A stretch of 64,000 bases of DNA. Source: Deltaproteobacteria bacterium (GTDB taxonomy: Bacteria > Desulfobacterota > Syntrophorhabdia > Syntrophorhabdales > JANXAF01). The notes beneath the pieces were generated by a model. The model worked only from the letters and a program-made list of their open reading frames with translations, did not search any database and had not been told where the DNA came from. The stretch lies in the NCBI GenBank assembly GCA_026417175.1, contig JAOADT010000011.1:1-64000 (forward strand), read 5' to 3'. Shown here piece by piece: positions 1-64,000 of this stretch. Made by a program: the position numbers and the translations under genes. Positions within the stretch are counted from its first letter, which is position 1. Each line of letters begins with the position of its first letter.

Positions 1-117
1 GTCTCACTTACAGTGGAACTCATAACTCCTATTGCACTGGAGAAAGAACTTAGATTTGCTATCCGTGAAGGTGGAAAGACAGTAGGTGCAGGAGTTGTAA
101 CTGAGATATTGGAGTAA
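1..117 (+). CDS. tuf: Elongation factor Tu, C-terminal fragment (truncated by window start)
   Basis: Frame 1 translation [38 protein letters not shown] matches the EF-Tu C-terminus; followed by rpsJ. Confidence 0.95.
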
Positions 118-126
118 GAGGAAAAA

Positions 127-432
127 ATGAGAAGAAGAATCAGGATATGTCTGAAAGCGTTCGATCATCGCGTTCTTGATCAGTCTGTCAAAGAAATTGT
201 TGAGGCGGCAAAAAAGACTGGTGCCCAGATTGTGGGACCTGTACCGCTTCCAACGAAGATTCAAAAGTTCTGTGTCCTGAGATCACCCCATATTGATAAG
301 AAGTCTAGAGAGCAGTTTGAGATAAGGACTCATAAAAGATTAATAGATATAATCGAGCCTACTCAGCAAACTATCGATGCCTTAATGAAACTGGAACTTT
401 CTTCCAGTGTGGATGTGGAGATAAAATCTTAA
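127..432 (+). CDS. rpsJ: 30S ribosomal protein S10
   Basis: ORF 101 aa, S10 family sequence and operon position. Confidence 0.98.
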
Positions 433-444
433 AAAGGGGATAAC

Positions 445-1065
445 ATGGCTTTGTGTGACCTTTACAATATAAAAGGTGAGAAAATAGGTGAGATAGAGGT
501 TAAGGATGAAGTTTTTAACGTTGAAGTCAAACCTTATCTCATCCATGAGGTTGTGAAAATGCAACTTGCGTGTAGAAGAAGAGGAACTTCTTCTACGAAG
601 ACGCGAGGCGAGGTAAAGGGCAGTGGTAGGAAACTTTACAGACAAAAAGGTACGGGAAGGTCGAGACAGGGGAGTATTACATCTCCCTTGCATGTGGGCG
701 GAGGAAAAGTTTTTGGTCCACATCCACGGGATTACACGTATAAAGTGCCTAAGAAGGTAAGGAGGTACGCATTAAAATCAGCTCTTACAGCCACCTATAG
801 AGAGTCTAACATGAAGGTTATAGATAAACTCGAATTGGAAAAGATAAGCACAAAGAGTTTCACTAACATTATTAAGACATTTAATCTTACAAAACCACTC
901 TTCGTTATAGACAGAAAGGACGATACTATAGAAAAATCCGCAAGAAACATACCTTATGTAAAAGTGTTACGTGTAGAAGGATTAAATGTTTACGATGTGG
1001 TAAGATATGATCAATTGGTATTTACTTTGGACGCACTGAGGAAAGCTGAAGAGGTGCTTGCATGA
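445..1065 (+). CDS. rplD: 50S ribosomal protein L4
   Basis: ORF 206 aa, GTG(S/R)RQGS and GGGKVFGPHPRDY L4 motifs. Confidence 0.97.
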   Translation: MALCDLYNIKGEKIGEIEVKDEVFNVEVKPYLIHEVVKMQLACRRRGTSSTKTRGEVKGSGRKLYRQKGTGRSRQGSITSPLHVGGGKVFGPHPRDYTYKVPKKVRRYALKSALTATYRESNMKVIDKLELEKISTKSFTNIIKTFNLTKPLFVIDRKDDTIEKSARNIPYVKVLRVEGLNVYDVVRYDQLVFTLDALRKAEEVLA

Positions 1066-1349
1066 ACGAGTATGATGTAGTCATAAGGCCAATAATTACG
1101 GAGAAGAGTACAAACCTTAAAGACGAATCGAACCAATACGTGTTTGAGGTACATAGGAACGCGAACAAAATAGAAGTCAAAAGAGCGGTGGAGAGACTTT
1201 TTAAAGTAAAGGTAATTTCAGTGAGGATCATCAACATGGAGGGTAAAAAGAGGAGGATAGGAAGATTCCTAGGCAAGAGACGTGACTGGAAAAAGGCTAT
1301 TGTTAGAATAAGTCCAGAAGATAAGATACCAATATTTGAGGGTGCCTAA
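1062..1349 (+). CDS. rplW: 50S ribosomal protein L23
   Basis: ORF 95 aa, RPIITEKS N-terminal motif. Confidence 0.97.
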
Positions 1350-1350
1350 T

Positions 1351-2178
1351 ATGGGTATAAGAGAATATAAACCTACTTCCCCGGGAAGAAGGTTCATGAG
1401 TGTTTTAACGTTTGATGAAATAACAAAAAGGGAGCCGGAAAAGTCTCTTACTGTTCCATTAAAAAAGACCGGTGGAAGAAACAATCTTGGAAGAATAACC
1501 ACAAGGCACATAGGCGGTGGGCATAAAAGAAAGTACAGACTGATAGATTTTAAAAGAGACAAATTCGATATTCCTGGGAGAGTACATAGCATTGAATACG
1601 ATCCCAATAGATCTGCAAACATAGCGCTTATTCATTACGTAGATGGTGAAAAAAGGTACATAATAGCTCCTCTTTCGTTAAAGGTCGGAGATACGATAAT
1701 TTCGAGTAAGAAGCCCGATACTGAAATAAAAGATGGTAACTGTCTACCCTTAAGGTACATCCCTGTTGGCACCCTGATTCACAACATTGAAATTAAACCT
1801 GGTAAGGGTGGACAGATAGCGAGAAGCGCCGGAAGTTACGGACAGTTGCTGGCCAAAGAAGGAGATTATGCCCAAGTCAGATTACCTTCAGGTGGTATAA
1901 GGCTAATCCATCTTAACTGCATGGCGACTATAGGTCAGGTTGGGAATATTGATCATGAGAACGTAACTATAGGAAAAGCTGGAAGGTCAAGGTGGCTTGG
2001 GATAAGGCCAACTGTAAGAGGGACTGCTATGAACCCTGTTGACCATCCACATGGAGGTGGCGAAGGACGGTCGAAAGGTGGAAGGCACCCTTGCTCTCCT
2101 TGGGGCCAGCTTACTAAAGGTTTAAAGACCAGAAAAAATAAGAGGACCGATAAATTTATTATAAAACTTAGAGGCTAA
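1351..2178 (+). CDS. rplB: 50S ribosomal protein L2
   Basis: [14 protein letters not shown] start; [17 protein letters not shown] motif; ORF track start moved to ATG 1351. Confidence 0.98.
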
Positions 2179-2189
2179 GGAGTGACTAT

Positions 2190-2480
2190 ATGCCAAGGTC
2201 GTTGAAAAAAGGTCCGTACGTTGATCCAAAGCTTTTAAAAAAAGCGCTTGAAGTGAAAGAGTCGAAGACCACGAAAGTGATAAAAACATGGTCAAGAAGA
2301 TCGACAATTATTCCAGAATTCGTGGGGCTAACTTTTGCCGTACATAATGGAAAAAAATTCATTCCCGTCTTTGTGACCGAGGAAATGGTGGGTCATAAAT
2401 TAGGAGAATTTTCTCCCACCCGCACATTTCATGGTCATTCGGGAGATAGAAAAGCGAAAGTTACAAAAAGGAAGGAATAA
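2190..2480 (+). CDS. rpsS: 30S ribosomal protein S19
   Basis: [26 protein letters not shown]. Confidence 0.98.
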
Positions 2481-2483
2481 GAA

Positions 2484-2816
2484 ATGGAGATCGTAGCGAG
2501 GGCACGAAGAATCCGTATTTCTCCAACAAAAGTGAGATTGGTAGCGGATCTGATAAAGAAAAAGAACATTAATACCGCATCAGGAATCTTAAGTTGTATG
2601 CCTCATAAGGCATCTAGAATTCTTAAAAAGGTCTTAGATAGCGCCATAGCCAATGCTAGACAGAAAAAATATGTAGACATAGATAGCCTTTACGTAAAAA
2701 ATGTGATTGTTGATGGAGGTCCGATGCTAAAGAGGTACATTCCTAGGGCTCTCGGGAGGGCCACCATGATCAGGAAGAGGATGAGTCACATAACAATAAT
2801 ACTTGAGGAATCATAA
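2484..2816 (+). CDS. rplV: 50S ribosomal protein L22
   Basis: ORF 110 aa, RISPTKVRLVADLI motif, operon order. Confidence 0.97.
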   Translation: MEIVARARRIRISPTKVRLVADLIKKKNINTASGILSCMPHKASRILKKVLDSAIANARQKKYVDIDSLYVKNVIVDGGPMLKRYIPRALGRATMIRKRMSHITIILEES

Positions 2817-2830
2817 AAACTGGAGGTTAG

Positions 2831-3475
2831 ATGGGTCAGAAAACGCATCCTTACGGATTTCGACTTGGCATAATAAAGACATGGAATTCCAAATGGTTTG
2901 CGTCACAGAACTACGCAAAATTTCTTCATGAAGATATAAGAATAAGACAGTTCCTGAAAAAAAGGCTTTATCAAGCGGGGATCTCAAAAATTGAGATTGA
3001 GAGAGCAGCAAATAAGGATAGAAAAGCAAAGATAAACATATATACTTCACGGCCAGGTCTTGTCATAGGAAGAAAGGGAGCTGAAATAGAGAACATAAAG
3101 AAAGAACTTTTGAAAATAACGGACAAAGAACTCATACTCAATATTATTGAGGTTAAAAGGCCCGAGACTGATGCGCAGCTTGTCGCAGAAAATGTGGCCC
3201 TCCAGATAGAAAAAAGAGTATCCTTCAGGCGGGCAATGAAAAGAAACGTAAGTCAAGCTTTAAAGTTTGGAGTCAAAGGTATAAAAATTATGTGTTCTGG
3301 AAGACTCGCCGGGGCAGAGATTGCAAGATCTGAATGGTACAGAGAAGGAAGAGTACCTTTACAAACTATACGGGCCGACATAGATTACGGTTTTGCGGAA
3401 GCTAGAACTAAATATGGTGTTATAGGTGTAAAAGTCTGGATATACAAAGGAGATGTTCTAGAGGAGGTGTTCTAA
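2831..3475 (+). CDS. rpsC: 30S ribosomal protein S3
   Basis: [24 protein letters not shown]. Confidence 0.98.
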
Positions 3476-3888
3476 TGCTGGCCCCTAAAAGAGTCAAATA
3501 TAGAAAGCAGCAGAAAGGTAGAATGAAAGGTGTAGCATATAGAGGAAACACCATAAGCTTTGGTGACTTCGGTCTCCAGGCGTTAGAGTGTGGCTGGCTT
3601 ACAGCTAGGCAGATCGAAGCCGCAAGAGTAGCTCTTACAAGATTCATACGGAGAACTGGAAAGATTTGGATAAGGGTTTTTCCAGACAAACCAATAACGA
3701 AAAAACCACTCGAGACGAGAATGGGAAAGGGAAAGGGTCCGGTAGAAGGATGGGTTGCAGTTGTCAAGCCCGGCAAGATACTTTACGAGATAAAGGGTGT
3801 TCCCGAGGACAAAGCTAGAGAGGCTCTTAGAATTGCTGCGTTTAAGTTACCTATAAAGACTCGATTTGTAGTAAGAAGTGAGGAATGA
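3475..3888 (+). CDS. rplP: 50S ribosomal protein L16
   Basis: [19 protein letters not shown]. Confidence 0.98.
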
Positions 3889-4082
3889 TGAGAGCGAGGG
3901 AACTGAGAGAATTAACAACCGAAGAACTTGTAAAAAAGAGGAAGGATCTAAAAGAGGAGCTTTTTAACCTGAGATTTCAGCTGTCCACGGGGCAATTAGA
4001 AAATACAGCTAGGATAAAACTTGTGAAGAAAGATATTGCAAGAATAGAAACAATTCTTAGGGAAAGGGAGATTAAGAGGTAA
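3885..4082 (+). CDS. rpmC: 50S ribosomal protein L29
   Basis: ORF 65 aa, [26 protein letters not shown]. Confidence 0.97.
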
Positions 4083-4084
4083 AA

Positions 4085-4399
4085 ATGGAGGTTCAGACGT
4101 CAAAAAAGAAAAAAATGGTAGGTACAGTAATAAGCAACAAAATGCAAAAGACGGTAGTTGTAGAGGTTGAAAAGCTCCTTAAACATCCCAAATACAAGAA
4201 ATATCTAAAAAGAAAAAAAAGATATAAAGCGCACGACGAAAAAAATGAGTGTCAGATTGGAGATAAGGTACTGATAGTGGAATCGAGGCCAATTAGCAAG
4301 GAAAAAAGATGGATTGTAAAACAGATAATTGAGAGGAAGTCAGAAATGCCATTATTAGAAGAGGTGGGAAGCGATGATACAGGAGAGATCGAGACTTGA
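4085..4399 (+). CDS. rpsQ: 30S ribosomal protein S17 with acidic C-terminal extension
   Basis: S17 core ([40 protein letters not shown]); tail overlaps rplN. Confidence 0.96.
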
Positions 4400-4742
4400 T
4401 GTGGCTGATAATTCTGGAGCAAAAAAACTTGGTTGCATAAGGGTTCTCGGGGGATCCCGGAAAAGATATGCAACAGTCGGTGATATAATAGTTTGTTCTG
4501 TCAAAGAGGCATTACCAAATGCCAAGGTAAAAAAAGGAGATGTGGTTAAGGCTGTGGTTGTACGAACAAAGAAAGAGATAAGACGACCAGATGGCTCGTA
4601 TGTTAGATTTGATGACAATTCGGCAGTCATTATAAACCAGTACAATGAGCCCATAGGTACCAGAATATTTGGACCTGTTGCGAGAGAGCTCCGTGCGAAA
4701 AAATTCATGAAAATCGTATCGCTTGCACCGGAGGTTGTGTAG
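4374..4742 (+). CDS. rplN: 50S ribosomal protein L14
   Basis: [17 protein letters not shown]. Confidence 0.98.
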
Positions 4743-4746
4743 AAAA

Positions 4747-5082
4747 ATGGAGAACCCGATGAAGAAACATTACCACGTAAAGAAAAACGATCTTGTAATG
4801 GTAATTACTGGTAAGGATAAAGGTAGAACCGGAAGGGTTCTTAAGGTACTTAGGAAAAAGGACAGGATTATTGTAGAAAAGGTGAATATAATCAAAAAAC
4901 ACGTAAGGCCATCCGCAAAGTCAAAGGGAGGAATACTTGAAAGGGAAAGCCCGATTCATATTTCTAACGTTATGATATACTGTGAGAAATGTGCGAAACC
5001 CGTGAGGGTTGGAAGAAAGATTTTGGACGACGGGAAAAAGGTCAGATTTTGCAAGAAATGTAACGAGGTTATCGACAAATAG
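4747..5082 (+). CDS. rplX: 50S ribosomal protein L24 with C-terminal CxxC...CxxC
   Basis: [22 protein letters not shown]; start set to ATG 4747 downstream of GGAGG at 4731. Confidence 0.95.
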
Positions 5083-5092
5083 GAGGTTTTCT

Positions 5093-5635
5093 TTGAAGAC
5101 AGCGTATATGGAGTACTACGAAAAAGAAGTAAGGCCTCTTATGATGAAAAAGTTTAAATACAAAAATGTGATGGAAGTCCCAAAACTGGAAAAAATAGTA
5201 GTTAATATTGGTATGGGCGAGGCAATTCAAAATATTAAGGCTTTAGATTATGCCACTAATGATCTTATGCTTATTACTGGTCAGAAACCTGTTATAACTA
5301 AAGCAAAGAGATCAATTGCTTCCTTCAAGTTGAGGGCGGGAATGCCTATAGGATGTATGGTGACTCTGAGAAGAGAGAGAATGTATGAGTTCTTCCATAA
5401 ACTTGTGACGATAGTTCTTCCAAGGGTCAGAGATTTTAAAGGTGTTTCACCTAAATCCTTTGACGGAAGAGGAAATTACACTTTGGGCTTAAAAGAGCAA
5501 ATAATATTTCCCGAGGTTGACTACGACAAAACCGACAAAATAAGGGGCATGAATATAACGATCAATACTACTGCAAAAACCGATGAAGAGGCATATGAGT
5601 TACTAAAATTGATGGGTATGCCTTTTAGGGGCTAA
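5093..5635 (+). CDS. rplE: 50S ribosomal protein L5
   Basis: L5 sequence; TTG start 5093 just after AGGAGG at 5081. Confidence 0.96.
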
Positions 5636-5649
5636 AGGAGTTTAGACCT

Positions 5650-5835
5650 ATGGCGAGAAAAGCTATGATGGAGAAGGCAAAAAGAGAACCAAAATTTAAG
5701 GTAAGGAAGAGAAATAGATGTCCATTATGTGGTAGACCGAGAGGCTTTCTAAGAGCATTTCAAATGTGCAGGATATGCTTTAGAACCCTTTCATTGAGAG
5801 GGGAAATACCCGGAGTTATAAAGTCGAGTTGGTGA
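5650..5835 (+). CDS. rpsN: 30S ribosomal protein S14, zinc-binding type
   Basis: 61 aa, CPLCGRPRG...CRICFR. Confidence 0.97.
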
Positions 5836-5842
5836 GGTGATT

Positions 5843-6244
5843 ATGGGAATGACAGACCCCATAGCAGATATGCTGACAAGGATGAGAAATGGAATTAAGG
5901 CAAGACATGAGTCCGTTGATGTTCCTTATTCTAACTTAAAGATAGGAATCTTAAAGATTTTAAAGGATGAAGGCTACATAAAGAATTATAAAGTATTCGT
6001 TGACGAGAAGAAGAAAAGACTAATAAAGATTTATCTGAATTACGACGAAAATGGAGAGTCAGTAATTTCAGGATTAAAAAGAATCAGTAAACCAGGAAGA
6101 AGAGTGTATGTAGGTGCAACTGATGCTCAAAAAATGAAAAAAAACGTAGGTTTTGTAGTTCTCTCAACATCGAAGGGTATCATAAGTGATGTGGAAGCAA
6201 GAAAGAAGAACGTAGGTGGAGAAGCGCTTTTACACATTTGGTGA
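5843..6244 (+). CDS. rpsH: 30S ribosomal protein S8
   Basis: MTDPIADMLTRMRNG; start set to ATG 5843. Confidence 0.97.
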   Translation: MGMTDPIADMLTRMRNGIKARHESVDVPYSNLKIGILKILKDEGYIKNYKVFVDEKKKRLIKIYLNYDENGESVISGLKRISKPGRRVYVGATDAQKMKKNVGFVVLSTSKGIISDVEARKKNVGGEALLHIW

Positions 6245-6252
6245 GGTGGTGT

Positions 6253-6789
6253 ATGTCAAGGATAGGAAGAAAACCAATTGCAATCCCTCAAGAAGCTAAG
6301 GTGGAATTGAAAGATGGTATGATAGTTGTTTCGGGTCCAAAAGGTACACTTTCTAAAAGTATCTTGCCAGGTCTAGACATACTGATTGAAGGTAATCAAA
6401 TTGTGGTTAAAAGAAATGGGGATGATAAAAAAACCAAGGCGTATCATGGGCTTATGAGAACGCTTATAAATAATATGGTCGAAGGTGTGGTTAAGGGATA
6501 TGAGAAAAGACTGGAAATAGTCGGGATAGGATACAGGGCTGAGATGAAAGGGAAAGATTTAGTTTTTCATCTAGGCTATTCACGCCCAGTAGTTTTTCAA
6601 GTACCTGCCGGTATCCAAGCTGAAGTGGAGAGACAGAATTTTGTCACCCTAAGAGGTATAGATAAAGAGCTCGTTGGTATTGTGGCCGCAAAGATAAGGG
6701 CTTTAAGAAAACCGGATGTTTACAAAAACAAGGGCATAAAATACGTTAACGAAACTTTGAGGAAGAAGGCCGGGAAAGGTGGTAAGTAA
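6253..6789 (+). CDS. rplF: 50S ribosomal protein L6
   Basis: [12 protein letters not shown]; start set to ATG 6253. Confidence 0.97.
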
Positions 6790-6800
6790 GGAGTGAACTA

Positions 6801-7166
6801 ATGGAGAGAAGGGAAAAAGAGGAAAGAAGGTTAAGAAGACATAAGAGAATAAGAAAAAAGATTTTTGGTACAAGTGATCGACCCAGGCTATGCGTTTATA
6901 AAAGCTTGAAGCATATATATGCCCAGCTTATAGATGATGAATCTCAAAAGGTTATTACCGGGGTTTCAACTTTAACACCCGGCATAAGAGAAAAGATAAA
7001 GAATGGTGGAAACAAAGAATCTGCAGGTCTTGTGGGAAAGGCTATCGCTGAGAAGGCTTTAGCTTTAGGTATAAAAAAAGTTGTTTTCGATAGAAATGGC
7101 TTTAAATATCACGGCAGGATAAAAGCCCTCGCCGACAGTGCCAGAGAAGCAGGTCTTATTTTTTAA
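6801..7166 (+). CDS. rplR: 50S ribosomal protein L18
   Basis: ORF 121 aa, [20 protein letters not shown]. Confidence 0.97.
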
Positions 7167-7181
7167 AGAGGAGGTAAGGGG

Positions 7182-7685
7182 TTGGTAGATAATAGGATAG
7201 ATTTGCGAGAAGAGTTGGAGTTACAAGATAGACTTATTTACATAAACAGAGTTGCGAAAGTTGTGAAAGGAGGAAGGAGATTTAGCTTTAACGCCATAGT
7301 TGTCGTGGGAGACGGAAATGGAAAAGTAGGTTTTGGTTTAGGAAAGGCAAACGAGGTACCTGACGCGATAAGGAAGGCGTTAGAACACGCAAAAAAGAAC
7401 ATGATTGTGGTCCCCATAGAGAATGGTACCATACCCCACGAGATTATGGCCAAATACGGTGCTAGCAAGGTTTTTATGAAGCCTGCCAGAGAAGGTACAG
7501 GGGTGATAGCAGGAAGAGCGGTGCGAGCAGTTGTTGAGGTAGCAGGTATAAGAAATATTCTCACAAAGTGCTACGGCTCCCGGAATTATCACAACGTGGT
7601 TAAGGCTACAATAAAAGGTCTGTCTATGTTAAAGTCGCCGGAGAAATCTCTAAAGCAAAGAGGAAAGATGCCGAGGGAGGAGTAA
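7182..7685 (+). CDS. rpsE: 30S ribosomal protein S5
   Basis: [29 protein letters not shown] start. Confidence 0.97.
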
Positions 7686-7686
7686 G

Positions 7687-7872
7687 TTGGGATACATAAA
7701 GGTTAAATGGGCAAAAAGTTACATAGGTAGATCGAAAGATCAGAGGGATACAATAAGAAGTTTAGGATTCAGAAGACTAAATGAGGAAAGAGTACTTAAA
7801 AACACACCAGAAATCAGAGGGATGATAAAAAAGGTGATCCATCTCGTTAAAATCTTGGAGGATGTGAGATAG
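7687..7872 (+). CDS. rpmD: 50S ribosomal protein L30
   Basis: ORF 61 aa, KWAKSYIGRSKDQRDTIRSLGFRRLN; TTG start. Confidence 0.95.
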   Translation: MGYIKVKWAKSYIGRSKDQRDTIRSLGFRRLNEERVLKNTPEIRGMIKKVIHLVKILEDVR

Positions 7873-8319
7873 ATGAAACTAGAGGAACTGAAGCCAAAAG
7901 AAGGATCAAAAAAGAAAAGAAAAAGAATAGGAAGAGGTACAGGTTCAGGTCACGGTACAACGGCTACTAAGGGAAATAAAGGACAAAGAGCAAGAAGCGG
8001 TGGCGCAAAGGGGAAGGGATTTGAAGGTGGTCAGATGCCTATCACAAGAAGGATCCCAAAAAGGGGATTTAAGAACCCTTTCAGAAAAGAGTATTCCATA
8101 GTAAAGGTTGGTGATCTTCAAATATTTAAAGGGAAAGAAATAGTTGAAGTGGAAGATTTTATAAATTCAGGCCTTGTAAAGAAAATCAGAGACGGTATAA
8201 AACTTCTTTCGGATGGAGAAATTGATTTCCCTTTAGTGGTAAAAGTACACAGAGCATCAAAAAAAGCAATTGAAAAGATAAAAGATAAAGGGGGCAAGGT
8301 AGAGGTTATCGCTTCATGA
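7873..8319 (+). CDS. rplO: 50S ribosomal protein L15
   Basis: GRGTGSGHGTTATKGNKGQRARSGG. Confidence 0.97.
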   Translation: MKLEELKPKEGSKKKRKRIGRGTGSGHGTTATKGNKGQRARSGGAKGKGFEGGQMPITRRIPKRGFKNPFRKEYSIVKVGDLQIFKGKEIVEVEDFINSGLVKKIRDGIKLLSDGEIDFPLVVKVHRASKKAIEKIKDKGGKVEVIAS

Positions 8320-9623
8320 ATGGCTTTCAAAATATAGGGAAAATACCCGAATTAAAAAAGAGAATACTCATTACGCTTGCCCTTTTATCGGTTTACCGTA
8401 TAGGGGTACACATACCGACCCCTGGTATAGACGGGAAAGTGCTTGCAGATATATTCGAGAGGGCAAAAGGTACCCTTTTAGGTTTTCTCGACATGTTTGC
8501 CGGTGGAGGTTTAGAGAGACTATCTGTTTTTGCCCTGGGGATAATGCCGTATATAAGTGCATCGATTATCCTTCAACTTCTAACGGTTGTTGTCCCTGCC
8601 CTGGAGAGACTTTCAAAAGAGGGAGAAATAGGTAGAAGAAAGATCACGCAGTATACTAGATACGGTACGGTCATAATAAGCCTGATTCAAGGATTTGGGA
8701 TAAGCGTCGGTCTTGAACAGATGAGAGGTATAAACGGTGAACCTGTCGTTTATAATCCGGGATGGAGTTTCAGATTGATGACGATGCTTACACTCACGGG
8801 TGGTACATCGTTTCTAATGTGGCTTGGGGAACAGATTACAGAAAGAGGAATCGGGAATGGTATCTCATTGATAATATTTGCGGGAATAGTAGCGCGAATG
8901 CCTAATGCAATAGCTAAAACCTTGACGCTAGTTTCTTCGGGTGAAATAAATTGGTTTGTGGTTTTACTGCTTGTAGCTATGATGCTTTTAGTAGTGGGTT
9001 TCATAATATTCATGGAGACTGCTCAGAGAAGGATACCCGTACAGTATGCGAAAAGGATTGTGGGAAGACGAGTCTACGGTGGGCAGTCTACTCATCTTCC
9101 GCTAAAGATAAATACATCGGGGGTTATCCCACCCATTTTTGCATCTTCCCTTATAATGTTTCCTGCAACAATAGCAAATTTCATTCCCCATCCCTATATG
9201 AAAAGGTTCGCAGAATATTTAACTCCGGGGACTTTTTTGCACGAGGTGTTATACGTCGGTTTCATAATATTTTTCTGTTTCTTTTATACCGCTATCGTTT
9301 TTAATCCTGACAATGTAGCTGAAAATATGAAAAAGTACGGAGGATATATTCCTGGAATTAGACCTGGGAAGAGAACTTCAGAATACATAGAAAGGATTCT
9401 CACAAGGATCACACTCTTGGGAGCACTTTACGTTTCTTTTGTGTGTGTATTACCTACTATACTGGTTAAGGAATTTAACGTACCTTTTTATTTCGGTGGC
9501 ACCGCTCTGCTTATAGTTGTGGGTGTTGCGTTAGATACGATTCAACAGATAGAATCGCATTTAATTCTCAGGCATTACGACGGTCTTGTCAGAAAGACGT
9601 CACGAATGCGAGGAAGGAGATAG
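8316..9623 (+). CDS. secY: Preprotein translocase subunit SecY
   Basis: 435 aa, PGIDG, GIMPYISASII, GQSTHLPLKINTSGVIPPIFA motifs. Confidence 0.98.
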   Translation: MNGFQNIGKIPELKKRILITLALLSVYRIGVHIPTPGIDGKVLADIFERAKGTLLGFLDMFAGGGLERLSVFALGIMPYISASIILQLLTVVVPALERLSKEGEIGRRKITQYTRYGTVIISLIQGFGISVGLEQMRGINGEPVVYNPGWSFRLMTMLTLTGGTSFLMWLGEQITERGIGNGISLIIFAGIVARMPNAIAKTLTLVSSGEINWFVVLLLVAMMLLVVGFIIFMETAQRRIPVQYAKRIVGRRVYGGQSTHLPLKINTSGVIPPIFASSLIMFPATIANFIPHPYMKRFAEYLTPGTFLHEVLYVGFIIFFCFFYTAIVFNPDNVAENMKKYGGYIPGIRPGKRTSEYIERILTRITLLGALYVSFVCVLPTILVKEFNVPFYFGGTALLIVVGVALDTIQQIESHLILRHYDGLVRKTSRMRGRR

Positions 9624-9629
9624 GCCTTT

Positions 9630-9658
9630 TTTATCCTGCGGGCATTGGGTGGTATAAT
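9630..9658 (+). promoter_or_regulatory. Predicted extended -10 promoter (TGGTATAAT at 9650-9658) for map
   Basis: TGnTATAAT in the secY-map gap; weak -35 (tttatc) 17 nt upstream. Confidence 0.6.
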
Positions 9659-9666
9659 ATATCTAC

Positions 9667-10416
9667 ATGGTATACCTAAAAACGGAGGAGGAAATAGAAA
9701 AGATAAGGACCGCGAGCAGATACGCCATGGAGATCCTTTTCTACCTTAAGGAGTTCATAAAGGAAGGTATAAGGACAAAAGACTTGGAAAAGCTGTGCGA
9801 AGAAAGACTTAAAAAAAGTAAGAAAATAAAACCTGCTTTTAAAGGGTATAATGGATATCCTTACACCCTGTGCGTTTCTGTTAACGAGGAAGTCGTTCAC
9901 GGAATGCCGTCAGATAGGGTTCTGAAAGAAGGGGATATTGTGAGTCTCGATTTTGGAGTTGTTTACGAAGGTTATTACGGAGACGTGGCTTACACTTTTG
10001 CAGTCGGCAAGATTTCCAAAGAGGCAGAAAGACTTATAAAGGTAACAGAAGAGGCTTTATACAAAGGAATTGAGATGGCCAGAGAAGGCAATAGACTCTA
10101 CGATATTTCTTTCGCAATTCAATCTCACGTAGAAAAAAACGGATTCTCAGTGGTTAGAGAATTTGTAGGTCATGGAATAGGAAGGAGCTTGCACGAAGAA
10201 CCCCAGATACCAAATTTTGGTGAAAAAGGCACAGGCATGCGACTGAAAAAGGGAATGGTTTTTGCCATAGAACCTATGGTAAACATGGGGAGAAGCGAGG
10301 TTTCTATTAGAGAAAACGGCTGGACCGCGTATGCTAAAGATATGAGTCTTTCCGCGCATTTTGAACACACTGTTGCGATAACTGATGATGGTCCAGAAAT
10401 ATTAAGTAGGGTGTGA
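9667..10416 (+). CDS. map: Type I methionine aminopeptidase
   Basis: [24 protein letters not shown] metal-ligand motifs. Confidence 0.98.
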
Positions 10417-10420
10417 GGTT

Positions 10421-10639
10421 ATGCCAAAAGGTGAAGGTATAGAGGTCGAAGGCACGGTAATAGAGCCGCTCCCAAATGCAATGTTTCGAGTGGAGCTTCC
10501 TAATGGTCATAAGGTTTTAGCGCATGTCTCTGGGAAGATGAGGATGCATTATATAAAAATACTCAAAGGGGATAAGGTGATTGTTGAGCTTTCACCCTAC
10601 GATTTGACTAGAGGACGGATAATCAGTCGCGTCAAATGA
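10421..10639 (+). CDS. infA: Translation initiation factor IF-1
   Basis: 72 aa S1-like fold, [23 protein letters not shown]. Confidence 0.98.
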
Positions 10640-10649
10640 GGAGGATAAG

Positions 10650-10763
10650 ATGAAAGTAAGACCTTCTATAAAGAAAAGGTGTGATAAATGCAAAATTATC
10701 AAGAGAAAAGGAATTTTGAGGGTTATATGTGCAAATCCCAAGCATAAACAAAGACAGGGTTAA
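10650..10763 (+). CDS. rpmJ: 50S ribosomal protein L36 (37 aa, zinc type)
   Basis: [37 protein letters not shown]; below the ORF track size cutoff but clear. Confidence 0.98.
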
Positions 10764-10775
10764 AGGAGGAAGAAG

Positions 10776-11144
10776 TTGGCAAGAATAGCAGGAGTCGATG
10801 TACCAAAGGAAAAAAGAATAGATGTTGCACTTACTTATATTTACGGAATAGGAAAGTCCACTGCAAGTCAGATTTTAGCGCAGGCTAATATCGATCCGGC
10901 AAGGAAGACAATGGACCTTAAGGATGAAGAAATAGCGCGAATAAGGGATATCATTGAAAGAAACTACAAGATAGAAGGTGATCTAAGAAAAGAAATAAGT
11001 ATGAACATAAAAAGGCTCATGGATATAGGCTGCTACAGAGGTCTGCGCCATAGAAGAGGACTTCCTGTTCGTGGTCAGCGAACAAGAACAAATGCAAGAA
11101 CAAGAAAAGGACCGAGAAAGAGCTCTATGAGACGTAAAAAGTGA
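10776..11144 (+). CDS. rpsM: 30S ribosomal protein S13
   Basis: [42 protein letters not shown] start. Confidence 0.98.
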
Positions 11145-11153
11145 GGTGCTTAA

Positions 11154-11543
11154 ATGGGTAAACCTAGAAGAACATCAAAGAAAAAAGTGAAAAAAAATGT
11201 ACCCTTTGGTTCAGCTTACATTCATTCTAGTTTTAATAATACTATAGTTACCATAACAGATCCCCAGGGTAATGTAGTTGCCTGGTCCAGCGGGGGGGTA
11301 GTAGGATTCAAGGGATCCAGAAAGAGTACTCCATTTGCTGCCCAACTGGCTGCAGAGGATGCTGCAAAAAAGGCTATGGAGCATGGCATGAAGACCGTAG
11401 ACGTATTTATAAAAGGACCAGGAGCAGGCAGAGAAGCAGCCCTCAGGGCACTGCAGAGTGCTGGACTAAAAATACACATGATAAAAGACATTACTCCAAT
11501 ACCGCACAACGGATGTAGACCACCTAAGAGAAGAAGAGTGTAA
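11154..11543 (+). CDS. rpsK: 30S ribosomal protein S11
   Basis: [26 protein letters not shown]. Confidence 0.98.
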
Positions 11544-11556
11544 AAAGGAGAAAAAG

Positions 11557-12177
11557 ATGGCTAAATATACGGGACCAACCTGTAGATTATGCAGAAGAGA
11601 AGGAATAAAGCTATATTTAAAAGGGGAAAGATGTTACACTGAAAAATGTGCTATAGAAAGGAGAAATTACCCGCCTGGGCAACACACGGAAATAAGAGGA
11701 AAATTTTTAGAGTACGGAATGCGTTTAAGGGAGAAACAAAGGGTTAAACGCATGTATCATTTAACGGAGAGACAGTTCAAGAGATTTTTCGAAATGGCGG
11801 AAAGGATGAAAGGGATAGTTGGTACAAACTTTTTGATACTTCTTGAGAGAAGACTTGATAATACCGTTTACAGGTGCGGATTTGCTTCATCTAGAAAGGA
11901 AGCTCGCCAGCTTGTTTCCCATAAACACGTGCTCGTCAATGGGAAGTGCGTAAATATCCCTTCCTATCTTGTGAAGCCAGGAGATGTGATAGAAATAAGA
12001 AAGAAAGATTTGGTCTCAGTTAAAAATGCGATTGAGTCAGTAGTAAGAAGAGGGGTGCCTTCCTGGTTGGATGTGGATAAAACGAATATGAAAGCGACTG
12101 TAAAAATTATGCCTACACGTGAAGATATTACTATGCCTATAAAAGAGCAACTTATTGTCGAGTTTTACTCTCGATAG
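11557..12177 (+). CDS. rpsD: 30S ribosomal protein S4, zinc-binding (C+) type
   Basis: [35 protein letters not shown]. Confidence 0.97.
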
Positions 12178-12204
12178 TTTCCCCTTTGAAGGAGGGATCA
12201 TTTC

Positions 12205-13224
12205 ATGATCGAAAGAAACTGGCTAGAACTAATAAGTCCAAAAAAGATTGATATAGAACGAAACGAGCGCGATTACCTAAAATTATCTGTGGAGCCTTTG
12301 GAGAGGGGTTTTGGGATAACCATAGGCAATTCATTAAGAAGGGTACTCCTTTCATCTATAATGGGTTCTGCCATAGTTTCAGTATGGATAGACGGTGTTC
12401 CGCACGAATTTTCGACAATTCGTGGAGTGAAAGAGGACGTAGTAGAGATTATCTTAAACCTTAAAAAAGTTGTTCTTAAGATAAATGACGGAAAGACAAA
12501 AGAGCTTAAAATAGACAAAAAAGGGCCGTGTGATGTTAAGGCCGAGGATATAATGCATGATGGCAATGTCGAAATAATTAACCCAGACCATCATATAGCC
12601 ACTTTAAATAGTGATGGTCGGCTTTACATGGTTATGAAGGCGAAATATGGGAGAGGATACATTCCCGCAGAACAGATGAAATTAGATGATGAACCTTTAG
12701 GGACGATCCCAATTGATGCTGCGTTTTGTCCGATTATAAAAGTTTCGTATAACGTAAGTCCTGCGAGAGTGGGTGAGAGAACGGACTATGACAAGCTAAC
12801 TCTGGAAATATGGACTAACGGGAGTGTAAAACCACTCGATGCGTTATCATATGCGGCAAAAATTATAAAAGAGCAAATGAACATATTTATTCAATTCGAA
12901 GAGAAAGAAGAATTCGTGGAAAAAGAAGATAAGCCCAAAGAAAAGTATGAATTTAACGAGAATCTTTTCAAGACAGTGGATGAACTTGAACTCTCTGTCC
13001 GAAGTGCAAACTGCCTGAGAAATGCGAATATTAAATACATAGGAGAGCTGGTACAAAAGACAGAACAACAAATTCTTGAAACAAAGAATTTTGGAAGGAA
13101 GTCTCTGAACGAGATAAAAGAGATTTTGGCCAGTATGGGATTGAAGTTAGGTATGCATCTTGAGAATTTCCCATCGAGGGAAGAACTAGACAGAATGGCT
13201 GAAAAGAGAAAACAACAAATATGA
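12205..13224 (+). CDS. rpoA: DNA-directed RNA polymerase subunit alpha
   Basis: 339 aa, [19 protein letters not shown]-terminal alphaCTD. Confidence 0.98.
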
Positions 13225-13236
13225 GGAGAGTAGCAA

Positions 13237-13623
13237 ATGAGACATCTGGATAAAGTGAAAAAATTAAACAGGACTAAAAGTCACAGAGAGGCCCTGCTTA
13301 GAAATTTAGCCTCTGCGCTATTTATTCATGAAAGCATAAAAACCACCAAATCCAAAGCTATGGCTTTAAAGAGCTATGCAGAAAAACTTATTACTCTTGC
13401 AAAAAGAAAGGATCTTCATTCTATGAGATTGGCATTTAGTTTATTACGAAACAAGGAGGTTGTTAAAAAACTATTTAGAGATATTGGCGAAAGGTATAAA
13501 GATGTAAATGGTGGTTATACGAGAGTTTTGAATTTTGGCTTAAGGAAGGGTGATTGTGCTCCAATGGCGCTAATTGAGTTGACAAAGAAAAAAGAACAAA
13601 AGGAAGAGGAAAAAAAGAAGTAA
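13237..13623 (+). CDS. rplQ: 50S ribosomal protein L17
   Basis: MRHLDKVKKLNRTKSHREALLRNLASAL. Confidence 0.97.
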   Translation: MRHLDKVKKLNRTKSHREALLRNLASALFIHESIKTTKSKAMALKSYAEKLITLAKRKDLHSMRLAFSLLRNKEVVKKLFRDIGERYKDVNGGYTRVLNFGLRKGDCAPMALIELTKKKEQKEEEKKK

Positions 13624-13778
13624 ATACCCAAAGTTCATAAACATTATCCAAACTCGACCGTTATCATCATCTTACTTACAACTATTTCTTTTTTATTCTT
13701 TTTTAGCTTAAATCCGTCTTTTCTCCAGCGTTTTTAGAGACTTATTGGTTAAAATTAAGGGGAGGAATTTTACCTTCC

Positions 13779-15152
13779 TTGAAAATAAAAGAAAAAAACT
13801 GGTATCATGAGTTAGTGGATCTTTTTGGTCAGACAAGAGAAGAGAAAACGGAAAAGAAAGCTCCTTTAGCCGAAAGGTTAAGGCCAAAGAGACTTTCCGA
13901 ATTTGTAGGCCAGAAACACATCCTGGGTGAAGGTAAGCTTCTTTCTGTACTGATAAAAAGAAAAGAAATCCCTTCGATGATTTTGTGGGGTCCAAGTGGT
14001 TGTGGAAAAACAACACTCGGTTACATAATAGCCAGCGAAGTAGGTTTTCCTTCTTTCTTTTTAAGTGCAGTAAATATAGGCGTAAAGGAGGTTAGGGAAA
14101 TAATAAGGAAAGCAAGGACGGAAAAGGTACTTTTATTTCTCGATGAGTTCCACAGGTTTAACAAGCTCCAGCAGGACACGTTTCTTCCTTACGTGGAGAA
14201 AGGTAAAGTTATACTAATAGGAGCAACAACCGAGAATCCTTCTTTTGAAATAATACGGCCGTTACTTTCAAGAATGGAGGTTATAAGGCTTAATCCTCTT
14301 TCAGAGGATGAGATATTTGAAATCTTAAACAGGGCAAAGAATGACCCTGAATTTAAAATGGATGGAATCGAAACAAACGAGGAGGTTCTAAGGATTATAG
14401 CTACACTTTCTGACGGAGATGCAAGAAAAGCTTTAAACATCTTTGAAGTAAGTCATGTGGTGGCGAAAGAAAAAAATCTTAAAATAATCGATTTCAACAC
14501 AGTCTCAGAGGCGTACCAAACAAAGGTTCAAATTTATGATAAAAAAGGTGACATGCATTATTGGCTAATAAGTGCTTTTATAAAGAGCATGAGAGGATCT
14601 GACCCAGATGCCTCTCTTTACTGGCTTATGCGAATGCTTGAGGCAGGCGAGGACCCTCTCTTCATAGCGCGGAGAATGATTATATTTGCATCTGAGGATG
14701 TGGGATGTGCGGATCCTTACGCATTAACAGTTGCTGTTGCGGCAAAGGAGGCATTTGAATTTGTGGGTGCTCCCGAAGGTTATCTGGCGCTTGCACAAGC
14801 CTGCATTTATCTTTCTTTATGTGAAAAAAGTAACTCTGTGTACAATGCCGTGAGGCAGGCACAAAAAGATGTACGGGAATTACCCCATTTTTCTGTTCCA
14901 GTACATCTGAGAACAGCACCTACAAAGATTATGCGCGATTTAGGATATGGAAGAGATTATCTTTACCCTCATGATTTTGAGAATGGGATAGCAAATCAAA
15001 CCTACATGCCTCAAGAGCTTATTGGAAGAAGATACTATTTTCCTACCCAGAGAGGATACGAGGCTAAAATCAAAGAATACCTGGAGAAGGCAAAGAGAAT
15101 CATAAATACAGGAGCAAAAGGAATTGGAGATCCCGGAAAGGAAGCTGATTAA
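13779..15152 (+). CDS. rarA: Replication-associated recombination protein A (MgsA/RarA) AAA+ ATPase
   Basis: PLAERLRPKRLSEFVGQKHILGEG; WGPSGCGKTTL Walker A; C-terminal MgsA domain. Confidence 0.93.
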   Translation: MKIKEKNWYHELVDLFGQTREEKTEKKAPLAERLRPKRLSEFVGQKHILGEGKLLSVLIKRKEIPSMILWGPSGCGKTTLGYIIASEVGFPSFFLSAVNIGVKEVREIIRKARTEKVLLFLDEFHRFNKLQQDTFLPYVEKGKVILIGATTENPSFEIIRPLLSRMEVIRLNPLSEDEIFEILNRAKNDPEFKMDGIETNEEVLRIIATLSDGDARKALNIFEVSHVVAKEKNLKIIDFNTVSEAYQTKVQIYDKKGDMHYWLISAFIKSMRGSDPDASLYWLMRMLEAGEDPLFIARRMIIFASEDVGCADPYALTVAVAAKEAFEFVGAPEGYLALAQACIYLSLCEKSNSVYNAVRQAQKDVRELPHFSVPVHLRTAPTKIMRDLGYGRDYLYPHDFENGIANQTYMPQELIGRRYYFPTQRGYEAKIKEYLEKAKRIINTGAKGIGDPGKEAD

Positions 15153-16089
15153 GATACTAAGGAACTTTGAAAAAAAAGATATCAATGTGTTAAGGGGCAT
15201 AGGTGATGACTGTGCAATTGTAAAGTTATCTGGTAAGCCCTATGCACTTTGTCAAGATGCTATAGTGGAAGAAATCCACTTTTCTTTATCTTATATGAGT
15301 CCTTATCAAATTGGAAAAAAAGCGATTTACGCAAATATAGCTGATATCCTTTCAATGGGTGCTATGCCACTTTACTATCAGGTGACTCTGGGAATTCCCG
15401 AAAGAATAATGTCAGATGTTATACGTGGGATATACAGAGGCATGAGTTATGTAGCAAAAGAGTTCGGACTTTCCCTTCTTGGGGGAGATACAGTTTCAAC
15501 CCTAAATGATTTCTTTATAGATGTCTCAATGGTAGGAGAAGTTGTCTGGGGAGATTACAAAGGGAGAAATCAAGCAAAGGAGAATGATCTGATAGGGGTT
15601 ACTGGATTTCTGGGAGAAAGTGCTTACGGGCTCAAAATCATGAAAGAAGGAATAAAAAAAAAGAGAGGGATAAAAAGATTCGTAAAAAGGTATCTCAATC
15701 CCAGGCCTCCCTTCGAGATTTGGATGGAGATTATGAAAAATGATATAACAAATGCTATGATGGATGTAAGTGATGGCCTTTTGTTAGACCTTGAAAGGAT
15801 GATGGAGGAAAGTGGTAAATGTGGGGTTATCTATTACGAGAAATTACCGATCCCTGAGATACTCAAAAAGGAGAAATTGGATGATTATGCTTTATGGGGT
15901 GGGGAAGATTACCAGTTTCTTTTTACCTTCCCCAGGAATAAGTTGGAACTAATAAATATCTTGAAGAGCAAAGGCTTAATAATCTCGGTCATTGGTGAGG
16001 TAACAAGTGGTCGCGGAATTAAAGTCATAAAGGATGGGAAGGAAGTCAAATACAACAAAGTAGGATATGAACATTTTTCTCGGGAGTGA
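15124..16089 (+). CDS. thiL: Thiamine-monophosphate kinase
   Basis: GIGDDCAIV, QDAIVEEIHF, LLGGDTV, MMDVSDGLLLDL motifs. Confidence 0.93.
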   Translation: MEIPERKLIKILRNFEKKDINVLRGIGDDCAIVKLSGKPYALCQDAIVEEIHFSLSYMSPYQIGKKAIYANIADILSMGAMPLYYQVTLGIPERIMSDVIRGIYRGMSYVAKEFGLSLLGGDTVSTLNDFFIDVSMVGEVVWGDYKGRNQAKENDLIGVTGFLGESAYGLKIMKEGIKKKRGIKRFVKRYLNPRPPFEIWMEIMKNDITNAMMDVSDGLLLDLERMMEESGKCGVIYYEKLPIPEILKKEKLDDYALWGGEDYQFLFTFPRNKLELINILKSKGLIISVIGEVTSGRGIKVIKDGKEVKYNKVGYEHFSRE

Positions 16090-16092
16090 AAG

Positions 16093-17055
16093 ATGGAAAA
16101 GGGGGTGTATGTAAAGGACATTACGATCAATCTAGAGGTTAATGATTACTTCCTTGTGGTGAAAAAAAACTTAACCACATCTAAAAACAACACAAGATAC
16201 ATAAGTCTCTTGCTTAAAGACTCCTCAGGTACGATTGAAGGTAGAATATGGGACAGAGTGGATGAGCTTGAAAGTAAGTTTGATAAGAACGACATTGTGT
16301 TTTTAAATTCCAGGGCAACTCTATACCAAGAGAAACTTCAACTGACCATATGGAATATAAAGAAAGTCGAAGAAATAAGTACTGTGGAAGAAATGAGAGC
16401 ATTTTTGCCTGAAATTCAAACAGGAATCAATTATATGAGAGGTGAATTCCATAACATTTTAAATGAGATACAGAACTCACAGCTTAAAGCCATCTTTGAA
16501 GAAATGGAAAAGAAAAAAAACATGGCGGATAAGTATTTCTTTTTTCCTGCATCTACTAATGTTCACCATATGTCCATAGGTGGATTACTGGAACATTCTG
16601 TTTCAATGGCAAAAATGGGAAGAGAGGTCGTAAAAATAATAGGTGGAAATAAGGATTTAGTTCTTGCGGGTTGCTTATTGCACGATATTGGTAAGATAGA
16701 GGAGATTGAGATAAAAGGAGGGTTTAAATATTCAGACAAAGGAAGACTTTTGGGACATATTGTTCTTGGTATCGATATTTTAAAAGGTATAACTGGGGAA
16801 ATAGAGGGATTTCCAGAAAGTCTATACAATGCTCTTCTTCACATAATAGCAAGCCATCACGGGACCGAAGAATGGGGATCCCCTAGAAAACCTATGTTCA
16901 TTGAGGCGCTTATTGTTCACTATTTGGACAATCTGGATTCGAAAGTCATGGGTGTTAAAGAGCATATGAAGGAAAGAATGGCAGACGAAAGATGGACCGA
17001 GTACCACAGAGTTTATGAGTCCAGATTTTACCAATTCATTTCAGAAGATTTTTGA
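16093..17055 (+). CDS. YhaM-like 3'-5' exoribonuclease (OB-fold plus HD domain)
   Basis: N-terminal OB-fold-like region, HHMSIGGLLEHSVSM, LLHDIGKI HD motif, HHG. Confidence 0.85.
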   Translation: MEKGVYVKDITINLEVNDYFLVVKKNLTTSKNNTRYISLLLKDSSGTIEGRIWDRVDELESKFDKNDIVFLNSRATLYQEKLQLTIWNIKKVEEISTVEEMRAFLPEIQTGINYMRGEFHNILNEIQNSQLKAIFEEMEKKKNMADKYFFFPASTNVHHMSIGGLLEHSVSMAKMGREVVKIIGGNKDLVLAGCLLHDIGKIEEIEIKGGFKYSDKGRLLGHIVLGIDILKGITGEIEGFPESLYNALLHIIASHHGTEEWGSPRKPMFIEALIVHYLDNLDSKVMGVKEHMKERMADERWTEYHRVYESRFYQFISEDF

Positions 17056-17067
17056 AAAGGAGATATA

Positions 17068-17802
17068 ATGGAAGTACGCAGGATATTTGTGGATAAAGTA
17101 AAGGCAAAAAATGGACTGGTTTATGTCACGGGTCCTGCATACAAGTATGTTGTCAACGTTTTGAGGAAAGTGCCTGGCGAGAGGATAGACATAATAGATG
17201 GCAAGGGTTATCTGTACAGAGCCCAGATACACAGTATAAAAAGTAAGGAAGTTTACTTCAAGATATTAGATGTGGTTTACCATCCCGAAGAAAAGAGGCC
17301 TCGAGTGACCCTATGTGTAAGCCCTATAAAAGGTCCCAGGATGGATTGGATGATAGAAAAGGCTACGGAGCTAGGCGTAGATAGAATATTACCAACAATA
17401 TTTAAAAGAACGGTGGTAAAATTCGATGAAAAAGACAAGAAAGTTGAAAGATGGAAAAAACTGACTGTGGAGGCCTCTAGACAATCGGGAAGATTTAAAA
17501 TTCCTGAGGTGCTTAATCCTATCCCCTTGAGGGGAATTACGCAATATATAAAAGATGCGCACCATAGATGGGTTCTGTACGAACACGAAAAAGAAAGAAA
17601 GATAAAGGAAGCGTTCCAGGAATTTAAAGAGGGAGAGATATGTGTAGCAATTGGTCCAGAAGGCGGGATTGAAGAGTCAGAGGTGTTGTGGCTCCAAGAA
17701 AATGGCTTTACCCCGTTTTCTCTTGGAAGTACCATATTACGGACTGAGACAACCCCCCTTGTTATTCTGTCGATAATTCACTATGAGAGTACAAAGATAT
17801 GA
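17068..17802 (+). CDS. rsmE: 16S rRNA (uracil1498-N3)-methyltransferase
   Basis: IGPEGGIEESE, KATELGVDRILP, LGSTILRTETTPL motifs. Confidence 0.93.
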   Translation: MEVRRIFVDKVKAKNGLVYVTGPAYKYVVNVLRKVPGERIDIIDGKGYLYRAQIHSIKSKEVYFKILDVVYHPEEKRPRVTLCVSPIKGPRMDWMIEKATELGVDRILPTIFKRTVVKFDEKDKKVERWKKLTVEASRQSGRFKIPEVLNPIPLRGITQYIKDAHHRWVLYEHEKERKIKEAFQEFKEGEICVAIGPEGGIEESEVLWLQENGFTPFSLGSTILRTETTPLVILSIIHYESTKI

Positions 17803-18446
17803 AAAAGAAAAGTGGAAAGATAGGATGCGGATGCCTTTTCTTTTTACTCCTTTTTTTTCTCGTTTTCTTAGGTATTTTTTTTCATCCGATCTCCCTTAAG
17901 TTTTTATCCAAGCAACTCGTATATGGAGACAAGATCTATTTTTCAGATGTGGCTTTCGTACCTAGATTTGTGGAGGACCTAGACGGAGAGTTGTATATTG
18001 CAGCTTTTGAAGAGTTAAGAAAGGGTAACGTAAAGGCTCTATGGATAGAGGATTATTACGTACTCGGAATCAGCGTAACTCAAATTTTGAAGAAAATGGC
18101 CAAAGACAGGGGTTTAAAAGAGAATCTGATAACAGGTATAAAGCTCGATGGAAAGGACTATGAAAAAAGAGAGGCGCTTCTTGACCATTTTATGAAAATT
18201 GGAATAAAAAAGGTAATCCTTTTTGTTCCAGAATACTCTTCACGACGTTACAAGGCATTATATGGGAATTCAAGGGAGAGAGCTCCCATTTTTCTCATAA
18301 ATCCGGTAAAAATGAGAATTTACAACCACGAAAGGTGGTGGAAAGAAAATGTTTCAAGGGAATTACTTTTTAGAGAGTATTCAGCTTTGATTTCTATCTA
18401 TTTGGGAAAATTAAAATACCAAGAAATACTCAAAATTAAAGACTAA
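17799..18446 (+). CDS. Membrane-anchored DUF218 (YdcF/SanA)-like protein
   Basis: N-terminal TM helix; C-terminal YSSRRYKALY...WWKE...EYSALISIYLGKL resembles DUF218. Confidence 0.45.
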   Translation: MKKKSGKIGCGCLFFLLLFFLVFLGIFFHPISLKFLSKQLVYGDKIYFSDVAFVPRFVEDLDGELYIAAFEELRKGNVKALWIEDYYVLGISVTQILKKMAKDRGLKENLITGIKLDGKDYEKREALLDHFMKIGIKKVILFVPEYSSRRYKALYGNSRERAPIFLINPVKMRIYNHERWWKENVSRELLFREYSALISIYLGKLKYQEILKIKD

Positions 18447-18447
18447 A

Positions 18448-19479
18448 ATGGAGAAACTCAAACTTCTTCTCTTGGCTCTTTCCAAGGTGAAAGGACTTTC
18501 CCGAATTAAAAAGAGAGAGGTTGCAGAAAGGATAATAAATAGGGAAAAAATTGCAGATGAAATCATAGAAAAAATGGAAAGCGAAAGCGTAAAAGTAGAT
18601 TTGGAAAAGGAAATAAGTTATTTGAAGAAAATAGGAGCTCATTTTGTGACCATTTTCGAAGAGGGATATCCTTCCTTGTTAAGACAGATTCCCGATTGCC
18701 CTATAATCCTCTACGTAAAAGGTTCCCTTCTCATAGGAGAGAATACAATAGGAATAGTTGGATCAAGAAGGGCATCTTACGAAGGGATGAACATGGCAGA
18801 GAAGATAGGAGAAACCCTTTCCTCCGTAGGTATTACAGTTGTAAGCGGTCTTGCAAGAGGCATAGACGCAGCTGCTCATAAGGGAGCACTGATGGGTAAA
18901 GGGGGGACAGTTGCTGTTTTAGGCTGTGGAATAGACATTTGCTATCCTTCAGAAAATCGCTGGCTTTATAATAGGATTTCCGAGCAGGGACTTATTTTAT
19001 CTGAATATGCACCAGGTGAACCTCCATTAGCACATCACTTCCCTGAAAGAAATAGAATTATAGCTGGGATTTCAAAGGCCATTCTGGTAGTTGAAGCCTC
19101 AAAAAAAAGTGGAGCTCTTATAACTGCTAGTCTTGCTCTGGACTATGGAAGGGACGTTATGGCAATTCCTGGTAGCGTTTTCGATGATGCTTATGCAGGC
19201 ACAAATAGTCTTATAAAGGAAGGCGCAAGACTTGTAGATTCTGTGGAAGACATTCTAGAATTTTCCTTTCCTAACATTAAACCTGAAAGAAAAGATTCAT
19301 CGGGTCTTGAAAAAGAGGAGCTCATAGTTTATTCAATTATAAAAAATACTAGAGTCCATGTGGAAGAGATTATAAGTAAGAGCCGCATGGATTCTTCAAA
19401 AGTTCTTGCGATTCTCACAAAGCTGGAGATGAAAGGGTTAGTGAAGTGTTTTCCTGGAGGATTTTACCTGAGGTCATAA
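18448..19479 (+). CDS. dprA: DNA processing protein DprA/Smf
   Basis: GIVGSRRASYEG, SGLARGIDAAAHKGAL, PGSVFD. Confidence 0.95.
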   Translation: MEKLKLLLLALSKVKGLSRIKKREVAERIINREKIADEIIEKMESESVKVDLEKEISYLKKIGAHFVTIFEEGYPSLLRQIPDCPIILYVKGSLLIGENTIGIVGSRRASYEGMNMAEKIGETLSSVGITVVSGLARGIDAAAHKGALMGKGGTVAVLGCGIDICYPSENRWLYNRISEQGLILSEYAPGEPPLAHHFPERNRIIAGISKAILVVEASKKSGALITASLALDYGRDVMAIPGSVFDDAYAGTNSLIKEGARLVDSVEDILEFSFPNIKPERKDSSGLEKEELIVYSIIKNTRVHVEEIISKSRMDSSKVLAILTKLEMKGLVKCFPGGFYLRS

Positions 19480-19480
19480 C

Positions 19481-21691
19481 ATGACTAAATTTTTAGTAAT
19501 AGTAGAGTCGCCTACAAAAGTGAGAACCCTTTCTAAATTCTTGGATGACAACTACATCATAAAAGCTACGTATGGACATATAAAAGATTTACCAGAGAAT
19601 CGTCTGGGAGTGGATGTGGATAATGGCTTTGAACCTGAGTTTATAATTATAAAAGGCAAGCATAAGATTGTAGAAGAAATCAGGAAATCGAGTGAAAAGG
19701 TCGACAGGATCCTAATAGGTTCTGACCCAGATAGAGAAGGGGAAGCTATAGCTTTTCATGTGGCGGAAATAATAGACGGAAAGAAAGATATAAGGAGGAT
19801 CCTTTTCCATGAAATAACGAAAAGAGGTGTCGAGGAGGGGTTAAAATCGATTACGGAACTTAATGAAAACAAGTACAACGCTCAGAAGGCAAGAAGGATC
19901 CTGGACCGTCTTGTTGGTTACAAAATAAGTCCCATTCTATGGGAGAAAGTTAGTCACGGTTTGTCAGCTGGAAGAGTTCAATCTGCTGCTTTAAGGATAA
20001 TTTGTGACAGAGAAGAAGAGATCGAAAAATTTGTTAGGGAGGAATACTGGAAAGTAGATGTTATTCTGACTGTAGATTCTAAAGGGGAATTTAAGGCTAG
20101 TCTCGAAAAAATAGATGGAGAAAAAATAAAGATTACATCTCAGGAAGAGGCAGAAAAAATAAAGGAAGAACTGAAAAAATGTCTATTTGAAATAAAATCA
20201 GTGTCTGTAAAAAGGAGACATATTGGGCCACAGCCACCCTTTATAACAAGCAGGTTGCAGCAAGAAGCTTCAAAAATCCTAAAGTTTACACCTAAGAAAA
20301 CTATGCTTTTAGCGCAAATGCTATACGAAGGTGTTGAGTTAGAAGAAGGAACGACTACGGGGTTAATAACCTATATGAGGACGGACTCAGTAAGGATATC
20401 AAATGAGGCAAGGGAGAGTGCAAGAAACCTCATAGGAAGGTTCTTTGGGAATGAGTATCTCCCATCTTCTCCCCGTATTTTCAAAAACAAAAGTACGGCA
20501 CAGGATGCCCACGAAGCTATAAGACCAACCGATGTTAACCTCACACCGGAAAAAGTTAAACCATATCTTTCAAAAGACCTTTATCTTCTTTACGAGCTCA
20601 TATGGAAAAGATTTGTGGCTTCTCAAATGGCAGAGAAAATAGTCGATACGAGAACTGTAGAGATAATTGCTGGAAGATACACATTTTCTGCTAAGGGCGA
20701 TAAGACGATCTTTGACGGATTTGCTAAAGTTTACGAAGAGGAGACGGAACTTGAGGAAGAGAAGGGAATCCTACCTGATATAGACGGTTCAGAAAAATTA
20801 AAACTTAAAGAGGTTCTTCTTGAGAAAAGATACACTACTCCTCCTCCTCGGTATTCGGAGGCCACTTTGATTAAATCCCTAGAAACTAATGGAATCGGAA
20901 GACCATCTACCTATGCCACAATCGTAAGTACTATTCAGGAAAGGGGATATGTTAAGAAAGAGGAAGGAAAACTAATGCCTACACCTTTGGGAAGAACGGT
21001 GAACAGGCTACTTAAACAGTTTTTCCCACTCATTGTGGATGTGGATTTTACTGCAAAAATGGAAGAAAGATTGGACTTGATAGAAAATGGAAAGAAAAAT
21101 TGGGTGAAAACTCTAGAAAAATTCTACTCGGTTTTTCAGGAAGACATTGAAAAAGCTCAAAAGGAGATGAAAAACCTAAAAAAGGAAGAAAAACCGACGG
21201 ATATAAAGTGTGACAAGTGTGGAAAAGACATGATCTTGAAATGGGGCAAAAACGGCGAATATCTTGTATGTGGTGATAAGAAAAATTGTGGCCGGAAAAG
21301 AAACGTCAGAATAGGTGACGACGGAAAAATCCAGCTCGTGGAAGAAGAATATAAGGGTATCTGTCCCGAATGCCAAGGAAAACTTGTGGAGAAAAGTGGT
21401 CGTTACGGCAAATTTATAGCGTGCTCTAATTATCCTACTTGTAAATACACAGAACCATACTCAACTGGTTATCTTTGCCCTGTTCAAGGTTGTGATGGAA
21501 AGCTTTTAGAAAGAAGATCAAAAAAGACAAGAAAAAGATTTGTAAGTTGTTCAAAATACCCAACTTGTGTTTTCATAACCAACAAAGAACCGACACAGGG
21601 ACCTTGTCCAGAGTGCGGTTCACCGACCATTTTTACTTCCAAAGGAAAAAACTTCTGTTTGAGGGAGGGATGTAGTTGGCAATCAAAATAA
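19481..21691 (+). CDS. topA: DNA topoisomerase I with C-terminal zinc ribbons
   Basis: 736 aa, [12 protein letters not shown] Toprim, [11 protein letters not shown] active site, C-terminal Cys4 repeats. Confidence 0.97.
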
Positions 21692-22956
21692 TAGGCGGGG
21701 GATTGGCTGGAGTGGAAGCAGCCTACCAAATTGCAAAAAGAAAAAAAAACGTCATCTTATACGAGATGAGACCTGAAAAGCTTACCCCTGCACACAAAAG
21801 TGGGCTTCTTGCAGAAATTGTCTGTAGTAACTCATTTAAATCAAAAGATATAGGAGACGCCCATGGTCTATTAAAAGAAGAAATGAAAATTTTGGATTCG
21901 TTGGTTTTAAGGATTGCCCAGGAAACGGAAATCCCGGGGGGAAAGGCTCTTGTGGTGGACAGATGGAAGTTTGCGGAGCGAATAACCGAGGAAATTTTTA
22001 AAAATCAGTATATCAAGGTTGTGAGGGAAGAAGTGGCGGAGATCCCCTCTGGGGTTGTTATCGTAGCAAGTGGACCGTTGACTTCGGCATCTCTTGCGGA
22101 TAAATTGGCCTCACTTACGGGAAGAAACAATCTTTACTTTTTTGATGCCATATCACCCATCGTAGATGGAACGACAATCGATATGAGAAAAGCCTTTTTC
22201 GCCTCAAGATATTCTGAAGACAGTTCAGATTATCTTAACTGTCCCCTAACCCAGGAAGAATATGAGTTATTTTACAGGGAGTTGATCAATGCAAAGAAAG
22301 TGGAATTCAAGGAATTTGAAAAGATCCCGTATTTTGAAGGTTGTCTTCCCATAGAAGTACTGGCAGAAAGAGGAAAAAACACACTTCTCTTTGGTCCTAT
22401 GAAACCCGTAGGTTTAAAAGATCCGTTGACTAAAAAAACACCTTACGCCGTGGTACAACTCCGAAGAGAGGATAAAGAAGGTTCTATGTACAACATGGTG
22501 GGCTTTCAGACCAAGATGACTTATCCTGAGCAGGAAAGAGTTTTTAGATTAATTCCCGCTTTGAGAAACGCTAGATTTCTTCGCTATGGAAGTATCCATA
22601 GGAATACGTTTATAAACTCGCCCGAGGTTTTGAAGAATACACTTCAACTTAAGGAGGATGAGAGAATATTTTTTGCAGGGCAATTAACCGGTGTGGAAGG
22701 ATACCTGGAATCAGCAGCCACCGGTATTATAGCAGGTATATCCGCCTCATTTTACGTGGATGGTAAAAGGTTTATACCTCCCCCTTCTACAACTTTAATT
22801 GGGTCACTCATAAACTACATTACTGAAAAAAAGGCTCATTTTCAACCGATGAACGCTAATTTTGGTCTGCTAAAAGGATATAAGAGAAAGGAAAAAAATA
22901 CTCTAGTGGAACGAGCAATGAACGACTTAAGAGAGTGGCAAAAGACTACCCAATAG
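21676..22956 (+). CDS. trmFO: Methylenetetrahydrofolate-tRNA-(uracil54-C5)-methyltransferase
   Basis: [45 protein letters not shown] start. Confidence 0.96.
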
Positions 22957-24151
22957 TTTGTCCCAGCTGGAAAATAGGCAAATACATAGATATTATGAGA
23001 CCCCCAAGTATAACTCCCAAAAATACCATAATGGCGGGCTCCATAAGTGTCATAAGATTTGAGACCGTGTTATCAACATCCTCCTCATAGAAATCCGCTA
23101 CCTTATTTAACATACTATCTAGAGCACCTGTGGACTCTCCAACCTGAACCATCTGGACGACCATAGGTGGGAATATCCCGCTTTCGGCTAAAGGTTCTGA
23201 CATACTTTTCCCCTCTGTAATACGAGTTTTTGCGTCTAACATGGCCTCTTCAACTATTTTATTGCCTGCCACTTTGGAAACAATATTTAGACTTTCCAAA
23301 ATAGGAACACCACTGGAAAGAAGGGCTGCCAAGGTACGTGATACTCTTGCGACAGATGTTTTAAGGACAAGAAGACCTATGAGGGGAAGTCTAAGCAACA
23401 ACCCATCTATTCTCTTTCTTCCTCTCTCTGTGGAGTAATACTTTCTAAAGCCGAAAAAAAGAAGAACTAAGCTTCCCAACATATGGAATACATAGCTTTT
23501 AACGAGTTTACTCAGGTTAATCACAAACTGAGTGGGCGCCGGAAGAGATGCGCCCATATCCTTAAACATGGTTTCGAAAACTGGAATTACAAAAACCAGA
23601 AGAACGAGTACTACACCTATAGCTACCACCACTATACTCGTAGGATAAATAAGTGCGGACTTTACCTTTTTTTTCAATTTTGCAATCTTTTCCATGTAAT
23701 TGGCAAGCCTAAGAAGAATAGTGTCCACCATTCCAGCCTCTTCTCCTGCTCGAACAAGATTCACGTATAGAGAATCGAAACACTGGGGGTAGTCTTTTAA
23801 AGCCTCTGCAAATGTAGAACCTTCCTCTAATTTCTGTTTTACCTCCCTTATGATACCTTTCAAATTTTTATCTTCTGCTTGATTGGCCAGAATGTCCAAA
23901 GCTTGTATCAGGGGTAGTCCTGATGCGATCATTGTTGCAAGTTGTCGTGTAAAAATAACAACGTCCATTACTTTTACTTTTGCTTTAGGGTTATACTTGC
24001 CCTCAACTCGCTTTTTCTTTTCTACTGCCTTAAGCAAAATCACCCCATCTTTTCTTAAAGCGATCCTTAAAGATACCTCTGAATCAGCACTCATCGTTCC
24101 TTTTTGGGTTTCTCCGCTTAATGTTCTACCTACCCACTCGTAGACAGGCAT
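22946..24151 (-). CDS. pilC: Type IV pilus / type II secretion inner-membrane platform protein PilC/GspF
   Basis: 401 aa, two T2SF domains, [15 protein letters not shown]. Confidence 0.92.
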
Positions 24152-24164
24152 GAGTGTTGCCCCC

Positions 24165-25628
24165 TCAATCAGTTTTCAAGACTACATAAAATGTTGTATT
24201 TTCCCTTTTTATTAGCATTACAATACCTTCCTTAAGATTGGCTCCCCTCATAGCTTCTTTAAAGTCTCTGGAGTTCTTTATCTGTTTTTTTCCTACCTCT
24301 TTTATTATATCGCCTCTCCTTATATTCGCTTCATGGGCAGGACTGCCTGGCTGAACATCTGTTACTATCACTCCCGTTCTGTCCTTTATGTTTAAATGTT
24401 TTGCAATTTCTGGTGTCAAATCTTGAACTACAAGACCTAAATTCCTCTCTAACTCTGGTTCTCTTTGGGCTTTTTGATCCTCCTCTTTAAGTTCGCCTAT
24501 CGTTACCTCCCTTTCAATTGTTTTTCCTTCTCTTATGATTTTTAACTTAACTTTTTTCCCGACCTCCGTCGAGGCCACAAGTTTAGGTAAAGTGTCCACA
24601 TCCTTAATTGGTTTTCCGTCGTATTCAATTATTATATCTCCCGTTTTTATACCCGCTTGATCGGCGGGAGAACCCTCTACCACATCAGAAACTAATGCAC
24701 CTTCAGCTTCCTTCAGACCAAAGTTTTTTGCTATCTCAGGGGTTACTCTCTGGATCATCACCCCAAGCCAACCCCTTATCACTCTTTTTTTTGTCTTGAG
24801 TTGCTCCACTATACCTTTTGCAATATTTATCGGGATCGCAAAGCCAATACCTTGTCCACCGGATATTATGGCCGTATTTATACCCACAACCTCTCCTTTC
24901 AAGTTGAAAAGCGGGCCTCCGCTATTTCCAGGATTGATCGACGCATCCGTCTGAATGAAATCATCATATGGTCCCTGACCTATTACTCTTCCCTTTGCAC
25001 TTACAATACCCGCGGTTACCGTGTGTTCGAGTCCAAATGGATTACCAATTGCTATTACCCACTCACCTACTTCAAGTTTGTCAGAATCACCAAGCACTGC
25101 AACTGGCAAATTTTGTTTCGGGTTTATTTTGATAAGCGCAATATCAGTTTTAGGATCCCTACCAACGACTGTTGCATCGTATTCCCGTGAGTCGTAGAGC
25201 TTTACCTTTATGGACTGAGCCCTTTCCACTACGTGATTATTCGTTAGAATATATCCATCCTTGTCTATTATAAAGCCAGATCCAAGGCTCCTCTGTTTGT
25301 ATTCCCTCTGGGGAATATCACCGAAGAATCTTTCGAAATAATCCCCAAAAAAGTCCTCGAAGGGACTTCTTCTTCCAAAGAACCACTCCCTCAGATCTGG
25401 ACCTTTAACTACAGTGGTCGTGCTTATGTTGACCACAGCTGGTTTTACTTTCTTTACAAGCTCAGTAAAGCTAGGCAATGGCTTATCCAAAGATAGAGGG
25501 TTCGTTACTTGAGATTTAAGAGCTGTTATGTTTATATCCCTTGAAATCACCTTTTCGCGCATGTATACAAGAAAGAGCGTCGATCCTAGAAGAAGACTCA
25601 ATACAATATAGATTTTTTTATTTCTCAT
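24165..25628 (-). CDS. htrA: Periplasmic serine protease DegP/HtrA with two PDZ domains
   Basis: NNHVV, TDIALIKI, GNSGGPLFN catalytic motifs, two PDZ repeats. Confidence 0.95.
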   Translation of the reverse strand: MRNKKIYIVLSLLLGSTLFLVYMREKVISRDINITALKSQVTNPLSLDKPLPSFTELVKKVKPAVVNISTTTVVKGPDLREWFFGRRSPFEDFFGDYFERFFGDIPQREYKQRSLGSGFIIDKDGYILTNNHVVERAQSIKVKLYDSREYDATVVGRDPKTDIALIKINPKQNLPVAVLGDSDKLEVGEWVIAIGNPFGLEHTVTAGIVSAKGRVIGQGPYDDFIQTDASINPGNSGGPLFNLKGEVVGINTAIISGGQGIGFAIPINIAKGIVEQLKTKKRVIRGWLGVMIQRVTPEIAKNFGLKEAEGALVSDVVEGSPADQAGIKTGDIIIEYDGKPIKDVDTLPKLVASTEVGKKVKLKIIREGKTIEREVTIGELKEEDQKAQREPELERNLGLVVQDLTPEIAKHLNIKDRTGVIVTDVQPGSPAHEANIRRGDIIKEVGKKQIKNSRDFKEAMRGANLKEGIVMLIKRENTTFYVVLKTD

Positions 25629-27062
25629 TTAACTTCCTCCTTTCTGTCCGGATAGGATAGGCAATTTTACAGAGAATACACTTCCTTTATGGGGTGTACT
25701 TTTCACTTCTATTTTACCGTTATGAGCTTCTGCTATCCACTTGCTTATGGAAAGTCCAAGTCCCACCCCTGTTTCTCTTTTTCTCGATTTGTCCGCTCTG
25801 TAAAATCTATCGAAAATATATTTAATGTCATTTTCAGATATTCCTATACCTGTATCTTTTATGTCAATCCTGGCATACCCATCCTCAACGGAACTTCTAA
25901 TCTCAACGGTTCCACCAGGATTAGTATATTTTATTCCGTTCTCAATAATGTTGATGAACATCCTTCTTAGCTTCAATTCATCACCTTCCACACAAATGTC
26001 ATCTAAATTCCCTATCTCAAGTTCCACACCCTTCTGTTGAGCATACATTTTCATATCCAGACATATGTCAGTTAGAAGATCTTGGAGGATAACAGGTTCC
26101 TTTGCAATAGGCATATTTTTATTTTCTGCTTTGGAAAGAAAAAGAAGATCATCGATTATTTTTGTCATTCTATTTATCTCCTCGAGATTGCTTTTTAGAA
26201 TCCTCTTGTATTCCTCTTTATCTCTTTCCTTTCTAAGAGCGACTTCCGTTTCTCCCTTTAGAATAGCTAGCGGGGTTTTCAACTCGTGGGATACATCTGT
26301 ACTAAACTGGTTTATTCTTTGGAATGATTCTCTGAGCCTGTCAATCATTTCATTGAAAGTCTCTGCTAGTTTACCAAGTTCGTCTCTTCTTCCACCTACA
26401 TCTATTCTCTCCTCTAAATTGCTTGAAGATATTTTTATTGCTGCCTTTCTAATCTGATCAACAGGTTTGAGACTTTTTTTTGCGAGAAAATATCCTCCTA
26501 TAAGTGTAAGAAAAAGTGTAGTCGGAATGCTTATTAACATCACCATCATAAGCTTCGTCAGTGATTCGTCGAATTCTTCCAGAGACGTGCCTACTTGAAC
26601 TATACTCACTACTTTTCCATTTTCTTTTATAGGTAAAGTGATGATCCTTAACCTGTTGCCTTTTTCTCCGATAGTTTCGTATGAAATCTCACCAGAGAAA
26701 GCCTTTTCGAGAGATCTATAACTTACTGCCGGCAACGTTTGGGTTTCAAGATCACTCATCTTTGCCCCAATCTTTCCAGAAGCGTCAAGAATTTGGATAA
26801 ATTTTCCCTTAGGTTTTCTTCCAAAAACATTTTCTAAGTACCTCTCAAAGTTTCCGAAAATCGTGGGTGCGTTGGTATCGACTATGGATGATGAAAGGAC
26901 ATCAGCTATCGACTTAAGTTTCATGTCTATGCTATGTTCTAAGCTATTCCTGAAATAAATATAAACCCATATCGAGAAAACGATTAAAACTAACGCCAGA
27001 ATAGATCCGTACCAAAGAGCCAGTTTCCATTTTATAGGCAGATCCATTCTACTAATCTTCAT
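25629..27062 (-). CDS. Two-component sensor histidine kinase (HAMP, HisKA, HATPase)
   Basis: FSTDVSHELKTPLAILKGE H-box; DTGIGI; GLGLSI; two TM segments. Confidence 0.95.
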   Translation of the reverse strand: MKISRMDLPIKWKLALWYGSILALVLIVFSIWVYIYFRNSLEHSIDMKLKSIADVLSSSIVDTNAPTIFGNFERYLENVFGRKPKGKFIQILDASGKIGAKMSDLETQTLPAVSYRSLEKAFSGEISYETIGEKGNRLRIITLPIKENGKVVSIVQVGTSLEEFDESLTKLMMVMLISIPTTLFLTLIGGYFLAKKSLKPVDQIRKAAIKISSSNLEERIDVGGRRDELGKLAETFNEMIDRLRESFQRINQFSTDVSHELKTPLAILKGETEVALRKERDKEEYKRILKSNLEEINRMTKIIDDLLFLSKAENKNMPIAKEPVILQDLLTDICLDMKMYAQQKGVELEIGNLDDICVEGDELKLRRMFINIIENGIKYTNPGGTVEIRSSVEDGYARIDIKDTGIGISENDIKYIFDRFYRADKSRKRETGVGLGLSISKWIAEAHNGKIEVKSTPHKGSVFSVKLPILSGQKGGS

Positions 27063-27723
27063 CTTTGAGTACGTAACCTAGTCCCCTGATTGTATGGATA
27101 TAACGTTTTTTTGTTAAAGGATCCATCTTTTTTCTAAGAAAATTCACATATACATCCACTATGTTTGTAGACCCCATTTTTACGCCCCATACGTAAGTAG
27201 CTATTTCATCTCTGGTGAGAGGTTTTTCTTTATTTTTTAACATGTACTCTAAAATCATAAACTCCTTTTCAGTGAGTTCCACTTCTTTGGATTGTACGAT
27301 CAATTTTCTTGCGTAGGGGTCTAACTTAAGCTCCTTATACTCTACAATTCTTGAATCTCTCATTTTACTTCTCCTCAGAAGAGCCCTCATTCTAGCAAGA
27401 AGTTCTTCAAAGGAGAAGGGTTTTGTGAGATAATCATCACTTCCCAGGTCAAGACCCTTTACCACATCTTCTTTTGATGTTTTTGCGGTTATTATGAGAA
27501 CGGGGGTTTCTATACCCTTTTTTCTCATAAGTCTTAGAACTTCAAGACCGTCTATCTCAGGGATCATAAGATCAAGAAGCACTATGTCGTATGTCTTTGT
27601 GGATAATAGATCTAAACCTGTTTTTCCGTCTGAGGCTATGTCGACTTCATATCCTTCCTCTTCAAGACCCTTCCTCATAAGCTCGCATAATTTTTCCTCA
27701 TCCTCAATGAGAAGTACTTTCAC
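27052..27723 (-). CDS. OmpR-family response regulator
   Basis: MKVLLIEDEEKL receiver domain; C-terminal winged helix; GTG start. Confidence 0.95.
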   Translation of the reverse strand: MKVLLIEDEEKLCELMRKGLEEEGYEVDIASDGKTGLDLLSTKTYDIVLLDLMIPEIDGLEVLRLMRKKGIETPVLIITAKTSKEDVVKGLDLGSDDYLTKPFSFEELLARMRALLRRSKMRDSRIVEYKELKLDPYARKLIVQSKEVELTEKEFMILEYMLKNKEKPLTRDEIATYVWGVKMGSTNIVDVYVNFLRKKMDPLTKKRYIHTIRGLGYVLKDED

Positions 27724-27730
27724 AAGGATT

Positions 27731-27739
27731 ATTATATCA
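27731..27739 (-). promoter_or_regulatory. Predicted extended -10 (TGATATAAT, minus strand) for the RR-HK-htrA-pilC run
   Basis: Plus-strand attatatca is the reverse complement of TGATATAAT, 7 nt before the GTG start. Confidence 0.55.
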
Positions 27740-27782
27740 TTTTCAATTGAAAAAATCTCAAAGATACCGGATACTTTAAGCT

Positions 27783-28532
27783 ATGGAAAAAATTTCAGAC
27801 GGAAGCTACGTAGTAATCATCTACAGAGACAGAAAGTATCTAAAAAAGGTCAAGAAAGGAGATTTATTTTCGGGAAAGGGTGGGAATATTCCGTACGATG
27901 AGATAATCGGTAGAGATTTCGGTATAAAGTACGGAGAGTATCTTATATTCAAGCCAACCATCGAAGATGTAGTTATGTTAGGTATCAAGCGGGAGACTCA
28001 GATTGTCTATCCAAAGGATGGCTTTTACATATGTATGAAATTAAATTTAAAAAACGGATCAAAATTGCTAGAAATAGGTACAGGAAGTGGTGCGCTTACA
28101 CTTCTTTTTTCCCGAGCATGCGGTCCAAACGGAAAAGTTGTGAGTTTGGAGAAGGAGGAGAGGCATTACAAAAATGCTAAGCGGAACCTTGAAACTTATT
28201 GTGAACTCAAAAACGTGGCACTCATACTGGGGGATGTGACCAACTGCAGAGAAAAGGAGTTCGACGCCTGTTTTGTAGATGTTCGTGAGCCCTGGTCACT
28301 TATGCAGTATGTAAGGGAGTCCTTAAAACCCAGTGGAATCTTTGGTACAATTATTCCCACCACAAATCAGATTTCGGATACCCTAAAGGGCCTCCAGGAT
28401 GGATTTGGTGATATTGAAGTTATGGAGATATTATTAAGAAAATATAAAACCCTACCTGAGCGAGTGAGACCGTTTGACAGAATGGTAGCCCACACTGGAT
28501 ATTTGGTTTTCGCTAGAAAGGTCAAAGAATGA
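27783..28532 (+). CDS. trmI: tRNA (adenine-58-N1)-methyltransferase TrmI family
   Basis: YPKDGFYICMKLNLKNGSKLLEIGTGSGALTLLFSR. Confidence 0.9.
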   Translation: MEKISDGSYVVIIYRDRKYLKKVKKGDLFSGKGGNIPYDEIIGRDFGIKYGEYLIFKPTIEDVVMLGIKRETQIVYPKDGFYICMKLNLKNGSKLLEIGTGSGALTLLFSRACGPNGKVVSLEKEERHYKNAKRNLETYCELKNVALILGDVTNCREKEFDACFVDVREPWSLMQYVRESLKPSGIFGTIIPTTNQISDTLKGLQDGFGDIEVMEILLRKYKTLPERVRPFDRMVAHTGYLVFARKVKE

Positions 28533-29172
28533 TAAACCGTCTTATATAAGCTACTATTTCTTCAATGTCGTCCATCACCCTGAAGATGTTTAAATCTTCA
28601 GGACATATGGCGTTTGACTTAACTAGAGTATTTTTTATCCATTCCACAAGACCGCCCCAATATTCAGAATCTACAAGGACAACAGGGAATGGCTTCACTT
28701 TTCTGGTTTGAATTAAAGTTATTGCCTCAAAACACTCGTCCAATGTGCCGAACCCGCCAGGCATTATAATATAGGCCACTGCGTACTTTATAAACATTAC
28801 TTTGCGTACAAAAAAGTACCTGAAATTTAGTCTCACATTTGCGTAGGGATTAGGCTTCTGTTCTAATGGCAATTCGATGTTAAGGCCAACAGATTTTACT
28901 CCAGCATCGCGTGCTCCCTTGTTTGCAGCTTCCATCACACCTCCACCGCCTCCTGTGATAATATTGAACCCATTTTTTCCAAGTAATCTAGCCAGCTGGT
29001 ACGTTTTATTGTAAATCGGGTCATCCTTTTTGCATCTTGCACTTCCAAAGATGCTCACGGCAGGATATATGTCCGAAAGATTTTCAAAGCCTTCCACAAA
29101 CTCGGCCATTATTCGAAACAGTCTCCATGTGTCCTTAAGTGTTATCTCGTCTATTAGGTACTGTTTTTCCAT
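28522..29172 (-). CDS. LOG-family protein (cytokinin riboside 5'-monophosphate phosphoribohydrolase type)
   Basis: ITGGGGGVMEAANKGA, MPGGFGTLDECFEAITL (PGGxGTxxE). Confidence 0.93.
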   Translation of the reverse strand: MEKQYLIDEITLKDTWRLFRIMAEFVEGFENLSDIYPAVSIFGSARCKKDDPIYNKTYQLARLLGKNGFNIITGGGGGVMEAANKGARDAGVKSVGLNIELPLEQKPNPYANVRLNFRYFFVRKVMFIKYAVAYIIMPGGFGTLDECFEAITLIQTRKVKPFPVVLVDSEYWGGLVEWIKNTLVKSNAICPEDLNIFRVMDDIEEIVAYIRRFIIL

Positions 29173-29285
29173 CTAACTAACCCCTTTTCACTTGAGAATT
29201 TTTAGCATGCCGTTATATTATTAAACAAGTTTTGGGCCTGTCAATTTAAAATGAAAGTTTACTCAATTCGTGTCAATATTTAAAT

Positions 29286-30224
29286 ATGAGGATAAGTGTT
29301 GACATAGGAGGAACAAAAATTAGTTTTGGACTTTTAGATGAGAATACTCAATTGCTTTTTTTCGACAAAACCGAGACCGAAAAAGAAAAAGGTTACGAGT
29401 TTGTAAGAGATAAAGTAGTGAATTCTATTTTAAAAATCCTTTCGGCCAATAGCGTAACCATAAAGGACTTAACCCGTATAGGAATCGCATGCGCAGGCCA
29501 GATAGATATAAAGACCGGAACCGTGAAATTTTCTCCGAACTTAAAATGGCGAGATGCTCCTCTGGGAAAGGATATAGAATCTATTTTTTCGGTAGAGACT
29601 TTCGTGGAGAACGATGTTAACGCAGCTACATACGGCGAGTGGAAGTTTGCTTTTGGGGCAGAGAGCGAAAATGTTATAGGTGTGTTTTTGGGAACAGGGG
29701 TTGGAGGGGGTATAATTTTAAACAAGAGAATATATCGGGGATTTAATTTTGTCGGAGGAGAAATTGGGCACATGATCTTGAACCCAGAAGGATATCTATG
29801 CAATTGTGGTTCAAGAGGCTGCTTCGAGGCGGTTTGTGGCGGTGATTATATTATCCGCAGAGTAAGACACCTTATTGCAGAGGGATATAGGGGGAAATTA
29901 TGGGAACTTGCGAAGGCAAGCGAAGAAATTCACATGTCACATATAGAGAAAGCCTACTATTTAGGAGATGAGGGGGTAAAAAGGCTATGGGAGGAAGTAA
30001 TAGAATATCTCGGATGCGGTCTAACCAGTTTAGTAAATGTCTTTAACCCTGATTTATTAATAGTTGGCGGAGGTGTCATAAAAGGGACAGAGAGGCTTTT
30101 CGCTGAGGCTAAAAAAATAGTGGAACAAAGAGCGATGCCTGAAAGTAGAAATGGTGTTCGCATTGAGGTAGCAAGATTAGGTGATTGGGCCGCTCTCTTG
30201 GGAATTGCAAGTTTAGATGGGTAA
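29286..30224 (+). CDS. ROK-family sugar kinase (glucokinase-like)
   Basis: DIGGTKISFGL, GTGVGGGIIL, CNCGSRGCFEA. Confidence 0.93.
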   Translation: MRISVDIGGTKISFGLLDENTQLLFFDKTETEKEKGYEFVRDKVVNSILKILSANSVTIKDLTRIGIACAGQIDIKTGTVKFSPNLKWRDAPLGKDIESIFSVETFVENDVNAATYGEWKFAFGAESENVIGVFLGTGVGGGIILNKRIYRGFNFVGGEIGHMILNPEGYLCNCGSRGCFEAVCGGDYIIRRVRHLIAEGYRGKLWELAKASEEIHMSHIEKAYYLGDEGVKRLWEEVIEYLGCGLTSLVNVFNPDLLIVGGGVIKGTERLFAEAKKIVEQRAMPESRNGVRIEVARLGDWAALLGIASLDG

Positions 30225-30867
30225 AAACATAAGAAGCAGGGAGTATTACTTCACACCCCGTCTAGACATGATAGACATGATTCCAAAAACGGTAGAAAAA
30301 GTGCTTGATGTGGGGTGCGGGGGAGGATGTACGGGGTTGGCTCTTAAACAAACGAAAAATATCCAGGTGGTGGGCATTGAAATAAGGCATGACATTGCTG
30401 AATTTGCAAAAAAAAGTTATGACCTTGTATTGGTAGGGGATGTAGAAAGAATTGACCTTCCGTTTCCACCCAAATATTTCGACTGTATTATATATGGAGA
30501 CATACTTGAGCACTTGATAGATCCTTGGTCTTTACTTAAAAGACACAACGCTTATTTAAAAACTGGTGGCATCATTCTAGTGAGTATTCCAAATGTTAGA
30601 TACTATAAGGTTTTAAAAAAACTTATTTTTGTTGGTAGATGGGACTACGTGATGGAAGGAATCTTAGACATAGGTCACCTTCGTTTTTTTACCCTTTCGA
30701 ATGCGAAAGAGATGATAGAGGAAGCCGGGTACAGGATTTTAGAAGTGAGAAAAAAGTTTTCTAAAGCCCAGTGGCTTAAACTGCTTAACTTCTGTTTTAT
30801 GGGAACATTAAGCGAGTTTTTGGCAAAACAGTATATTATTTTAGCGGAAAAAGTGCTGGAGGTTTGA
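30217..30867 (+). CDS. Class I SAM-dependent methyltransferase
   Basis: VLDVGCGGGCTGLALK; DILEHLIDPW. Confidence 0.85.
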   Translation: MGKNIRSREYYFTPRLDMIDMIPKTVEKVLDVGCGGGCTGLALKQTKNIQVVGIEIRHDIAEFAKKSYDLVLVGDVERIDLPFPPKYFDCIIYGDILEHLIDPWSLLKRHNAYLKTGGIILVSIPNVRYYKVLKKLIFVGRWDYVMEGILDIGHLRFFTLSNAKEMIEEAGYRILEVRKKFSKAQWLKLLNFCFMGTLSEFLAKQYIILAEKVLEV

Positions 30868-30871
30868 CTCC

Positions 30872-31834
30872 TTGCCAAGGGTAACAGTTATTATTCCTAA
30901 TTATAACGGTAAAAGACTTCTATCTATATGTCTCGACTCTTTAAGAACCCAAGAATTCCAGGATTTTTCCGTACTAGTAGTTGATAACGGTTCGACTGAT
31001 AACTCTGTCTGCTTCCTTAGAGAATTCTATCCTGAGGTAAAAGTGATTGAATTGGAAAAAAATTACGGCTTTTCGTACGCGGTAAACAGAGGGATAGAAG
31101 TCTCTACCTCAGAATATGTTGCGCTTCTCAACAATGACATGGAAGTAACTCCCGGCTGGCTGAAAGAAATGATAATAGCCCTTGATGAACATCCTGAGGC
31201 GTCAGCATGTAATCCAAAAGTTTTAAGATACAATGAAAGAAATAGAATAAATGTGCTTGGTATACGTTATAACAGCAATAGCGAAGTAGAAATCATAGGA
31301 GCAGGAAAGGAAGATAATGGCCAGTACCAGGGAATAAAACAAATCTTTGGAGTAAATGCTGGAGCTTCTCTGTATCGGAGAGAAATCTTTAAGGACATTG
31401 GTCTCTTCGATGAAATTTTTTTCGCCTCGTTCGAAGATGTGGACTTGAGTTTTAGGGCCCAACTTGCAGGATACAAGGCCATCTTTGTTCCGACTGCGGT
31501 ATCGTATCACATGATAGGCGCAACTATAAAGAGGAGACGGTATATTCAGACTTATTTGAATAATAGAAATTCACTTCTATGTTTTCTTAAAAATATGCCG
31601 TATGAACTTATGCTTAGAAATCTATGGTCAGTCCTCAGTTACAGACTATCTATGTTTTTGAAAAGAACATTTCTTAACTTTTATAAGGTCAGAACCTATT
31701 ATTTTTTAGCAGGTGTAACCGCCGCTATTACAAGGATTCCGTATGTAATTAAGGCAAGAAAAGAAGTGCAAAAAAAAAGAAGGGTTTCAATTGAATACAT
31801 CGCTTCAATTATGGACAGGGATTTCATAGAATGA
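30872..31834 (+). CDS. Glycosyltransferase family 2
   Basis: VTVIIPNYNGKRLLSICLDSLRTQ...NNDMEV; TTG start. Confidence 0.92.
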   Translation: MPRVTVIIPNYNGKRLLSICLDSLRTQEFQDFSVLVVDNGSTDNSVCFLREFYPEVKVIELEKNYGFSYAVNRGIEVSTSEYVALLNNDMEVTPGWLKEMIIALDEHPEASACNPKVLRYNERNRINVLGIRYNSNSEVEIIGAGKEDNGQYQGIKQIFGVNAGASLYRREIFKDIGLFDEIFFASFEDVDLSFRAQLAGYKAIFVPTAVSYHMIGATIKRRRYIQTYLNNRNSLLCFLKNMPYELMLRNLWSVLSYRLSMFLKRTFLNFYKVRTYYFLAGVTAAITRIPYVIKARKEVQKKRRVSIEYIASIMDRDFIE

Positions 31835-33225
31835 TACAAAAAACTGTTTGGTTTATTGAGAATAAAGATTTAAGGAATATTTTGGCGAGTCATTGCGGTG
31901 AACCTAAGAGGGGATACAAAATTATAGAATTAAAAGATGGAAGAAAAATCTTCCTCAAGTCTTTTCGAGAAAAGGGGCTTTTAGGATTTATAAGAAACGT
32001 ATTTTTCCCAAGAGGAAAAAAGGAATTTCAGGTATTCAAAAAACTAGCGGACCTTTCCATACCCACCCCTTTAGGTTTTGGATATGGAGTAAGCAGGACA
32101 GGATCATTCTCGGTTTGGGAGTATTTAAGCGGAGAAAGTTATTTAGAAAAGTTTAATACTGTAGGTGATCGCATGCCCCTAATAAAAATGTTAGCCCATT
32201 TTCTCAAGGATTTAAAACTTAAAGGGGTAAGACACGATGATCTTCATCTAGAAAATATAATCATCTCTAATGACCGGCCGGTACTTGTAGATTTGCACAA
32301 AGTCAAAGTAAAGAAGGAAATAAACAGAAAAGAAGAGATATCAAACATTTCCCATGCTTTACATATGGTCTATAATGAGATGAACGAAAAAGAGAAAGAG
32401 ACCTTCTTTAAATTTTACGGTGCAACAGACCTTAGGGAGGCTGTGGAAAGTAAAATTGAGGCTTTAAGAGAACATTGGATAAAAAGAAAAGTTAAAAGAG
32501 CATTTCGTAAAACATCTATCGTGTCCGTGAAAGACTGTTTTAGATTTATCAAAGGATTCGAAGAGATAACTGAAGGAAGATATTTACTTACCTTAAAGAA
32601 GGACAAGAAAGTTGACGTAATAAGATATGAGAACTGTGTAAAGAAGATTTACAAAAGTAAAATGAGATTAAAAAAAGCATGGATAAATAGTGTCGTTCTA
32701 GAGTATATGAAGCTAAAAATAACGCCTCAAATTTTTGCAGCGAGAATCCCAAATTTTTTATCAAAAGGCTTTATTCTTATGGAGGATCTTACTGAAAAAG
32801 GGGAGGAACTGGATAGGTACCTTGATGGAAGGTACGAAAGTCTGAAATACTCGGAAAGAAAATTCTTTTTAAAGAGAATTTCCACTTTCTTTTTAGAAAT
32901 GTTAAAACATGGTGTGTTTCATAGAGATTTGAAAGGATGCAATGTTTTTGTCACAGCTGATAAAACATTTTATCTTCTCGATGTTGAGGATATAGAATTC
33001 AAAAAAGTTGGGATAGAAGACGTTGTTCGCATGCTTACAAAACTGAACAATACTATCCCTAAAAAAATCTATGTTAAAGACCGCTTAAAATTTGTTGCGT
33101 CTCTTAGGACATTTTCTAAAAATGAAAAAAGAGAGATCTGGAAAAGAGTAGCTGAAAAAGCAAAGAGGGAAGAAATTGTATACGAAGGTACGCAAGGATT
33201 AATTAGGGAAAAATGGGAAAGTTAA
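31831..33225 (+). CDS. Lipopolysaccharide kinase (InaA/WaaP)-like protein with two kinase domains
   Basis: HDDLHLENII...VDLHKVK in the N-half and HRDLKGCNVFV...LDVEDI in the C-half. Confidence 0.75.
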   Translation: MIQKTVWFIENKDLRNILASHCGEPKRGYKIIELKDGRKIFLKSFREKGLLGFIRNVFFPRGKKEFQVFKKLADLSIPTPLGFGYGVSRTGSFSVWEYLSGESYLEKFNTVGDRMPLIKMLAHFLKDLKLKGVRHDDLHLENIIISNDRPVLVDLHKVKVKKEINRKEEISNISHALHMVYNEMNEKEKETFFKFYGATDLREAVESKIEALREHWIKRKVKRAFRKTSIVSVKDCFRFIKGFEEITEGRYLLTLKKDKKVDVIRYENCVKKIYKSKMRLKKAWINSVVLEYMKLKITPQIFAARIPNFLSKGFILMEDLTEKGEELDRYLDGRYESLKYSERKFFLKRISTFFLEMLKHGVFHRDLKGCNVFVTADKTFYLLDVEDIEFKKVGIEDVVRMLTKLNNTIPKKIYVKDRLKFVASLRTFSKNEKREIWKRVAEKAKREEIVYEGTQGLIREKWES

Positions 33226-34214
33226 AAATCGCATTTTTTATTCAGGGTCAAAATGTGGCAGCGAGTAGACTCCGAGTTCTTCAATATCTTCCACATTTAA
33301 GAGAACTTGACATAGAACCTCTTGTAACAGAGTATCCAAAAAGTATCGTTAGCTGGGTAAGGATGCTAAAGTTGCTCCGGCACCATGACGGAGTATTTTT
33401 TCAGAGAAAGAGACCCCCCCTATTTTTTTTGGCCTTAATCAAGGCAATGCGAAAGAAAGTAATATTTGACTTTGATGATGCAATAATGTTCAAAAACTCA
33501 CTTTCAAAAAATCCATACTCTTTAAGAAGAAAAATGAGTTTCAAAAGGATAATGCGCTTTTCAGATTTGGTTATAGCTGGAAATAGCTTTCTCAGGGAGG
33601 AAGCTTTACGGTACAACAAAAATGTTCAAGTTTTACCTACGCCTATTAACGGCACGAAGTACTATATGAAGCCTCAGAATAGTGGAACTGAGGTCATACT
33701 AGGGTGGATTGGTGGCCATGTAAGTATACACTATCTTGAAAGCTACAAGGAGGTTTGGGAAGAGATAGGGAGACGGTTCAAAAATGTAAGTCTCACAATT
33801 ATATGTGACACTTTTATCCAGACGAATTTCATAAAAATAAATTTTGTTCCCTGGAGTGTAGAGACAGAGGTCGAAGAGCTTTCTAAGATAGACATAGGAA
33901 TTATGCCACTTTTTGAGGACATGTGGTCGAGAGGTAAATGTGGTTTTAAAATAATTCAGTATCTCGGTATGGGCATCCCCTGTGTATGCACACCCGTAGG
34001 AATAAACAGAGATATCGTTCAAGATGGTGTGGAGGGATTCTGGGCAACTACCAAAGAGGAATGGGTTGACAAAATATCAATTCTCGTTCAAGATCCGCAG
34101 TTAAGGAGACAAATGGGAGAAAGAGGAAGACAAAAGGTACTTAGAGATTATACAGTTGAAGTTTGCGCTCCAAAGCTTGCCAGATACATCCAATCCTTAT
34201 TTTTTGGGACTTAA
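33213..34214 (+). CDS. Glycosyltransferase family 1/4-like
   Basis: GT-B layout; DIGIMPLFEDMWSRGKCGFKIIQYLGMGIPCVCTPVG. Confidence 0.85.
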   Translation: MGKLKIAFFIQGQNVAASRLRVLQYLPHLRELDIEPLVTEYPKSIVSWVRMLKLLRHHDGVFFQRKRPPLFFLALIKAMRKKVIFDFDDAIMFKNSLSKNPYSLRRKMSFKRIMRFSDLVIAGNSFLREEALRYNKNVQVLPTPINGTKYYMKPQNSGTEVILGWIGGHVSIHYLESYKEVWEEIGRRFKNVSLTIICDTFIQTNFIKINFVPWSVETEVEELSKIDIGIMPLFEDMWSRGKCGFKIIQYLGMGIPCVCTPVGINRDIVQDGVEGFWATTKEEWVDKISILVQDPQLRRQMGERGRQKVLRDYTVEVCAPKLARYIQSLFFGT

Positions 34215-34678
34215 TATCCTATCTTTCGTCTCCAATCTGGTTCAAATTCCTCATCAAAGAATTTTTCGAGTTTCTTTAGTATCTTCCTCCATCCGGATTC
34301 ATATTCAGTAGTTAAGACATCTTTTAGAAACGGCACTATCTCTCCTAGTTTGTTCTTTGGTAGGTAAGCCCTTGCCTTCATATCGTAAGATTTTTTCAGC
34401 GAATCTGCATTTAAAGAGTGAGCGGTAAGCATTACAACTTTTAGATTTTTCTTGACTGCCATATCTAGAAGATCGAAACCTCTTACCCCCATTATGTCAA
34501 GTATAACTATGTCATAATCATTTTTCTCAAGCTTTTCTTTTGCCTCTTCGAAAGTAGTCGCTTCATCAAACTGGCAAGTCTCGCACGCATCAAGTATCTC
34601 TTCTTTTAATACTTGTAAGACATCGGGTTCATCGTCTACAGCAAGGATTTTTTTTCCGTCAAGTATGGGCTCCTTCAT
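34211..34678 (-). CDS. Stand-alone response regulator receiver protein
   Basis: ILAVDDEPDVLQVLKEE, DIVILDIMG, no output domain beyond a short basic/aromatic tail. Confidence 0.88.
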   Translation of the reverse strand: MKEPILDGKKILAVDDEPDVLQVLKEEILDACETCQFDEATTFEEAKEKLEKNDYDIVILDIMGVRGFDLLDMAVKKNLKVVMLTAHSLNADSLKKSYDMKARAYLPKNKLGEIVPFLKDVLTTEYESGWRKILKKLEKFFDEEFEPDWRRKIGY

Positions 34679-34721
34679 ACAATCCCTCCTTCTTTTTGAT
34701 CATACAAGCATATAACATAGA

Positions 34722-34733
34722 ATTAGGCCTAAT
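34722..34733. promoter_or_regulatory. 12-bp perfect palindrome ATTAGGCCTAAT in an intergenic gap
   Basis: Read directly, between the NlpC/P60 stop and the response regulator start (minus strand). Confidence 0.45.
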
Positions 34734-34738
34734 GTAAA

Positions 34739-35197
34739 TTAAAAGATTACGGATCTGAAGGCAATAACGTTTTTAGCCCAATATGCAGACCTAAGAGTAT
34801 CCACACCCACACCCTTTAATTTCGAGGCATGAATAAACTCCTCTTTACTTATCATTATACCAGCGTGTAACTCTTTTTGAATTTTAAAGAATACTAAATC
34901 TCCAGGAGTCACATTTTCCTTTGAAATTTCCATACCTGTTTTTATGAGTTTTTCTGTGGAAAGCGGTAAAGCGATATTTACACTCCTAAAAACATAGTGA
35001 ATCAGACCACTACAATCAAATGCGTCTGGCCCTTTCCCTCCGAATAAGTAAGGTTTACCTATTAAGGATACAGAAATCTCAACTACCCTGCTCCTTATTT
35101 CTTCCACATTTTTGTATACTCTCACCTTTTTCGGGGCACAGGACGAAAATCCCAAAATGATAATCAAAAAGGTTAAAAAGCAAATGGGTTTCTTCAT
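34739..35197 (-). CDS. NlpC/P60 lipoprotein, peptidoglycan endopeptidase
   Basis: LGFSSC lipobox; DAFDCSGLIHYVF; HAGIMIS. Confidence 0.9.
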   Translation of the reverse strand: MKKPICFLTFLIIILGFSSCAPKKVRVYKNVEEIRSRVVEISVSLIGKPYLFGGKGPDAFDCSGLIHYVFRSVNIALPLSTEKLIKTGMEISKENVTPGDLVFFKIQKELHAGIMISKEEFIHASKLKGVGVDTLRSAYWAKNVIAFRSVIF

Positions 35198-35838
35198 TTC
35201 ATATACCTTTCTAATATGGGTATGAGGTCTTTTAGGGTATCACTAAAAATATAGTGCTTTAAAAAAGGTATCGTAGCTTCGTCTGGATTGAATCCGATAG
35301 GCAATCCCACACTCTGAAACATACTAATATCCCCGATGCCATCACCTATGGCTATAGCTTTTTCAGCTTCTATTCCCAGTTCATTTAATATTCTTTTTAC
35401 GACAGCATCCTTTTTATTCTGTTCTACATTTATCCTTATCTCGCCAGTTAAAAAGCCAGAGAGGGCCAAAAGCTCATTAGATTCAGCAAAGTCGATACAT
35501 AACAAGTCCTTTACCCGATTGACAAGAAAGGAAAGGCCGGTAGATATTATACCGGTAGTCAAACCCCATTGTTTAAATGCATTGACCATTTCTTTAGCAC
35601 CAGGAGTCAACGGGATCTCACTTATTATCTTTAAAACCTTTTCCAATGGCAGTCCCTTCCATAATTGAGCATCTCTTTTGCAAAACTCATAATAATCAAT
35701 CTTTCCTTTAAAAAACAGGCTTTGAAAATGTTCTGCCAGATCGTTCCACAGATTGAGCCGTCTGTGAATGTATTCCCAGCTACTTTTTATTGGTGTAAGT
35801 GTCCCGTCACAGTCCAAAAAGACTATCTTCATGGACAC
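35194..35838 (-). CDS. HAD-superfamily phosphoserine phosphatase-like hydrolase
   Basis: FLDCDGTLTP; GIISTGLSFLV; IGDGIGDISMF. Confidence 0.88.
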   Translation of the reverse strand: MSMKIVFLDCDGTLTPIKSSWEYIHRRLNLWNDLAEHFQSLFFKGKIDYYEFCKRDAQLWKGLPLEKVLKIISEIPLTPGAKEMVNAFKQWGLTTGIISTGLSFLVNRVKDLLCIDFAESNELLALSGFLTGEIRINVEQNKKDAVVKRILNELGIEAEKAIAIGDGIGDISMFQSVGLPIGFNPDEATIPFLKHYIFSDTLKDLIPILERYMK

Positions 35839-35889
35839 TTGGAATTTATATCATTGAAAAGACAAAAAATCTACCGTAGAATCTTTGAG

Positions 35890-36453
35890 ATGAGCACGGA
35901 CTGGGAAAGAAAATATAGGGAAGGTTTTTATCCTTCGTCAATTGAACCTCATTGGCTTATGCAAAGATTCTGGACTGAAATAAAATTTGGACCCGTGTTA
36001 GAAGTTGCTATTGGCGTTGGAAGGGATTCTCTATTTCTGGCGGAGAGAGGTTACCAAACAATTGGCATTGATATTTCAAAAGAAGCTTTAAAAATGGCAA
36101 AAGAAAAGTTTCTGGAAAAGCACATTAGAAATTTCTTACTCATAAATGGAGATGCATTTCACCTCCCTTTTAGAGAAGAATCATTCGGATGTATAGTTGT
36201 CTTTTACTTTCTTATAAGGGAAAAAATAGATGAATTGAAGAGACTATTGAAACCGAAAGGACTCATCATTTACGAAACATTTTTAAAAAGGCAGAATTTG
36301 GTTGACAGATGGCGTAACCCAGAATATCTATTAGACGATGGAGAGTTGCTTCGTATGTTTATTGACTTTCAATGTGTTTTTTACGAAGAAGGCTTGCTTA
36401 AGATAGGGGGTAAGCAGAAGGCAATTGCGAGATTCGTGGGTAGAAAAGTATGA
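35890..36453 (+). CDS. SAM-dependent methyltransferase (small, TehB-like)
   Basis: VLEVAIGVGRDSLFLAERGYQTIGIDIS; start trimmed to ATG 35890 (upstream part of ORF is antisense to the HAD gene). Confidence 0.8.
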   Translation: MSTDWERKYREGFYPSSIEPHWLMQRFWTEIKFGPVLEVAIGVGRDSLFLAERGYQTIGIDISKEALKMAKEKFLEKHIRNFLLINGDAFHLPFREESFGCIVVFYFLIREKIDELKRLLKPKGLIIYETFLKRQNLVDRWRNPEYLLDDGELLRMFIDFQCVFYEEGLLKIGGKQKAIARFVGRKV

Positions 36454-37061
36454 TCTTAGAATGGGATCCTGAAAGACCGAAGAAGGCCACAACAGAGAAA
36501 ATAAGGGATATTCTCCTTTCGGGAGGGGTTATTGCTTATCCTACGGACACTTTTTATGGTCTTGGGTGTGATTTTTACAACGTGAAGGCCATAAAAAAAC
36601 TATACTACATAAAAAAGATGGATGAAAAAAAAGCAATGAGTCTTATTTGTCGCTCTTTCAAGGAGATAAGCATATATGCCGTAATGAGTGATTATGCTTT
36701 CAAGATAATGAAATCAATCTTACCAGGTCCGTACACAATCGTTTTGAAGGCAAAAAAACTAGTTCCAAAAATCATGATGACTCCCAGAAAAGAAATTGGA
36801 ATAAGAATGCCAGCTAACAAAGTACCTATTGGACTGGCAACGCTTATAGACAGACCTATAATCAATACAAGTGCAAAAATATCTGGAGATGAAGCGCTAT
36901 CTGAACCGAAGGAGATCGAAAAAAAATTTAAGGGTCATATTGATCTAGTAATAGATGGTGGAGTTTTACGGAGTGATCCATCCACGGTTATAAGACTCAT
37001 AGAAGACAAAGTGGAGATTTTAAGAAAAGGAAAAGGGCCTACAGATTTTCTTCCTCTTTAA
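36450..37061 (+). CDS. Sua5/YciO/YrdC-family protein (threonylcarbamoyl-AMP synthase-like)
   Basis: GGVIAYPTDTFYGLGCD; LPGPYTIVLKA. Confidence 0.92.
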   Translation: MILEWDPERPKKATTEKIRDILLSGGVIAYPTDTFYGLGCDFYNVKAIKKLYYIKKMDEKKAMSLICRSFKEISIYAVMSDYAFKIMKSILPGPYTIVLKAKKLVPKIMMTPRKEIGIRMPANKVPIGLATLIDRPIINTSAKISGDEALSEPKEIEKKFKGHIDLVIDGGVLRSDPSTVIRLIEDKVEILRKGKGPTDFLPL

Positions 37062-37398
37062 GGTCAGAAGAACTTTCTGCCTCGGAAAGTGCCTCCTCAA
37101 CAGAACCTTCAAAATCTTCCCCAATCTCATCACCAAGCTCTTTTCCCATTCTTCTCATAAACCTTTCAATACTTCTCGGATCCTTCTCATCAAGATCTGA
37201 AAACTTTGAAGGATCTAAAAGACTTTCCATTCTCTTCTCTTCGCTTTTCAATATGGCAACTCTAGAAATCAATTTCTCCACCTGTTTGTTGCCACAAAAT
37301 TTACAATATGGCTCTATAACCTCACTCACTCTTAAAGAGATAAAGCTTGACGTTTTGTTACATAAGTTACATTTGTACTCGTATATGGGCATTTCCAT
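37039..37398 (-). CDS. FmdB-family zinc ribbon protein
   Basis: MPIYEYKCNLCNKTSS...CKFCGN. Confidence 0.85.
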   Translation of the reverse strand: MEMPIYEYKCNLCNKTSSFISLRVSEVIEPYCKFCGNKQVEKLISRVAILKSEEKRMESLLDPSKFSDLDEKDPRSIERFMRRMGKELGDEIGEDFEGSVEEALSEAESSSDLKEEENL

Positions 37399-37402
37399 AT
37401 CC

Positions 37403-37417
37403 TCCGATTTTATCGGA
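37403..37417. repeat. Inverted repeat TCCGAT-TTT-ATCGGA
   Basis: Perfect 6-bp arms in the divergent fmdB/MFS intergenic region. Confidence 0.6.
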
Positions 37418-37419
37418 AG

Positions 37420-37445
37420 CGGCCTAAAATATTCGATTTAGGCCG
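37420..37445. promoter_or_regulatory. Operator-like inverted repeat CGGCCTAAA-N8-TTTAGGCCG
   Basis: Perfect 9-bp arms immediately upstream of an extended -10 TGCTATAAT (37446-37454). Confidence 0.65.
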
Positions 37446-37454
37446 TGCTATAAT
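37446..37454 (+). promoter_or_regulatory. Extended -10 TGCTATAAT for the MFS transporter
   Basis: TGnTATAAT 9 nt from the ATG at 37464. Confidence 0.6.
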
Positions 37455-37463
37455 TAAGTTACC

Positions 37464-38840
37464 ATGAAAAAAACATCTTCTTCAAATTACAATGTGCTCA
37501 TTTCAGCCACTCTTTCCTCCTTTCTCATACCCCTTTCTTTATCTGCGGTAAACGTGGCTCTTCCTAAAATGGGGAAGGAACTCATAATGACTTCATCAGA
37601 ATTAAGCTGGACAGCAAATTCTTACCTCTTAACATCAGCTACTTTTCTTCTACCATTTGGCAATATGGCAGATATATTTGGAAGAAAAAGAGTCTTTCTT
37701 TTCGGGATGCTCTTATTTACTACGATTTCCCTATTTCTTAGTCTATCGGATTCATCGACGAGTATAATTATTTTTCGAGCACTCCAAGGAATAGGAGGCG
37801 CAATGGTATTTGGTACTGCGGTAGCGCTACTAGCATCTGTATATGAAGAAAACAGAGGGAAAGTGCTGGGTATAAATGCAGCCTCCATTTATCTTGGTCT
37901 TTCTTTAGGACCGTTAGTTGGGGGAATCATCACCGAAAATTTTGGTTGGAGATATGTTTTTGCAATTAAAGTGCCTATAGGGATTATAGTCCTTCTGTTT
38001 ACTTTATTTTCTGTAAAAGAGGAGTGGTATGGAAAGAAAGATGAACAGTTTGATTTTGCAGGGGCTACCTTATATAGTCTCGCCCTTTTTCTTTCGATGT
38101 TAGGTCTTTCCAGAATTCCGAGAATAGAAGGTTTTCTACTAATTTCTGGCGGTATGGTCTTGTTTTTTGTGTTTGGATATAGGAAGCGAATAGGAAAATA
38201 TCAGTTTTTTCCCACCGAGATGATTACGAAAAATAAGACGTTTTTATATTCGAGTTTGGCTGCTCTTATTCATTACGGGTCAACGTATGGACTTTCTTTT
38301 CTATTAAGCCTTTTTTTTCAACACATAAAGGCGTTTTCTGCAGATAAGACAGGTTTAATTCTTATATTTCAATCTGTGGTACAATCCATTCTTTCACCTT
38401 TTGCGGGAAAACTCTCAGACAAGATAGAACCCAGGGTTATCTCTTCTTTAGGCATGGGGTTAACGGCAATCGGAATCTTTTTTCTTTCATTGTGCGGACC
38501 TAGTACGCCCGTCATATGGATTTTACTCTATCTAGCTTTTGTTGGGATTGGTTTTGCATTTTTTATTTCACCGAACACCAACGCTATCATTTCCTCCGTG
38601 GACAAGAGACGTTATGGTGTTGCTTCTTCTGTGGTGGCCACCACGAGACTTGTAGGACAGTCCATAAGTATGAGTCTTATTATGATCGTTTTTTCTATAA
38701 AAATTGGCGAAAGACCCATAGATCAAGTTGTTTATTTGCAGTTTATGCAATCTTACAAGGCCATACTTGTTGCTTACTTTCTTATGTGTGTATTAGGCAT
38801 TTATATCTCTATTAAACGAGGAAGACTCAGAACTCTTTGA
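37464..38840 (+). CDS. MFS drug transporter (DHA2/EmrB-QacA-like)
   Basis: 458 aa multi-TM; DIFGRKRVFLFG and RALQGIGGAMV motifs. Confidence 0.9.
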   Translation: MKKTSSSNYNVLISATLSSFLIPLSLSAVNVALPKMGKELIMTSSELSWTANSYLLTSATFLLPFGNMADIFGRKRVFLFGMLLFTTISLFLSLSDSSTSIIIFRALQGIGGAMVFGTAVALLASVYEENRGKVLGINAASIYLGLSLGPLVGGIITENFGWRYVFAIKVPIGIIVLLFTLFSVKEEWYGKKDEQFDFAGATLYSLALFLSMLGLSRIPRIEGFLLISGGMVLFFVFGYRKRIGKYQFFPTEMITKNKTFLYSSLAALIHYGSTYGLSFLLSLFFQHIKAFSADKTGLILIFQSVVQSILSPFAGKLSDKIEPRVISSLGMGLTAIGIFFLSLCGPSTPVIWILLYLAFVGIGFAFFISPNTNAIISSVDKRRYGVASSVVATTRLVGQSISMSLIMIVFSIKIGERPIDQVVYLQFMQSYKAILVAYFLMCVLGIYISIKRGRLRTL

Positions 38841-38865
38841 CATTTAGTCCAGTCCATAATATAAT
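38837..38865 (+). promoter_or_regulatory. Perfect consensus sigma70-type promoter TTGACA-N17-TATAAT for the MoxR/VWA pair
   Basis: TTGACA 38837-38842, TATAAT 38860-38865, 17-nt spacer; downstream GGAGG and ATG 38903. Confidence 0.8.
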
Positions 38866-38902
38866 CTTAGTGATTTTTTTCACGTTATTAGCGGAGGATT
38901 TT

Positions 38903-39754
38903 ATGGCCAATGAATACCGAGGAAGTAGTAAATACATAGCGTCTAGAGAATTAATGGAGATTGTTAATGTGGCTATAGCTTTAGGCAAACCTTTGCTTAT
39001 CAAAGGTGAACCAGGAACAGGAAAAACTCTTCTCGCTCACAGTATTGCTGAGGCTTTAAACAAAAGATTAATAGTTTGGAACATTAAGTCCACTACAAAG
39101 GCCAAAGATGGTTTATACGTATATGATACTGTACAGAGGCTCAATGATGCACGTTTTGGAGACAAAGACATCTCGGACATAAGGCAGTACATCAAGTTGG
39201 GGAAACTCGGTCAAGCATTTCTTTCGGAAGAACAGGTTGTACTTTTGATCGACGAGATCGATAAGGCAGATATAGAGTTTCCAAATGATTTACTCCACGA
39301 GCTTGATGAAATGTCCTTCTATATTCCAGAATTGAATGAGGAAATAAAAGCCAAACATCGACCAATAGTAGTTATCACCAGCAATGCGGAAAAAGAGTTA
39401 CCTGATGCGTTTTTAAGAAGGTGTATCTTCCATTACATAGAGTTTCCGAGTCCTGAAATGATGGAAGAGATAGTAAAGGTTCACTTTCCCGATATTGAGG
39501 AGAGGCTAATAAGGGAGGCTATTAAAAAATTTTACTGGATAAGAGAAGTAGATGGTTTAAAAAAGAAGCCTTCTACAAGTGAACTCCTCGATTGGATTAA
39601 GGCTCTGAGCATAGGAGGCATCGATCCTGAGAAAATAAGTAAAGGGATACCTTTCCTTGGGACCCTCCTCAAAAATGAACAGGACACGCAAAGGCTTGAG
39701 CGCTTCATTATGAATCAACAGGGATCATATGGTATGAGAAGAAGGTTTATATAG
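38903..39754 (+). CDS. MoxR-type AAA+ ATPase
   Basis: LLIKGEPGTGKTLLAHSIAEAL; LLIDEIDKAD; start reset to ATG 38903 with GGAGG at 38893. Confidence 0.9.
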   Translation: MANEYRGSSKYIASRELMEIVNVAIALGKPLLIKGEPGTGKTLLAHSIAEALNKRLIVWNIKSTTKAKDGLYVYDTVQRLNDARFGDKDISDIRQYIKLGKLGQAFLSEEQVVLLIDEIDKADIEFPNDLLHELDEMSFYIPELNEEIKAKHRPIVVITSNAEKELPDAFLRRCIFHYIEFPSPEMMEEIVKVHFPDIEERLIREAIKKFYWIREVDGLKKKPSTSELLDWIKALSIGGIDPEKISKGIPFLGTLLKNEQDTQRLERFIMNQQGSYGMRRRFI

Positions 39755-40966
39755 ATGTTTACGGGTTTCTTTTTTAAGCTTCGCGAAAAGGGAGTACCAG
39801 TAACAATTACCGAGTGGCTATCCTTTGTTGAAGCGCTGTACAGAGGATTGTTTAAATCGAGCCTGAATCATCTCTATTACGTTGGAAGGGCTTTCCTTGT
39901 GAAAAGTGAGGCTTACTATGATATGTTTGATTTGGCATTCCAAGAGTACTTTGGTGGAGTAAAAACAGAAGATATAGAATTGGAAAAAGTCCTTAAATGG
40001 CTTGATGACCCGCGAAACAAGCTACCGGCTCTCAGCCCGGAAGAGATTGAAGAATTTAGAAGAAAAATGGAGGAGCTTCAGAAAAGTGTAAACATGGAAG
40101 AACTTTTGAGACAGTTTAGGGAAAGGCTCGCGGAGCAGAAAGAAAGGCACGATGGGGGCAACAAATGGATTGGTACCGGTGGAAGATCCCCATTCGGTGC
40201 TTTTGGTTATCATCCGGGGGGGATAAGGGTTGGAGGAGAGTCTTGGATGCAGTCTGCGGTCAAGGTGGCAGGGGAGAGGAAGTATAGAAACTATAGGAAT
40301 GACCTCATCCTGGATGTGAGACAAATAAAGTTAGCTTTGAAGAGATTAAGAGAATTAAAAAGAGAAGGGGCTGAAGAATTAGATTTGGAAGGGACGGTCG
40401 ACAAAACAGCTAAAGAAGGTGGAGAAATTGAACTTGTCTACACACGTTCCAGGGAGAACTCCATAAGATTGATCCTTATCATGGATGCAGGCGGCTCAAT
40501 GCTTCCCTATACCGAGCTGTGCGAGCGACTTTTTTCTGCGGCTTCGCAGATGGAGCATTTCAAAGAATTCAGACATTACTACTTCCACAACTGTATATAT
40601 CAAGATGTTTTTGAAGATATAGCAAATTACAAACGAGTGCCCACGGAAAAACTCTTTATTAATTTTCACGGAGGATATAAAGTTATTATTGTAGGTGATG
40701 CAAGAATGGCTTACTCAGAGCTTTTTGACATAAATGGGTGTATAGATTACTTTTACACAAATGATAAACCAGGTATTGAGTGGCTTAAAAGGATAAGGGA
40801 ACACTTTCCTTACTCAGTGTGGTTAAATCCGACACCTAAGACCTTCTGGAACCACGTAACAGTAAATGCCATAAGGCAAATATTTCCCATGTTCGAGCTT
40901 ACACTTGATGGGTTAAAAGAGGCTGTCTCCGCTCTTACTTCTAAATCTAAGCAGATAGCAAATTAG
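39755..40966 (+). CDS. VWA domain-containing CoxE-like protein
   Basis: LIMDAGGSMLPY MIDAS-like motif; adjacency to MoxR ATPase. Confidence 0.88.
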   Translation: MFTGFFFKLREKGVPVTITEWLSFVEALYRGLFKSSLNHLYYVGRAFLVKSEAYYDMFDLAFQEYFGGVKTEDIELEKVLKWLDDPRNKLPALSPEEIEEFRRKMEELQKSVNMEELLRQFRERLAEQKERHDGGNKWIGTGGRSPFGAFGYHPGGIRVGGESWMQSAVKVAGERKYRNYRNDLILDVRQIKLALKRLRELKREGAEELDLEGTVDKTAKEGGEIELVYTRSRENSIRLILIMDAGGSMLPYTELCERLFSAASQMEHFKEFRHYYFHNCIYQDVFEDIANYKRVPTEKLFINFHGGYKVIIVGDARMAYSELFDINGCIDYFYTNDKPGIEWLKRIREHFPYSVWLNPTPKTFWNHVTVNAIRQIFPMFELTLDGLKEAVSALTSKSKQIAN

Positions 40967-42024
40967 AGGAGTCTAAAGAGCTCTTCTTTTAGGATATCCT
41001 TTGCCATTTCTTTAGGAACGTTCTTTTTTTTAATGATGCCCCGAGAAAATATTATGGCGCTTTTGGCTCCAAAAGCAACACCTATATCCGCGTCTTTTGC
41101 CTCACCTGGACCGTTAACTTCACATCCCATAATGGCCACTTTCACGTACTTTTCTATATGGATCGTCTCTCTTTCAAACTCATCTACGATTTCCTTTAAA
41201 TTAGTTTTACATCTCCCACATGTGGGACATGATATGATGCTTATACCGCGTTTTCTCAATCCCAAGTTAGATAAAATATGATACGCCGCGATGACTTCGT
41301 ACACAGGATCCGAAGTTAGAGAAACCCTTATTGTGTCGCCTATTCCTTCGTGAAGGAGTATACCAAGCCCAACCGCTGATTTTATTGCTCCTGAAAATAG
41401 TGGGCCCGCCTCCGTAATACCAATGTGTAGCGGGTAATCGCTCACCACTGAGAATTTTCTATAGGCATTGACCGTCTCTATTACATCAGAACCTTTCAAG
41501 GAGACTTTGAGCTCTGTCCATCCCACATCCTCGAATAACTTTATATAATATAAAGCACTTTCCACCATTGCGTCAGATGTGCTTTTCCCGTATTTTCTTA
41601 AAATCCTTTTTTCAATTGAACCCGAGTTTATCCCGATCCTGACTGGAGTTTTTGTCTGTTGGGCCTGCCGTGCCACATCCTTCACTTTCCGCACGTTGTT
41701 AATTGTTCCTGGGTTTATCCTGATACCATCTACTCCTATCTCCATTGCCTTAAGTGCGATCCGTGTGTTAAAGTGGATGTCGGCTACAATGGGGATATCA
41801 ACTTCTTTTTTTAGAAACGGTATAATGTTGCAACTTTCTTCCGTAGGGAGAGCAATTCTAACAATTTCGCATCCCGCTCTCTTTAATTCTCTGAGCTGTA
41901 TCAGACTTCCTTCTAGGTTTTCAGGACTTACCTTCAGCATAGATTGAACGACAATAGGGTTGCCACCTCCTATGGGCACACGACCTATTTTAATAACTTT
42001 TGTCTTCCTTCTGTCGATAACCAT
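40963..42024 (-). CDS. ispG: 4-hydroxy-3-methylbut-2-en-1-yl diphosphate synthase (flavodoxin)
   Basis: CPTCGRCKTNL; VAIMGCEVNGPGEAKDADIGVA. Confidence 0.97.
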   Translation of the reverse strand: MVIDRRKTKVIKIGRVPIGGGNPIVVQSMLKVSPENLEGSLIQLRELKRAGCEIVRIALPTEESCNIIPFLKKEVDIPIVADIHFNTRIALKAMEIGVDGIRINPGTINNVRKVKDVARQAQQTKTPVRIGINSGSIEKRILRKYGKSTSDAMVESALYYIKLFEDVGWTELKVSLKGSDVIETVNAYRKFSVVSDYPLHIGITEAGPLFSGAIKSAVGLGILLHEGIGDTIRVSLTSDPVYEVIAAYHILSNLGLRKRGISIISCPTCGRCKTNLKEIVDEFERETIHIEKYVKVAIMGCEVNGPGEAKDADIGVAFGAKSAIIFSRGIIKKKNVPKEMAKDILKEELFRLL

Positions 42025-42043
42025 ACATTAAAAGGTATTAATG

Positions 42044-42072
42044 ATTGTATTTTTCAGACCCGGCTTTGTCAA
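42044..42072 (-). promoter_or_regulatory. Predicted promoter for ispG: TTGACA-N17-TACAAT (minus strand)
   Basis: Plus-strand tgtcaa 42067-42072 and attgta 42044-42049, 17-nt spacer. Confidence 0.65.
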
Positions 42073-42179
42073 CTTGAAATTCGATTATTGACGGAGTCTG
42101 GAAATTAGGATATTTTTAAACGAGAAGAATTATATAGAAAATCAACGGTATAGAGCCATGATTACGTGGGACAATAAAT

Positions 42180-42311
42180 ATGGAGATAAATGATAAACGT
42201 TCAAGTTGGGATCATTATAAAATTGTTTGGTTACTTGCTGACATGGGAAAGAAACTTGAGATTCCTTATGGAGAAAAATCATTTTTTAAAAGCATGTTCA
42301 AAAGTAGATAA
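42180..42311 (+). other. Possible 43-aa small ORF (MEINDKRSSWDHYKIVWLLADMGKKLEIPYGEKSFFKSMFKSR)
   Basis: ATG to TAA in the largest intergenic gap of the window; no convincing SD. Confidence 0.25.
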
Positions 42312-42332
42312 GAAAATGAGTTCACGTGATTG

Positions 42333-43043
42333 CTAATGGAGTTTCAAATGGTTGGGATAATCGGTGGGTCTTCGCTTTTTAACTCCATTGTTTTTGAACA
42401 ATGGATGAAGGAAATTGTTGAGACCCCCTACGGAGAGGTTGTTATAAAAAAATCTGGCAACGTAGTGTTCTTGCAGAGACATGGACCTAGATTTCTTCCA
42501 CCTCATAAGATAAACCACAAAGCAAACATATGGGCTTTAAAAGAGAAAGGTATAAAAAAGGTGATTGCTATAAACTCAACTGGGAGTCTAAAAAGAACTA
42601 TAAAGCCTGGTACATTTGTCATCCCGAACGACTTTTTCTGTCCCTGGGTGATTCCTACATTTTTTGAAAATGAATGTAAATTTTCAATTCCAGTTTTGGA
42701 TAAAAGCATAATTGAACTATTGTATGAGTTGACAAAAGAGTTAAACATAGCGGTAAAAAAAGGAGGTATCTACGTTCAGACTGTGGGACCCAGATTTGAG
42801 ACAGTTGCTGAGATCAATTTTTTAAAAAAAATAGGTGACATTGTAGGTATGACGCTTGCTTCTGAAGCTACTCTATGTATTGAGTTGGGAATACCGTACG
42901 CAAGTCTCTGTTCTGTGGACAATTACTGTCATGGGATAAGCGATAAACCTCTTACGGTAAATGATGTTGAATACTTTCAAAAGACTAACCTATCTAAAAT
43001 TGAACGGTTTATCGAAATTCTAATAAAAAGGGTGGAAGCATGA
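42333..43043 (+). CDS. MTAP/MTIP-type purine nucleoside phosphorylase
   Basis: VGIIGGSSLF; RHGPRFLPPHKINHKANIWALKEKG; GPRFETVAEI. Exact start (42330 or internal ATG 42336/42348) unresolved. Confidence 0.88.
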   Translation, partial: LMEFQMVGIIGGSSLFNSIVFEQWMKEIVETPYGEVVIKKSGNVVFLQRHGPRFLPPHKINHKANIWALKEKGIKKVIAINSTGSLKRTIKPGTFVIPNDFFCPWVIPTFFENECKFSIPVLDKSIIELLYELTKELNIAVKKGGIYVQTVGPRFETVAEINFLKKIGDIVGMTLASEATLCIELGIPYASLCSVDNYCHGISDKPLTVNDVEYFQKTNLSKIERFIEILIKRVEA

Positions 43044-44299
43044 AAATATTAATAAAAAACGTAATATTAAACGGAAAAACAGTTGATATATACGTTAACG
43101 GTGGAAAAATTGAAGATATTGGGACCGAGTTGAAAAAAGAGGCAGATAAGTTGATAAACGGTGCTGGCAAAGTTGCTCTTCCATCATTCATAAATGGTCA
43201 TACACACGCAGCAATGACTCTCTTTAGAGGATATGCTGATGATATGCCTCTTAAAAAATGGTTAGAAGAAAAGATATGGGTTTTAGAAAGAAAACTAACG
43301 GAGGAAGACGTTTACTGGGGTGCAAAACTTGCCTGTCTTGAAATGATAAAAAATGGTATTACTGTCTTCAATGACATGTACTGGCACTGGGAGGCCACTG
43401 CACGGGCTACTTATGAGATGGGGTTGCGAGGCTTTATTAGTGCGGTTTTCATAGATATGTTCGATAAGAAAAAGGCTGAACAGCAAGTGGAACTCAACTT
43501 GAAACTCTTTGATCTGTCAAAGAAGTATAGCCCGAATGTTACATTCACACTTGGGCCTCACGCCATATACTCAGTTTCGAAGGAGAGCCTTATTTGGGCC
43601 AATGAATTTTCTAGAAAAAATGGTATTTTGATTCACATGCATGTTTCAGAAACTGAAGAAGAGGTAAAATTTGCGATGGAAAAGTACGGGATGAGACCCG
43701 TTGAATTTTTAGACTCATTAGAGATGATATCAGAGAAATTTATAGGATGTCACGGATGCTGGCTCGATGAAAATGAATGTGAGATTCTTGGAAAAAAAGG
43801 GGGAAGAATAGTCCACATGCCAGTATCAAATATGAAGCTCACGGTCGGACGGGTGGTGCCGCACTCTCTCTTTTCGAAATACGGAGTGACATATTGTCTA
43901 GGAACTGACGGTTGTGCGTCCAACAATCATCTTGATATGATAGAAACGATGAAATTTGCTTCTCTTTTGGCGAAATTTTCAACTGGAGATCCTACAATAC
44001 TTCCTGCAAAAGAAGTATTTCAACTGGCAACAAAAAAGGCTGCCCACATATTTAATCTAGGAGAGTGGGATTTAAATGTAGGGTCCTATGCCGACATAAT
44101 CTTAGTAGATATGGAAAGGCCCGAATTTGTGCCGAATTTTGATTTGTTTTCCGATATGGTTTACGCGACGAATGGTTCATGTGTGGATACCGTTATATGT
44201 ATGGGAAATGTTATAATGGAAAACAGAGTCGTTCCGGGAGAAGAGGAAATATTGAGGAATGTAAAAAAAGTAGCAAAATCACTTATAGAAAGAGAATAG
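43040..44299 (+). CDS. mtaD: 5-methylthioadenosine/S-adenosylhomocysteine deaminase-type amidohydrolase
   Basis: GHTHAAMTLFRGYADDMPLKKWLEEKIW; HMHVSETEEEV; LGTDGCASNNHLD. Confidence 0.93.
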   Translation: MKILIKNVILNGKTVDIYVNGGKIEDIGTELKKEADKLINGAGKVALPSFINGHTHAAMTLFRGYADDMPLKKWLEEKIWVLERKLTEEDVYWGAKLACLEMIKNGITVFNDMYWHWEATARATYEMGLRGFISAVFIDMFDKKKAEQQVELNLKLFDLSKKYSPNVTFTLGPHAIYSVSKESLIWANEFSRKNGILIHMHVSETEEEVKFAMEKYGMRPVEFLDSLEMISEKFIGCHGCWLDENECEILGKKGGRIVHMPVSNMKLTVGRVVPHSLFSKYGVTYCLGTDGCASNNHLDMIETMKFASLLAKFSTGDPTILPAKEVFQLATKKAAHIFNLGEWDLNVGSYADIILVDMERPEFVPNFDLFSDMVYATNGSCVDTVICMGNVIMENRVVPGEEEILRNVKKVAKSLIERE

Positions 44300-44302
44300 A
44301 GC

Positions 44303-44743
44303 ATGAGATTCATATGTGATTCCATGCTCGGCAAACTTGCAAAATACTTGAGGATATTAGGATTGGATGCCATTTATTTTCGACCTTCAAGAAAAGGTGT
44401 AGAAACCATATTTGAGGAACCATATTACTTTTTTACGAGAAGAAAAAAATCGCCCTATCAAAACACTGTATATATAAAAGCTGATCGAGTTCAGGACCAA
44501 CTGAGGGAAATAAAAAATATAATAAAACCATATGTGGATACTTCGAGAATAATGATGAGATGCATAAAATGCAACAAAGAACTCGAGGCTGTTGAGAAGG
44601 ATAAGGTTGAACCCTTGGTACCAGAGTACGTCTTTCATACTCAGAAACAATTCTATATATGTCCCCAGTGTAAAAAGGTTTACTGGAGTGGGTCGCATGT
44701 GGAAAACATGTACAAGTGGATAAGGGAATTGTTGGAACTTTAA
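44303..44743 (+). CDS. Mut7-C RNase-domain (PIN-like plus zinc ribbon) protein
   Basis: F(I)CDSMLGKLAKYLRILGLDA; CIKCN...CPQCKKVYWSGSH. Confidence 0.85.
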   Translation: MRFICDSMLGKLAKYLRILGLDAIYFRPSRKGVETIFEEPYYFFTRRKKSPYQNTVYIKADRVQDQLREIKNIIKPYVDTSRIMMRCIKCNKELEAVEKDKVEPLVPEYVFHTQKQFYICPQCKKVYWSGSHVENMYKWIRELLEL

Positions 44744-44747
44744 GAAC

Positions 44748-45389
44748 TTGAGGAAGACAATAACCTTTAAAAAAGTCTTTGAATCTCTACAAACTTACTT
44801 GCCCTACAAGAAGGAAGATAGAAAAAATAACAGTCCTTTTTTTGTTCTGCTTTCAGCTATCATTAGTCACAGAACAAAAGATGAGATAACGGAAAAAGTT
44901 ATGCAAAAGATTGAAGGCATCGTGAACGGACCTGAAGATTTGGTTCAAATGAGTCAAAGTGAGCTTCAAAAACTTTTATTTCCCGCTGGGTTTTATCGGA
45001 ACAAAGCAAAAATTTTAAAAGATGTTGCAGAGACTATTCTGAATAATTATGGTGGAAAGGTACCTGACACACTAGAAGAACTCTTGAAATTAAGGGGAAT
45101 TGGCAGAAAGACGGCAAATCTCGTTATTTCCGAAGGGTATGGAAAACCAGGGATTTGTGTGGATACACACGTTCACAGAATTTCTAATCGTCTTGGTCTT
45201 GTAAAGACAAATCATCCAGAAGAAACTGAGTTTGAGCTTAGGAATAAGATGCCTGTAAAGTACTGGAATGATTACAACTGGCTGATGGTAAACTTCGGTA
45301 GAACCATATGTAGGCCGATTTCTCCTTTGTGTAGTAAGTGTCCGCTGAACACTGATTGCCCAAAGATAGGTGTTAAAAAAAGAAGATAA
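44748..45389 (+). CDS. nth: Endonuclease III
   Basis: LRGIGRKTANLV HhH; VDTHVHRISNRLGL; C-terminal Fe-S C-x6-C-x2-C-x5-C; TTG start. Confidence 0.95.
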   Translation: MRKTITFKKVFESLQTYLPYKKEDRKNNSPFFVLLSAIISHRTKDEITEKVMQKIEGIVNGPEDLVQMSQSELQKLLFPAGFYRNKAKILKDVAETILNNYGGKVPDTLEELLKLRGIGRKTANLVISEGYGKPGICVDTHVHRISNRLGLVKTNHPEETEFELRNKMPVKYWNDYNWLMVNFGRTICRPISPLCSKCPLNTDCPKIGVKKRR

Positions 45390-45443
45390 GGTTTCAAATT
45401 TTGGCTTTACATTATAGGAATTTTTCTGTTAACTTTCCTAACT

Positions 45444-47699
45444 ATGATGGTGAGAGTATTTTGTTTAGCTTTTGTATTTCTATCATCTTCTGCGACTTTT
45501 AGTTTCGCCTCTGAAATGGATAGGATAGTGAAAATAGAAGTTATAGGTAATGAGAGAGTGGATAGGGGTGTAGTACTAAACGCCATTAAGACAAGGGAAA
45601 ACGATGTTTACGATCTTGAAAGGCTAAGGGAAGATATGAAAAATATTTACAGGACCGGTTTTTTCAGCGACGTACAGATAGATGTTAAGGAAACTGAAAA
45701 AGGTAAAGTAGTGACGTTTGTTGTAATCGAAAGGCCAGTGGTTAAAGCTATATACATTCAGGGAAATAAAAAAGTTAAAACGGATGAAATTAAGGAGAAA
45801 ATTAAGATCAAACCTAACGCCGTATTGAATACGGAGAAAGTAAAAGAAACTGTTGACGAGATAAAAAAACTGTATGCGGGGAAGGGTTATTATGCAACAA
45901 AAGTTGAACATGAGATAGTGTATGGGGAAGCTTATGATGTAACACTTAATTTTAAAATAGAGGAGGCAAAAAAGGCGTATGTAAGGAAGATCGAGTTCCG
46001 TGGTAATCATAGTTTTAAAGCTGCGGAACTGAAAAAATATATGAAGGTGAAAGAGAAGGGGATGTTTTCTTGGTTTACAGGTTCCGGAATAATGGATGAA
46101 GACGTATTAGAAGAGGATCGAAAAAATATCGAAGCTTTTTACATGGACAGAGGATATGCAAAGGTGAGGACAGGCGTGCCGGAAATAATGTTATCAAATG
46201 ATGGTAAGACGATCAGCATCGTGATGCAGATTGATGAAGGTCCTGTATACAAAGTAGGGAAAATAGATTTTTCTGGAGATATATTGGGTTCGCCAGATGC
46301 ATTAAGAAACAGTTTATCTCTCCGGTCAGGAGATCTTTTTAGGGGCAGTATATTCCAAAAAGACGTGCTTAAACTTATGGATTTTTATCAGGACAGAGGG
46401 TATGCTTTTTGTGATGTTATCCCTTTAACATCTATTAATGACGAAGAAAAAACTGTCGATGTTAAGTTCGACATAAGGAAAAATCAAGAAGTATATTTCA
46501 ACAGGATAAACATTGTGGGGAATATTAAAACGAAAGACAAAGTTGTTAGAAGGGAACTAAAATTTGCCGAAGGAGATCGATTTTCAGCTACAAAACTGTC
46601 GGAGAGCAAGAGAAAGTTAAGGAATACGACCTACTTTAAAGAAGTTGATATGAAGATTCAGAGGACAGAAAAACCGGATAGGGTTAATGTAGATGTGGTA
46701 TTGGAAGAAAGGCCAACGGGAACCTTGAGTATGGGAGTGGGATACAGTACAGCTGAGAAAATTATCGTATCTGGTTCTATATCACAAGATAATTTGTTTG
46801 GAACAGGACGGAAGGTGTATCTGGATGCTTCCCTTGGTTCTGTTTCTTCAGACTTCAGACTCACCGCGGTGGACCCTTACTTTTTAGATTACAACCTCTC
46901 TACAGGGATCTCTCTGTCGAATTATAGGAGGATCATGGATACATACAATTACAAGATTACAGGTGGGAGTCTTAGTCTAAACAGACCTCTTACTGATTAC
47001 GTTAGTTTGGGGCTAAGATATAGGTACGAGAGGAACAACGTGTATGACGTGGAGGAAACTGCCAGTCGGTATATAAAAGAACAAAAAGGCAAAAGGACCA
47101 CGAGCGGTGTCACACTTTCTTTGGCAAAAAATACCATAGACGATGTGCTTAATCCAACTCAGGGAGATTTTGGGAACCTTTCAGTTGAGAATGCGGGAGG
47201 AATTTTGGGAGGCAATGTGTATTTTGTAAGGAGTATTGCTTATTATGGGAGATACATAAAGGCTGGCTTTTGGGATAGCACATTTATGCTCAAAGGCACT
47301 ATTGGGGCGATTTGGCCATACGGGGGAAGAAAGTTGCCTGTGTACGAAAAATTCTTTGTAGGTGGCATAAACACTATAAGAGGGTTCAAATATGGAGAAG
47401 CGGGTCCCAAAGATGAGGAAGATGAAGTTATAGGTGGGAAAAATCAAGTGATTTTTAATGCAGAGTGGATCTTTCCAATCTTCAAGCCAGCTGGATTAAA
47501 AGGGGTTCTATTTTTCGATTGTGGGCATGGTTTCGATGACGCAGAAGGCTTTATAAAAAATTACAGATTTGGATCGGGTTTTGGGATCAGATGGCTTTCA
47601 CCCTTGGGTCCCATAAGACTTGAACTTGGATTTAATCTGTCGCCAAGGAAAGGTGAAAAAAGAAGTGTCTTCGACTTTATGATAGGGACTTTTTATTAA
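45444..47699 (+). CDS. bamA: Outer membrane protein assembly factor BamA
   Basis: Five POTRA-like repeats, C-terminal barrel with GINTIRGFKYGEAGP. Confidence 0.96.
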   Translation: MMVRVFCLAFVFLSSSATFSFASEMDRIVKIEVIGNERVDRGVVLNAIKTRENDVYDLERLREDMKNIYRTGFFSDVQIDVKETEKGKVVTFVVIERPVVKAIYIQGNKKVKTDEIKEKIKIKPNAVLNTEKVKETVDEIKKLYAGKGYYATKVEHEIVYGEAYDVTLNFKIEEAKKAYVRKIEFRGNHSFKAAELKKYMKVKEKGMFSWFTGSGIMDEDVLEEDRKNIEAFYMDRGYAKVRTGVPEIMLSNDGKTISIVMQIDEGPVYKVGKIDFSGDILGSPDALRNSLSLRSGDLFRGSIFQKDVLKLMDFYQDRGYAFCDVIPLTSINDEEKTVDVKFDIRKNQEVYFNRINIVGNIKTKDKVVRRELKFAEGDRFSATKLSESKRKLRNTTYFKEVDMKIQRTEKPDRVNVDVVLEERPTGTLSMGVGYSTAEKIIVSGSISQDNLFGTGRKVYLDASLGSVSSDFRLTAVDPYFLDYNLSTGISLSNYRRIMDTYNYKITGGSLSLNRPLTDYVSLGLRYRYERNNVYDVEETASRYIKEQKGKRTTSGVTLSLAKNTIDDVLNPTQGDFGNLSVENAGGILGGNVYFVRSIAYYGRYIKAGFWDSTFMLKGTIGAIWPYGGRKLPVYEKFFVGGINTIRGFKYGEAGPKDEEDEVIGGKNQVIFNAEWIFPIFKPAGLKGVLFFDCGHGFDDAEGFIKNYRFGSGFGIRWLSPLGPIRLELGFNLSPRKGEKRSVFDFMIGTFY

Positions 47700-47722
47700 A
47701 TCACGACCGCTAAGGAGGTAAC

Positions 47723-48253
47723 ATGAGGTTCGCTTTTTTTTCGATTTTTACGCTGGTTTTTTTTAGTTTTTCTGTTTTTGCTCAACAGGTAAACATTGGA
47801 TATGTTGATCTTCAAAGAGTTATGTTGGAGTCAGAAAAAGGAAAGGAAGCAAAAAAAACTCTCACTGAGGAAGCAAATAAGATGAAGAAGAGCTTGGATG
47901 CGAAACAGGAGGAATTGCAGAAAATGAAAGACGCCTTAGAAAGGCAAGGAGCCACCATAACTCCCGAGGCAAGAGCTGAAAAAGAAAAGCAGTATCAATC
48001 GAAACTTAGGGACTACCAAAGGGCGTATAGTGACTACCAAGCCGAATTACAACAAAAAGACATGGAGCTCACTCAAGGGATTCTTAAAGAGATAGAAGAG
48101 GTTATAAAGGTTTTGGGAGAAAAAGAGAAGTTTACTATAATTTTTGAGAAAAACCAGGCCGGAATATTATTTGCTACACCTGCGATTGACATAACTGATA
48201 AAGTGATAAAACAGTATAATGAAATGACAAAGAAACAGACTCCTAAGAAGTGA
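47723..48253 (+). CDS. OmpH/Skp family periplasmic chaperone
   Basis: Signal peptide, [14 protein letters not shown], coiled-coil. Confidence 0.92.
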
Positions 48254-49278
48254 TGAAACTTAGGGAGATTTCTGAAATTATAGGTGGAACTGTTTTTGGT
48301 AACGGAGAAGTTGACATAGAAGGAGTTTCTTCAATAAAAGATGCAAAAGAGGGAGATATCACATTCTGTTTCCGTAAGGCATACCTGGACGCCGCTAAAC
48401 AATCCAAAGCAACTGCCCTCGTGATCGGAAAAGATATACCAATTGACCAGCTAGATGTTGAAAATTTAATAGTGGTGGATGATCCTTACGAAGCGTACCT
48501 AAAGACCATAAACCTCTTTGTAAAAGAGGAAAAAGAGGAGCCTTTTATAAGTCCTCTTGCATATATATCAGAGGGAGTAACTTTAGGTGAGAACGTTAGA
48601 ATTTACCCGTTCGTTTATATAGGTAAGGGATCTAAGATTTATAACGGGGTAACCTTATATCCATTTGTGTATATTGGTAGGAATGTAACAATAGGAGAAG
48701 AGTCAAAGATATATCCAAATGTTACCCTCTACGATGGTGTAAGACTTGGGAAAAGAGTTGTAATTCACGCGGGAAGCGTTATCGGGAGTGATGGTTTTGG
48801 TTACACCTGGGATGGAAAAAGGCACATAAAAATACCACAGCTTGGAAGTGTGGAAATTGAAGACGACGTAGAGATAGGCGCAAATGTGACAATAGATCGC
48901 GCCACACTGGGAAAAACGGTAATAGGAAGAGGAACAAAGATAGACAATCTCGTTCAGATTGGTCACAACGTAGTAATTGGAGAAGATTGTATAATTGTTG
49001 CTCAGGTTGGAATTGGAGGGAGCGCTCAAATAGGGAAAAGGGTTATAATTGCGGGACAAGTGGGAATAAGGGACCATGTAAGGATAGAAGATGATGTAAA
49101 GATTGGTGGTCAATCTGGAATTGTTAAGGACATCGAAAAGGGATCAGAGGTTATTGGTACTCCGCATATGGATCGAAGAGAGTGGGCTAGGTTACAGGTT
49201 TATCTGAAACAACTTCCTAATCTTTTTTCTACAGTGAAGGAAATAAAAGAAAAAATAAAGGCTGGAGAACACAAATGA
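48250..49278 (+). CDS. lpxD: UDP-3-O-acylglucosamine N-acyltransferase
   Basis: Left-handed beta-helix hexapeptides; [21 protein letters not shown]. Confidence 0.96.
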
Positions 49279-49718
49279 TAGAAGTTAAAGAAATAATTGC
49301 TCTTTTACCGCACAGATTCCCGTTTCTGCTCGTCGATCGAATAGTGGAGCTCGAACCGGGAAAAAGAGCTGTGGGTATTAAAAATGTAACATACAACGAA
49401 CCCTTCTTCGAGGGACATTTCCCAGACTCTCCTATAATGCCAGGCGTTTTAATAATAGAAGCCATGGCCCAGACAGGTGGTGTATTGGCTTTTAAAACTT
49501 TTCCTGAAAAAAAAGGGTCAGTTTTTTTTCTAGGAATAGATGAGGCAAGGTTCAGGAAACCAGTTATTCCTGGTGATCAGCTTAGGATGGTTGTCGAAGT
49601 TGTGAAACACAAAAAAGATATCTGGATATTTGAGGGAAAAGCATATGTGGAAGGTGAAATAGTTGCAGAAGCAAAAATCATGGCCATGCTAAAAGAAGAA
49701 AAGGAGAGTAAAAAGTGA
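49275..49718 (+). CDS. fabZ: 3-hydroxyacyl-ACP dehydratase FabZ
   Basis: [40 protein letters not shown]. Confidence 0.97.
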
Positions 49719-50482
49719 TTCATAAGACGGCGATTGTAGATAGAAAAGCAGAAATAGACGATGATGTGTATATTGGTCCTTATTGTATTATAGAAGGAAA
49801 AGTCAAAATAAGAAAAGGAACGAAGCTTTTAAGTCACGTAGTAATACAGGGAAATACAACTATCGGAGAAGACTGTACAATAAGCCCTTTCGCATCTATA
49901 GGCGGTCCACCACAGGACATTACTTACAGGGGAGAAGAGACCGAAACTATAATAGGGAAAAGAAACATAATAAAAGAGTACGTTACCATAAACCGGGGTA
50001 CAACCCACGGGGGCGGCGTGACAAGAATAGGCGACAATAATTTCATCATGGCATACTCCCACATTGCTCACGATTGCAAGGTGGGAAGTAACGTGATTAT
50101 GGCGAACTGTGCAACGCTCGCAGGCCACGTAGAAGTTGATGACAACGTGGTTTTCGGAGGTTTGTGTGCAGTACACCAGTTTTGCAGAATAGGAAGATTT
50201 GCTTTTGTAAGCGGACTTACAGGTGTACCGAAGGATATCCCCCCATTTATGATCGCAGCAGGCAACCGGGCGAAGCTTTACGGATTGAATTTGATCGGAC
50301 TTGAAAGAAATAATTTTCCCAAGGAGGAAATAGCCAAGTTGAAAAAGGCCTATCGTATTCTTTTTAGATCGTCTCTTCCTCTTTCAACCTCTCTCAAGAT
50401 TCTTGAAGAGGAATTGAAAGGAGAAAACATAAAGATCCTAGTTGAGTTTATTCAAAGTTCAAAAAGAGGAATATGCCGGTAA
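49715..50482 (+). CDS. lpxA: Acyl-ACP--UDP-N-acetylglucosamine O-acyltransferase
   Basis: Hexapeptide repeats; SIGGPPQDITYRGEET; YSHIAHDCKVG. Confidence 0.97.
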   Translation: MIHKTAIVDRKAEIDDDVYIGPYCIIEGKVKIRKGTKLLSHVVIQGNTTIGEDCTISPFASIGGPPQDITYRGEETETIIGKRNIIKEYVTINRGTTHGGGVTRIGDNNFIMAYSHIAHDCKVGSNVIMANCATLAGHVEVDDNVVFGGLCAVHQFCRIGRFAFVSGLTGVPKDIPPFMIAAGNRAKLYGLNLIGLERNNFPKEEIAKLKKAYRILFRSSLPLSTSLKILEEELKGENIKILVEFIQSSKRGICR

Positions 50483-51381
50483 AAATAGCAGTGGTTGGAC
50501 TCGGACATATGGGAATGTTGCATCTAAAAAAGGCCTTAGCTATTGAAAGTGTAAGAGTTGTGGCCTTGATTGAGAAAAATAGAGAAAAACTCTGCCACCT
50601 GAGGGAAAAATTCCAGATAGACTGTTATGAAAATTACGTTGAGATTGACAAAAAGATTGATGGTGCGATAATTGCTACTCCTGCTACCACTCACTATGAG
50701 ATAGCGAAGTTTTTTTTGGAAAATGGGGTGCATCTCTTCGTAGAGAAACCTCTCGCTATCACTTACAAAGAAGCAGAGGATTTGTGTAATCTCGCAGAAA
50801 GTAAGAGTGTCCAATTACAGGTTGGGTTTCTAGAAAGATATAATCCTGCACTGAGACAGGCGATCCGGATGTTGGAAGATCCAAGATATTTGGAAATGAG
50901 GAGAATGAGTCCCTATACTGGAAGATCGCTTGATGTAAATGTGATAATGGATTTAATGGTTCACGATTTAGATCTTTTGTCCAGCATAAAAAAGGAGAAA
51001 GTTACCTTTGTTTCCGGAAAGGGAGTTAAATTTCTGAGTGACACAGTTGATGAAGCCGTTGCTATTTTGGGTTTTGAAGACGACTCCGTAAGTGTGTGTA
51101 CAGCCAGTAGGATTTCTATTGATAAGGAAAGAAGCTTAAAACTTGTGGACAAAGAGAAAGTTATAAAAGTGGACTTCCTGAACATGACATTGACTGTTGC
51201 TTCAAGAAATGGGTGTGGACTTAGCTTACATTGTTACGAGTTTGAAAAAAAAGACCTAATTAGCGAGGAACTGGAAGATTTTATATCCTCTATAGAGGAA
51301 GGAAAAGAGCCAATAGTTAAAGGTAGGGATACTTTAAATTCAATTTTTTTGGCAGAAAAAATAACAAACTCCCTTTGCTAA
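50473..51381 (+). CDS. Gfo/Idh/MocA-family oxidoreductase
   Basis: VVGLGHMGMLHLKK Rossmann; ATPATTHYEIAKFFLENGVHLFVEKPLA. Confidence 0.92.
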   Translation: MPVKIAVVGLGHMGMLHLKKALAIESVRVVALIEKNREKLCHLREKFQIDCYENYVEIDKKIDGAIIATPATTHYEIAKFFLENGVHLFVEKPLAITYKEAEDLCNLAESKSVQLQVGFLERYNPALRQAIRMLEDPRYLEMRRMSPYTGRSLDVNVIMDLMVHDLDLLSSIKKEKVTFVSGKGVKFLSDTVDEAVAILGFEDDSVSVCTASRISIDKERSLKLVDKEKVIKVDFLNMTLTVASRNGCGLSLHCYEFEKKDLISEELEDFISSIEEGKEPIVKGRDTLNSIFLAEKITNSLC

Positions 51382-51388
51382 TGACAAA

Positions 51389-52552
51389 GTGAGAAGCTTT
51401 AATGGAAAAATAACAGTAATCTGCGGGGAATACTCTGGAGAAATTCATGCTGCAAATTTAATAAATCGCCTTTCAAAGTTGATTCGGCTGGAGTATCACG
51501 CTGTAGGTGGTAATCTACTTGAAAAACAGGGAGCAAAATTGATTTACGATTACCGACTAATTTCTGTTACGGGACTAACAGAGGTACTCATAAAGTCTAT
51601 TGACATCATAAAGGCATACCAAAAAGTAAAATACCATCTTGAAAAAGATGAGCCATCTCTTCTCATTCTTGTAGATTATCCAGGCTTTAACTTAAAGATA
51701 GCAAAGAAAGCAAAGGAAAGGGGGATACCAGTTGTATATTACATTCCACCTCAAGTGTGGGCTTGGGGTAAGAGGAGGATAAAATATATAAAGGCTTATG
51801 TTGACTTGGTTATATGTTTCTTACCTTTCGAGAAAAAAATATATGATTTTCACTCAATAAGAAACAAATTCGTAGGCCATCCATATGTAAAGACCGTCAA
51901 ACCTCTTTACGAAAGGAATAGATTTTTTGAGGAATTTCGGGTACCACATGGGTGCTCTATTATTGCAATTTTACCTGGAAGCAGAGAAAATGAAGTAAAA
52001 AGGCACATGCCAGAACTATGTAAAGTGATGGAGAGAATTGAAGGTATGGTTGATAATCCTTTTTTTCTTATAGCTCAGGCACCCGGTATATCTACGGGGC
52101 AAATTGGGCCATATCTCCGCTCAACTGATAACGTACGCATAGTAAAGGGTTTATCCCATGACGTGCTTTGTCATTCTGACTGTGCTATTTTGGCTTCAGG
52201 AAGTGCCACTCTCGAGGCGGCCATTTTGGGTACTCCATCTGTAGTTATTTATAAATTGTCTCCTCTTTCTTACCTTTTAGGAAAGTATTTAGTAAAAATT
52301 CCTAACATTAGCTTACCCAATATAATACTTGGAGAAAAGATCTTTGCTGAGTTTATTCAAAAACTAGATCCTGAGAGAATTGCGGTTGTGGTTAAGGATA
52401 TGTTAAGAGATAAGAAAAGAAATATGAAGATAGTAAGTGCTAAGTTGATTGATCTGCTCGGTGGTCCAAGTGTCGACGCGTATGAAAATGCAGCAATAGA
52501 AGTACTTTATTTTTTGAGGGAAATCTATGGGTTTGTACCTGAGGCTGCTTAA
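51389..52552 (+). CDS. lpxB: Lipid-A-disaccharide synthase
   Basis: GEYSGEIHAANL, PPQVWAWGKRRIKYIK, LPGSRENEV; GTG start. Confidence 0.94.
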   Translation: MRSFNGKITVICGEYSGEIHAANLINRLSKLIRLEYHAVGGNLLEKQGAKLIYDYRLISVTGLTEVLIKSIDIIKAYQKVKYHLEKDEPSLLILVDYPGFNLKIAKKAKERGIPVVYYIPPQVWAWGKRRIKYIKAYVDLVICFLPFEKKIYDFHSIRNKFVGHPYVKTVKPLYERNRFFEEFRVPHGCSIIAILPGSRENEVKRHMPELCKVMERIEGMVDNPFFLIAQAPGISTGQIGPYLRSTDNVRIVKGLSHDVLCHSDCAILASGSATLEAAILGTPSVVIYKLSPLSYLLGKYLVKIPNISLPNIILGEKIFAEFIQKLDPERIAVVVKDMLRDKKRNMKIVSAKLIDLLGGPSVDAYENAAIEVLYFLREIYGFVPEAA

Positions 52553-54296
52553 ATATGTAAAACCTTACTGGATCAAGTTGTTGTTTGCGATGATATTTAT
52601 GTCTCTAGTCTCTGCTTCAAATGGGCTTACTGCCTTTATCGTAAAACCAGTCTTGGATAAGATATTTTTTGAAAAGAATGCCAGTATGCTGTTTATCATA
52701 CCATTCGGGATTATACTTTTGTACATTGCCAAAGGCATATGTGATTACTTTCAAGGTTATCTTATGGGATATGTGGGACAGAGAGTGGTGACAGATATAA
52801 GAAATATACTTTTCAGGGCGGTACAGAGACAACCGCTTTCATTTTTTGACAAGACGCCAACAGGCATAAGCATCTCGAGGGTTATAAACGACGTTAACCT
52901 CATACAGAACACGGTTTCTGATACACTAACAGCTGTGCTAAAAGACGCTCTCACAGTTATTGCGCTCGTATTTGTTGTTTTTTATCGAGACTGGAAGCTT
53001 GCCATAATATCATTCTTAATACTTCCTTTTGCTATATATCCAATAGTCAACTTCGGACGACGTTTAAGGAAAGTAAGTATTAAAACGCAGAAGTCCGTAG
53101 CGAGATTGACAGCTTTCCTTCATGAAAATATTACGGGACAAAGGATAATAAAGGCCTTTTGTATGGAACCATACGAGGAAAGACGATTTGAAGAAGAAAA
53201 TGACAATCTTTTTCAAACTGTTATGAAGAGATACAGAATAAGAGCTCTTTCTTCTCCAATTATGGAGGCTCTTGGGGGTATTGCGGTTGCTGTAATAATA
53301 TGGTATGGCGGAAACCAAGTGATTTCTGGAAAGTCTACCCCTGGCAATTTCTTTTCTTTTATCGCTGCTTTGCTTATGCTTTATGAACCTATAAAAAGGC
53401 TAAACAAAGAGAATCATAACATCCAACAGGGACTGGCAGCAACCCAGAGAGTTTTCGAGATTATAGACAGGGAACCCGAAATAAAAGAAAAAAGAGATGC
53501 AATAGATCTTAAGAATGTACAAGGGGATATCGAGTTTGTAAATGTCTCTTTCAAATACGAAGATAGATATGTTCTCAAAAATATAAATTTAAAAATAAGA
53601 AAAAAAGAGGTTGTTGCTATTGTTGGAGAAAGTGGCGTAGGCAAAACCACGCTTGTTAATCTTATACCTAGGTTCTACGATGTGACGGAAGGTTCCGTAA
53701 AGATTGACGGTATAGATATACGAGATGTGAAGCTAAAGTCTTTAAGGGAAAATGTGGCTATAGTTACCCAAGATGTAATCCTCTTTAACGATTCCATTAT
53801 AAATAACGTGACCTTTGGTCAAGAGATTGATCTTGAAAGAGTTAAATTGGCCATTTCTATGGCTCACGCAGATGAAGTGGTACGTAAGTTACCAAATGGG
53901 CTTCATACAAACATCGGGGAGAAAGGAGTAAGATTGTCTGGGGGTGAGAAACAGAGAATTGCTATAGCAAGGGCCATATACAAGAACGCTCCAATTCTCA
54001 TTCTCGATGAGGCAACCAGCTCTCTGGATTCTGCATCCGAACTTATGGTCCAGAAGGCGATCGAAAACCTAATCAGGGGAAGGACAACTATAATTATAGC
54101 TCATCGTCTATCCACGATTATGGGGGCAGATAGAATAGTGGTTTTGGATAAAGGAAAGATAGTTCAAGAGGGAGACCATCAAACACTTGTCGAAGAAGAG
54201 GGTCCTTACAAGAGGCTTTTTGAATTGCAGTACAGAAAGAAACACAAAAAAGTTATTTCTTTTGAAAAGGCTTTAAAAAATGTGGAAAAGACTTAA
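52527..54296 (+). CDS. msbA: Lipid A export ABC transporter MsbA
   Basis: 589 aa, GESGVGKTTLVNLIPRFYD, LSGGEKQRIAIARAI. Confidence 0.95.
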   Translation: MGLYLRLLKYVKPYWIKLLFAMIFMSLVSASNGLTAFIVKPVLDKIFFEKNASMLFIIPFGIILLYIAKGICDYFQGYLMGYVGQRVVTDIRNILFRAVQRQPLSFFDKTPTGISISRVINDVNLIQNTVSDTLTAVLKDALTVIALVFVVFYRDWKLAIISFLILPFAIYPIVNFGRRLRKVSIKTQKSVARLTAFLHENITGQRIIKAFCMEPYEERRFEEENDNLFQTVMKRYRIRALSSPIMEALGGIAVAVIIWYGGNQVISGKSTPGNFFSFIAALLMLYEPIKRLNKENHNIQQGLAATQRVFEIIDREPEIKEKRDAIDLKNVQGDIEFVNVSFKYEDRYVLKNINLKIRKKEVVAIVGESGVGKTTLVNLIPRFYDVTEGSVKIDGIDIRDVKLKSLRENVAIVTQDVILFNDSIINNVTFGQEIDLERVKLAISMAHADEVVRKLPNGLHTNIGEKGVRLSGGEKQRIAIARAIYKNAPILILDEATSSLDSASELMVQKAIENLIRGRTTIIIAHRLSTIMGADRIVVLDKGKIVQEGDHQTLVEEEGPYKRLFELQYRKKHKKVISFEKALKNVEKT

Positions 54297-54941
54297 AACA
54301 TTCCTCATGATTACAATTTTTCCTCCTTTGGTATATCTCTTTCTTTGGTTTCTTAGAATCACATCCTGCGTTGTGCATATTAACAGGGAGTGCGCTCTTG
54401 AAGCATGGTCGAAAGGTAATCTCATAGTTTGTTTCTGGCATGGGAGACTTCTTATGATGCCTTTTGCTTATGAGAGAAAAAAAGGAAAAGTCATAATAAG
54501 TAGACACAGGGACGGAGAGTTCATAGCCAGGGTAATGAGATACTTTAATCTAGCTTCTATTAGGGGATCGTACAGAAAAGGAGGGATAGGAACTTCAAGG
54601 GAGGTGTTAAGAAGTCTTAAGGAAGGATATGATATTGCTATTACGCCAGATGGTCCTAAAGGGCCTAGGTATTTGGTAAAGAAAGGGGTTTTGGAGATAG
54701 CGAGACTTTCTGGGAGACCTATAATTCCTGTTTCTTACAGTGCAAGTAAAAAAAAAGACTTAACTCTTGGGATGAATTTATCATTCCACTTCCTTTTTCC
54801 AAAATTTTTTTCGTCTGGGGTAATCCTATAATAGTTCAATCGGACGAAAAAGATGAAGAGATAGAAAAGAAAAGATTAGCCCTGGAGAAGGCTCTCATTG
54901 AACTTACAGAAAAAGCGGATGGTTTTGCATGTGGAAAATAG
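54280..54941 (+). CDS. DUF374 / lysophospholipid acyltransferase-like protein, frameshifted at an A9 run
   Basis: 0-frame ORF 54280-54831; after the A9 at 54748-54756 the -1 frame reads ...SKKKRLNSWDEFIIPLPFSKIFFVWGNPIIVQSDEKDEEIEKKRLALEKALIELTEKADGFACGK*, the expected DUF374 C-terminus, overlapping the waaA start. Confidence 0.85.
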
Positions 54942-56176
54942 TTTACAGATTTTTTTCTTACTTGTTTCTTATTCCGGGAATTCTTTTTTTACACAGGAAC
55001 GAAAAGACCAAAGGTACTATCAGAGAAAGACTAATACCACCTCAGAAATCTCAAACAGAAAATCAAACTGTATGGATTCATGCGGCATCAATAGGAGAAG
55101 CAATCATAGCGATAGCCATAAAAGAGTTTCTTACATCTAAAAAGAAACTATCGTTTGTGGTCACCACAAACACGATTTACGCAAAAGATCTTCTCAAGAG
55201 AGAGCTTGGAGAAGAAGTTCAGATTTGCTATGCCCCACTTGATGTTAAGTTTTCTGTTAGATCCTTTATGAGAGGACACAATTTCAGAGCACTTTTATTA
55301 ATTGAAACCGAATTGTGGCCAAATATGATTTGGGAAGCAAAAAGAACTGGGGTCCCAGTTCTCATTTTAAACGGAAGGATTTCAGATAGAACATTTCCCA
55401 TATACAGAAAGATCTCTTTTTTCATGAAAGACGTGTTATCAAGTATAGACTTCGTACTTGCTCAATCAGAGTTACACGCCGAAAGATTCCGATATCTCGG
55501 GGTCAAGAAAGATAGGATCCGGGTTATGGGAAATATAAAGTACCTTAGACGAATTGAGATTACAGATGATATGAAAGATAAGAAGAATATAGTCACCTTC
55601 GGAAGCGTAAGATCTGGTGAAAAACGAACTGTTTTGGAAGTGATCGAGCAAGTTAAAGTAAACTATCCATATATTACTTTTTTTGTAGCTCCAAGGGAAT
55701 TCTCGGTTATTTCGGAGCTAGCAAAATCACTGGGAGAACGTTTTCGTTTGGGTTATTTTTCTGCAATAAAAGAGAAAAGCCTTGATCCTTTGAATTTTGA
55801 CGTGGTTATAGTTGACACGGTTGGAGATTTGCCACAAATCTACCGGAAAAGTCTTTTAGCCTTTGTGGGTGGAAGCCTTATTCCGCATGGAGGACATAAT
55901 ATTTTGGAGCCCTTGTTTTTTGGCACGCCCGTTCTGTTTGGTCCATATATAGAAAATTTTAAAGATTTGTCAGAAGATATTATGGCCAATGGTGCAGGAG
56001 CAATGGTAAAGGATCAAGAAGAGCTAAGAAAGATGGTGGAAATGATCATCACTGATGACTCCTTAAGAAAGTCTATGGCTAATAATGGGTGGACTCTTAT
56101 AAAGAAAAAAAAAGATGAGATAGAAAAAGAATTGGAAGTGATTTTTGAATTCATAAATAAGGGAGGAATGTTCTAG
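54929..56176 (+). CDS. waaA: 3-deoxy-D-manno-octulosonic acid transferase
   Basis: VWIHAASIGE; ETELWPNMIWEAKRTGVPVLILNGRIS; GGSLIPHGGHNILEP. Confidence 0.96.
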   Translation: MWKIVYRFFSYLFLIPGILFLHRNEKTKGTIRERLIPPQKSQTENQTVWIHAASIGEAIIAIAIKEFLTSKKKLSFVVTTNTIYAKDLLKRELGEEVQICYAPLDVKFSVRSFMRGHNFRALLLIETELWPNMIWEAKRTGVPVLILNGRISDRTFPIYRKISFFMKDVLSSIDFVLAQSELHAERFRYLGVKKDRIRVMGNIKYLRRIEITDDMKDKKNIVTFGSVRSGEKRTVLEVIEQVKVNYPYITFFVAPREFSVISELAKSLGERFRLGYFSAIKEKSLDPLNFDVVIVDTVGDLPQIYRKSLLAFVGGSLIPHGGHNILEPLFFGTPVLFGPYIENFKDLSEDIMANGAGAMVKDQEELRKMVEMIITDDSLRKSMANNGWTLIKKKKDEIEKELEVIFEFINKGGMF

Positions 56177-56178
56177 AG

Positions 56179-56934
56179 ATGGAAGAGTTTTCTGAGCTTT
56201 TAAAGGTAATGGAAGTATTAAGGGGAGATAAAGGGTGTCCCTGGGACAAGAAACAGACACTTAAAGCATTTAAAACGTTTTTACTTGAAGAAGTGTATGA
56301 GCTGATCGAGGCAATAGGAAATAACGATTCGGAATCTATAAAAGAAGAGTTGGGAGATATTCTGTTTCATATAGTATTCATGTCTCAGATATGTAAGGAA
56401 GAAAGGCGTTTTGAAATAAAAGACGTGATAAATTGCGCCCGGGAAAAAATGATTAGAAGACATCCACATGTTTTCGGAAATGAGCAACCACCGGTTTCTG
56501 TTCCCCAAAGGTGGGAGGAGATAAAAAGAAATGAAAAGAATAACTATTCTCTTTTATCCAACATCCCCAAAACCCTTCCCGCTCTTCTTAAGGCTTATGT
56601 GGTTACGAAAAGAGTATCAAGGGTGGGTTTTGATTGGAAGAACATAAATGATGTTTATCGTAAATTGGATGAAGAAATAAACGAGTTGAAGGAGGCTCAG
56701 AAATCGGGTAATATTGAAAAAGTTAAGGAAGAGATCGGAGACATCCTTTTCACGATCGTGAACCTTTCGAGATTACAGGGAATAGACCCAGAGGATGCGC
56801 TTCGTGGAACTATAGAGAAGTTTGTAAATAGATTCGAATATATACAAAATCGAACAGATATCGGAACAACAAATCTCGACGAAATGGACCGATTGTGGGA
56901 AGAAATAAAAAGTATAGAAAAAAAGGGGGTATAA
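56179..56934 (+). CDS. mazG: Nucleoside triphosphate pyrophosphohydrolase MazG
   Basis: LRGDKGCPWDKKQTLKAFKTFLLEEVYELIEAI; EEIGDILFTIVNLSR. Confidence 0.97.
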   Translation: MEEFSELLKVMEVLRGDKGCPWDKKQTLKAFKTFLLEEVYELIEAIGNNDSESIKEELGDILFHIVFMSQICKEERRFEIKDVINCAREKMIRRHPHVFGNEQPPVSVPQRWEEIKRNEKNNYSLLSNIPKTLPALLKAYVVTKRVSRVGFDWKNINDVYRKLDEEINELKEAQKSGNIEKVKEEIGDILFTIVNLSRLQGIDPEDALRGTIEKFVNRFEYIQNRTDIGTTNLDEMDRLWEEIKSIEKKGV

Positions 56935-56943
56935 CCCCCTTTT
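56921..56943. terminator. Bidirectional hairpin AAAAGGGGGT-ATA-ACCCCCTTTT
   Basis: 10-bp perfect stem, 3-nt loop, U-tract in both directions; spans the mazG and cspA stop codons. Confidence 0.85.
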
Positions 56944-57145
56944 ATTTTGCCTTTGTTACATTTGCTGCCTGAGGACCCTTTGGACCCTTAACAATATCGA
57001 ACTCCACTTTTTCGCCCTGCTTTAAAGTTTTGAACCCGTCCTGTTTGATCGCAGAAAAATGGACAAAAACGTCTTCTCCATTTTCCTGTTCGATAAAACC
57101 ATAACCCTTTGAATCGTTGAACCACTTAACCTTACCTACTGGCAT
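56942..57145 (-). CDS. Cold-shock protein CspA family
   Basis: [30 protein letters not shown]. Confidence 0.98.
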
Positions 57146-57302
57146 ACTTCTTAACTCCTTTCAAGAAAATTAAAGCTGCGAAGCTTTGTGCTATCTTATG
57201 ATTATTTGGGTTGTATGTCAAGACAAATCTTTCTGTATTTAATTAGTCAGAGATTTAAGGTATAATCTATGGCCTTATAATACAGCGAAGTAGGAGGTGC
57301 TT

Positions 57303-58511
57303 TTGAAGAGCATTGATGAGATCAATGAGAAAATAAAGAGTGGAAAAGTAGTGGTGGTTACTGCCGAAGAAATGGTTGAACTAGTGAAAGAAAAAGGAGT
57401 AAAAATGGCCTCTGAAATAGTAGATGTGGTCACAACTGGAACGTTCGGTCCCATGTGCAGTACAGGCATGTTCATTAACTTGGGACATTCAAGTCCAAGG
57501 ATAAAAATTGGAGGAGGCAAATGTTTTCTAAATGAGGTTCCCGCTTATACAGGTCTTGCCGCAGTGGATATTTACATAGGAGCTACTGCACTGCCTGAAG
57601 AGGATCCCAGAAACTCTGTGTATCCCGGCTCTTTTAAATATGGTGGCGGACATGTAATAGAAGATTTTGTAGCGGGTAAAAACATAAAACTCTTGGCTTA
57701 CGCCTATGGGACTGATTGCTATCCAAGAAGAAAGATAGAAACATATATAAATCGAGAGAATGTGAATGAAGCTTATTTATATAATCCTAGGAATTGCTAT
57801 CAGAATTATAATGTTGCAGTAAATCTTTCCAGCAGAATACTTTATACTTATATGGGCATTCTAAAGCCTAATCTACAGAACGCCAATTATTGCAGTGCTG
57901 GTCAACTTTCACCTTTGCTTAAAGATCCAAACTTCAGGACAATTGGAATAGGAACGAGGATATTTTTGGGAGGAGGGATAGGTTTTGTGGCGTGGCAAGG
58001 CACCCAGCATAACCCGAATGTGCCTAGAACCGAAAGTGGTATACCCAGGATGCCTGCTGGAACTCTAGCAGTTATAGGTGACGCAAAAAAAATGAATCCG
58101 AGATACCTAAGAGGGGCAAGTTTTGTTGGTTATGGGGCGACAATCTTTGTGGGGGTGGGGGTACCTATTCCAGTTCTCGATGAAGAAGTTGCTTACTACG
58201 CGTCAAGAGGCGATGATGAGCTTTTAGCGCAAGTTGTGGATTATGGTAATGATTATCCAGAAAATGTAAAACGGTCATTATGTGAGGTGACGTACGCTCA
58301 ATTGAAATCGGGGACTATAAAGGTGAACGGAAAAGAAGTGCCATGCTATCCAATATCGAGTTATTCTATGGCTGTAGAAATAGCTGAGACCCTAAAGGAG
58401 TGGATTAAAAGCGGATTATTTTATCTCACAAACCCAGTTGAATCGCTCCCTAAAGCAGGTTCCAATCTTAAGATCTGTGCTTTGGAGGATGGAAGAATTG
58501 ATCCTATGTGA
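57303..58511 (+). CDS. Homocysteine biosynthesis (DUF39/HcyBio) family protein
   Basis: GTFGPMCSTGMFINLGHSSPRIKIGGGKCFLNEVPAYTGLAAVDIYIGAT, GGGIGFVAWQGTQHNP; TTG 57303 preferred over track GTG because of AGGAGG at 57292. Confidence 0.85.
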   Translation: MKSIDEINEKIKSGKVVVVTAEEMVELVKEKGVKMASEIVDVVTTGTFGPMCSTGMFINLGHSSPRIKIGGGKCFLNEVPAYTGLAAVDIYIGATALPEEDPRNSVYPGSFKYGGGHVIEDFVAGKNIKLLAYAYGTDCYPRRKIETYINRENVNEAYLYNPRNCYQNYNVAVNLSSRILYTYMGILKPNLQNANYCSAGQLSPLLKDPNFRTIGIGTRIFLGGGIGFVAWQGTQHNPNVPRTESGIPRMPAGTLAVIGDAKKMNPRYLRGASFVGYGATIFVGVGVPIPVLDEEVAYYASRGDDELLAQVVDYGNDYPENVKRSLCEVTYAQLKSGTIKVNGKEVPCYPISSYSMAVEIAETLKEWIKSGLFYLTNPVESLPKAGSNLKICALEDGRIDPM

Positions 58512-58519
58512 GGTGAGCC

Positions 58520-59173
58520 GTGAAATTATTTGAAGATTTCTACATCTATCCTTGGATGTCTTTTGAGGAGAATAATTGCAACACCATATTTATAGACGGA
58601 AATCCTCCAGTCATCATAGATCCTGGTCACAGACACCTATTCAATCATGTTATAGAGGGCATGGCAAAAGACGGAAAGATCGCAGAAAATATAAAAGTTG
58701 TGATTGTTACGCATGGTCATCCTGACCATATTGAGGCTTGTGAGCTATTTGGGCAGGACGTTGTGAAGGCTATAAGTTTTGAGGAATATAAATACATTCG
58801 AGGAGATGGGAGAGAACTTTTTTTAGCTTCTGGATCTGAGCCACCCAAAAATGACTGGAAAATTTTTCTTAAAGAAGGAAATTTAAAGATCGGCGATAAG
58901 ACTTTTAAAATAATAAATACTCCGGGTCATTCACCTGGTTCCATATGTCTATACTGGGAGGAAAGACGTCTTCTCATTTCCGGAGACACTGTATTTTACA
59001 TGGGTGTGGGAAGATTCGATTTGCCGGGTGGTGAAGAGGAGCGATTAAAACAGAGCGTTAAAAAACTTGCAAAACTCGACATAGAATACCTTGTACCTGG
59101 TCACGGAGAAATTCTTGCCGGTTCTAGAGTGATAAAGAAAAACTTCCAAGTGATACTTGATGAATTTTTCTAA
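58520..59173 (+). CDS. MBL-fold metallohydrolase
   Basis: THGHPDHIEA, GHSPGSICLYW, SGDTVF; GTG start. Confidence 0.9.
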   Translation: MKLFEDFYIYPWMSFEENNCNTIFIDGNPPVIIDPGHRHLFNHVIEGMAKDGKIAENIKVVIVTHGHPDHIEACELFGQDVVKAISFEEYKYIRGDGRELFLASGSEPPKNDWKIFLKEGNLKIGDKTFKIINTPGHSPGSICLYWEERRLLISGDTVFYMGVGRFDLPGGEEERLKQSVKKLAKLDIEYLVPGHGEILAGSRVIKKNFQVILDEFF

Positions 59174-59212
59174 GTGATTATAATATGATTCAGAAAAAAG
59201 GGAGGTTAGTTT

Positions 59213-60070
59213 ATGAATCACTTTAAAACATTTATCCTAATGATGGCGCTTACCATCTTATTCGTTTTCGTTGGAAGTTTAATTGGAGGTAAAGATGGTG
59301 CCTACATAGCTTTCGGTATAGCCCTTCTTATGAATCTCATAAGTTACTGGTTTTCTGACAGGATAGTCTTGGCAATGTATGGAGCAAAAGAGGTCTCTGA
59401 AAGGGAGGCACCAGAGCTTTACAGGATGGTATACAATCTTTCCCAGAAAGCGGGAATACCTGTTCCGAGGGTTTACATAATAGAGAACGATAGCCCCAAT
59501 GCCTTTGCTACCGGAAGAAACCCAGCAAATGGAGTTGTAGCTGTCACAACAGGCATACTAAGACTCCTTGGAAGAGACGAGCTGGAAGGCGTTTTAGCGC
59601 ATGAAATATCCCATATAAAACACAGAGACATACTAGTTCAGACAATAGCGGCAACACTTGCCGGGGCAATAACTATGCTTGCAAATTTTGCCCGTTTCGC
59701 AGCTTTTTTTGGTGGAAGATCTTCAGAAGACGAGGAAGGTGGTGGTGGAAACATTATTGCCCTCATAATATTTTCGATGATAGCAGCGTTTGCAGCCATG
59801 CTCATACAGCTTGCCATATCAAGGTCAAGGGAATATCTTGCCGATGAAGGAGGGGCTAGACTTTGTGGAAATCCCCTTTACTTGGCTTCTGCATTAAGGA
59901 AACTCGCATTAGGGGTGGCCAGGGTTCCTATGGTACAGGCAAACCCCTCAACAGCTCCCATGTTTATCGTGAATCCTCTTAGAGGTGAAGGTGTACTTTC
60001 ACTATTCAGCACTCACCCCCCTATTGAAGAGAGAATAAGACGCCTGGAGGCAATGGCATATCTCAGATAG
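59213..60070 (+). CDS. htpX: M48-family membrane zinc metalloprotease HtpX
   Basis: [13 protein letters not shown] (HExxH), N-terminal TMs, [12 protein letters not shown]. Confidence 0.96.
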
Positions 60071-60134
60071 TCCTGACTTTATACCTAGAGACTCAATAAT
60101 CGATTTACTGGAGAAGATTGATTCAGGGGCTTTA

Positions 60135-61325
60135 GTGGATGAAGCCCTGAATTTTTATTTCTCCAGTTCCAAAATAGATGAGTCCAGAAAGCCTATAATT
60201 TACGAAATAGTTGCGGGTGTAGTAAGGTGGAAGCTTTACCTTGAGTGGTTATTATCCCATCACATAAGAAAGAAAGTAAAAAAAAAGATAGAAAATTTAC
60301 TGAAGTTAACCCTCTATCAAGTAGAGTTTATGAAGAAACCTGCGTATCATGTAGTACATGAGGCTGTTTCATTTGCGAAATCGCGGTGGGGAGAAGAAAT
60401 TGGTGGATTTGTCAACGCTGTCTTAAGGAATCACATGAGGTTCAGAAAGAACTATAGTCCACCGGATTTATCAGTTAAGTATTCATTCCCCACATGGCTA
60501 GTAAAAAGATGGCAAAAGAGGTTTGGAGATGAAGTAGAGCACCTACTTTCTCATCTTAATTCCCCCTCTTTATTTGGCGTAAGGGTGAACCCTAAAAAGA
60601 TTAGTAGTGACGAAGTTATAAAATACTTTGAAAACGTAGGTATTCAAGTTCAGAAAGGCAGATACTTAGAATATGCTTTATACGTAAATAAGCTCACACC
60701 AGTTCTCAAAAGCGATCTCTTCAAGCTCCAGTTAATATACATTCAAGATGAAGCTTCACAGTTAGTTTCTGAAGCCTTGGAAGTAAAGGAGGGCGGGAAA
60801 GTTCTCGATGCTTGTTGTGGATATGGAACCAAAACTAGTCATATTCTTGATATGTATGCGGAGAAATGTAAAGTGATTGCCCTTGATAAGTCAGGAAGAA
60901 AAGTTAAGAAGGTTTCTCCTCAGGCTTTGAGGGTGATTGGAGACATCTTTAGTATCCCGTTCAAAAAGGATTCTTTTGACACAATTCTCCTTGACGCCCC
61001 CTGTTCATCACTGGGTATAATTCAAAAACACCCGGAGATCAAGTGGCGTATCTCAGAATCTGACATAGAAAGATTTTCAGAGATTCAGGTCTCCCTTTTA
61101 AAAAAGTTGTGGGAAACTTTAAAGCCTGGAGGCACCTTAATATACAGTGTTTGTTCTTTTGAACCCGAAGAGACAGAACGCGTAATTACTGAATTGATCA
61201 ACACAGAAGAAGTTTTGGTAGAAAAGGTGTTTCCCTTTGTAGAAGGTAGTTTTTTTATCTCAATCCCACACAGAACAGGAATGGATGGATTCTTCATAGC
61301 AAAGATGAAAAAGGCGAGAAAGTGA
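60135..61325 (+). CDS. rsmB: 16S rRNA m5C methyltransferase (RsmB/NOL1/NOP2/Sun)
   Basis: NusB-like N-terminus; QDEASQLVSEALEV; DAPCSSLGIIQKHPEIKW; YSVCSFEPEE. In-frame sequence is open upstream, so the start may lie further 5'. Confidence 0.9.
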   Translation: MDEALNFYFSSSKIDESRKPIIYEIVAGVVRWKLYLEWLLSHHIRKKVKKKIENLLKLTLYQVEFMKKPAYHVVHEAVSFAKSRWGEEIGGFVNAVLRNHMRFRKNYSPPDLSVKYSFPTWLVKRWQKRFGDEVEHLLSHLNSPSLFGVRVNPKKISSDEVIKYFENVGIQVQKGRYLEYALYVNKLTPVLKSDLFKLQLIYIQDEASQLVSEALEVKEGGKVLDACCGYGTKTSHILDMYAEKCKVIALDKSGRKVKKVSPQALRVIGDIFSIPFKKDSFDTILLDAPCSSLGIIQKHPEIKWRISESDIERFSEIQVSLLKKLWETLKPGGTLIYSVCSFEPEETERVITELINTEEVLVEKVFPFVEGSFFISIPHRTGMDGFFIAKMKKARK

Positions 61326-62017
61326 AAAAACTTTTTTACGTACTAGTAATGTTCATTACCTTTATATTTTCTATGTACCTGACAATGGGTTTTTTACTAA
61401 AAACTGAGAAAACTATCCTGTGTCCAGACATAAGGGGATTAACATTACCTGAAGCGGAATTGATTCTTAAAAAGTGCGGACTTGAACTTCAAATACTAAG
61501 ACAAGAGAAAAGGAGTGATGTTGCAAAAGGGGTGATTGTTAGGCAAAGACCAGAAGGAAATGTCCCCGTCAAAAAAGGTAGAAGGGTGTACGTTACAGTT
61601 TCCGCTGGCCCGGACCTTGTGATCGTTCCAAACGTAAAAGGTCTTACAGTGGAGACAGCATATGCAGTGGTTTCTGAAAAGAAGATAAAGATAAAAGAAA
61701 AAATTCTCGTCCCAAGTAAGTATGATGGTAAAGTCCTGGCTCAAATACCAAAAGAGAGTGAGAAAATACTTGAAGGAGAAGGGATAGTGGTGATTGTAGG
61801 TAGAAAACCTGAAAAATACTTTGTAATGCCAGAGATAAGCAATTGGGACTTCAAAGAACTTATAGAAGAATTAGAATCGAAAGAAATTAGCTACAAAATA
61901 ACGTACGAGAAAAATGAAAACCCAGGATGGCTAAACAGAATAACGGTTGATAAGAAACCGGGTACCATTTTCCGATCGAGCGAGACAGTATCAATTAACG
62001 TTTTTATTGGAGGTTAA
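61322..62017 (+). CDS. Membrane-anchored protein with three PASTA domains, no kinase domain
   Basis: N-terminal TM; CPDIRGLTLPEAELILKKCGL..., VPNVKGLTVETAYAVV..., third divergent PASTA. Confidence 0.88.
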   Translation: MKKLFYVLVMFITFIFSMYLTMGFLLKTEKTILCPDIRGLTLPEAELILKKCGLELQILRQEKRSDVAKGVIVRQRPEGNVPVKKGRRVYVTVSAGPDLVIVPNVKGLTVETAYAVVSEKKIKIKEKILVPSKYDGKVLAQIPKESEKILEGEGIVVIVGRKPEKYFVMPEISNWDFKELIEELESKEISYKITYEKNENPGWLNRITVDKKPGTIFRSSETVSINVFIGG

Positions 62018-62018
62018 A

Positions 62019-62681
62019 ATGGTGAATGTTCTTATTGCTCCTTCGATTCTTTCCTGCAATTTTCTTGAACTCGGAAGAGAGATAAAAGAAATCGATGAAG
62101 CTGGGTGTGATCTTATTCACGTGGATGTTATGGATGGACATTTCGTTCCTAATATTACGGTCGGTCCAATGATTGTTGATTTTATAAGAAACATAACGGA
62201 AAAACCTCTTGACTGCCATTTAATGGTGGAAAGACCCTACCGCCTTGTAAAAGATTTTATAAAAGCTGGTTCGGACATAATAACAGTTCATGTTGAGTCA
62301 GATGCTCACATACTGCGGACAATAGATATGATCAAAGGAGAGGGTAAAAAGGCCGGGGTGACACTTAATCCAGGGACTAGCCTACACTCTGTAGAGGAAA
62401 TTCTTCCATATGTCGACGTTCTCCTTATAATGACTGTAAATCCTGGTTTTGGTGGACAACCTTTTATTCCGTCTATGTACGATAAAATAAAAAAAGCAAA
62501 AGATATGATTGAAAAGGTTAACAGGAAAGTTCACCTTGAAGTCGACGGTGGGATAAAGGTCTCCAATGCGAAGAAAGTTGTATTATCAGGCGCTGATATA
62601 CTTGTAATGGGTACTGAAATCTTCGGAAGCAAAAACTATAAGCAAAAAATCACCGAGGTGAGAAATAGTGTGGGTGAGTGA
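62019..62681 (+). CDS. rpe: Ribulose-phosphate 3-epimerase
   Basis: APSILSCNFLELGREI, HVDVMDGHFVPNITVGP, MTVNPGFGGQPF; start reset to ATG 62019 with GGAGG. Confidence 0.97.
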   Translation: MVNVLIAPSILSCNFLELGREIKEIDEAGCDLIHVDVMDGHFVPNITVGPMIVDFIRNITEKPLDCHLMVERPYRLVKDFIKAGSDIITVHVESDAHILRTIDMIKGEGKKAGVTLNPGTSLHSVEEILPYVDVLLIMTVNPGFGGQPFIPSMYDKIKKAKDMIEKVNRKVHLEVDGGIKVSNAKKVVLSGADILVMGTEIFGSKNYKQKITEVRNSVGE

Positions 62682-63306
62682 AAAAGAAAAGCGAACTCGT
62701 CTTATAAAACAAGAACTTACAACTCTAAAAAGGGAACTTGTAAAAAAGGATTTGGAAAACCTTCTTCTAAATGCAAACCTTGATTACAGGCAAGAACATG
62801 GTTTGTTAGTAAACGTACCTTTCTTTGACGAAGTGATCGAACTTGGTATTCCCTCTTTTTCTTTCCGAAAGAGCAGAGGAAATGTGGATACTTTACTGAA
62901 AATCGTTATCTTAAAATATTTGAAAAATTTAGAAAAAATTAATGATGAAAAATTTTTTGATTTTGTAAACCTGAGGGAGCTTAGTCTTATAAAAGCGAAA
63001 ACTCTAAAAAGTATTGAGAGATTATTTGCCTATGATGCAAAAAGTTTTCTGAGATACGGTATAGCGTTAGGAGGAAAAGAAATGGCCTATAGCGATACAA
63101 GCATTATTTTTACTATACTGCCAGGGGTGGAGATTTTATTCGTTTTTAGAGAAGCGGAGGAAGAAAGAGAAGCGAAACTCGATGTTTTGGTAAAAAAAAA
63201 TATTCAACAGATTTTTTCTGAAACAGAGCTTTTGTATCTGACTAAGATCATAATAAAGAAAATATTGAACTACGCGAAACTTAAAATGTGCGAGGACTTC
63301 CTATAG
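62668..63306 (+). CDS. DUF3786-like protein of unknown function
   Basis: Pattern FVNLREL...KSFLRYGIALGGKEMAYSDTSIIFTILPGVEILFVF resembles DUF3786; weak match by eye. Confidence 0.45.
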   Translation: MWVSEKEKRTRLIKQELTTLKRELVKKDLENLLLNANLDYRQEHGLLVNVPFFDEVIELGIPSFSFRKSRGNVDTLLKIVILKYLKNLEKINDEKFFDFVNLRELSLIKAKTLKSIERLFAYDAKSFLRYGIALGGKEMAYSDTSIIFTILPGVEILFVFREAEEEREAKLDVLVKKNIQQIFSETELLYLTKIIIKKILNYAKLKMCEDFL

Positions 63307-63375
63307 TAGTTTAATCTTGTAATTTTTCGTAATAGTGTCTGTTTGAGTTATGCCAAAGCAATTAAGCCTCTTCAT

Positions 63376-64000
63376 TTAAACACTGAATCTTATATGTAAA
63401 ATATCCCCATCTTTCACAATGTAATCCTTACCTTCCAGATGAACTAACCCCCTTTCCCTTGCTTCTTTCTCTGATCCTGCTTTGACGAAATCGTCGTAAG
63501 AGATCACCTCAGCCTTTATAAAACCCTTCTCCATGTCAGAATGAATCTTCCCAGCGGCCTCTACGCAGGTAGTTCCTCTCTTTATGGTCCACGCTCTCAC
63601 TTCTTTTCCAACTATAGTGTAAAAAGTTATTAAGTCTAAGATTTTATAAGCTGTCTTCACTATTTTTTCTACGGCAAGTTCCTCAAGACCATACATTTCC
63701 ATGAACGATCTTTTTTCTTCATAAGGAATACAAGAGAGTTCCTCCTCAAGTTTACCGCATACATATACCACTGTGGTATGCCTTTTTTTTGCGTGTTCCT
63801 CGATTTCGTCAATAGGAGTTCTACCGATGAGCTCCTCTCCTATATTCCCGATGTAAAAGAAAGGCTTTGCGCTCAAAAGGCTGAATGATTTAAGTAAAGA
63901 TCTTTCTTCTGTATTAAAGGATGATGTGTCTATGAAACTATAAGATTCCAGGATGCTTTTAACTTTTAGTAAAAGATCGATTTCTTTTTTTTGCTTTTCT
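63376..64000 (-). CDS. ychF: Redox-regulated ATPase YchF / Obg-like GTPase, C-terminal part (5' end beyond window)
   Basis: Frame is open to the window edge (EKQKKEIDLLLKVKSILESYSFIDTSSFNTEERSLLKSFSLLSAKPFFYIGNI...); C-terminal TGS domain FYTIVGKEVRAWTIKRGTTCVEAAGKIHSDMEKGFIKAEV. Confidence 0.95.
   Translation of the reverse strand, partial: EKQKKEIDLLLKVKSILESYSFIDTSSFNTEERSLLKSFSLLSAKPFFYIGNIGEELIGRTPIDEIEEHAKKRHTTVVYVCGKLEEELSCIPYEEKRSFMEMYGLEELAVEKIVKTAYKILDLITFYTIVGKEVRAWTIKRGTTCVEAAGKIHSDMEKGFIKAEVISYDDFVKAGSEKEARERGLVHLEGKDYIVKDGDILHIRFSV

What the first reader, a model, noticed from the sequence alone, without database searches (positions are those of the whole stretch)
31831..33225. 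Single polypeptide with two complete-looking WaaP/InaA-type kinase domains in a glycosyltransferase cluster
Both halves carry kinase-like landmarks: FLKSF...HDDLHLENII...VDLHKVK (N-half) and VKKIYK...HRDLKGCNVFV...LDVEDI (C-half). It sits between a GT2 and a GT1/4 gene with 4-13 nt overlaps, suggesting co-translation in LPS core assembly. A fused pair could phosphorylate two positions, or one domain could be regulatory.
Basis: partly seen in the sequence, partly recalled or inferred. Interest (0 to 1): 0.6.

Follow-up and report, generated by a model that had tools for sequence, protein, structure and literature searches.

The report
Conserved tandem WaaP-type kinase protein
One bacterial protein carries two different sugar-kinase domains of the type that phosphorylate the outer-membrane glycolipid (LPS); the pairing is an old, widespread but apparently uncharacterised arrangement, and its second domain keeps nearly all catalytic residues yet always lacks one that kinases normally need.

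Summary
ORF 31831-33225 (+), 464 aa, has two WaaP/Kdo-kinase (PF06293) domains, residues ~24-228 and ~250-462. Each passes the Pfam cut-off alone. Each domain's profile has P. aeruginosa WaaP (6DFL) as its best solved relative. AlphaFold gives mean pLDDT 94.6 for the whole and 95.7 for the C-half; the C-half's best PDB fold match is WaaP.

The fusion is not odd to this genome. It occurs in 44 of 46 sampled genomes of the order (Syntrophorhabdales) and in other Desulfobacterota and Planctomycetota. The tree fits one old fusion.

"Two complete-looking domains" needs a correction. The first domain is canonical (Lys, aC-Glu, HxD, Asn, DLH). The second has Lys, HxDxKxxN and Asp invariant in 71/71 proteins, but its aC-Glu is always replaced by Ala/Ser/Gly/Asn.

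Best explanation: a bifunctional envelope-glycan kinase working with adjacent GT2 and GT4 glycosyltransferases, both domains active, the second with a modified active site. A purely regulatory second domain is less likely: in two related genomes the fused second domain has decayed while an intact separate copy sits nearby. The substrate is unknown; "LPS core" is plausible, not shown. I found no experimental description.

The parts
31831..33225 (+). tandem WaaP-type kinase, 464 aa (whole gene)
31900..32514 (+). first kinase domain (residues 24-228), canonical WaaP-like
   Evidence: PF06293 26.2 bits; profile vs PDB 6DFL E 1.6e-18; groups with E. coli WaaP in the tree
31957..31959 (+). K43, ATP-binding Lys of the first domain (WaaP K51)
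   Evidence: invariant in 68/68; aligned to 6DFL; WaaP residue roles from PMC6147952
32023..32025 (+). E65, aC glutamate of the first domain (WaaP E78)
   Evidence: 68/69
32233..32256 (+). H135-D137-H139-N142 catalytic loop of the first domain
   Evidence: D137 70/71, N142 70/71
32290..32298 (+). D154-L-H156 metal-binding motif of the first domain (WaaP D188-L-H190)
   Evidence: D154 71/71
32578..33216 (+). second kinase domain (residues 250-462), without aC Glu
   Evidence: PF06293 29.1 bits; 6DFL E 8.8e-13; AF2 pLDDT 95.7 and Foldseek top hit WaaP
32644..32646 (+). K272, ATP-binding Lys of the second domain
   Evidence: 71/71
32677..32679 (+). A283, the position of the aC glutamate in the second domain (never Glu)
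   Evidence: A54 S12 G4 N1; aligns with E65 of the first domain and with WaaP E78
32920..32943 (+). H364-D366-K368-N371 catalytic loop of the second domain
   Evidence: each 71/71
32980..32988 (+). D384-V-E386 metal-binding motif of the second domain (DxE/DxD in place of DFG/DLH)
   Evidence: D384 71/71; 386 Glu or Asp 71/71
30872..31834 (+). GT2 glycosyltransferase, overlaps the kinase gene by 4 nt
   Evidence: PF00535 E 9.1e-32
33213..34214 (+). GT1/GT4-type glycosyltransferase, overlaps by 13 nt
   Evidence: PF00534 E 2.7e-10; homologue adjacent in many relatives
30217..30867 (+). SAM methyltransferase upstream in the same run of genes
   Evidence: PF13489 E 5.1e-17
29286..30224 (+). ROK-family sugar kinase/regulator at the start of the run
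   Evidence: PF00480 E 1.3e-64

Best explanation
The gene encodes a bifunctional, cytoplasmic or membrane-peripheral small-molecule (sugar) kinase of the WaaP/KdoK superfamily. Shown: two protein-kinase-like domains joined by a short linker; a canonical first domain; a second domain that keeps the ATP Lys, the catalytic Asp, the metal-binding Asn and the metal-binding Asp but has lost the aC Glu; gene overlap with GT2 and GT4 glycosyltransferase genes; conservation of both domains together across two phyla. Inferred: each domain transfers a phosphate from ATP to a sugar of the envelope glycan that the neighbouring transferases build (LPS core, or a lipid-linked glycan attached to it), so that one polypeptide phosphorylates two positions or two successive acceptors. 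Also inferred: the second domain catalyses with a rearranged Lys partner, possibly the acidic residue two positions after the metal-binding Asp (Glu or Asp in 71/71).
For: Pfam and profile hits to WaaP for both halves. Fold of the whole and of the C-half. Invariance of catalytic residues in 71 distinct two-domain proteins. One old fusion, with first domains grouping with E. coli WaaP and second domains a separate clade. Both halves under similar constraint among orthologues. GT neighbours: 33 of 67 loci have a GT4 or GT2 gene directly adjacent on the same strand, often overlapping by 4 nt, although only 67 of 513 more distant genes in the same loci match those GT queries; the same GT2-kinase-GT4 order is seen in Planctomycetota. 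In genomes G200 and G289 the fused second domain has lost Lys, Asp and Asn while its first domain is intact and a separate intact second-domain gene lies 1.3-2.1 kb away, which fits a catalytic role moved to another polypeptide. The organism makes LPS: bamA, lpxD, lpxA, lpxB, msbA and waaA lie in this window, and five GT9 heptosyltransferase-type matches lie in the genome.
Against: No activity, substrate or expression data. The aC Glu, one of the ten key residues of the kinase-like superfamily, is absent from every second domain, which leaves room for a nucleotide-binding but weak or inactive domain. G200 and G289 belong to one family, so their decay may be a single event. Half of the relatives do not have a recognised GT directly beside the gene. 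A separate WaaP-like kinase exists in the same genome.
Confidence: 0.5

Rival explanations
1. Only the first domain is a kinase; the second binds nucleotide or glycan and acts as a regulatory or docking domain (JAK-like kinase/pseudokinase pair).
For: aC Glu missing in 71/71 second domains. In G200 and G289 the fused second domain is clearly degenerate yet kept, so a non-catalytic second domain can persist.
Against: Lys, HxD Asp, Asn and metal-binding Asp are invariant in 71/71, more strictly than in the first domain; where the fused copy decayed, an intact separate copy is present; stand-alone second-domain genes exist (G144, G200, G289). Loss of this Glu is known in other families of the superfamily (CAK-chloro, HSK2: PMC1821047).
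Confidence: 0.22
2. The kinase acts not on the LPS inner core but on an O-antigen, exopolysaccharide or lipid-linked glycan, for example capping a chain end with phosphate as WbdD does.
For: Neighbours are GT2, GT4 and a methyltransferase rather than heptosyltransferase genes; the first-domain profile also matches the WbdD kinase (1.3e-9); a separate WaaP-like gene lies on contig C10, which also carries two heptosyltransferase-type genes; some relatives lie among DegT, epimerase and GT genes.
Against: WaaP is a far better match than WbdD for the first domain (1.6e-18 against 1.3e-9), and no WbdD is among the hits shown for the second; the protein has no methyltransferase or coiled-coil domain of its own.
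Confidence: 0.25
3. It is a protein kinase (signalling) that happens to lie in a glycan cluster.
For: Generic protein-kinase hits for the second domain (PF00069 sub-threshold).
Against: Both domains match WaaP best; PF00069 is below its cut-off; no long activation loop is evident in the predicted secondary structure.
Confidence: 0.04

Closest known systems
WaaP/RfaP, LPS core heptose(I) kinase (PDB 6DFL; PMC6147952)
   Same: Fold, family PF06293; ATP Lys, HxD and metal-binding Asp in both domains; aC Glu and DLH motif in the first domain
   Different: WaaP is a single domain of ~265 aa; the tandem protein falls far below the WaaP equivalog cut-off (40.5 against 170 bits); its second domain lacks the aC Glu and has D-x-E/D instead of DLH; both domains keep the catalytic-loop Asn, where P. 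aeruginosa WaaP uses H168
KdkA, Kdo kinase
   Same: Same Pfam family PF06293
   Different: Score 33.8 against a cut-off of 142; single domain
WbdD kinase/methyltransferase (PDB 4AZW; PMC3482155)
   Same: Kinase-like domain acting on a glycan; profile match to the first domain
   Different: WbdD joins a methyltransferase, one kinase and a coiled coil; here two kinases and no methyltransferase in the polypeptide
Bud32/PRPK and RIO kinases
   Same: Same broad cluster of kinase-like families (Rio, Bud32, KdoK: PMC1821047); top fold neighbours
   Different: Single-domain, other cellular roles, other neighbours; arch_bud32 score 43.1 against a cut-off of 125
Clustered single-domain kinases WaaP, WapP, WapQ and the unassigned PA5006 of Pseudomonas (PMC8005017, PMC6147952)
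   Same: Several kinases of this kind beside glycosyltransferases in one cluster
   Different: There mostly separate genes; whether PA5006 is itself a tandem protein could not be tested here

Membership tests
PF06293 (Kdo/WaaP superfamily) | Each half above the curated gathering score | tested here: met
   26.2 and 29.1 bits against 21.3
PF06293 (Kdo/WaaP superfamily) | Protein-kinase-like fold in both halves | tested here: met
   Whole-protein model pLDDT 94.6; C-half model pLDDT 95.7, top PDB match 6DFL TM 0.60
WaaP heptose(I) kinase proper | Equivalog score NF011703 above cut-off | tested here: not met
   40.5 against 170 bits
WaaP heptose(I) kinase proper | K51, E78, HRD and DLH residues, first domain | tested here: met
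   K43, E65, H135xD137, D154-L-H156 aligned
WaaP heptose(I) kinase proper | K51, E78, HRD and DLH residues, second domain | tested here: not met
   K272, H364xD366 and D384 present; E78 position is Ala; DVE instead of DLH
WaaP heptose(I) kinase proper | Phosphorylates heptose I of the LPS core | not testable with these tools
   Needs biochemistry
KdkA (Kdo kinase) | Equivalog score NF002475 above cut-off | tested here: not met
   33.8 against 142 bits
WbdD chain terminator | Methyltransferase domain fused to the kinase, then coiled coil | tested here: not met
   Only kinase domains in the Pfam scan
Pseudokinase (second domain) | Loss of ATP Lys, HRD Asp or DFG Asp | tested here: not met
   All retained in 71/71; only the G200 and G289 fused copies qualify
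Pseudokinase (second domain) | No phosphotransfer activity | not testable with these tools
   Needs an assay

The most novel reading that the evidence does not exclude
The second domain founds a distinct subfamily of active sugar kinases that works without the aC glutamate (small residue plus a neighbouring Trp, acidic residue two after the metal-binding Asp), kept fused to a WaaP-type kinase across two phyla so that one enzyme places two phosphates on an envelope glycan.
Probability: 0.4. Interest if true: 0.6.

Novelty: new variant of a known kind. Interest (0 to 1): 0.4.

Why it matters
It names a widespread two-domain kinase family in anaerobic Desulfobacterota and in Planctomycetota whose envelope glycan phosphorylation is unstudied. 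It also offers a natural test of whether a kinase-like enzyme can stay active with its ATP Lys but without the aC Glu that normally pairs with it. Pairing with glycosyltransferases, sometimes fused to a kinase in the same loci, suggests that phosphorylation and glycan extension are coupled.

Tried and rejected
A single-sequence scan of genome contigs found nothing, and the broad alignment was too diverse to scan; an order-level alignment worked. tblastn against plasmids found nothing. Considered and rejected: an assembly or frameshift fusion of two genes (full-length open frames in most of the order); a chance kinase motif in the second half. G233, first taken for a split pair of genes, holds a run of masked bases, and G328 has a broken frame, so neither was used as evidence. 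Paper searches for a characterised tandem WaaP protein gave none. Whether PA5006 of Pseudomonas is a tandem protein was not tested, since no Pseudomonas sequence was at hand.

Full report
Observation. The ORF at 31831-33225 (+) encodes 464 aa. It overlaps a GT2 gene by 4 nt (ATGA at 31831-31834) and a GT1/GT4 gene by 13 nt (33213-33225). Pfam PF06293 (Kdo/WaaP) hits the two halves separately above its curated score, 26.2 and 29.1 bits against 21.3. NCBIfam models for WaaP, KdkA and Bud32 match far below their cut-offs, so it is a family member but not one of the named equivalogs.

Both halves are kinase folds. AlphaFold2 with 50 relatives gives mean pLDDT 94.6 for the whole. The C-half alone gives 95.7, and its first PDB match is WaaP 6DFL, E 7.6e-8, TM 0.60. 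Profiles of 39 first domains and 47 second domains both find 6DFL first in the PDB, at 1.6e-18 and 8.8e-13. First and second domain profiles align to each other at 99.7% probability.

Distribution. The protein is present in 44 of 46 sampled genomes of its order, 41 of them matched over at least 440 residues (counted by me from the table). Named contigs from the scan identify the order as Syntrophorhabdales of the Desulfobacterota/Thermodesulfobacteriota. More distant tandem proteins of about 480-610 aa occur in other families of the phylum and in Planctomycetota. In a phylum sample of 297 genomes, 64 have a strong second-domain match over 110 bits (my count). All 61 loci recovered with second-domain motifs also carry a first domain in the same frame.

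Evolution. In a tree of 93 domains the second domains form one clade (SH-aLRT 94). The first domains fall together with E. coli WaaP (88), and the single-domain paralogue of this genome lies in a different group. This fits one old fusion, or a very old duplication, and not repeated fusions. The tree is a quick one with long branches, so the exact root is unsure.

Catalytic residues. In 71 distinct tandem proteins the first domain has Lys43 in 68 of 68, aC Glu65 in 68 of 69, Asp137 and Asn142 in 70 of 71 and Asp154 in 71 of 71. The second has Lys272, His364, Asp366, Lys368, Asn371 and Asp384 in 71 of 71, and an acidic residue at 386 in 71 of 71. The position of the aC Glu (A283) is Ala 54, Ser 12, Gly 4, Asn 1. 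The alignment to 6DFL places A283 on WaaP E78, which in the WaaP structure engages the ATP Lys (PMC6147952). Loss of this Glu is known in other kinase-like families such as HSK2 and CAK-chloro (PMC1821047), so it does not by itself mean an inactive domain.

A natural experiment. In G200 and G289 (one family) the fused second domain has lost Lys, catalytic Asp and Asn while the first domain is intact. A separate intact second-domain gene lies 1.3-2.1 kb away. The simplest reading is that the catalytic job of the second domain is needed and has moved to the separate copy. A stand-alone second domain also exists in G144.

Context. 33 of 67 loci have a GT4 or GT2 gene directly beside the kinase on the same strand; by comparison 67 of 513 more distant genes in these loci match the same GT queries. 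The order GT2-kinase-GT4 recurs in Planctomycetota. The window itself carries bamA, lpxD, lpxA, lpxB, msbA and waaA, so the organism makes Kdo-lipid A. A separate single-domain WaaP-like gene lies on contig C10 about 4-7 kb from two heptosyltransferase-type genes, and is the better candidate for the classical core heptose kinase.

Mechanism. I favour a bifunctional glycan kinase acting on the product of the adjacent glycosyltransferases (0.5). A regulatory second domain (0.22) and a non-core glycan substrate (0.25) remain open; the latter concerns the substrate and is not exclusive of two active domains.

Verdict. The system is a new variant of a known kind: an old, widespread tandem WaaP-type kinase with an aC-Glu-less second domain, for which I found no experimental description among the open-access papers searched.

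Noticed in passing
L078:9493-11193, also L079, L085, L088, L089, L090, L093: In other 'Deltaproteobacteria' loci a second gene 1-5 kb from the tandem kinase encodes a GT2 glycosyltransferase fused to a C-terminal WaaP-like kinase domain (566-642 aa).
   Followed up: partly
L123:6963-9416 (genome G135): An 817-aa frame joins a WaaP-like kinase domain to a downstream GT2 domain, the opposite order from the L078 type.
   Followed up: no
L116:5200-6810 and L118:3573-5237: Tandem kinases whose second domain has become a pseudokinase, with an intact stand-alone second-domain gene nearby.
   Followed up: yes
L094:6179-7639: The only tandem protein of 71 whose first domain departs at the catalytic Asp (Glu) and Asn (Asp), a possible decay of the first domain instead of the second.
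   Followed up: no
L103:5096-7465 and L105:5075-7471: Planctomycete-type tandem kinases with an extra N-terminal ~300 residues of unknown nature (789-798 aa).
   Followed up: no
window 34211-34678 (-): A small response-regulator protein 94% identical in other genera of the family, much more conserved than its neighbours.
   Followed up: no
window 57297-58511 (+): A homologue of 'methanogenesis marker 16' (TIGR03287, 111.7 bits, below its cut-off of 364) in a bacterium, near the lipid A genes.
   Followed up: no
G000:C10 14240-15046 (L039:8235-9041, -): Single-domain WaaP-like paralogue (268 aa) overlapping a PP-loop protein gene, on the contig with two heptosyltransferase-type genes.
   Followed up: partly
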